From Salinarchaeum sp. (GTDB taxonomy: Archaea > Halobacteriota > Halobacteria > Halobacteriales > QS-1-68-20): a stretch of 32,158 bases of DNA. Shown piece after piece: positions 1 through 32,158 of the stretch; positions within the stretch are counted from its first letter, which is position 1; every line of letters starts with the position of its first letter. A program made the position numbers and the translations under genes. The DNA is taken from contig SKSS01000102.1 of the NCBI GenBank assembly GCA_007122875.1, forward strand, positions 1 through 32,158. Direction: 5' to 3'. The notes under the pieces were generated by a model. That model searched no databases. It was given only the letters and a program-made list of their open reading frames with translations, and was not told the DNA's origin.

Positions 1-3
1 AGA

Positions 4-626
4 GTTACAGACGAACCCTTGTGGGGTTGAAGCTCGCGTCGAACCCGCAGGTAGTTGAGGCGGCCCTTGTTACAGACGAACCCTTGTGGGGTTGAAGCCA
101 ATCCTCGTCGGCGTCCTCGGGTTCGTAGTCGTCAGCGTTACAGACGAACCCTTGTGGGGTTGAAGCTCGCAGTTTACCCGTTTCGTCGTCCGCTCTCGGG
201 AACGGTTACAGACGAACCCTTGTGGGGTTGAAGCGAGGTGGATTTGACCGACTGGCTCGGTGAGGTCGCCGTTACAGACGAACCCTTGTGGGGTTGAAGC
301 TCTTTCACCCCGGATCGAACCCCGTTTGATGCCACTGTTACAGACGAACCCTTGTGGGGTTGAAGCCGCATGACACGTTGCCAGATGATGTGGAGGTGGT
401 GTTACAGACGAACCCTTGTGGGGTTGAAGCTTGACCTGCCCAGACACAGATCGAAGCGATCCCGCGTTACAGACGAACCCTTGTGGGGTTGAAGCCATTT
501 TCCGTGAGCGTGTCCGTCCCGATCTCGGAGCGTTACAGACGAACCCTTGTGGGGTTGAAGCATGGAGGCCTATGAGGAGGGGACGCTTGGTCCAGGGTTA
601 CAGACGAACCCTTGTGGGGTTGAAGC
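4..626 (+). CRISPR. CRISPR array, distal end, 10 repeats in window (type I-B-like haloarchaeal repeat)
   Basis: Ten identical 30-bp repeats start at 4, 69, 137, 205, 271, 337, 401, 466, 532 and 597. Each begins GTTACAGACGAACCC and ends TTGTGGGGTTGAAGC. The nine complete spacers are 34-38 bp and all different. The repeat closely resembles repeats of haloarchaeal type I-B systems, and the terminal TTGAAGC matches the 8-nt 5' handle of haloarchaeal crRNAs. This puts transcription on the plus strand and the leader to the left, outside the window. Position 626 is therefore the old, leader-distal end. The last repeat shows no decay, which is unusual for a distal end. Bases 1-3 are the end of another spacer, so the array continues leftward. 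No cas gene is in the window. Confidence 0.97.
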
Positions 627-648
627 GCTCAGGAGATCGAGGGCGTGA

Positions 649-748
649 CGCGCAGAATCTCGGTCTAGTTCAAATCCACCGAACGTCACGATTCGCCCCT
701 CACGTCCGTTCGTCGCAGAATCGTAGTGGGTTCGGGCGGAGTTGAACC
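649..748 (-). repeat. Degenerate tRNA-Val 3'-end repeat units
   Basis: A 24-bp exact copy (725-748) of the T-arm/acceptor end of tRNA-Val (851-874) lies 126 bp downstream of the gene in its direction of transcription. Beyond it, 698-716 is a 19-bp block identical to two blocks downstream of tRNA-Ser (24911-24929 and 25168-25186). Then 669-678 reads TGGATTTGAA on the minus strand, as it does after tRNA-Ser. The units run straight into the CRISPR array. No protein-coding frame here is credible. The best reading is leftover att-like tRNA duplications or a small dispersed element. Confidence 0.8.
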
Positions 749-852
749 TCGGTCGCAGCGAAGCTGCTCCCTGCTTCAACTCGCCCTCACGTCCTTCGGA
801 TCGGGGCACAGGCTCCACGCTACGCTCGTCGCGTTGTGCCCCGAGAACTCAG

Positions 853-926
853 TGGGTTCGGGCGGAGTTGAACCGCCGATCTCCTCCATGTCAAGGAGGT
901 GTCATAACCAACTAGACCACGAACCC
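853..926 (-). tRNA. tRNA-Val(GAC)
   Basis: The minus strand folds as a complete cloverleaf. The acceptor is GGGTTCG/CGAACCC (926-920 with 860-854), with discriminator A at 853. The anticodon arm is CCTCC-TTGACAT-GGAGG with anticodon GAC, and the T-arm is GGCGG-TTCAACT-CCGCC. There is no intron and no encoded CCA. An A-rich element at 947-956 (GAGAAAATGG on the minus strand) lies about 27 nt upstream and fits a TATA box. The 3' end of this gene is duplicated downstream. Confidence 0.97.
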
Positions 927-946
927 AGTCGCCTTCGTGCAGTCGT

Positions 947-956
947 CCATTTTCTC
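947..956 (-). promoter_or_regulatory. Putative TATA box of tRNA-Val
   Basis: GAGAAAATGG on the minus strand is centred about 26 nt from the first base of the tRNA, the usual archaeal TATA distance. Confidence 0.5.
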
Positions 957-1010
957 CGGTTCCAATTGAAGGTTTCGATTCGGCCGACCGCTCCATGGCC
1001 CGGCGACATG

Positions 1011-1046
1011 CTTAAATAGATGTGCTATCGTGTACACTATAACACG
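1011..1046 (+). promoter_or_regulatory. trpDFEG promoter: TATA box and overlapping inverted repeat
   Basis: CTTAAATA at 1011-1018 is a good archaeal TATA box and predicts a start near 1042, leaving a leader of about 28 nt before trpD. An imperfect palindrome at 1029-1046 (CGTGT-N8-ACACG, containing the perfect GTGTACAC) sits over the predicted start site. That is a likely place for a repressor to bind. The operator role is inference. I see no leader peptide with Trp codons. Confidence 0.5.
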
Positions 1047-1069
1047 AAACAGTCCATTGGTGCCCTACC

Positions 1070-2071
1070 ATGCAGGAGTACATCGAACGCGTCACCGACG
1101 GTGTCGATCTCACGCAGACCGAGGCCAGGGAGGCCGCTTCGGCCGTCTTCGAGGGAGCGACGGAGGCCCAGATCGGAGCCTTGCTAGCGGCCCTCCGCGC
1201 GAAGGGGGAAACCGAACCCGAGATTGCGGGGTTTGCCGAAGGGATGCGTGACGCCGCGCGCACGATCGACCCCGATCGGGACCCCCTCGTCGATACCTGC
1301 GGCACCGGCGGTGACGACTACGACACGATCAACGTCTCGACGACGAGCGCCATCGTCGCGAGCGGGGCCGGCGTCTCCGTCGCGAAACACGGCAACTACT
1401 CCGTCTCCTCCTCGTCCGGCAGCGCGGACGTGCTGGAGACGCTTGACGTGGCGGTCGACGCCGAACCTCCCGCCGTCGAGACCGCGATTGAGGAGGACGG
1501 TATCGGATTCATGCTGGCACCAGTCTTCCACCCCGCGATGAAGGCCGTGATCGGCCCACGGAAGGAACTCGGCATGCGAACCGTGTTCAACGTCCTCGGC
1601 CCACTGACGAACCCTGCGGGCGCGAACGCGCAGGTCGTCGGCGTCTACGATCCCGAACTGGTCGGCCTGGTCGCCCGCGCACTCGCACGCATGGACGTCG
1701 AACGTGCGCTGGTCGTCCACGGTGACGGTCTCGACGAAATTGGGCTTCACTCGACGACGACCGCAGCCGAGGTTCGGGGATCGACGATCGATGAGTTCAC
1801 CGTCGAACCCGCGGACTTCGAACTCGAACCCGCTCCGATCGACGCGGTTGCGGGCGGTTCCCCCGAGGCGAACGCCGCCGACCTCCGCGGCATCGTGGAG
1901 GGTGAGATCGACGGTCCAAAGCGCGATCTCGTTCTCGCCAACGCGGGAGCCGCCCTCTACGTCGCCGGCGCGGCCTGTTCGTTGACTGAAGGCGCGGAAA
2001 TCGCACTGAACGCGATCGAGGAGGGCGAGGCGGCCGCGACCCTCGCCGGAATGCGACGGGCGGTGGCGTGA
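1070..2071 (+). CDS. trpD: Anthranilate phosphoribosyltransferase
   Basis: TrpD transfers the phosphoribosyl group of PRPP to anthranilate, the second step from chorismate to tryptophan. It is a cytoplasmic dimer. At 333 residues it is a normal length. It has the N-terminal helical domain followed by the phosphorylase-type fold. Visible motifs are the PRPP-binding DTCGTGGD (75-82), KHGN (106-109; the next residue is Y where R is common), GPLTNP (177-182) and HGDGLDE (217-223). The ATG at 1070 is about 28 nt below the predicted transcription start. It is the first gene of the trpDFEG operon, an order known from Haloferax. trpF starts 1 nt after its stop. Confidence 0.97.
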   Translation: MQEYIERVTDGVDLTQTEAREAASAVFEGATEAQIGALLAALRAKGETEPEIAGFAEGMRDAARTIDPDRDPLVDTCGTGGDDYDTINVSTTSAIVASGAGVSVAKHGNYSVSSSSGSADVLETLDVAVDAEPPAVETAIEEDGIGFMLAPVFHPAMKAVIGPRKELGMRTVFNVLGPLTNPAGANAQVVGVYDPELVGLVARALARMDVERALVVHGDGLDEIGLHSTTTAAEVRGSTIDEFTVEPADFELEPAPIDAVAGGSPEANAADLRGIVEGEIDGPKRDLVLANAGAALYVAGAACSLTEGAEIALNAIEEGEAAATLAGMRRAVA

Positions 2072-2072
2072 G

Positions 2073-2732
2073 ATGGGACGAACGGCCCGCGTGAAGGTGT
2101 GCGGGCTCACCCGCGAGCGCGACCTCCACGCCGCGGTCGATGCCGGAGCCGACGCACTCGGCGTGATAACCGACGTACCGGTGGACACACCACGGGAGGT
2201 GGCGATCGATCGGGCCGCGACGCTCGTCTCCGAGGCACCACCGTTCGTCAGCACCGTCCTGGTGACCATGCCCGACGGCGTCGAAGCGGCAGTCGACCTC
2301 GTCGATCGTGTCGCGCCCGACGCGATCCAGATCCACGGTGGACTCGACGCCGAGCAAGTGGCCGAACTCCGCGAACACGTCCCTGTGGCCGTGATCCGCG
2401 CGGTCGACGCAACCGACCCGACCGACGCGAGGCGGTTCGACGGCGTCGCCGATGGGTTGCTGGTCGATTCGGTCAGGGAGGACGGAGGTGGAGGAACGGG
2501 TCGGACCCACGACTGGAACCGAACGCGCGAGGTGGTTCGCGAGGCGAGCACTCCGGTCGTTCTCGCGGGAGGGCTGACCCCGGAGAACGTCGGAACCGCG
2601 ATCATCACTGCGAAGCCCTACGCGGTGGATGTTGCGAGCGGCGTCGAGCATTCCGGCGGCGAGAAGGACCACGATGCGGTCCGGGCGTTCGTCGCGGCTG
2701 CTCGTGACGCGTCGAGGAGGGTCGAAGCGTGA
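2073..2732 (+). CDS. trpF: Phosphoribosylanthranilate isomerase
   Basis: TrpF carries out the Amadori rearrangement of phosphoribosylanthranilate to CdRP, the third tryptophan step. The 219-residue (beta/alpha)8 protein has the N-terminal KVCGLT motif with the catalytic Cys at residue 10, the QIHG strand, the phosphate-binding AGGLTPENV loop and the VDVASGVE motif close to the C-terminus. All are in the expected order. The ATG follows the trpD stop by 1 nt, and the stop overlaps the trpE GTG (GTGA), so translation is likely coupled. Confidence 0.96.
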   Translation: MGRTARVKVCGLTRERDLHAAVDAGADALGVITDVPVDTPREVAIDRAATLVSEAPPFVSTVLVTMPDGVEAAVDLVDRVAPDAIQIHGGLDAEQVAELREHVPVAVIRAVDATDPTDARRFDGVADGLLVDSVREDGGGGTGRTHDWNRTREVVREASTPVVLAGGLTPENVGTAIITAKPYAVDVASGVEHSGGEKDHDAVRAFVAAARDASRRVEA

Positions 2733-4384
2733 CCGACGAGGGACAGCGTGAAAGCGACGCCACACGGCGCGACACCGACCTCACCGTGACTCGGGATCGA
2801 TTTCGCGAGTTGGCGTCCGTCGACGGGCCGGCCGTTGTGTACGCTACAGCGGCGATCGACGCCGATCCGACGCCACTGTCGGCGTACGCGGCCCTCACCG
2901 GCCGGACGACCGACGCCGATCGGAGCGAGTACGCCTTCCTCCTGGAGAGCGCAGAGAAGGTGGCATCGAGCGACCCGGACGGGGCGTTTCGTCCGTCGGT
3001 CGACGGGCAGCGACACGCCAGGTATTCGTTCGTCGGGTACGATCCGGAGGCGTTCGTCACGCTCGACCCCGATGGCACGTCCGTAACGGTCCTCGGAGAT
3101 GAGGGATGGGGTGAGTTGATCGAACGGGAGCGAGAGGAGGACGACGACGTTCTCGATCGGCTTCGTCGGACGCTTCCGAACGTCGAGCGGCGTGGATTTC
3201 CCGACCGCGACCGCCAGCTCCTCGACGGTGGGCTCGTCGGCTTTCTGGCCTACGAGGCCGTCTACGATCTCCATCTGGACGAGGTCGGCGTCGACCGCCC
3301 CGATGGGCCGATGCCGGACGCCGGATTCGCGCTCACCACCCGGACGCTCGTCTTCGACGAAGTTGACGGGCGAGTCGAGTTGACGTTCACCCCGCTCGTT
3401 CGACCGGGTGACGATCCGGACGCGATCTACGCCGACCTCGTCGCGGAAGTTGAACGCGTCGAACGCTTGCTGGCGTCAGCCGATGATCCTTCCCCCGGTG
3501 GATTCGTCCGCGATCGCGAACACGCCGGATCGAAAGCGGAGTACGAACGATCGGTTCGACGCGCGAAAGAACACGTACTAGACGGCGACATCTATCAGGG
3601 GGTGATCTCGAGAACCAGGCGGATCGACGGGGGCGTCGATCCGCTCGGACTGTACGCCTCGCTGCGCGAGGTCAACCCGTCGCCGTACATGTATCTGCTC
3701 TCGTACGGCGATCACACGGTCGTCGGGGCGAGTCCGGAGACGCTCGTGTCGGTGCAGGGTCGACGGGTCGTCTCGAATCCGATCGCCGGGACGTGTCCAC
3801 GGGGTGCAAGTCCGGTCGAGGATCGCAGACTGGCCGGCGAGATGCTCGCCGACGGCAAGGAGCGCGCCGAACACACGATGCTCGTCGACCTCGCACGAAA
3901 CGACGTTCGGCAGGTGTCGGAGCCGGGGAGCGTCCGCGTCGAGGAGTTCATGAACGTGCTGAAGTACAGCCACGTCCAGCACATCGAATCGACCGTCACC
4001 GGACGGCTTGTGTCGGGGTACGACGCCTTCGACGCGACGCGGGTGACGTTTCCGGCGGGAACGCTCTCGGGCGCGCCGAAGATTCGTGCGATGGAGATCA
4101 TCGACGACCTCGAAGAGGAGCCGCGCGGGCTCTACGGCGGGGGTGTCGGCTACTACGCCTGGAGCGGCGACGCCGACGTGGCGATCGTGATCCGAACCGC
4201 GACGATCGAGCACGGTGATGCCTGTGACTGCGTGACCGTGCGCGCCGGTGCAGGGATCGTGGCGGACAGCGACCCGACCGCCGAGTACGAGGAGACCGAA
4301 AAGAAGATGGACGGCGTACTGGCCGCGCTCGCGCGGATCGAACGGGATCCCGTTCCCGTACGTGGAGGTGCGACGGATGAGTGA
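2729..4384 (+). CDS. trpE: Anthranilate synthase component I
   Basis: TrpE makes anthranilate from chorismate with ammonia delivered by TrpG. It has 551 residues. The N-terminal domain carries the LLES motif (71-74), part of the tryptophan feedback site in characterised enzymes, so the enzyme is probably Trp-inhibited. The C-terminal chorismate-binding domain has PIAGTCPRG (about 350), the LARNDV region and GTLSGAPKIRAME (about 445). The start is the GTG overlapping the trpF stop; no ATG lies nearby. The end overlaps trpG by 8 nt. Confidence 0.97.
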   Translation: MTDEGQRESDATRRDTDLTVTRDRFRELASVDGPAVVYATAAIDADPTPLSAYAALTGRTTDADRSEYAFLLESAEKVASSDPDGAFRPSVDGQRHARYSFVGYDPEAFVTLDPDGTSVTVLGDEGWGELIEREREEDDDVLDRLRRTLPNVERRGFPDRDRQLLDGGLVGFLAYEAVYDLHLDEVGVDRPDGPMPDAGFALTTRTLVFDEVDGRVELTFTPLVRPGDDPDAIYADLVAEVERVERLLASADDPSPGGFVRDREHAGSKAEYERSVRRAKEHVLDGDIYQGVISRTRRIDGGVDPLGLYASLREVNPSPYMYLLSYGDHTVVGASPETLVSVQGRRVVSNPIAGTCPRGASPVEDRRLAGEMLADGKERAEHTMLVDLARNDVRQVSEPGSVRVEEFMNVLKYSHVQHIESTVTGRLVSGYDAFDATRVTFPAGTLSGAPKIRAMEIIDDLEEEPRGLYGGGVGYYAWSGDADVAIVIRTATIEHGDACDCVTVRAGAGIVADSDPTAEYEETEKKMDGVLAALARIERDPVPVRGGATDE

Positions 4385-5063
4385 TCGCCTCGCTCAGGCG
4401 ACGAAAACAGACGACGTTCCGCGCGTGCTGTTCGTGGACAACTTCGATTCGTTCACGTACAACCTCGTCGAGTACGCGACCGAATCGGCCAACGGTGACG
4501 GAACCGTCCGGGCGGAGGTGGAAGTCGTCCGAAACACCGCCACGGTCGCGGACGTGCGGGCGTTCGATCCGGATGCGATCGTGATCAGTCCCGGTCCGGG
4601 CCATCCCGAAAACGACCGGGACGTGGGCGTGACCGTCGACGTGCTTCGAGAGGTCTCCCCGACGGTGCCGACGTTCGGGGTCTGTCTCGGGTTAGAGGCC
4701 GCCGTCTACGCGTATGGCGGGGAGATCGGACGGGCCCCGGACCCGGTTCACGGGAAAGCGTTTCCGGTCTACCACGACGACAGCCCGATCTACGACGGGC
4801 TCGAGCAGGGCTTTCGCGCGGGTCGGTACCACTCGTTGATCGCGACAACCGTTCCCGAGTGTTTCGAGGTGACGGCCTCCACCCCGTTCGGCGGACCGGA
4901 GAACGCATCGGAGATTCCACACGACGCCGCTCCCGACGCGGGTCTCGTCATGGGCGTTCGACACCGGGAGCACCCGATCGAATGCGTCCAGTTCCACCCC
5001 GAGAGCGTCCTCACGGCGGGTGGGAGACGGATTGTCGGAAACTTCCTGACCCAGCTACAGTAA
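4377..5063 (+). CDS. trpG: Anthranilate synthase component II (glutamine amidotransferase)
   Basis: TrpG hydrolyses glutamine and channels ammonia to TrpE. The 228-residue class I amidotransferase begins with the typical VDNFDSFTYNLVEY strand. It has the oxyanion motif SPGPGHP, nucleophile Cys103 in GVCLGLEA (most relatives have GVCLGHQ at this place) and the His207/Glu209 pair in QFHPES. A longer upstream frame exists, but it only shadows trpE. The ATG at 4377 is preceded by a good GGAGGTG ribosome site at 4364-4370, so this start is preferred. It overlaps the trpE stop and closes the operon. Confidence 0.95.
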   Translation: MSDRLAQATKTDDVPRVLFVDNFDSFTYNLVEYATESANGDGTVRAEVEVVRNTATVADVRAFDPDAIVISPGPGHPENDRDVGVTVDVLREVSPTVPTFGVCLGLEAAVYAYGGEIGRAPDPVHGKAFPVYHDDSPIYDGLEQGFRAGRYHSLIATTVPECFEVTASTPFGGPENASEIPHDAAPDAGLVMGVRHREHPIECVQFHPESVLTAGGRRIVGNFLTQLQ

Positions 5064-5133
5064 TACGCGGCTCTGGGGGCTCCACCGTACAGAATCCGTA
5101 CTCTTTAGCAACACCCCGTGTTGTGTGGGATCG

Positions 5134-5664
5134 ATGCAGCCGATCGTTCATCCCGTCGTCGGCTATCTTTGCTATGCGGGATACACGCGCACTCGGCATG
5201 GAACTCGGCCACGAGGAGAGCCAACAGTCGTCGCTGTTTTTGCCGCAATTGTGCCGGATCTGATCGATCAGCCGCTGTGGCTCGTCGGAATAACACCGGT
5301 CGGGCGGACGGTTGCGCACTCCCTATTCGGGGCCATCCTGTTCGTTGGTGTCATCGGAGTTCTCGCTCGCCAGCACGGTCGTCCCGATCTCGGTATCGCG
5401 TTTGCGATCGGCTACGTTTCGCATCTCGTGGCAGATATTCCATGGCACGTGTTAGCTGGTGACTACGACGAACTTGGATTCCTGCTCTGGCCGGTCACAG
5501 AGATGCCAGCGTACTCCGGTGTGAAAGTGATTGGAACGGTATGGGGAGTCGAAGTTACGACACTGTGGTTCGAGGGGATGATCTTCGTCATCGGCCTGCT
5601 GGTCTGGTGGTTTGACGATCGTCCAGGGCTTGGCGTGAGTCGTCAATACGTGCGAGACAGGTGA
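5134..5664 (+). CDS. YdjM/DUF457-type membrane-bound metal-dependent hydrolase
   Basis: The 176-residue integral membrane protein has about four hydrophobic segments. It carries the family's polar residues in order: an N-terminal HPVVGY, a PDLIDQ motif, HSLFG, and H-L-x-AD-I-P-W-H around mid-protein. The pattern fits the YdjM/DUF457 family (PF04307), described as putative membrane-bound metal-dependent hydrolases. Substrate and role are unknown. The ATG at 5134 is chosen over a GTG at 5125. Base composition is lower in GC than the trp genes. It is 70 bp downstream of trpG but probably has its own promoter (TTTAGC near 5104). Confidence 0.7.
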   Translation: MQPIVHPVVGYLCYAGYTRTRHGTRPRGEPTVVAVFAAIVPDLIDQPLWLVGITPVGRTVAHSLFGAILFVGVIGVLARQHGRPDLGIAFAIGYVSHLVADIPWHVLAGDYDELGFLLWPVTEMPAYSGVKVIGTVWGVEVTTLWFEGMIFVIGLLVWWFDDRPGLGVSRQYVRDR

Positions 5665-5707
5665 GAATCCGGCGAATGTGGACGATGCGTATTCTATAGA
5701 AGGTTCC

Positions 5708-5908
5708 TCAGAGACCAAGCTGCGGCACGAGCACGACGAGTCCCCAGAGGATCGCGATCGCGACCGTCGCGATCTTGACGAGTCGCCACGCGATGTTGAG
5801 GACGACCCGAGCGATCAAGACGACTAGCCCGATCGCCACCAGCCCGAGTAACACGAGTCCGATCGGTCCCTCAAGACCGGGAACGAGCAACGGAATGATC
5901 GAGTCCAT
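5708..5908 (-). CDS. Small hydrophobic membrane protein
   Basis: The 66-residue protein is almost wholly hydrophobic and probably has two membrane segments separated by a short basic loop (ARVVLNIAWRLVK). I recognise no family. The ATG at 5908 is chosen over one at 5923 because a TATA-like AACTTATCC (minus strand, 5940-5932) is centred 27-28 nt upstream, which fits a leaderless transcript. It converges with the preceding gene, with 43 bp between the stops. Confidence 0.55.
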   Translation of the reverse strand: MDSIIPLLVPGLEGPIGLVLLGLVAIGLVVLIARVVLNIAWRLVKIATVAIAILWGLVVLVPQLGL

Positions 5909-6354
5909 ACCCCATGTATGCACGCTACAGAGGATAAGTTTGTGGGCAATTTTCAGCTACGTACCAGATACCGACCAGAGGGAAGGGCGCTTTACCGTTC
6001 GGCACCTCTTGGACATGGAGGATTCGACGGGATGGGACCAACGACTCCACTTTCACTTTGCACCCGGTTGAGCCCCGTGGCCTCTGACCTCGTCGTCCGT
6101 TACTTTCAGTTTCACTACGGGGTTTGGTCACGTTTATGGTTCTATCGTTCGTGGTTGCGGTCAGACCGTGAACGCGAGGGGGGAACGATGATTCCGTTAG
6201 CTACTGCTAAATCAAGTACACTTGAAAATAAACAAGGAAAGATTCATTTGGTAGCCAATCGGTACCCTTGGTCGTCACAAATGTCACGAATCGACCGGTC
6301 ACTGGGGAGTGCGGGAACCGACCGTCACGCCCCGTACGTGGGGGGAACGAACCG
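5909..6354. other. 446-bp intergenic region upstream of the RNR gene
   Basis: I find no credible gene here; the frames that cross it lack acidic bias and recognisable motifs. It holds the promoter of the minus-strand gene (5932-5940). Two similar CTTTCACTTT/CTTTCAGTTT stretches lie near 6050 and 6100. The probable RNR control region is at 6212-6236. The stretch is AT-richer than the flanking genes and long for a haloarchaeal intergenic gap. Confidence 0.5.
6212..6236 (+). promoter_or_regulatory. Putative RNR promoter/operator
   Basis: A perfect inverted repeat TCAAGT-ac-ACTTGA (6212-6225) is followed immediately by the A/T-rich AAATAAACAAG, a plausible TATA region. A start near 6255 would leave a leader of about 100 nt before the ATG at 6355. 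A regulator bound at the palindrome would control TBP/TFB access. The regulator is unknown. Confidence 0.4.
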
Positions 6355-9300
6355 ATGAGTCGCGCGGATCTCTCTGCGGAGGAGCTAACCCTGCCGATCA
6401 AGCGGACCGACGGGGAGACCGTAGAAGAGCGGCTGACCGACAACGCCTACTACAACATCCTCCCGGCGCGGTACCTCCAGAAGGACGGGGATGGCGAGGT
6501 CGTCGAGGAACAGGAGGAACTGTTCGAGCGGGTCGCGAAGAACATCGCGCTCGCCGAGGCCGTCTTCGAAGCCGAGCGCCGCGACGTGGAGGTGACGGTC
6601 ACGCCCGACCAGCTCAAGCCCGATCACCCCCGCCGGGACGAACTCGCCGAGGAGGTGTTCGGAGCTGGCGTCACCGCCGATTCGGACGCTGAAACCACGC
6701 TGACCGAGTACAACGTCACGAAGTTCGCGTTCGATACGATCGTCCCGGCGCTTCCCGACGAGGTCCGCGACCATGTGGAGGACATCACCGAGGAGTTTCA
6801 GGAGATGATGGAACATCTCAGCTTCATGCCAAATTCGCCGACGCTCATGAACGCGGGCGGAGAACTCCAGCAGCTCTCGGCGTGCTTCGTAATGAGTCCC
6901 GACGACGACCTCACGGACATCCACGAGACGGCTAAAGAGGCGGCAGAGGTGTTCCAGTGCCTAACCGACGACACGCTGACGTACGTTGAGGACGAGGGAA
7001 TCATCTCGATTGCCGACGTGGAGCCCGGTGACCGGATCGTCCAGCGGAGCGGCGACGATCATCGGACGCGGCGAGTAACAGAGACGCACGCATACGACGA
7101 TGCACCGGTTCGAACGCTGGTCACCGAATGCGGAATCGAGATCACGGGCACACCAACCCACCGACTCTTGATCGACGACGAGTGGACCGAGATCGGAGAC
7201 GCTTCGCCCGGTGACGAACTCACGCTCCGACTCGGGTGGCTCCCGGATACCGATGCGTCTCCACCGCTCAAAACGGTCTCTGCTGGACCACAGTGGGCCG
7301 ACACTCGCGTTGTCGAAAACGAATCGATTGCCACCCTCCACGCTGCCGGTCTCAACGACTACGAGATTGCCGAGGAACTCGACTGCTCCCCGTCGACCGT
7401 TCAGCGTCGTCGCGCCGACGAACTCGGCCTCCCTCCCAACGGTACCGGTGGCCGTCCGGCTGGCCCGAGCTTCGACGGCGAACAGCTTATCGACCGCTAC
7501 GAGCAGGGACACACCGACAGCGAAATCGCGTCCGATCTCGAGGTGAGTACGGCAGCCGTCAGGCGGTATCGCGAAAAACACTCGCTCCAACCGAACGGTG
7601 AAGCGGTCAAAACCGTCACTCAGCCGATGAACCTCACGGCTGATCTTGCGGAACTCGTAGGCATGTGGGTCGGTGACGGCTCGAAGCACGAAAACGGCAT
7701 CCGATTCCATATCGAGCGCGAGGAGACCCTCGAGCACATCGATCGGTTGTCTCGACAGCTGTTCGACACGGGAATCGACTGGACGTGGGCTGGGGGATGC
7801 TACGAGGCGGTCATTCACAGCCACGAGATCAAGCGATGGTGGCTGGAGAACTTCGGAGACGCGAAACCACTTGCCCCAGACGCCTCGGTTCCTGACTGTA
7901 TTTGGAACGCGGGTCACGATCAGATCGGTGCATTCCTTCGGGGACTCTTTTCGACCGATGGGAGCCTCCAGAAGGGGAAGTATCCGCGACTGTGGAGCGC
8001 ATCCGGGCAACTGATCGACGACGTACAGCAGCTACTGCTCGGAATCGGCATTCCGGCGGCACGGTGGGAACTCGATTCCGACGAGCGGGAGTACTACAAC
8101 TTGGGTCCGGTCGGCGAGCAAGGACTCGAGGCGTTCGCCGAACTCGTCGGCTTCGTCGATGCACGGCAGGATCAGTTGTGCGAGACGCTCGAAACGACCT
8201 CGTGTCGGAACCCACAGCGCGGCCGGATCGTCGATGGAGTCGAGTGGAAACAGGAAATCACGTCCATCGAGGACGCCGGTACGGCGACCGTCTACGATGT
8301 GACCGTGGAGGAAGACCACGAGTACGTCGCAAACTCGATCGTCTCGCACAACAGCGGCGGCGGTGTCGGCTATGCGTTCTGGCAGCTTCGCCCCTACGGG
8401 GACGCCGTCGGCAGCACGGGCGGGATCGCCTCCGGGCCGATCACGTTCATGCGCACCTACGATCAGCTCTGTGAGACGATCGCACAGGGCGGCACCCGCC
8501 GGGGGGCACAGATGGCCGTCATGCGGGTCACGCACCCGGACGTGATCCAGTTCATCCACGCGAAAAACAAGGACGTCTCGCTGGCGCACTCGCTGCGGCT
8601 CAACGACCCGGACGACTTCACGCACAACTCCTTCATGGAGGCCTTAGAGGAGGCTCGCGAACTCATCGACGAAGAGGGGCGGGTGCCCGAACACCTCCGG
8701 AACGCCGTCGAGGGCCACCTCTCGAACTTCAACATCTCCGTCGGCGTCACCGACGACTTCATGCAGGCGCTCGAACACGGCGAGGAGTTCACGTTTATCA
8801 ACCCCCGAACCGACGAGCCTCACGTCGCGACCCCCGAGACGAAGGAACTCTACGAGACGTTCGACCTCGGCGAGTACGTCGAGGTCGGGGAGGTGCTCTC
8901 GATCCCCGCCGAGGAACTCTGGAACCGGATCGTCGAGGGCGCACACGAGAACGGCGAACCCGGCGTGATCTACCTCGAACGGGTGAACAAGGAACACTCG
9001 TTCGACGTGGAAGAATATTCCAACCATAGAATTCTTGCAACAAACCCCTGTGGTGAACAGCCGCTCGAAGAGTACGAGGCCTGCAACCTCGGCCACATCA
9101 ACCTCTCGACGGTTGCCGACCTCGACGCGCCGGACTGGCGGGTCTGGAGCGAGCGTCACGCCGCCGAGTACGACTCCACCGAGGAAGCGATCGAGGCGTT
9201 CTTGGCGGAGGCGATCGACTTCGAGGAACTCGATTACCGGATCGAGATGGGAACCCGCTTCCTCGAAAACGTCGTCACGATGTCGGACTTCCCGGTCCCA

Positions 9301-10854
9301 GAAATTGAGCGGACGGTCCGAGAGATGCGCAAGATCGGGCTGGGAATCATGGGGCTGGCCCAGCTGTACGTCCAACTCGGCGTCCAGTACGGCAGCGATC
9401 CGGCCAACGAGATCGCCCGCCAGGTGATGACCCACATCAACCACGGCTCGAAGTGGACCTCCCACGAGTTGGCACAGGAACGCGGGAGTTTCGCGCAGTG
9501 GGACGAGTCGAAGTACGCCGATCCGGTCCGCTACCGCGAGTGGTTCGAACACCAGACCGGCGAGGACGCCGACGACTGGGAAGATGGCTTCCCGATCCGA
9601 AACCACAACACGACGACGATCGCTCCCACGGGGACGACCGGAATGGTCGGAAACACGACGGGCGGCTGTGAGCCGATCTTCAACGTCGCGTACTACAAGA
9701 ACGTCTCCGACGACGTACAGGGCGACGAGATGCTCGTCGAGTTCGACGACTACTTCCTCAGGACGCTTGAAGCCAACAACATCGACGTCGAGGCTGTAAA
9801 GCAGGAGGCACAGGAGCAGATGGCGAACAACGAGTTCGAGGGCGTCGAGTCGCTACCATCCGTGCCGGACTCAATCTCGGAGCTGTTCGTCACGACGAGT
9901 GAGATCACCGCCAAACAGCATGCCGCCGTCCAGTGTGCCTGCCAGGCAGGAGTCGACTCGGCGATTTCGAAGACCGTAAACGCGCCGAACGACTCGACGG
10001 TCGAGGACGCCCGTGAGGTGTTCGAGTACATCTACGAGCACGGCGGTAAGGGCGTCACCTACTACCGCGACGGCACGCGATCGAAGCAGGTGCTCACGAC
10101 CCGCGCACAGAACGCGGAGTTCGCCGAAATGGACGAGGCCGAAGCCGCAGAGATGATCGTCGAACAGATCGAGACGATCTTCGGCGGCTTCGGCGAGTTC
10201 CTCGCCCGTTCTGACGTCAGTGCCGTTGTCGACGATGCGCTCGCCAGCGTGGACACCGGTGGAGCGGACGACAACCTGGCCGTGCGCCCCCGTCCCGACG
10301 TGCTCTACGGCGTGACCCAACGGATCGACACCGGTTACGGAAAGCTCTACGTCAACATCAACGAAGACGAGACGGGCCGGCCGTTCGAACTCTTCGCGAC
10401 GATCGGCAACTCCGGTGGCTTCACCAACTCCTTTACGGAGGCGCTGGCGAAGACGATCTCGACCGCCCTCCGGGCGGGGGTCGATCCCGACGAGATTGCC
10501 GACGAACTCACCGGCATCCGTTCGCCGAAAGTCGCCTGGGACAAGGGCGAGCAGGTCAACTCGATCCCGGATGCGATCGGAACCGCGATGCGTCGCTATC
10601 TGGATGGCGATGTCGAGAAGGCCCATCCCCAGCAACAGCACTTAGACGAGATCGAGGAGGCTGCCGAGCGGGAGACAGACGGCGGGGCGATGTCCGAGGA
10701 AGACGATGCGACGGAATCCGACGACAAGGACGACGACACCCAGGATCTGATCGCCAACGGTGAGAACCCCGAATGCCCCGAGTGCGGCTCACTGACGCTG
10801 TACTACTCGGAGGGCTGTAAGTCGTGTGAATCCTGTGGCTGGTCGGAGTGTTGA
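6355..10854 (+). CDS. nrdJ: Adenosylcobalamin-dependent (class II) ribonucleotide reductase with intein
   Basis: NrdJ reduces ribonucleotides to deoxyribonucleotides using an adenosylcobalamin radical. The precursor has 1499 residues, or 1034 after removal of the 465-residue intein. Visible elements are LSACFV (Cys177), the SGGGVGY loop interrupted by the intein, GGTRRGAQM, the active-site NPCGEQ (Cys899 in the precursor, about 434 mature), CNLGHINLS, PTGTTGMVGNTTGG and a C-terminal Cys-rich tail with CPECG and CxxCxxC (about 1475-1499). The tail probably relays reducing equivalents or binds zinc. The ATG at 6355 is preferred to an upstream TTG (6268). A 48-nt low-GC patch (9010-9057) surrounds NPCGEQ. 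The zinc-finger gene follows 24 nt after the stop. Confidence 0.95.
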   Translation: MSRADLSAEELTLPIKRTDGETVEERLTDNAYYNILPARYLQKDGDGEVVEEQEELFERVAKNIALAEAVFEAERRDVEVTVTPDQLKPDHPRRDELAEEVFGAGVTADSDAETTLTEYNVTKFAFDTIVPALPDEVRDHVEDITEEFQEMMEHLSFMPNSPTLMNAGGELQQLSACFVMSPDDDLTDIHETAKEAAEVFQCLTDDTLTYVEDEGIISIADVEPGDRIVQRSGDDHRTRRVTETHAYDDAPVRTLVTECGIEITGTPTHRLLIDDEWTEIGDASPGDELTLRLGWLPDTDASPPLKTVSAGPQWADTRVVENESIATLHAAGLNDYEIAEELDCSPSTVQRRRADELGLPPNGTGGRPAGPSFDGEQLIDRYEQGHTDSEIASDLEVSTAAVRRYREKHSLQPNGEAVKTVTQPMNLTADLAELVGMWVGDGSKHENGIRFHIEREETLEHIDRLSRQLFDTGIDWTWAGGCYEAVIHSHEIKRWWLENFGDAKPLAPDASVPDCIWNAGHDQIGAFLRGLFSTDGSLQKGKYPRLWSASGQLIDDVQQLLLGIGIPAARWELDSDEREYYNLGPVGEQGLEAFAELVGFVDARQDQLCETLETTSCRNPQRGRIVDGVEWKQEITSIEDAGTATVYDVTVEEDHEYVANSIVSHNSGGGVGYAFWQLRPYGDAVGSTGGIASGPITFMRTYDQLCETIAQGGTRRGAQMAVMRVTHPDVIQFIHAKNKDVSLAHSLRLNDPDDFTHNSFMEALEEARELIDEEGRVPEHLRNAVEGHLSNFNISVGVTDDFMQALEHGEEFTFINPRTDEPHVATPETKELYETFDLGEYVEVGEVLSIPAEELWNRIVEGAHENGEPGVIYLERVNKEHSFDVEEYSNHRILATNPCGEQPLEEYEACNLGHINLSTVADLDAPDWRVWSERHAAEYDSTEEAIEAFLAEAIDFEELDYRIEMGTRFLENVVTMSDFPVPEIERTVREMRKIGLGIMGLAQLYVQLGVQYGSDPANEIARQVMTHINHGSKWTSHELAQERGSFAQWDESKYADPVRYREWFEHQTGEDADDWEDGFPIRNHNTTTIAPTGTTGMVGNTTGGCEPIFNVAYYKNVSDDVQGDEMLVEFDDYFLRTLEANNIDVEAVKQEAQEQMANNEFEGVESLPSVPDSISELFVTTSEITAKQHAAVQCACQAGVDSAISKTVNAPNDSTVEDAREVFEYIYEHGGKGVTYYRDGTRSKQVLTTRAQNAEFAEMDEAEAAEMIVEQIETIFGGFGEFLARSDVSAVVDDALASVDTGGADDNLAVRPRPDVLYGVTQRIDTGYGKLYVNINEDETGRPFELFATIGNSGGFTNSFTEALAKTISTALRAGVDPDEIADELTGIRSPKVAWDKGEQVNSIPDAIGTAMRRYLDGDVEKAHPQQQHLDEIEEAAERETDGGAMSEEDDATESDDKDDDTQDLIANGENPECPECGSLTLYYSEGCKSCESCGWSEC
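6958..8352 (+). mobile_element. Intein with LAGLIDADG endonuclease and two HTH motifs, inside nrdJ
   Basis: The intein starts at Cys (TGC 6958) and ends VSHN (AAC 8350-8352), followed by Ser of SGGGVGY. It therefore interrupts the RNR substrate loop. Its N-terminal CLTDDTLTY and C-terminal VYDVTVEEDHEYVANSIV are standard splicing blocks. LAGLIDADG motifs are LVGMWVGDGS (intein residue about 233) and FLRGLFSTDGS (about 326), with acidic residues kept, so the endonuclease looks intact. Between splicing domain and endonuclease lie two resolvase-like helix-turn-helix segments (about 122-158 and 174-205), probably target-binding modules. The whole frame is open, so splicing should yield functional RNR. 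Confidence 0.95.
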
Positions 10855-10878
10855 CCCGTCGCCGGGCGGCTACGGAAC

Positions 10879-11016
10879 ATGAGTGACGACACCGAGGCGG
10901 TCCGCGGGCGTCCCTGCCCGCTCTGTGGCGAACGGATGATCGAACGACACTGCAAATACGTCTGTCCGAACCACGGCGTCGTTTACGACTGCGGAGACAC
11001 GTTCTGGACGCAGTAG
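10879..11016 (+). CDS. Small zinc-finger protein (45 residues)
   Basis: The short reading frame starts ATG at 10879 and stops TAG at 11014. It has a CPLCG knuckle (residues 13-17) and a second set CKYVCPNHG (25-33) plus Cys38, with conserved-looking aromatic residues (YDCGDTFW). It resembles the small CPxCG zinc-finger proteins found across haloarchaea (HVO_2523-like, from memory). Such proteins are thought to act in regulation or protein contacts, but the role here is unknown. It is 24 nt downstream of nrdJ and probably co-transcribed. Confidence 0.8.
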   Translation: MSDDTEAVRGRPCPLCGERMIERHCKYVCPNHGVVYDCGDTFWTQ

Positions 11017-11028
11017 TCCTGTCCCCGA

Positions 11029-11697
11029 TCAACTCTCCACGCCGTCCGTTCGGCGGTCGAGCGCGCTTCTGTAGGCCGGCCCGGCGAGGACGGCGAGTGC
11101 GGCCACCGCCGTGAGCACGATGACCGTCATCGGGACCGACGGGAGCGCCCCGGCCGAGAGATCCCTGACCGAGGCACCCGCGACGACCGCCAGAACCGTC
11201 CAGTGAAGTTCACCGAGGACCGTTCCCACGAGAAACGGTTGGGGTCGGACCCGAGAGAGTCCGGCCGCGTAGGAGATCGGATCCGACGGCGTCGGGGCCA
11301 GCCGCGCGGCGAGCACGCCTCGAACGTCGCCTGTCACCTCGAAGTACGCTTCGCCGCTTGCACAGAGACGGCCGAGTAGCCCGTCCGTACAGCGGAGATA
11401 CCGTCCGGCGAGGTAGGGAGGGATCGAAGAGAGCGTCGTTCCGAGCAACGCGACCGGGACGCCGACCGCGACACCGTACCCGTAGCCGACGACCGCGGCG
11501 GCCGCCATCGTCGGAATCGCCAGTACCGGACGGATGAGATACAGGCCGACGAGCGCCAGGGCGAACGCGGCCGGATCGCTCACGGTTCGCTCGACGAGCC
11601 CGAGCGTCGGCTCTGGGGCGCTCGAAAACGTAACCGCCACGAGAAGCACGAGCAGCCCCATCCCGGCCATCTGCCGTCGTGGGAGCCGACGGAGCAT
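11029..11697 (-). CDS. TVP38/TMEM64/DedA-type (VTT domain) membrane protein
   Basis: The 222-residue polytopic protein has about five hydrophobic segments. The central block (G-YGYGVAVGVPVALLG, then PPYLAGRYL and ARLAPTPSDPISYAAGLSRV) matches the VTT/SNARE-associated family. Members are thought to act in lipid scrambling or flipping; the substrate here is unknown. The ATG at 11697 is chosen because a TATA-like element (CGTTTATC on the minus strand, about 11721-11729) lies 27 nt upstream, giving a leaderless mRNA. A longer frame upstream only mirrors the divergent gene. It converges with the zinc-finger gene. Confidence 0.85.
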   Translation of the reverse strand: MLRRLPRRQMAGMGLLVLLVAVTFSSAPEPTLGLVERTVSDPAAFALALVGLYLIRPVLAIPTMAAAAVVGYGYGVAVGVPVALLGTTLSSIPPYLAGRYLRCTDGLLGRLCASGEAYFEVTGDVRGVLAARLAPTPSDPISYAAGLSRVRPQPFLVGTVLGELHWTVLAVVAGASVRDLSAGALPSVPMTVIVLTAVAALAVLAGPAYRSALDRRTDGVES

Positions 11698-11720
11698 CCT
11701 TCGCGGGTATTCGTCACCGG

Positions 11721-11729
11721 GATAAACGC
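11721..11729. promoter_or_regulatory. Shared TATA element between two divergent genes
   Basis: GATAAACGC (plus) / GCGTTTATC (minus) lies about 27 nt from the ATG at 11697 on the minus side and about 34 nt from the GTG at 11759 on the plus side. No other A/T-rich element lies in this 61-bp gap, so one TATA box may serve both directions. Confidence 0.45.
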
Positions 11730-11758
11730 TTTGTGGTCGGGACCAGTTCAGTCCATTG

Positions 11759-12133
11759 GTGGTCCGATTGTCGAACAGCCCGGACGATCCGGTCGAACTC
11801 GCGCTCGATCTACTCGCGAAACTCGAACACGAAGAGCTGTCGGTCAAGGACGTCGTCGATCGGATCGAACTGGTGACGACCCACCCGAGAGCCACGCGCC
11901 GAGTGCTCGACGAAGCGGAACGTCGCGGGGTGATCGAACGCGACGGCGGCGTCGTCAGACCCGCTGGCGGCAGCTTCCTTCGGTTCGAAAGCGAGATCGT
12001 GATTCGCGAGGGGGAGTTCAACTGCCGCCGTTGCGGGGCGGGGCTGTCGAACGGGCACTTCGTTAAACTGGAACACGGAGAACTTGGGCCGTTCGGCTCG
12101 TCCTGTATCCGGAAGGTCACCGGCCGCGACTGA
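11759..12133 (+). CDS. HTH/zinc-ribbon protein of unknown function
   Basis: The 124-residue protein has an N-terminal winged-helix-like part (ALDLLAKLEHEELSVKD, then TRRVLDEAERRGVIERD). Its C-terminal part has Cys pairs (FNCRRCGAGL and SSCIRK) suggestive of a zinc ribbon. It looks like a conserved haloarchaeal family (DUF5830-like, from memory). DNA binding is inferred. The start is a GTG at 11759; a TTG codon precedes it and no ATG is available. It is divergent from the VTT gene, and its last 17 nt overlap the convergent gene at 12117. Confidence 0.65.
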   Translation: MVRLSNSPDDPVELALDLLAKLEHEELSVKDVVDRIELVTTHPRATRRVLDEAERRGVIERDGGVVRPAGGSFLRFESEIVIREGEFNCRRCGAGLSNGHFVKLEHGELGPFGSSCIRKVTGRD

Positions 12134-13328
12134 GTTCCTCGATCAACTTCTCGATCGTTCGCCGTTGTCGCTCGATGGCCTCCGTCTGACGCTCGACCGT
12201 CTCGGTGAGTTCGTCGAGACGCGCCTCGACTGCCGCGTCGGCACGACCGTCCTCGTCGGTCGTCGTCTCGGCTGCAGATCCCGAGGCGTCCGTCGAACCG
12301 GCTTCCGTGGGTTCGCCGGGTTCTGTGCTATCGGCGTCGGAACCGGACGACGACGAGTCCGATCCGATCGCCCTGAGTTCATCGCCGAGTACGTCCGCCG
12401 CGGTCATCTCGGCTCCGGTCCCTTCGACGCTCGAACGCCCGTCGTCGACCGACCGTCCCTCGCTTCGATCGACCACCGCATCGGCTTCGGATTCGGCGTC
12501 CCCGTCGATGGCCTCGTTCTCGGGGACTTCATGCGTCGCTCCGTCGGCCCCGGTGAGGTCGGATTCGGTTGGGGAGTCACCGCCGGCTTCGATGTCGTCG
12601 TCCGCGCCAATCGAGCCGGTGTTGAGGGGATCGATCCCCTCGTCGAATGCGACCTCCGCGTGTTCGCTCGGTGCGTCCTCGTCTTCGTCTCCCCCAACGG
12701 CTGCCTTCAGTTCCGCGTGGGAAGTGACGTCGTGATATGCGAACAGGGCGTTTTCGAGCCGTTCGCGGAGATCGCGCGCCTGCTCGTTGGGGGCTTTGAT
12801 TCGTTCGGGGCGGCCCTCCGTTTCGAGAACGACGCCAGTCGCGACGCTCCCCTCCTCGAAATCAAGCCCGATCACGTCGTCGTAGTGGAAGCTTCGGTAC
12901 TCGTCGTCCCAGACCGCTCCACCGATGTGTTTGATCAGTCGCTGGCTGGTGACGACGACGGTCAACTCGCTGAACCGGTACGTCTGCTTCACCGTCTCGC
13001 CCGCATCAGTGACGTTCGCTGCGCTGAGGACGCCCGCAAGTACCGGATGCAGCGCGTCGTCGATGCGATCGTTCGGGACGGAAAACGACCGCGTTCCGTC
13101 GAGGCCGTAGTCGAGGACGATCTCGGCCTTCCGGCGCTTTTCGTTGACGTCGACGCGCTCAGCCCCGTGTGGATACTCCTCGACGGACTCGTCGCTCAAC
13201 AGCCCCTCTCCGCGGTAGATCAGGGTCCGCTTCGGCGTCACCAGCAGCCGATCCTCGCCACCGAGTGGGACCTCCGCTGCGACCTGTTCGCCGTCTAAGG
13301 AGGATTCCACGATCTCCGGATGACTCAT
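12117..13328 (-). CDS. PH-like domain protein with acidic linker and C-terminal coiled coil
   Basis: The 403-residue protein has three parts. Residues about 1-210 hold two similar beta-rich segments (LLVTPKRTLIYRGEG and LTVVVTSQRLIKHIGG), which look like tandem bacterial-PH-like domains. About 210-350 is a Ser/Asp/Glu-rich disordered linker. The last 50 or so residues form a coiled coil (ARLDELTETVERQTEAIERQ). The family is common in haloarchaea but has no known role. A TATA box (TTTTATGCTA, minus, 13360-13351) 27 nt upstream makes the ATG at 13328 the leaderless start. The opposite strand is also open for most of this length but has no domain logic. Confidence 0.8.
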   Translation of the reverse strand: MSHPEIVESSLDGEQVAAEVPLGGEDRLLVTPKRTLIYRGEGLLSDESVEEYPHGAERVDVNEKRRKAEIVLDYGLDGTRSFSVPNDRIDDALHPVLAGVLSAANVTDAGETVKQTYRFSELTVVVTSQRLIKHIGGAVWDDEYRSFHYDDVIGLDFEEGSVATGVVLETEGRPERIKAPNEQARDLRERLENALFAYHDVTSHAELKAAVGGDEDEDAPSEHAEVAFDEGIDPLNTGSIGADDDIEAGGDSPTESDLTGADGATHEVPENEAIDGDAESEADAVVDRSEGRSVDDGRSSVEGTGAEMTAADVLGDELRAIGSDSSSSGSDADSTEPGEPTEAGSTDASGSAAETTTDEDGRADAAVEARLDELTETVERQTEAIERQRRTIEKLIEELSRGR

Positions 13329-13350
13329 TGTCGCTACACTACCCCTCCCG

Positions 13351-13360
13351 TAGCATAAAA
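13351..13360 (-). promoter_or_regulatory. TATA box for the gene starting at 13328
   Basis: TTTTATGCTA on the minus strand is centred about 27 nt upstream of the ATG, giving a leaderless transcript. Confidence 0.6.
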
Positions 13361-13477
13361 CCGACGACCGATACCCGAACCGACGACGCCCGGCTCACCG
13401 GGGTGAATCCCGCTCTGAGACCCGTTCTCGCGTTCGTCGGTACAAAGCTTCATGCACGTCGACCGACCTCTCCCCTC

Positions 13478-14443
13478 ATGATCAACTCAACGGACGATCC
13501 GGACTCCCGCTCCGGTGTGACGATGGCCAGACTCCCGGCCCCGACGCCCGCTCGACGCACTCGGATCGCACTGTTCGCCGATCCTCACGTCGCCACGCGA
13601 GCTTCAGGAGGACCAAACGTTTCGGAGGCGACCGAACGACGGCTGATCGAGGCGATCCGGGACGTGAACACCAGGGAGGTAGACGCCGTCGTCTCGACGG
13701 GCGATCTCACCAACGACGGCGAACCGTGGAACGGCAAACGGGTGGACGATATCCTCAACGGCCTTGACGTACCGTTTCACGCCGTACCGGGCAATCACGA
13801 CGTCCCGAAGGCCGCCGACGATCACGACTCACTCTCGCTGTCCGCGTTCGCCGGGCGGTATGCTCCCGACGAACCGCCGTTCGTCGTCGAGGTCGGCGGG
13901 ATCGACCTGATCGGCCTGAACAGCGCGACCACGCCCGAGGGCGAACTCCGGGACACACACGAGGGCTGCGTCTCGAACGAGCAACGCGACTGGCTGGCAC
14001 AAACCCTTCCGGATCTCGAGGAGCCGGTCGTGATGGTCCATCACAACCTCTCGCCGGTCTGTTCACAGATCCGCGCTGAGATCGACGACACCGTAGACGG
14101 GATGCGGATGCCGCCGCTGATGCGCGATCCCGACCCGCTGACGGAACTCCTCGCCGAACACGGCGTTCCGCTAACACTCTCCGGCCACATTCACATGCCG
14201 ATGGTCGGCCGGGAGGGTCCGCTGTGGGAGATCGCCGCGCCGTCGACGTGTTCGTTCCCGCAGGCGTACCTCGTGATCGAGTTCGGTCCGGAAGGGACGA
14301 CGGTGACGTTCGTGCCGCTCGGGGATCGGACGGCATCCGACGAGGCGTTCGAACTCGGGATGGCGTACGCCCCGCTCTCGGCGCGACTGACGGGAATGGC
14401 GGCCGCTCGGCTGGCCTCGTTCCCGCTCGCCGAGGAGCGGTGA
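13478..14443 (+). CDS. Calcineurin-like metallophosphoesterase
   Basis: The 321-residue phosphoesterase has all metal-binding blocks in order: DPH (the DxH motif, about residue 34), GDLTND, GNHD, VHHN and the C-terminal GHIH. Two metal ions (Mn/Fe/Zn) would be bound. The substrate cannot be read from sequence; relatives include cyclic-nucleotide phosphodiesterases and general phosphatases. No signal peptide is visible, so it is cytoplasmic. The ATG at 13478 is chosen; an ATG 15 codons later (13523) is a possible alternative, and upstream frames overlap the neighbouring gene. It ends 51 bp before tRNA-Met. Confidence 0.9.
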   Translation: MINSTDDPDSRSGVTMARLPAPTPARRTRIALFADPHVATRASGGPNVSEATERRLIEAIRDVNTREVDAVVSTGDLTNDGEPWNGKRVDDILNGLDVPFHAVPGNHDVPKAADDHDSLSLSAFAGRYAPDEPPFVVEVGGIDLIGLNSATTPEGELRDTHEGCVSNEQRDWLAQTLPDLEEPVVMVHHNLSPVCSQIRAEIDDTVDGMRMPPLMRDPDPLTELLAEHGVPLTLSGHIHMPMVGREGPLWEIAAPSTCSFPQAYLVIEFGPEGTTVTFVPLGDRTASDEAFELGMAYAPLSARLTGMAAARLASFPLAEER

Positions 14444-14494
14444 GTCGGTGGCAATGAGAAGGTTAAAGGGGGCTACCGGCCAACTCGGAATCGA

Positions 14495-14637
14495 GCCCGG
14501 GTGGCTTAGCTGGACATAGCGCCGCACTCATAGGGTTTCGAGTTCGGTGACGGCGCGTTTCCCATGTCCGACCGAGGCCCGCCGAGCCTCGAACCTGGGA
14601 CATGCGGAGATCGAGGGTTCGAAGCCCTCCCCGGGCA
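14495..14637 (+). tRNA. Elongator tRNA-Met(CAT) with 69-nt intron
   Basis: The acceptor is GCCCGGG (14495-14501) with CCCGGGC (14630-14636) and discriminator A at 14637. The anticodon stem is CCGCA (14522-14526) with TGCGG (14603-14607), and the anticodon CAT is at 14529-14531. An intron at 14533-14601 follows position 37, the canonical archaeal site, and leaves a 74-nt mature tRNA. Haloarchaeal elongator tRNA-Met genes are known to carry an intron here. The intron ends can pair near the junctions, as the splicing endonuclease requires. A TTAAAGG stretch near 14463 may be its TATA box. Confidence 0.95.
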
Positions 14638-14833
14638 CTTTTCAGCGTCAGTGATAGGGATCATCGAAGCAGTCCGTAGTTTTGCAGCAGATCCATCTGT
14701 GGTTTGTCAGAAGCACCGTGCAAGAGACAGGGCGCGAATGGGTCAATGGACGATCCTTGGTAAACACCTGCAGATTTTTCAGGAGATGAAGCTATGTGAG
14801 TGTTTCCCAAAGTGGAATGTGGGTGAACCACTG

Positions 14834-15313
14834 ATGTCAGATACAGTTCCCCCCGAAGTACAGGAGTTACTGGACAAGCAAGCAATCAGTGAGTTGATCC
14901 GCAAATTTGTGTATCTATCCGATGAAAACGATTGGAACGCGGAATTCGAACTCGTTACCGACGACGTGATTGCGGAAACTCCGTTTGGGAGTGCAGAGGG
15001 AAAAGACGACTTTCGGGAAACGACTGAGGGGATTTTTGCGGAGTTTCAATTCAGTCGACACATGCTGCACAACGGTCTCATCGAGATCGACGGCGGTGAA
15101 GCCACCGGTAAGTGGTATGGTGAGATCCCCATCCTCACGACTGACGGTGAAGCAGAATGGATACTCGGGATGTACGAACACGAGTTCCGCCGAGTCGATA
15201 GGGAGTGGAAACTCTCGAAATATACATTCGATCCGACCTATGTGACCCCGTACGACGAGGGATGGGCCGAGCAACCCTTCCCTGAGGAGATACCGGTTGA
15301 ACCTGATTGGTAA
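14834..15313 (+). CDS. SnoaL-like / NTF2-fold protein
   Basis: The 159-residue protein begins with a helix (QELLDKQAISELIRKFVYLSDENDW) and continues with the curved-sheet pattern of SnoaL_4/NTF2-like proteins (FSRHMLHNGLIEIDG, ATGKWYGEIPI, MYEHEFRRVDREWKLSKYTF). Relatives include small-molecule isomerases and dehydratases; no substrate can be assigned. The ATG at 14834 fits the domain start; the longer frame upstream runs back through the tRNA intron and is not real. Codon use is AT-richer than its neighbours (AAA, TTT, GAA frequent), and it sits 196 bp after tRNA-Met. Both are consistent with acquisition by transfer. Confidence 0.8.
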   Translation: MSDTVPPEVQELLDKQAISELIRKFVYLSDENDWNAEFELVTDDVIAETPFGSAEGKDDFRETTEGIFAEFQFSRHMLHNGLIEIDGGEATGKWYGEIPILTTDGEAEWILGMYEHEFRRVDREWKLSKYTFDPTYVTPYDEGWAEQPFPEEIPVEPDW

Positions 15314-15548
15314 CTACTCCAGCCGAATGACGACCTCGACATGACAAAATCGACGTTAGATATGCATGAATAGAACGTTCCCACCGTGCTGCACTCATGC
15401 TCTACAACTTGCACGCCGATTTCAACACCTCCACTATCTGCCATACGGAAAACTATGAGAATCTATGCTGATCCCTATGAGATTCCTCGCTGACGCACTT
15501 GGAGATTGTCTCCGTGGAGACCTCTCCCCCGGCTTCCGCCGCTGTACG

Positions 15549-15558
15549 GTTTATATAA
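15549..15558 (+). promoter_or_regulatory. TATA box of the uspA-family gene
   Basis: GTTTATATAA is the strongest TATA box in the window. It is centred about 27 nt before the ATG at 15580, giving a leaderless transcript. Confidence 0.75.
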
Positions 15559-15579
15559 TCCGCGGAGCAAGAGATCGGT

Positions 15580-16014
15580 ATGTACGATCACGTTCTCGTG
15601 CCGACCGACGGCAGCGCCACCGTCTTCGAGACGCTCGACCACGCTCTCCCGATCGCCGCGACCAACGACGCGACGGTCCACGCCCTCTACGTCGTCGATC
15701 AGCGGATCACCCTCGCCGCTGACGCCGACACACGGGAGCACGTCCGGGAAACCCTCGAGGATGAAGGCAGGGAAGCCGTCACTGCGGTCGCCGAGTGTGC
15801 CGAGGACGAGGGACTGGATGCCGTCAAGGGGATTCGCCAGGGGACGCCCTGGAAGGCCATCCTGGAATACAGCGACGAGGAAGGGATCGACCTGATCGTA
15901 CTCGGAACACACGGGAAAAGCCCACGTGAGAAGATTACCTCCCTCGGAAGCGTCTCCGAGCGCGTGGTCGACAACGCAACCGTCCCGGTGTTCGTCGTGC
16001 GAAGCGAAGCGTGA
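15580..16014 (+). CDS. Universal stress protein, UspA family
   Basis: The 144-residue single-domain protein begins MYDHVLVPTDGS and ends in the nucleotide-binding block GTHGKSPREKITSLGSVSERV, followed by the last strand VPVFVV. The Rossmann-like alpha/beta fold and the C-terminal G-x2-G-x9-G-S-like pattern suggest ATP binding and dimer formation. Haloarchaea carry many such proteins, and the specific stress is unknown. The start is set by the TATA box 27 nt upstream. Confidence 0.93.
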   Translation: MYDHVLVPTDGSATVFETLDHALPIAATNDATVHALYVVDQRITLAADADTREHVRETLEDEGREAVTAVAECAEDEGLDAVKGIRQGTPWKAILEYSDEEGIDLIVLGTHGKSPREKITSLGSVSERVVDNATVPVFVVRSEA

Positions 16015-16083
16015 GCGAGTGTCGATGGAGTGGTCGGCGAAACCGCGCTCGCCTCCGGTCGCGCGATCCGACACCGGAGCCGT

Positions 16084-16275
16084 TCAACTCACGATTCCCT
16101 GTGCGGGCCATCCGGTCGCGAGCGCGAGCAATCCCGCACCGAGCGTGACACCGATCAGCCCCCAGACGAGCACGTCGATCACGTCCTCACGCGAGATATC
16201 GCCGTTCTCATCAGCCGTCGACGCTCCGGTCGCCTTCAGGATCACGTCCCAGCCTCGGTTCGGGGTGTCCGTCAT
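16084..16275 (-). CDS. Small single-pass membrane protein
   Basis: The 63-residue protein has a polar N-terminal half (MTDTPNRGWDVILKATG) and one membrane segment (VLVWGLIGVTLGAGLLALATG) near the C-terminus. I recognise no family. A TATA-like TTTTAG (minus, 16306-16301) lies about 28 nt upstream of the ATG at 16275, which supports a real leaderless gene. It converges with the UspA gene. Confidence 0.6.
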   Translation of the reverse strand: MTDTPNRGWDVILKATGASTADENGDISREDVIDVLVWGLIGVTLGAGLLALATGWPAQGIVS

Positions 16276-16448
16276 GGAACGGGGTGACGCACAGGGAACA
16301 CTAAAATGTAGACTACCCTCTCGTCCAGTATCGCGGAATTCAATCGACTTAACTCACCGGTTAGTCGCCTCGTTCGGCCCGACATCGGCGGTGATGGCGT
16401 TCAGGTCAACTATCCGCCACGACGGCTGCGCTTGCTCGTGGGCAGATG

Positions 16449-17714
16449 TCAGACCAGCGCTCCGTTCTCGGCGACGACTCGTCCATCCTTGACGACGTGG
16501 GTTGGATCTTCCTGATCGAAGATCGCCCACTGTGGTGATGGACTTCCGAAGACCGCGAGGTTCGCGGGATTGCCCTCCTCGATTCCGTACTCGTCCTCGA
16601 TACCGAGAATCCGTGCCCCACCGTAGGTGAGCAGTTCCCAGAGAGCGGCGAGACCGGGGTTCGATTCGAGCCAGCGGTACTCGGCATCCGGTCCGGCGAG
16701 CTCCCGAGCGGCGTGCAGTTTGTTCACGAGGACGATCATCGCCTCGATCTGGTTCGCGTTTCCGTGCGGAAGGACGAAGTCCCGGTCGTTGTCAGTCCCG
16801 TGGGCGAACGCCAGTCCATCGGTCGTGAGCAACTCCTTCATGGGCATCCCGTGACGAACGCTGTTGTAGCAGGTGATGAGTCCGATCTCGGTCTCGACGA
16901 GGCGCTCGATCACCTCGCTCGCACGCCACGCCGGCATCTGTGCGAGTCCGTAGCCGTGGGTTGCGGTCGCTCGCCCCTCGAAGCCGTACTCCTCGACGTA
17001 ATCGGCGAGCCGTTCGAGGACGTACCCGCCCAGCGTGTGTGGTTCGTCGATGTGGAAATCCACGTCGACATCGTGTTTTTCGGCGAGTTCGAACCACAGA
17101 TCGAGCGTCCCCGCGAGATCGCCAGTTCGAGCCGCCGGATCGGAGCCGCCGAGGAGGGCGGCGTTTCGAACGCTGCCGTCATCGGCCATCTCGATCGCTT
17201 CCTCCAGTACGGCCCGCCCCTCCGGTGTCGTGTCCTCGTAGGAACTCGGCACGAACTGCACGTCGACGAGATCGCTGGTCTCCTCCCGAGCACGAACTGC
17301 GGCCGCTACGGTGTCCGTCCCGCGTGTGTCGGTATCCACCGTCAGGTGGCTCCGGACGTAGGTCGATCCGTGAGAGACCGCCATCTTCAGGTTCCGAACG
17401 ACGTTCTCGGCGATGTCGTCGACCGTCGCGTTCGCGTAGTACGCCCGCTCGTGTTCGAGACTGCGCTCCATGTCGAACGCCGTCTCGTTTCCCCGAGGGA
17501 CGCGGTCGCCTTCGCTGACGAGCGCCCGATCGACGTGTTTGTGTGCGTCGACCAGCCCCGGCGAGACGAAGTCACCGTCGAGTTCGATGACGCGATCGGC
17601 GTCCCCGCCAAGCGCTCCCACCTCGACGATCAACCCGTCTTTGATGCCGATATCGACTGGTTCGCCGTGTTCGAGCGTGTACGCCTCAGACAGGAGGAGG
17701 TCGTAGTCTGCCAT
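16449..17714 (-). CDS. Amidohydrolase, cytosine-deaminase-like
   Basis: The 421-residue metal-dependent hydrolase has a composite beta-sandwich at both ends around a TIM barrel. Visible ligands are His58/His60 in DAHKH, His221 in FHIDEPH, a His in ATHGYGLA and the Asp in AHGTDNDRD. The FHIDE and HGTDN pattern resembles the cytosine deaminase/isoguanine deaminase group, which would place it in pyrimidine salvage, but other amide or triazine substrates are possible. The ATG at 17714 (MADYDLLL) matches the usual family start; an upstream extension is not supported. The antisense strand is open but is a shadow. Confidence 0.85.
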   Translation of the reverse strand: MADYDLLLSEAYTLEHGEPVDIGIKDGLIVEVGALGGDADRVIELDGDFVSPGLVDAHKHVDRALVSEGDRVPRGNETAFDMERSLEHERAYYANATVDDIAENVVRNLKMAVSHGSTYVRSHLTVDTDTRGTDTVAAAVRAREETSDLVDVQFVPSSYEDTTPEGRAVLEEAIEMADDGSVRNAALLGGSDPAARTGDLAGTLDLWFELAEKHDVDVDFHIDEPHTLGGYVLERLADYVEEYGFEGRATATHGYGLAQMPAWRASEVIERLVETEIGLITCYNSVRHGMPMKELLTTDGLAFAHGTDNDRDFVLPHGNANQIEAMIVLVNKLHAARELAGPDAEYRWLESNPGLAALWELLTYGGARILGIEDEYGIEEGNPANLAVFGSPSPQWAIFDQEDPTHVVKDGRVVAENGALV

Positions 17715-17850
17715 GATGACCGTTCGTCGTCCGAACGTATGTACGTTGATCCCTGACAGGTGATGCGTGACGGACCACGTCGGAGACTCGACCGTCGCCA
17801 CTCGTGGAACGACGCAACCACAGCACCGCCACGCCGCCGCGGGCGTTCGT

Positions 17851-18066
17851 TCACCGCCGTGGCTGCGCCTGACTCAGAAGTTGACACGAGACGAGTCCCA
17901 TCAGAAAAGTGATAAATGCGACCCCGAGGAGAACTGCCTCTTCGAACGCAAGTGTGTCGATGTGATACGCCATAAACGGCGTGAACGCGACGACCAACAC
18001 GCCAGTGAACTTGATCGACGTGAGGAGGATGAACGTCACCTGACCCTGTTTTTGTCGTACTCGCAC
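17851..18066 (-). CDS. Small two-pass membrane protein
   Basis: The 71-residue protein has two clear hydrophobic segments (FILLTSIKFTGVLVVAF and AVLLGVAFITFLMGLVS) with a basic N-terminus. Its family is unknown. A TATA box (GATTTATCG on the minus strand, around 18090-18097) lies about 27 nt upstream of the ATG, supporting a leaderless gene. Confidence 0.6.
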   Translation of the reverse strand: MRVRQKQGQVTFILLTSIKFTGVLVVAFTPFMAYHIDTLAFEEAVLLGVAFITFLMGLVSCQLLSQAQPRR

Positions 18067-18187
18067 GAATAACCATCATAGGAAGAGGACGATAAATCTT
18101 CGTCAAACGGAGGAATTTTCGCGATGAAGAGCTATCAAATATTCGAACGAATGGCCGAGTGCGCTTCGTCGGCGCGTTCGATCCGCC

Positions 18188-19675
18188 TTACACGCCGTAG
18201 AGTTCGCCGAACTTCTCCTCGACGTACTCGATGAAGTACTCGGCGGTGAGCGGCTCGCCGGTCGCACGCTCGATCAGTTCGTCGCTCGGGTACCGCATGC
18301 CGTGCTGGTGGACGTTCTCGCGCATCCATCCGAGTAGCGGTTCGAACTCCCCGTTGCGGATCTTTTCGTCGACGCCGTCGACTTCTTCGCGCATCGCGGC
18401 GTCGAGTTGGGCGGCCAGTACGCTCCCGATCGTGTACCCCTGGAAGGCGGCGAACCGGCCCGTCCAGTGGATGTCCTGCAGACAGCCGTTCGTGTCGGTT
18501 TCGGGGACGACGCCGAGGTACTCGTCCATCCGGTCGTTCCACACGTGCGGGATCTCGTCGACGTCGATTTCGCCGCGAACGAACTCCCGACCCGTCTCGA
18601 ACCGGAGGATGATATGCATGTGGTAGGTGAGTTCGTCGGCCTCCACGCGGATGAGGTTCTCCGGGTAGAGCTGATTTGCGCCCTCGTACGCCTCGTCGAC
18701 GGATACCCCATCGAGGTGCGGGAAGTGCTCTTGCATCTCGGGTAAGAACAGCTCCCAGAACGCCCGCGACCGCCCGACGTGATTCTCCCAGAATCGCGAC
18801 TGTGACTCGTGAACGCCGGAGCCGAGCGACAGCCCGAGCGGCGAGCCGAAGTGCTCCTGTGGCAACCCGAGGTTGTAGCTCGCGTGGCCGTACTCGTGAA
18901 TCGTCGCCATTAGGCCCTTGATCGGATCGTCCTTGAACCGGGTCGTCACCCGACAGTCGAACTGGTTGCCGGAGGTGAACGGATGTGGCGAGAGGTCGAG
19001 TCGACCCTGATCCCGGTCGTAGTTCAGCATGTCGAGCACCCGTTCGGAGAGCGCCATCTGGTCGTCCTCTGGATACTCGCCCTCCGTGAACGGGGCGGCG
19101 AGATCGGCGTTGGCGTCTTTGAGGTCGTCGATGAGCGGGACCAACGCCTCCCTGAGGTCGGCGAACACCCCCTCGACGGTCTCGATGTCGATGTACGGCA
19201 GGCTGTCCTCGTGCATCACGACGTACGGCTCCACATCGGGATCAACGTGTTCGGCGCGCTCGACGTGTAGATCGCGGAGGCGTTCCAGCGTCGGCGCAAA
19301 GTGATCGAAGTCGTCCTCGGCTTTGGCCTGCTGCCAGATCGGCTGTGCCTCCGACTGGGTTTCCGTCAACTCCTCGACCAGTTCCTCGGGAACGTTGGCC
19401 GCCCGCTCGTAGTCCCGACGGATCTCCCGCACGACGGCGGCTTCCTCGCCGTCGAGCGTCTCGCCGTCGAGTTCGTCGAGCAGTTCGCCCACCTGATCGT
19501 CGGTCAACAGGTCGTGCCCGACCGACGAGAGCGTCGAGAGCTGTTTCGAGCGGGCGGGCGTTCCACCCGACGGCATCTTCGTCTGCTGGTCCCAGTTCAA
19601 CACGCCGCTCGCGTCGTGGACCGCGACGACTTTCTCGTAGCGTTCGGTCAACTCATCGTAGGCATCGGACGACAT
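18188..19675 (-). CDS. Thermostable carboxypeptidase 1, M32 family
   Basis: The 495-residue zinc carboxypeptidase removes C-terminal residues from peptides in the cytoplasm. The HEYGH zinc motif (residues 260-264) and the downstream glutamate ligand in HESQSRFWEN (about 290) are intact, and the helical architecture and length match the M32/Taq carboxypeptidase family. The ATG at 19675 (MSSDAYDEL) is chosen because the 25-residue upstream extension overlaps the neighbouring gene region and lacks family character. The gene lies 64 bp after the stop of the upstream unknown gene and may share its transcript. Confidence 0.93.
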   Translation of the reverse strand: MSSDAYDELTERYEKVVAVHDASGVLNWDQQTKMPSGGTPARSKQLSTLSSVGHDLLTDDQVGELLDELDGETLDGEEAAVVREIRRDYERAANVPEELVEELTETQSEAQPIWQQAKAEDDFDHFAPTLERLRDLHVERAEHVDPDVEPYVVMHEDSLPYIDIETVEGVFADLREALVPLIDDLKDANADLAAPFTEGEYPEDDQMALSERVLDMLNYDRDQGRLDLSPHPFTSGNQFDCRVTTRFKDDPIKGLMATIHEYGHASYNLGLPQEHFGSPLGLSLGSGVHESQSRFWENHVGRSRAFWELFLPEMQEHFPHLDGVSVDEAYEGANQLYPENLIRVEADELTYHMHIILRFETGREFVRGEIDVDEIPHVWNDRMDEYLGVVPETDTNGCLQDIHWTGRFAAFQGYTIGSVLAAQLDAAMREEVDGVDEKIRNGEFEPLLGWMRENVHQHGMRYPSDELIERATGEPLTAEYFIEYVEEKFGELYGV

Positions 19676-19739
19676 ACGTGCACTCGCGTCGGGAGGGACT
19701 ATCAACGTCCTGATCGCGGAATCCGACCGACGACCGCGA

Positions 19740-20189
19740 TCAGTCGCCACGCTCTTCGTTCACGGACGCCTCGTCGGATTCCCACCGCTCGTCGATCGAG
19801 CGATTCCACTCGGTTCGGACGTACCGGGCCAGATCGAGGTGTTCTGGATCGGTCGTCGGGTCGAACCGCCGAGAAGTCAGTTCATCGAACTCCGAGTGGG
19901 TGAGTTCGCGTTCCATGACGGCTGCGAAGTGTGGGGCGAGACCGTACTGGCGGACGTATTCGAGCGCGAGCCAGCCGACCGCGTCGGTTCGGATCGGGTC
20001 GGGACGGGCCGCCGGGTCGGGTTCGTCCGGAAGCTCGACGCCGTTTTCGTCGCCCCACTCGCGGAGTTCCCAGAGCGCCTCCCGGGCGAGACGCTCCTGA
20101 ACCGACGCGGAGGAGGCGAGCGCCGCCTCGTCCAGATAGTCGGAAGCGACGCGAAGCCGGCCGCGGAGGTGAGGGGTGTCGTCACTCAT
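19740..20189 (-). CDS. Conserved-looking acidic protein of unknown function
   Basis: The 149-residue, Asp/Glu-rich and mostly helical protein has no motif I recognise. The ATG at 20189 overlaps the stop of the broken upstream gene by 8 nt (ATGAGTGA), a coupling arrangement typical of operons. A longer reading frame of the same phase runs into that broken gene but is not the native start. The reading frame shows normal haloarchaeal codon bias, so it is probably functional. Confidence 0.7.
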   Translation of the reverse strand: MSDDTPHLRGRLRVASDYLDEAALASSASVQERLAREALWELREWGDENGVELPDEPDPAARPDPIRTDAVGWLALEYVRQYGLAPHFAAVMERELTHSEFDELTSRRFDPTTDPEHLDLARYVRTEWNRSIDERWESDEASVNEERGD

Positions 20190-20434
20190 GATTCGTATCG
20201 GAGAGGTCCGCGATGATCTCTTCGAGGCCGTCTCCGCGTTCCCCGAAATCGACGAGCAGTTGGCTGACCTCCTCGGGATCGATATCCAACACGACCGACT
20301 CCCAGTCGGCGGTCGGCCGGGCTGTCGTTCCGGTTTGGCCACGCTGGCATCAAACTCGATAGGCTCGTCATCAAGGGAAGCGACGACGAGGGTCGTGTCG
20401 TCCTCGGTCCGGTCTCGAAGGTGGGGTGGTCCAT
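20182..20434 (-). pseudogene. Frameshifted small acidic protein gene (two shifts)
   Basis: No single frame codes this stretch, but haloarchaeal-looking protein runs through three frames in succession. From the ATG at 20434 the first frame gives MDHPTFETG. The next frame continues with TEDDTTLVVASLDDEPIEF and runs through VAKPERQPGRP. The third ends TADWESVVLDIDPEEVSQLL...LSDTNHE with a stop at 20182-20184. Each switch is consistent with loss of one base (near 20410 and near 20310). The stop overlaps the next gene's ATG, as expected for an operon gene. It is either a decayed gene or a site of sequencing errors. Confidence 0.6.
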
Positions 20435-20739
20435 CGTTGGCTCAGGCCGGGGTCGGTTGCCGCCGTTGTGAGCTGTCAGTTCGGTTACGGTGATACGTGT
20501 TGTGATTGCAGAAAACGAGACCGGTGGCTATCGTGATCGTTCTGGACCGAAGCGACGGTCGGACTCGACCAGATCGGCGTTTTCGTGAACAGTCGGCGAG
20601 TCGAATCTCGCCGACCGTCGCGTTCGAAATCCCCTACCCAAGAGGTGATTCGAACGCTACACGTAACTTTCGCCACCCACTTGATAACGGTTGCCCCCGA
20701 GACAGCGGTATCCCCTTCCGTGGTGTTTCTCACACGAGT
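20435..20739. other. 305-bp intergenic region with a strong hairpin
   Basis: I find no gene. A perfect 9-bp inverted repeat, GTCGGCGAG (20592-20600) and CTCGCCGAC (20607-20615) around a 6-nt TCGAAT loop, stands out. It lies between the STAS-like gene (whose stop faces it) and the broken gene, so it could mark a transcript end or be a fragment of a tRNA T-arm. Confidence 0.45.
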
Positions 20740-21126
20740 TCAGGCAGATTGCTCCCGGAGTCGGTCGAGCAACGCTTCGGCTTCCGCAACGGTTTCGGCG
20801 GTTCGCGCCTGATAACCCTGCTCTTCGGAGCCGACGCGGGTGAACTGGAGTGCTCCGATCGACGAGTCGCCGGTGACGCGCACCACCGCACTGACCCCGT
20901 TATCGGTGAGCCCCTGTTTCCCTTCCTCGATGACATCGGTTACCTCCTGGCTGAACGGTTTGAATTCCCTGATGTCGTTCACCATGTCGAAACCGTCTTC
21001 GAGGTCGTCCGCGGCGTCGACCAGCTCTCGGACGTGCTCCCGAGCGGTTTCCTCGTTCATCATTCCTTCTAGAGTCAGATACAGTCGGTTTTTTTGCCGA
21101 TCGATCTCGATTTTGTACCCTGACAT
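20740..21126 (-). CDS. STAS/SpoIIAA-like domain protein
   Basis: The 128-residue alpha/beta protein starts MSGYKIEIDRQKNRLYLTLEG. It then has a helix (NEETAREHVRELVDAADDL), a strand (GFDMVNDIREF) and further alternating elements. This order resembles SpoIIAA-like/STAS single-domain proteins, which act in protein interaction or small-ligand binding. No phosphorylatable Ser motif is obvious. The ATG at 21126 is the first codon and a good fit to the domain start. The assignment is by pattern only. Confidence 0.6.
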   Translation of the reverse strand: MSGYKIEIDRQKNRLYLTLEGMMNEETAREHVRELVDAADDLEDGFDMVNDIREFKPFSQEVTDVIEEGKQGLTDNGVSAVVRVTGDSSIGALQFTRVGSEEQGYQARTAETVAEAEALLDRLREQSA

Positions 21127-21240
21127 GTGTTCCCCCTCTACAGACTACAGAGTGGTAGAGACCATTACTGTACTGGTCCGTTTCAGGTTCGAGCCACCGA
21201 AGTGAGCCACGAGTTGTCCGCCGTCACCCCGTCCAGAAGC

Positions 21241-21247
21241 CTTATTC
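21241..21247 (+). promoter_or_regulatory. TATA box of the mrp-family gene
   Basis: CTTATTC is centred 27 nt before the ATG at 21271, giving a leaderless transcript. Confidence 0.5.
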
Positions 21248-21270
21248 ACGGGACACGACCAACTGGACGC

Positions 21271-22338
21271 ATGGACGAAGAAACCATCCTCGAACGCCTT
21301 CGAGCGGTCGAGGATCCGGATCTCGGCGAGGACATCGTCTCGCTCGGACTGGTGAACTGGGTGGAGGTCGACGACGGGGACGTGACGATCTCGCTCGCGC
21401 TGGGTGCGCCCTACTCTCCGACCGAGACGGCGATCGCCGGACGGGTTCGCGAGGTGCTCGACGAGGACGGGATCGAACCCGACCTGACCGCCGAGGTAGC
21501 GCGCGAGGTCGACCCGGAAGACGACGTTCTCCCTGGCGTGAAGAACCTGATCGCGGTCGCCTCCGGAAAGGGCGGGGTCGGAAAGAGTACGGTCGCGGTG
21601 AACCTCGCGGCCGGTCTCTCGGCGCTCGGCGCACGCGTCGGCCTGTTCGACGCGGACGTGTACGGCCCGAACGTCCCGCGGATGCTCGACGCCGACGAAG
21701 GGCCGGGCGTGACGGCCGACGAGAAGCTCGTACCGCCCGAAAAGCACGGCGTGAAGCTGATGAGCATGGCGTTTCTCGTCGGCGAGGACGACCCGGTGAT
21801 CTGGCGGGGACCGATGGTCCATAAGGTGCTGACGCAGCTGTGGGAAGACGTTTCGTGGGGCGGACTCGACTACATGGTCGTCGATCTGCCGCCCGGAACG
21901 GGCGATACGCAGCTCACGCTGTTACAGAGCGTTCCGGTCACGGGGGCGGTCGTCGTCACCACTCCGGAGGACGTCGCGCTCGACGACGCGCTGAAGGGCC
22001 TGGAGATGTTCGGACGGCATGAGACAGCCGTCCTCGGAATCGTCGAAAACATGAGTTCGTTCGTCTGTCCGGACTGCGGGAGCACCCACGACGTGTTCGA
22101 CAGCGGCGGTGGGAAGGCGTTCGCCGCGGAGTACGATCTGCCCTTCCTCGGCGGGATCCCGCTCGATCCAGCGGTCAGGACGGGCGGCACCGACGGTGAG
22201 CCGATCGTCCTCGGCGATGGGGAGACAGCGGACGCCTTCAGGGTGTTGACCGAGAACGTCGCGAACAACGTCGGCGTCCTTCACCGAAATCGAACCGCGG
22301 AGACGGCTACCGACCGAGTCGTTCCCGAAGAACCATGA
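21271..22338 (+). CDS. Mrp/ApbC-family P-loop ATPase (Fe-S cluster carrier)
   Basis: The 355-residue protein has an N-terminal MIP18/DUF59-like domain (1-85) and a deviant-Walker-A ATPase domain (SGKGGVGKST, 98-107; VDLPPGTGDTQL). A CPDC pair (Cys266, Cys269) would hold a bridging Fe-S cluster in the dimer. Mrp/NBP35 proteins assemble or deliver Fe-S clusters in the cytoplasm. The DUF59 part reads GAPYSPTE where many relatives have a Cys-Pro motif, so its own cluster-related Cys is missing. The ATG at 21271 is chosen by domain start and TATA spacing. The stop overlaps the next gene's ATG (ATGA). Confidence 0.93.
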   Translation: MDEETILERLRAVEDPDLGEDIVSLGLVNWVEVDDGDVTISLALGAPYSPTETAIAGRVREVLDEDGIEPDLTAEVAREVDPEDDVLPGVKNLIAVASGKGGVGKSTVAVNLAAGLSALGARVGLFDADVYGPNVPRMLDADEGPGVTADEKLVPPEKHGVKLMSMAFLVGEDDPVIWRGPMVHKVLTQLWEDVSWGGLDYMVVDLPPGTGDTQLTLLQSVPVTGAVVVTTPEDVALDDALKGLEMFGRHETAVLGIVENMSSFVCPDCGSTHDVFDSGGGKAFAAEYDLPFLGGIPLDPAVRTGGTDGEPIVLGDGETADAFRVLTENVANNVGVLHRNRTAETATDRVVPEEP

Positions 22339-22586
22339 ACGACGACGAATCGAGTGGAAACGGTGACGACGATCGCCTCCCCGACGATCCCGAGAAGGTG
22401 GCCCTTCTTCGGGACGTCGCAGACGAGGTTCGGGGAGACAGCGGAGAGAGCAAGCAGGTTGCGGCGATCCTCTACCGGGTGAGCGACATCTACGATCCAG
22501 ACGAAGAGACGACGCCCGAGCACGTCTATCTGAACGTGAGAAACATCCTGCGGATCAGAGAGCGCGGGACCTTAGAACGAGACTGA
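22335..22586 (+). CDS. Small acidic protein coupled to mrp
   Basis: The 83-residue protein has an acidic disordered N-terminus (about 20 residues) and then a helical domain (PEKVALLRDVADEVRGD, SKQVAAILYRVSDIYD, PEHVYLNVRNILRIRERG). I know no function for it. Its ATG overlaps the mrp stop by 4 nt, so it is translationally coupled, and the pairing suggests a partner role, though that is inference. Codon use is normal. Confidence 0.8.
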   Translation: MNDDESSGNGDDDRLPDDPEKVALLRDVADEVRGDSGESKQVAAILYRVSDIYDPDEETTPEHVYLNVRNILRIRERGTLERD

Positions 22587-22594
22587 GCGGGTGC

Positions 22595-23032
22595 TCACGT
22601 CGGGGTCGCCTGCCAGCGCTTTCGAAGGTAGATGAGCGCGACGACGATGTTGAAAAACAGGGGAACGCACGCTGCCACCCAGACGGGGGCGTCAGGCTCC
22701 CAGTCGGTTCGGTCGGCGACGTACATCGCGTCGAGTCCGATCGCCACCGGAATGGTGAACGACCCGACAAGAAAGGCGATCGTGAACTCCTGTTGGACGA
22801 TCACGATAGCGGTTCCGGGAAGCGCAAACTGCAGGACGAGCGTCGCCACCGAGAGCGTGAGCGCAGCGATCAGCACGAAAAACCACACCGGGGAGTTCCA
22901 CGGCTCCCACTCCTCGAACCGGTCCATCATCGATCGCGTACCGTCCGCGTCATCCGGCTGGCCGTGATTCGCGTCGGTCGGTTGGCCGTGACTCGCGTCG
23001 TCCGTCCCCCCGTGGTTCGGTTCGTCAGTCAC
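22595..23032 (-). CDS. Three-pass membrane protein with repetitive acidic N-terminus
   Basis: The 145-residue protein has an N-terminal tract with repeats around NHGGTDD, SHGQPTD and NHGQPDD (about residues 5-27). Three hydrophobic segments follow (VWFFVLIAALTLSVATLVL, FTIAFLVGSFTIPVAIGL, VWVAACVPLFFNIVVALIYL). The family is unknown to me. The GTG at 23032 is chosen because GCTTTTGCC (minus, 23063-23055) lies 27 nt upstream. A longer frame back to 23167 would run antisense into the divergent gene. The start is uncertain. Confidence 0.65.
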   Translation of the reverse strand: MTDEPNHGGTDDASHGQPTDANHGQPDDADGTRSMMDRFEEWEPWNSPVWFFVLIAALTLSVATLVLQFALPGTAIVIVQQEFTIAFLVGSFTIPVAIGLDAMYVADRTDWEPDAPVWVAACVPLFFNIVVALIYLRKRWQATPT

Positions 23033-23138
23033 GACGAAAACTCGGTTCCGAGCGGGCAAAAGCACCGCGATCCGACCACGCCCCCCGAACTCGCCGACGA
23101 CCGCCGGGGTTTTGTCCGTCGATTCCCTCTCTGTGTGC

Positions 23139-23753
23139 ATGAACGCCGAACAGGGATCGGTCGCCAACCCCTACGGGATGGACGAGGATTGCCGGAACTG
23201 TCCGGGGCTGTGCGACGAACGTGAGACCGTCGTCCACGGCTACGGCGACGTGAGCGCGGACTTTCTCTTCGTGACCGAACGGCCGACGGTGCCCGCCGAC
23301 CGAACGGGAATCCCATTCGACGGCGAGGACGGTTTCTGGTCGGTCCTGGCGGAACTCTCACTCGCCACATTCGACGACGAACCGGTTCCCAACAACGCGT
23401 TTGTAACCCACCTCACCCGGTGTCGTCACTCCGAACGCCCGCCGACCGACGAGGAGGTGATGACGTGCGAACCCTATTTAAACGCCGAGATTCGGATGAT
23501 CAACCCCGAGTTCCTGATTCCGGTCGGCGAGCGCGCCCTGACCGAACTCGTCGGCGAGTACACCACCGCACGGCCCGATGAGTTCGACGTACGGGACGAT
23601 CACGGACGGGCGATCCGTGGACGAGGCTTCGAACTCGTGCCGATGATCCATCCCGCCGAGGGGACCGACGCCGACCGTGAGGCGTTCGTCGAGGCGTTCG
23701 CCGACCTCACCGATCGGGACTACCGGCAGACGAAAGGTCGGCGGAGCAGATAG
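23139..23753 (+). CDS. Uracil-DNA glycosylase-superfamily protein with Fe-S cysteines
   Basis: The 204-residue protein resembles family 4-type uracil-DNA glycosylases. It has CRNC near the N-terminus (Cys18, Cys21, plus Cys25), the block ADFLFVTERP...DRTGIPFDGEDG equivalent to the family's GE-PG-x-x-ED-x-x-G-x-PF motif, and a later Cys95/Cys110 pair spaced by 14 residues. Together these would bind a [4Fe-4S] cluster. Near the C-terminus MIHPAEG fits the catalytic HPS-like loop. It differs from canonical members in the first motif (TERPTVP), so uracil excision itself is not certain. The ATG at 23139 is chosen. Confidence 0.8.
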   Translation: MNAEQGSVANPYGMDEDCRNCPGLCDERETVVHGYGDVSADFLFVTERPTVPADRTGIPFDGEDGFWSVLAELSLATFDDEPVPNNAFVTHLTRCRHSERPPTDEEVMTCEPYLNAEIRMINPEFLIPVGERALTELVGEYTTARPDEFDVRDDHGRAIRGRGFELVPMIHPAEGTDADREAFVEAFADLTDRDYRQTKGRRSR

Positions 23754-23754
23754 C

Positions 23755-23952
23755 CTACCAGTATGGGGTGTCGGTTCGCCAACGCGTTCTCGCGGTTACA
23801 CCCGCGAGACCAGCGACGAGAACGGTCACGAGCGCGAGCGTGAGGGCCGAGCGGGGTTCGGGGATGGTTTCGGCGACGACTGCCGTGAGCCCGCCGAGGA
23901 CCATGACGACGACCGTGAGGACGGCGAATGCGGCGAGCACCTTCTGTCTCAT
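23755..23952 (-). CDS. Small two-pass membrane protein
   Basis: The 65-residue protein starts MRQKVLAAFAVLTVVVMVLGG, with a second hydrophobic stretch (SALTLALVTVLVAGLAGVTA). The first segment could instead be a signal anchor. No family is recognised. ATAAAAC (plus, 23981-23987) gives a TATA box on the minus strand about 30 nt upstream of the ATG at 23952, so this start is preferred to one 10 codons earlier. It converges with the glycosylase gene, with stops 1 nt apart. Confidence 0.6.
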   Translation of the reverse strand: MRQKVLAAFAVLTVVVMVLGGLTAVVAETIPEPRSALTLALVTVLVAGLAGVTARTRWRTDTPYW

Positions 23953-24023
23953 ATCTGTGTGATGCTTCGCGGGCAGACACATAAAACGGCGCTTTCAAGG
24001 ACGCCGGGATCGGATTCTCGGGT

Positions 24024-24794
24024 ATGACGACGGTCGCCGTACTCGCCGATCCACCCCGCGAGGGGACCGTTCCGCGTTCGTTGGTCGAGAGAACCCCGCT
24101 ATCGTCGGGGGAGATCGCGGATCTGTGGGCGGCCTCGCTCGCGGACGTGGCGGTCGCGGTCGAGCGAAGCGGTGGGGAGTTGCTGGTGAACTACCGGCCG
24201 AACGACCTGCTTCCGGCGGACGCCCGCGGAGACGAGCCCTCGGAGACGATCGTCCGGGCGATCGTCACGGCGGCGCTCGACGACGCCGACGTTCGGTACG
24301 AACCACAGGTCGGATCGACGCCCTCGGCCCGAGTCGGAAACACGATCACCCACCTGCTCGAAAGCGAGGGGGTCGACACCGCAGCGGTCGTCCCCGGCAC
24401 GGCCGCGGCGATGCCGCGAACGGAGGTCGACGCCGCGGCGATGGCGCTTCGCCGGCACGACGTGGTGCTTGGACCGACGCCGACCGGTGACGTCTACTAC
24501 GCGGGGTTTGCCGAACCGATCGATTTCGAGGGGACGTTCGAACCGCCCGCAGTCGAGCGGGTGGCGAAGCGGTCGGTCGCCGAGGGGCGGTCGGTCGGGT
24601 TCGTGCCGATGGTGCCGACCCTCGAAACCGTCGAGGGGCTGTGTGCGACGGTTTCGTCGATTCGCGCTCGCCGGGCCGCCGACGGGTGGGTTCCGTCGGC
24701 GACGGCATCGTACGTCGAGGAACTCGGGCTTCGCGTCATCGCGGACAGCAGTCGACGACGGCTCGATCGGGACGGAAAAACCGACAGTACTTAG
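24024..24794 (+). CDS. DUF2064-like (glycosyltransferase-fold) protein
   Basis: The 256-residue protein starts MTTVAVLADPPREG. It has a mid-protein VVPGTAAAMPRTEVDAAAMAL and the motif VLGPTPTGDVYYAGF, which resembles the GPA-DGGYYL block of DUF2064/TIGR04282 proteins with a nucleotidyl- or glycosyltransferase-like Rossmann fold. The substrate is unknown and the assignment rests on these motifs. It is followed 26 bp later by tRNA-Ser. Confidence 0.6.
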   Translation: MTTVAVLADPPREGTVPRSLVERTPLSSGEIADLWAASLADVAVAVERSGGELLVNYRPNDLLPADARGDEPSETIVRAIVTAALDDADVRYEPQVGSTPSARVGNTITHLLESEGVDTAAVVPGTAAAMPRTEVDAAAMALRRHDVVLGPTPTGDVYYAGFAEPIDFEGTFEPPAVERVAKRSVAEGRSVGFVPMVPTLETVEGLCATVSSIRARRAADGWVPSATASYVEELGLRVIADSSRRRLDRDGKTDST

Positions 24795-24820
24795 CCGGTT
24801 GCGTACGAAAACCGGCGTGA

Positions 24821-24904
24821 GGTGGGGTGGCAGAGCGGCCGATTGCGCCTGCCTTGAGAGCAGGTGGCCGGAAGGCCTCATGGGTTCAAATCCCATCCCC
24901 ACCG
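24821..24904 (+). tRNA. tRNA-Ser(TGA)
   Basis: The acceptor is GGTGGGG (24821-24827) with CCCCACC (24897-24903) and discriminator G. The anticodon arm is CCTGC-CTTGAGA-GCAGG with anticodon TGA. A long variable arm (GGCCGGAAGGCC) marks it as class II, and the T-arm is ATGGG-TTCAAAT-CCCAT. There is no intron. TACTTAGCC near 24787-24795 is a possible TATA box. Its 3' end is repeated twice downstream. Confidence 0.97.
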
Positions 24905-25237
24905 TCGTTTGCGACGAACGGACGTGAGGAGCAACGCGGTTCGGATGGATTTGAATCAGACCGGGCGCACGCAGCGAAGCGAGTACGTCCGGGCGTGGTT
25001 CAAATCCCATCCCCACCGTCGTTCTCACGAACACGAACGGCGAGCGGAGCGAGCCGTTCCGTGAGTGAGGCGACGGAAACGTGGGGAGTTGAAGTAGACG
25101 AGACGCAGCGCGAACGGTAGTGAGCGACCGTCTCGGCGTGGTTCAAATCCCATCCCCACCGTCGTTTGCGACGAACGGACGTGAGGAGCAACGCGGTTCG
25201 GATGGATTTGAATCAGACCGGGCGCACGCAGCGAAGC
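24905..25237 (+). repeat. Tandem tRNA-Ser 3'-end repeat units
   Basis: The T-arm/acceptor end of tRNA-Ser plus 6 nt (24883-24909) is copied exactly at 24997-25023 and 25140-25166. The first copy plus its flank, 24883-24980, is identical over 98 bp to 25140-25237. Each unit contains an inverted T-arm-like motif (GGATTTGAA at 24947, GGAGTTGAA at 25085) that can pair with the next T-arm copy. The middle unit differs in sequence but keeps a 7-bp inner stem (CGAGACG 25099-25105 with CGTCTCG 25129-25135). No credible protein gene is present. Confidence 0.88.
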
Positions 25238-25281
25238 ACGTGGTCGTCCGCAGTCGTTTTGCCCCTACGTTGCGAGGCGGC

Positions 25282-26280
25282 TCAGAGCGCGTCGTACTCC
25301 AGCCGGAACGTCTCTAGGATCGCCGCGAGAACGCCGATGGCGATCGGGCCGACGAACAGCCCCACGAATCCGAGGGTGTAGACGCCGCCGAAGACGCCGA
25401 TGAGGATGATCCCGGGGTTGAGCCGGGCCTGTCGATCGATCACGAGCGGACGGGCGTAGTAGTCGATCATACTGACGACCGTCAGGCCGTAGATCCCGAG
25501 CAGGACACCGGACGCAGTCTCGCCGATGAGGATGAGATAGACCGCCGCTGGGGCCCATACGAGAAACGCGCCGATGATCGGGAGAAACGCGAGCAGGAAC
25601 ATCACGAACGTCCAGAACACCACGTTCGGAATCCCGGCGAGGTACAGTCCAAACCCGGCGACGACGGCCTGGACGAGCGCCGCGAACGCGTGTCCGATCA
25701 CGGCCCCCCACGTGATCCGGTGGATCCTGGTGAACAGGCGGTCGGTGACCCGCTCCGGCAGCGGAATCGTCTCTCGAAGCCACGCGACAAAGGAGCGACC
25801 GTCCCGGAGGAGGTAGAAGACGAGAAACAACAACAGCGCCAATCCGATCGTGAATTCGAGGACCATCGCGAGGATTCCCGTTACGTCGTTGAACAGCGTC
25901 GCGGCGATCAACTCACCCACCTCCGTCAGGAAATCGACCGCTTCCAACTCGACTTCGAGACCGGTGAACGCCTCGATTTGCTCTTCGACGGTCGCGATGT
26001 CGAGACCGACATCACCGGCCGCGATCGCCTGGAGGTCACGGACGAACACTCGGATGACGTAGACGACGGGCATGACGACCAGCACGAGTGCGCCAGCCAT
26101 CAGCACGAGCGCGGAACCCTGTGATCCGATCCGCTCCTCGAGACGGACGTGGAGCGGATGCAACACGTAGGCGAAAATTACGGCGGCGATTACGTACTCG
26201 AGAAACGGCAGGAGGATCACGAATGATAACAGGGCTGCCAGTACGAGCGCGACCAACAGGAACGCCTGACCGCGATTCAT
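25282..26280 (-). CDS. AI-2E-family (PF01594) membrane permease
   Basis: The 332-residue protein has about seven hydrophobic segments. The C-terminal block (FLPIIGAFLVWAPAAVYLIL and GIILIGVFGGVYTLGFVGLF) matches the AI-2E transporter family. The family includes exporters of small molecules and Na+/H+ antiporters, so the cargo is unknown; an AI-2 role is unlikely in an archaeon. The ATG at 26280 is chosen by the TATA box GATATATGAC (minus, 26312-26303) 27 nt upstream. The gene ends 45 bp from the tRNA-Ser repeat units. Confidence 0.9.
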   Translation of the reverse strand: MNRGQAFLLVALVLAALLSFVILLPFLEYVIAAVIFAYVLHPLHVRLEERIGSQGSALVLMAGALVLVVMPVVYVIRVFVRDLQAIAAGDVGLDIATVEEQIEAFTGLEVELEAVDFLTEVGELIAATLFNDVTGILAMVLEFTIGLALLLFLVFYLLRDGRSFVAWLRETIPLPERVTDRLFTRIHRITWGAVIGHAFAALVQAVVAGFGLYLAGIPNVVFWTFVMFLLAFLPIIGAFLVWAPAAVYLILIGETASGVLLGIYGLTVVSMIDYYARPLVIDRQARLNPGIILIGVFGGVYTLGFVGLFVGPIAIGVLAAILETFRLEYDAL

Positions 26281-26302
26281 ACCCCCCTGACAGTACGCAG
26301 CA

Positions 26303-26312
26303 GTCATATATC
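26303..26312 (-). promoter_or_regulatory. TATA box of the AI-2E-family gene
   Basis: GATATATGAC on the minus strand is centred 27-28 nt from the ATG at 26280, giving a leaderless transcript. Confidence 0.65.
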
Positions 26313-26408
26313 ATGGGGATTATTCACGATCGTTGCGGGAACCCTCTGAAACGACCGCACGGCCCACGGCACGTGAATTTGCTCAGTCTTGGGTTCCGAT
26401 GCGCGAAC

Positions 26409-26416
26409 CTATTTGA
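26409..26416 (+). promoter_or_regulatory. TATA box of the aminotransferase gene
   Basis: CCTATTTG is centred 27 nt before the ATG at 26440, giving a leaderless transcript. Confidence 0.5.
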
Positions 26417-26439
26417 CCGTGTGGACCCCGTCGTTGTAC

Positions 26440-27633
26440 ATGGCAGGAACCGCTCACACCGAGCGCTCGTCGCCCGTGACCGATCGGGCCGCAGCCGTCG
26501 AGTACACGTCGATCCGCGTGATGTACGAGCAGGCCGAACAGCGAGGGGGTGATCTCGTTCGGATGGAGGTCGGACAGCCGGACTTCAGACCGCCGGAGCA
26601 CGTTACCGAGGCGGCGGTTGACGCGGCCCGCGGCGGTGAAACCACGTACACACAGACCGCTGGATTGCCCGACCTTCGCCGCGCACTCGCCGATCGGCTG
26701 GCGGCCGATCACAACGTCGAGTACGATCCGGAGACGGAGGTGGTCATGACCGTCGGCGGAATGGAGGCGCTGTTGCTCGCGACGCTGACGGTCGTCGCGC
26801 CCGGCGAGGAGGTCGTGATCCCGACGCCGGCGTGGCCGAACTACGAGACGCAGGTCCGGCTGGCCGACGGCGTCCCGATCGAGGTTCCGCTCCCCGCCGA
26901 CGACGGGTTCGATCTCGACCTCGACCGAATCGACGACGCGATGGGCCAGAACACCGCCGCAGTCATCCTGGCATCGCCGTCGAATCCGACAGGGCGGGCG
27001 TACGGCGAGGCGGAACTCGCCGGGCTGGTCGATCTCGCGGCCGAACACGACGCCGTCGTCATCGCCGACGAGGTGTACAAACGGCTCACGTTCGAGGGGA
27101 GCACCCGTGCACTGGCGAGCTACACCGACCATCCCGAGCGGGTGCTCTCGGTCGGATCGTGCTCGAAGACGTACGCGATGACTGGCTGGCGTGTGGGCTG
27201 GCTCGCCGGGCCGGAGCCGGTGATCGACAAGGCGACGAAGGTACACGGCTGCACGACCGCGTGCGTCTCGAACGTCGCCCAGCGAGCCGCCGAAGCCGCC
27301 CTCTCGGGACCACAAGCGCCCGTCGACGAGATGTACGACGCGTTCGAACGTCGCCGCGATCTCGTCGTCGAGCGGGTCGAGGACCTCCCGACGGTCACGT
27401 GTCCCCGCCCCGAGGGGGCGTTCTACGCGTTTCTCGACTGCAACGCGCTCGACGGCACCTCCCTCGACGTGGCGAAACGCCTGCTCGCCGAGGAGGGCGT
27501 CGTGCTCGCTCCCGGCGGCGGGTTCGGTGATGCCGGTGAGGGCTACCTCCGGATGAGTTTCGCGGCGAGTGAAGAACGGATTGACGAGGGGTTCGATCGA
27601 ATTGAGGCGTTCGTCCGCGAGGAGGTGCGATGA
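26440..27633 (+). CDS. Class I/II PLP-dependent aminotransferase
   Basis: The 397-residue fold-type I aminotransferase has VEVGQPDF near the N-terminus, SPSNPTGRAY, the PLP-contacting ADEVYKRLTF, the Schiff-base lysine in SCSKTYAMTGWRVGW and a C-terminal Arg in RMSFAAS. Aspartate, aromatic and other amino acids are all possible substrates. The ATG at 26440 (MAGTAHTER) is preferred to an upstream TTG because of the TATA box 27 nt before it. Its stop overlaps the next gene's ATG (ATGA), so the two are coupled. Confidence 0.93.
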   Translation: MAGTAHTERSSPVTDRAAAVEYTSIRVMYEQAEQRGGDLVRMEVGQPDFRPPEHVTEAAVDAARGGETTYTQTAGLPDLRRALADRLAADHNVEYDPETEVVMTVGGMEALLLATLTVVAPGEEVVIPTPAWPNYETQVRLADGVPIEVPLPADDGFDLDLDRIDDAMGQNTAAVILASPSNPTGRAYGEAELAGLVDLAAEHDAVVIADEVYKRLTFEGSTRALASYTDHPERVLSVGSCSKTYAMTGWRVGWLAGPEPVIDKATKVHGCTTACVSNVAQRAAEAALSGPQAPVDEMYDAFERRRDLVVERVEDLPTVTCPRPEGAFYAFLDCNALDGTSLDVAKRLLAEEGVVLAPGGGFGDAGEGYLRMSFAASEERIDEGFDRIEAFVREEVR

Positions 27634-29054
27634 TGGATCTCGCAGTCGTCGATACGACGCTCGTGACAATGCGTGGCGATCGCCTCGGAATCGTTGACGA
27701 CGGAGCTGTCGGCGTCAAGAACGGCGAGATCGTCTACGTCGGTCCGACCGGCGACCTTGAGGCTGATCCCGACGAGACGATCGACGGCTCGAACCGGCTC
27801 ACCATGCCCGGACTCGTCGACGCACACGTCCACATGGGCCACACGGTTCTCCGTGGTGGTGCCCAGGACGTTCCTGAAATCGAGTGGATGACACACGCGC
27901 TCGGTCCCCTCGCACGATATACCGACGAGGACGACTGGGCGGCCGGGGCGAGACTCGGCGTCCTCGAAGCGGTTCGATCGGGTGTAACGACGTTCGGTGC
28001 CTACACGGCGGACGTTGCGCACCTCGTCGAGGAGGCGTATCGACCGTTCGGGGTTCGGGTCGCGGCGACCGAGACGATCACCGCGGTCGTCGACGATCAG
28101 GACGAACGTGGTCCGGGCGAGCCGTACGCGTTCGATCACGAGAAAGGAGAGGCGGCGCTGGCGCGCGCCGAGGCGCTCTTCGACGAGTACGCTGACGACG
28201 ACCTCATCAGGCCGATGTACGGTCCGCAGGCGCTGGATATGGTGCCTCCGGAGCTGTTGGAGACCATCCGTGACAGAGCGAACGAACACGAGCGGGACCT
28301 GCACGTGCACGTCGCGCAGGGCCGCCGGGAACGGCTCCAGATTCAGGCGCGCTACGGCGAGGACGAATCGACGGTGAGCGTCCTCGACGACCTCGGGGTG
28401 CTCGGCGAACGGCTGATCGCCGTCCACTGTCACGACGCGACGCCAGCGGAGCGCGAACGTCTCGCGGAAGCCGGCGCTCGCTTCATCGGGAACCCGAGTT
28501 CGATCGCCGCGATCGACGGAATCACCCCGCCGATCGTCGAGATGCGTGAGTACGGCGCACCGACCGGGATCGGAACCGATCAGGCACCGGGACCGGGCGC
28601 ACACGACATGCTCGCGGAGCTTCGGACCGCCTGCTTGCTCTCGAAGACGGACCGACAGGATCCGACCGCCCTGCCCGCGTGGGAGGCCATTCAGGTCGGG
28701 ACCCTCGGCGGCGCGACCGCCCTCGGTATGCCGGAGGTGGGTGTACTGGAGGAGGGAACGCCGGCCGACCTGATCACGATCGACCTCGATCGGCCCGGCA
28801 TCGCGCCGACGGTGACCCAACCGATGCACACGGCGATCCCGAACGTCGTCTACGGCGAGAGCGGCGGTGCGGTTTCGAACGTCGTCGTCGACGGCGAGCG
28901 AGTGGTCCGTGACCGCGACGTGGTCGGTGTCGACGAAGAAGCGATCATCGCGGAAGCGAACGAGCGAGCGAAACGGGCGTTCGAGCGCGGAACCGACGAC
29001 TGGCAGGCCGCCGGATCGGAACTGGTCGACGCCGTCGACGACGGCTGGCTATAG
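27630..29054 (+). CDS. Amidohydrolase (deaminase-like), coupled to aminotransferase
   Basis: The 474-residue metal-dependent hydrolase has DAHVHMGH (His66/His68), LHVHVAQ, AVHCHDA and the catalytic Asp in GIGTDQAPGPGAHDM. This layout fits the chlorohydrolase/SAH-deaminase/guanine-deaminase branch (TrzN/MtaD-like). However, the HVAQ segment lacks the Glu that follows the third His in classical deaminases of this branch. The substrate is unknown. It begins with two consecutive ATG codons; the first overlaps the aminotransferase stop. The coupling suggests a shared pathway. Confidence 0.85.
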   Translation: MMDLAVVDTTLVTMRGDRLGIVDDGAVGVKNGEIVYVGPTGDLEADPDETIDGSNRLTMPGLVDAHVHMGHTVLRGGAQDVPEIEWMTHALGPLARYTDEDDWAAGARLGVLEAVRSGVTTFGAYTADVAHLVEEAYRPFGVRVAATETITAVVDDQDERGPGEPYAFDHEKGEAALARAEALFDEYADDDLIRPMYGPQALDMVPPELLETIRDRANEHERDLHVHVAQGRRERLQIQARYGEDESTVSVLDDLGVLGERLIAVHCHDATPAERERLAEAGARFIGNPSSIAAIDGITPPIVEMREYGAPTGIGTDQAPGPGAHDMLAELRTACLLSKTDRQDPTALPAWEAIQVGTLGGATALGMPEVGVLEEGTPADLITIDLDRPGIAPTVTQPMHTAIPNVVYGESGGAVSNVVVDGERVVRDRDVVGVDEEAIIAEANERAKRAFERGTDDWQAAGSELVDAVDDGWL

Positions 29055-29254
29055 CAGACCGACTCCGTTGAAATTCTATTGTATTAATTCACTACGAAAT
29101 ATCTCTCCCAATACACGTGCAGATGCAGCACTGGACGTTCGCTCAGATCAACGCCGGTAAGCCGCGACGTACAGGGCGCATATTCAGCAGGGAACAGAGG
29201 AGGAGATGACTGAGTAGTTGCATAACAACCGAAGAGGAATCACTACAGTCTCAC

Positions 29255-29581
29255 CTATTCCGACGCCTCGTATTTGCGTGCTCCACGAACCAGTCGAATG
29301 GTGAGTACTGCAGTAACGATAAGGTAGACAATCCAGAGAGATCGATATCCTTCGAACGGTTGTATCAACTCCACAGCAGCCAGGAGGGCAGTAAGCCCAG
29401 CAACGTACAGTGCGTTCGTTCCGATGACGTCTGCTACTCCCTCTTCATCGGCGATTTTGTCAGGATCGTATCCGGCAATTAGATCTGTTCGCCCATAGCA
29501 CTTGATCAAAACCCCGAACAGTGCGACGACTCCCGCAGCATAGAGGAGGACAAAGACGCTGATGATTGTTTCCGGACTCAT
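29255..29581 (-). CDS. DUF3784-like membrane protein
   Basis: The 108-residue protein has three hydrophobic segments. The first (IISVFVLLYAAGVVALFGVLI) is followed by KCYGRTDLIAGYDPDK and GTNALYVAG, the arrangement of DUF3784 proteins (a polar G-x-x-x-LIAGY motif after the first helix). The function is unknown. The ATG at 29581 (MSPETII) is chosen. It lies downstream of the CPBP protease gene on the same strand, with 71 bp between them, and is AT-richer than its neighbours. Confidence 0.7.
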   Translation of the reverse strand: MSPETIISVFVLLYAAGVVALFGVLIKCYGRTDLIAGYDPDKIADEEGVADVIGTNALYVAGLTALLAAVELIQPFEGYRSLWIVYLIVTAVLTIRLVRGARKYEASE

Positions 29582-29652
29582 AGCGAAAGTGCACAAACAG
29601 TCATTGACGGAGCCAGCGGCCAGGATTCCGATCAGAAACTGCCCCGCATCTG

Positions 29653-30705
29653 TCACACGGGGAGCGTCGTGAACACGGTCGCTACGCTCTCGACACCGTC
29701 GAGGACGATCGTCGCTGACTCCTCCGGAAGCACTCCGGACTCGTCGAGGTACCAAATCAGCGAGACCGTGGCGTTGAACGCGCCGTGGATCAGTGCTGGG
29801 ACGACGATATTCCCCGTTCGCTCGTAGATCGCACCGAGCAGCAGCGAGAGGAGCAGAATGATGGTGAGTGAGGGCACGATCTGCGCGAGTTCCGCACCGA
29901 GGAACGCACCGAAGTGCAAGACTGCAAATAACACGCTCGTGATCGAGATCGCCGCGGCCGGGCCGAGGTACTCCCGGAACCGTCCCTGGATGATTCCCCT
30001 GAAGAGCAACTCCTCGGCCGGACCGACGAGCAGGAGGTGAATCGGAATCAAGAGGAGGAACACCTCAGGGTTGCCGATTCCAGCCTCCTGGAGCACGTGC
30101 TCCGCCGGTTCGAGCCCGAGAACGAGAAACACCATTCCGATGGCGACCTGTGCGCCGAGTAAGAGGACGACTCCGGCGACGATCCAGCCGACATCTCGGA
30201 TCGACGGGAGATGCAGACGAAGCAGGTTCGATGGCCACCCACGGTAGGCGAGATACGCCAGCGCGACGCCGCCGAACCCGAGTCCCTGCAGCGCGAACGT
30301 CTCCAGAACGACCGCCAGTTCGATCCGTTCCATGATGGGAATGCCGGCGAGAAGAAGCGGAACGGCGAGAACGAGGGTGGCGATGATCCCGACGCCGAAC
30401 GCGGCGAGGCCGAGTCCGATCGAAACGAGGGTCACGATACCGACATTTCTCAACAGATCGTCCTCCCGATCGGTGGGGTCCCCCCCGTCCGATTCGTTCC
30501 CTCCGCCGGCCCCGTCGTCTTCATCGCCCCGACTGCCCCACGCCCGTTCGTCGTGGGACTCAGTTTCGTCGTCCGTTCGATCATCCGGGTCGTCGTCTGT
30601 TCGATCATCCGGGTCGTCGTCTGTTCGATCATCCGGGTCGTCGTCCCTATTAGACGGTGAACGATCTCGATCGTCCGGGTCTCCATCGTCAGGGTCTCGA
30701 TCCAT
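29653..30705 (-). CDS. CPBP family (CAAX/Abi) intramembrane protease
   Basis: The 350-residue protein has an acidic disordered N-terminus (about 1-85) and eight or so membrane segments. The protease motifs are intact: EELLFRG (Glu231, Glu232, Arg236), LFAVLHF and the C-terminal LIHGAFNA. CPBP proteases cleave substrates in the membrane; the target is unknown. The N-terminus contains TDDDPDDR repeats encoded by a 24-bp tandem repeat (30577-30648). The ATG at 30705 (MDRDPDDG) is chosen; the extension further upstream is antisense to the neighbouring gene. Confidence 0.88.
   Translation of the reverse strand: MDRDPDDGDPDDRDRSPSNRDDDPDDRTDDDPDDRTDDDPDDRTDDETESHDERAWGSRGDEDDGAGGGNESDGGDPTDREDDLLRNVGIVTLVSIGLGLAAFGVGIIATLVLAVPLLLAGIPIMERIELAVVLETFALQGLGFGGVALAYLAYRGWPSNLLRLHLPSIRDVGWIVAGVVLLLGAQVAIGMVFLVLGLEPAEHVLQEAGIGNPEVFLLLIPIHLLLVGPAEELLFRGIIQGRFREYLGPAAAISITSVLFAVLHFGAFLGAELAQIVPSLTIILLLSLLLGAIYERTGNIVVPALIHGAFNATVSLIWYLDESGVLPEESATIVLDGVESVATVFTTLPV
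30577..30648. repeat. 24-bp tandem repeat inside the CPBP protease gene
   Basis: Three copies of a 24-bp unit start at 30577, 30601 and 30625; the last differs at its end. The unit begins TCGATCATCCGG. In the gene's frame it encodes an 8-residue TDDDPDDR repeat, so copy number can change without frameshift. Such tracts expand by slippage. Confidence 0.9.
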
Positions 30706-30838
30706 CGTCCACCAAGTACGTACCGAACGACCGTTTGTGTTACTATCCGGGTTGGCGAGCGACGAACTGACCGGAGCCGTCCCCGTTATTGACAGGCGGA
30801 AGGAAACCCTTTTGCGACCCCCGAACGCACCCTCGACC

Positions 30839-31159
30839 ATGGATTGGCCGCACGACCCCGATGGGGAGGAGGGAAGCGAGGGACGCCGAAAGTACGACAT
30901 GGCGACCTTCGCGAAGAAGGTGGACGAAGCAGAGGACTTCCCGCTGTCGTTCGAGGAGTTCGCCGAGGAGCACGGCGACGATCCGATTCGGGTGAACCAC
31001 CGAACAGTCGTCCCCGCCAGCGACATCCTCGATCACGTCGATGTCGAGGAGGTCGACTCGATCGTCGAGTTTCACCGGGCGATCGGCCGGGCGATGCGAT
31101 CCGGCGAGTTCTGGGAGTACCACCCCTCTGGTGAGAATCCCGAGTCCCGGCCGGCCTGA
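30839..31159 (+). CDS. Small acidic conserved haloarchaeal protein (DUF5785-like)
   Basis: The 106-residue protein begins MDWPHDPDGEEGSEGRRKY. It continues with helices (MATFAKKVDEAEDFPL, FEEFAEEHGDDPIRVNHRTVV) and ends GEFWEYHPSGENPE. It looks like a conserved haloarchaeal family (DUF5785, from memory) without known function. CCTTTTGC at about 30808-30815 lies 27 nt before the ATG at 30839, so this is taken as the leaderless start. The longer upstream frame is antisense to the CPBP gene. Confidence 0.75.
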   Translation: MDWPHDPDGEEGSEGRRKYDMATFAKKVDEAEDFPLSFEEFAEEHGDDPIRVNHRTVVPASDILDHVDVEEVDSIVEFHRAIGRAMRSGEFWEYHPSGENPESRPA

Positions 31160-31173
31160 CCCCACCAAGTCGA

Positions 31174-31905
31174 TCACACTTCTTCGTCGTCAGGCGAGAT
31201 TGTGGCGTCGTCGAGGACTCGTTCTCGGTCGTCGGTCGGATCCCACCGCCGCCCGAGATCCGACTCACGGTCCCATCGTCGGAGGTCGTCCCCATCGAGT
31301 TCCGACCGAAGGGTCTCGCTCAACAGGGAAACCGCGACGCTGTTTGCCCCCTCGGGAATGATGAGGTCCGCGCGCTCTTTGGTCGGTTCGACGAACCCCT
31401 CGTGCATCGGTTTGACCGTCGAGAGATACTGATCGATCACGCCCTCCAGATCACGGTCTCGATCGACGACATCACGACGAATTCGCCGGAGGATCCGGAC
31501 GTCAGCGTCGGTGTCGACGTAGAGGCGCAGATCCATCATGTCGGCGACCGCATCGTCGTACAGCGCGAAAATGCCCTCGATCACGACTACGTCCGTGGGT
31601 TCGACCCGAACGCGCTCGTCGGTTCGGTTGTGAACCGTGAAATCGTACTGCGGCATCTCGATCGATCGTCCTTCGAGCAGCGCGCCAACGTGGGTTCTGA
31701 GGAGTTCCCACTCGAACGCCGAGGGGTGGTCGTAGTTGACCGTGCGCCGCTCGTCAAGGTCGAGGTGGCTCAGATCGTGGTAATAATTATCGAGGGGAAC
31801 ATAGGTTACCGCGCCCTTGACCCGTTCGGTGATCTGTCGTGCTACGGTCGTCTTTCCGGCACCGGTTCCGCCCGCAATCCCGATCACCAACGACGGAATG
31901 GTCAT
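31174..31905 (-). CDS. udk: Uridine kinase
   Basis: The 243-residue P-loop kinase phosphorylates uridine (and usually cytidine) for pyrimidine salvage. The Walker A motif GGTGAGKTT is at residues 12-20. Then come PLDNYYHDL, a DHPSAFEWELL region, YDFTVHNR and IEGIFAL, all in the order of the uridine kinase/phosphoribulokinase family. The last 30 or so residues are an acidic, probably disordered tail beyond the usual end. The ATG at 31905 places the P-loop at the normal distance. It converges with the preceding gene, 14 bp apart. Confidence 0.95.
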   Translation of the reverse strand: MTIPSLVIGIAGGTGAGKTTVARQITERVKGAVTYVPLDNYYHDLSHLDLDERRTVNYDHPSAFEWELLRTHVGALLEGRSIEMPQYDFTVHNRTDERVRVEPTDVVVIEGIFALYDDAVADMMDLRLYVDTDADVRILRRIRRDVVDRDRDLEGVIDQYLSTVKPMHEGFVEPTKERADLIIPEGANSVAVSLLSETLRSELDGDDLRRWDRESDLGRRWDPTDDRERVLDDATISPDDEEV

Positions 31906-32102
31906 CGACCCCGAGATGTGGCGACGACGAGTTGAATCGTTCGGCTTCGAGTGGGCGGCGATAGGATGTTCCGATCTAGGTACCTATCTCTGAGGCCGCT
32001 CCGGGCGTGGCATCGATCACCGTTCTAACCTACAACATCGGAGCGGAGAGCGGATAAAGCTGGTGGAGGTACACTTTAGCGTCCGCCCGCGGTAGCCCTA
32101 AT

Positions 32103-32158
32103 ATGGCTTCCGCTACGGTCCGGGACGTACTGTCCCGCGAGTTCGTCGCGGTGAGCGA
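32103..32158 (+). CDS. CBS-domain protein, N-terminal 18 residues (cut by window end)
   Basis: From the ATG at 32103 the frame reads MASATVRDVLSREFVAVS and continues past the window edge. The TVRDVLSREFVAVS pattern is a typical start of a haloarchaeal CBS domain, which binds adenosyl ligands. A TATA-like ACTTTAG (32073-32079) is 27 nt upstream, giving a leaderless transcript. Only the start is seen. Confidence 0.55.
   Translation, partial: MASATVRDVLSREFVAVS

Follow-up and report, generated by a model that had tools for sequence, protein, structure and literature searches.

The window analysed here, a 32,158-nt stretch that makes up contig 28 of a haloarchaeal draft genome (1.9 Mb, about 60% complete), carries a tRNA-Ser(TGA) gene on the forward strand at 24821–24904 (ARAGORN and Rfam RF00005), which is directly followed by an array of repeat units on the same strand. 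Between tail copies, each unit has the order h1, T(-), h2, T(+), where h1 and h2 are hairpins, T(-) is an inverted half T-arm, and T(+) is an exact 21-nt copy of the 3ʹ end of the host tRNA. The template of these copies, T(+)0, is the last 21 nt of the gene itself (GTTCAAATCCCATCCCCACCG, 24884–24904), and the same sequence recurs without change at 24998–25018 (T(+)1) and 25141–25161 (T(+)2), both on the forward strand. A first-pass annotation of the sequence had already pointed to an exact host tail copy in the units behind tRNA-Ser; the three identical copies confirm it, and the feature proved to be far more widespread.

Unit 1 opens with h1 (24905–24943; GACGAAC GGAC GTGAGGA), whose C(GGAC)G loop is flanked by tandem G.A pairs, the motif class of 158 of the 176 h1 folds. 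It continues with T(-) (24944–24958), recognised by its pairing with T(+)1, and h2 (24959–24997), in which a stem of CCGGGCG and CGTCCGG carries the apex GCGAAGC. Unit 2 follows the same plan with other h1 and h2 sequences: h1 lies at 25019–25082 (apex CGAGCGGAGCGAG), T(-) at 25083–25094, and h2 at 25095–25140, the last including the perfect 7-bp stem of 25099–25105 (CGAGACG) with 25129–25135 (CGTCTCG) exactly as first described. The truncated unit 3 (25162–25237) consists of h1, T(-), and the start of h2, and repeats the sequence of unit 1. All of these elements lie on the forward strand. As the 98-nt stretch 24883–24980 recurs exactly at 25140–25237, units 1 and 3 stem from a recent duplication. 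The arms of unit 1 proposed earlier (24947–24968 and 24986–25007) do pair, but the hand count of 16 matches plus two G-U pairs has to be corrected to 15 Watson-Crick pairs and one G-U pair. Compared with dinucleotide shuffles, the unit-1 hairpin (24944–25012) had a z-score of −5.1 for the RNA fold and the unit-2 hairpin (25083–25155) a z-score of −4.2 for the DNA fold, and neither value was reached by any shuffle. Units 1 and 2 were both matched by a covariance model of T(-)-h2-T(+) that was based on 26 units, at 24947–25007 (E 1.5e-13) and 25085–25150 (E 1.7e-11), respectively. An Rfam sX4 match at 24816–24953 was rejected; it was driven by the tRNA part and lay far under the family threshold.

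The second array of the window lies on the reverse strand behind tRNA-Val(GAC) (852–926). Its complete unit (727–852) ends in an exact copy of the tRNA-Val tail, and the T(-) of this unit, AGTTGAA, fits the unusual T-loop of the host, TTCAACT. A second Val unit (640–726, reverse strand) is truncated and directly adjoined by a CRISPR array of the CRISPR-DR24 type (1–630). Elsewhere in the window, an Rfam RF00005 match at 14495–14637 marks a tRNA with an intron of about 65 nt, probably tRNA-Trp, that ARAGORN had missed, and reading by eye of the translation of a long ribonucleotide-reductase-like open reading frame (6268–10854, 1528 aa) revealed an apparent intein.

In almost every haloarchaeon, roughly one tRNA gene in two is followed by such an array. 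Among tRNAs with at least 250 nt of downstream sequence, 12 of the 21 in the genome of the window had a tail copy within 200 nt, and the same was found for 12/26 tRNAs in a second genome (G012) and 10/23 in Haloferax prahovense (G413). Within the order, almost every genome sampled had the T(-)...T(+) pattern; of about 312 genomes from the rest of the phylum, just 2 did, and the reversed pattern gave 0 matches. The covariance model, a search that the first-pass annotation had proposed, yielded 23, 28, 28, and 11 matches in four whole genomes and, across the order, matches in 141 of 146 haloarchaeal genomes (1–34 each). All 76 matches compared in three genomes (G000, G003, and G012) lay 3ʹ of a tRNA: 69 were found on the same strand as a listed tRNA, at most 600 nt downstream of it, and the remaining 7, two of them with an inverted hairpin, also adjoined a tRNA. 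The array units start right after the discriminator base, almost always on the tRNA strand. As for units without a tRNA, the 21 apparent orphans, not each of which was resolved, include non-haloarchaeal matches, contig edges, and tRNAs missed by ARAGORN. A query with the tRNA-Leu(TAA) array matched 53/53 genomes of one genus. In two low-GC genomes (G010 and G129, 48% GC), there was neither a tail copy nor a T(-) behind the 31 tRNAs sampled, and no match to the covariance model; the G129 congeners G212 and G298 had 13 and 5 matches. Units were also seen at tRNAs of megaplasmids, in Natrinema thermotolerans (L385) and Natronorubrum bangense (L386), the tRNA-Glu-like gene of the former seeming to contain an insert or intron.

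The structure of the arrays is selected or maintained, and its stems covary; what had been a hint from two units, namely changed sequence with kept pairing on tRNA 3ʹ ends, is upheld by strong covariation over many copies. In an anchored test of h1, with the stem register set only by the inner GA motif, the Watson-Crick fraction at stem positions 1–5 was 0.61–0.91 versus shuffled maxima of 0.41–0.68, and several pair types occurred at each position. In alignment A1, 97.7% of the cells paired and double changes were found at 11 of 19 pairs. Its covariation score was 0.292, compared to 0.099 when shuffled (0/500 shuffles) and at most 0.055 when the partner was slid, a comparison somewhat inflated by the derivation of the structure from A1 itself, a weakness of which the anchored test is free. 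Irregularities were kept as well, with tandem G.A pairs in 124 of 176 h2 in addition to the h1 noted above, and with T.T and C.A mismatches recurring in h2. The tRNA-sense strand folds T(-) onto T(+) around h2. T(-) complements T(+) imperfectly and shows occasional G-U at position 54; the acceptor part of T(+) has no pairing partner but is conserved all the same.

Tail copies track the tRNA that they stand behind. They were exact over 20 nt in 148 of 192 cases, and T(+) carried the base of its own host at 1062 of 1086 positions that differ from the same isoacceptor elsewhere, these being pairwise counts and not independent events, on copies found by similarity to the host tail. Early counts of host specificity on pattern-selected loci were partly pattern-biased, and unbiased genomes and ortholog sets were preferred where possible. 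Among 26 tRNA-Leu(TAA) orthologs of one genus, T(+) was 97.5% identical and the right flank 47%. The units, about 110 nt in length, behave as blocks: whole units are duplicated or change position, and hairpin types are exchanged between species. Related species had h1 in common and h2 swapped, the best match of a species' second unit was often the first unit of a different species (L361 unit 2 and L381 unit 1, 0.91), and one locus (L378) held two identical tandem units. The unit boundaries coincide with the tail copies, and therefore the tRNA is intact after each gain or loss. In one genus, the GA-mismatch stem of h1 has become fully complementary, a form that looks like a template-switch event. 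At two loci (L393 and L394), the h2 that separates T(-) from a decayed T(+) was inverted, as though recombination between inverted tail halves had flipped it. Spacings between tail copies were up to 200 nt in 102 cases versus 8 larger ones, most of the latter being further tRNA copies. No genes were found within units, which discounts gene cassettes. In eight genomes, the PF00589 genes listed were scattered, with none beside arrays when array coordinates were compared by eye. The Y1 transposase (PF01797) was absent from two array-rich genomes (G004 and G022), and IS200/IS605 hairpins were accordingly rejected as the required agent. The earlier idea of a small mobile element that targets tRNA T-arms is borne out only in part: block turnover at tail boundaries and the recurrence of hairpin types at different tRNAs agree with it, but the units have no gene, no integrase adjoins them, and Y1 is dispensable.

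Whether the structure would form in RNA or in DNA had been left open in the first-pass annotation. Pairing, loop, and one-strand statistics look like those of single-stranded DNA of the tRNA-sense strand, although the closest counterpart, RtT of E. coli, is described as RNA. At stem positions 1–5, G-T and A-C occurred 19 versus 18 times in h1 and 10 versus 28 times in h2; in neighbouring tRNA acceptor stems the counts were 34 versus 1. The d(GCGNAGC) triloops are known for special stability. Most apices of the arrays were C(GNA)G; tetraloops of the C(GNNA)G and C(GNAB)G kinds also occurred, but hardly any GNRA or UNCG loops. In h2, cGNAg formed 103 of 194 apices; the opposite strand had 3 of these and shuffled sequences 4, and GNRA accounted for 3. 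According to PMC8373063, which cites Nakano et al. 2002, selection for stable DNA tetraloops had yielded the cGNNAg and cGNABg motifs. GNA-type loops and tandem G.A pairs were seen on the tRNA-sense strand only, and in a set of 60 the top strand folded better than the bottom strand in 46 and worse in 9. RNA energies, however, also favour the tRNA-sense strand, and hairpin repair by template switching could equally produce perfect stems free of G-T intermediates, whatever the function. T-runs were fewer inside arrays than in the background and more frequent after the last tail copy, and in about a quarter of the arrays a T-run stood directly behind the tRNA, before h1; the position of terminators does not separate the RNA and DNA readings.

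Tandem repeats of a tRNA tail with an inverted tail are already known from RtT (Rfam RF00391, rttR) in the tyrT/tyrV operon of E. coli. Like the haloarchaeal arrays, RtT consists of tandem repeats right behind a tRNA with exact tRNA 3ʹ ends, and the inverted half of its tail (GGGGAAGGAT) forms a stem with the tail copy that encloses an inner hairpin. This hairpin is of the tandem-GA type with a C(GCCA)G apex; in E. coli K-12 MG1655 (L425, 1285900–1287400) it reads CTCGAGC-GCCA-GCGAGAG, and the spacing is 178 nt. No sequence homology was detectable: RF00391 gave no match in window 24800–25300 at E up to 5, whereas the E. coli locus scored 134–138 bits. RtT units of 178 nt include CCA, compared to about 110 nt for haloarchaeal units, and RtT is annotated behind one tRNA-Tyr gene, while roughly half of all haloarchaeal tRNAs have an array, each fitted to its own host. 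The arrays are not a member of RtT, with which they have the plan in common and not the sequence.

Other known systems resemble the arrays in part. The attC site of integrons is an imperfect inverted repeat that folds into a hairpin on one strand, keeps its mismatches, has a variable terminal part, and occurs in tandem arrays. The haloarchaeal units likewise have a computed one-strand fold with conserved mismatches, but they carry no gene cassettes, have no linked IntI, and are anchored at tRNA tails. Their direct repeats of a tRNA 3ʹ end from the T-loop recall the tRNA attachment sites of tyrosine recombinases, from which they differ in being gene-less units of about 110 nt with an inverted partner, conserved hairpins, and concerted evolution; unlike an integrated element or prophage scar, they have no integrase or element genes between the tail repeats. 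With REP/BIME and IS200/IS605 they have strand-specific DNA hairpins in common, yet they were always linked to tRNAs in the genomes checked and do not depend on a Y1 transposase.

Our preferred reading, held tentatively and at somewhat less than even chance, is that the units are tRNA-tail cassettes with a strand-specific fold, turned over by DNA-level recombination between tail copies. Recombination between identical copies would turn units over in DNA, and each such event would spare the tRNA and keep the copies identical to it. Folding of the single strand may rebuild a double-stranded T-loop core, T(-):T(+), which, by analogy with attC, might be recognised on one strand by a putative recombinase or another DNA-binding protein, and h1 and h2 might act as stable DNA hairpins that mark the strand. 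This reading is favoured by the covariation, the DNA-like pairing and loops, the strand bias, the concerted evolution, the turnover, and the location at tRNA 3ʹ ends, and also by the absence of arrays from two low-GC genomes with their presence in congeners of one. It is weakened by the lack of a linked recombinase gene and of any gene in the units, by the imperfect T(-) and the unpaired but conserved acceptor part of T(+), and by the description of RtT as RNA; moreover, general homologous recombination in polyploid cells could yield equal turnover, and template switching could perfect the stems. The arrays might instead stem from site-specific integration, with T(+) as the attachment core of T-loop-type integrases and the units as relics or protective dummy sites. 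The extent of T(+) matches the 22-nt tRNA duplication that flanks a Haloquadratum prophage (PMC3119063), but we consider this origin very improbable in view of the tight unit size, the lack of adjoining integrases and of similar arrays in phage records, and the conserved hairpins, which would not be expected.

A structured trailer RNA, co-transcribed with the tRNA and cut at the tail copies by the tRNA 3ʹ-processing machinery, is somewhat unlikely but stays a serious rival, since RtT, the closest known relative in plan, is annotated as RNA and likewise has a T(-)/T(+) closing stem as well as a tandem-GA hairpin. In this model, the freed hairpin RNAs, or the trailer, would influence how tRNAs mature or would serve as small RNAs, a proposal already made for RtT. 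The start right behind the discriminator base on the tRNA strand, the sense-strand RNA energies, the scarcity of T-runs up to the last tail copy, and the G-U at T(-) position 54 agree with such an RNA. Stems without G-U preference, the near absence of RNA-type tetraloops, the T-run between tRNA and h1 in about a quarter of the arrays, and the two low-GC genomes that manage without arrays speak against it. The hairpins could also be functionless palindromes at tRNA genes, where polymerase template switching together with unequal recombination would create them and preserve their perfect form. Both stem arms change with no excess of G-T or A-C intermediates, a GA-mismatch stem became fully complementary in one genus, perfect tandem duplicates exist, and the absence from low-GC genomes is wholesale, all of which would suit by-products. 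However, the persistence of tandem G.A in most h1 and h2, the kept T.T and C.A mismatches, the presence of the tRNA-Leu(TAA) array throughout a genus, and a T(+) that stays exact beside a diverged right flank make this explanation distinctly unlikely.

No description of haloarchaeal arrays was found in the open-licence papers searched, and a family that spans a clade and is matched to each tRNA seems to be new to that literature. The broader proposal of a new archaeal and bacterial class of elements, in which a single-stranded DNA fold would make a recombination site from the host tRNA 3ʹ end and tails would be continually exchanged, with RtT as a relative or a parallel invention, is rather doubtful at present. 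Nearly all haloarchaea have this structured element, fitted to each tRNA, downstream of roughly half of their tRNA genes, and it links the orphan RtT repeats of E. coli to a much larger set whose function is testable in Haloferax. The arrays also illustrate clearly how folding of a single strand can be encoded in a genome, and the array-free genomes with array-bearing congeners offer a natural comparison for the responsible factor.

A viral origin was rejected: the pattern matches in IMG/VR were not of the haloarchaeal type, being mostly tRNA fragments, chance matches, and Bifidobacterium-like palindromes, and phage records gave only tRNA-Ser matches. Bifidobacterium, as well as viral contigs close to it in GC content, had near-perfect tRNA-tail palindromes of the form GGATTTGAACCGTGGACCTCTGG...CCAGAGGTCCACGGTTCAAATCC (L306, L315, L324, L327, L345, L352, L107, and L109). 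Outside haloarchaea, units similar to those of the arrays were seen behind tRNA-Ser on two Woesearchaeota contigs, one (L132) with an exact tail copy and the other (L093) with an imperfect copy and a hairpin of the GA/GNA type.
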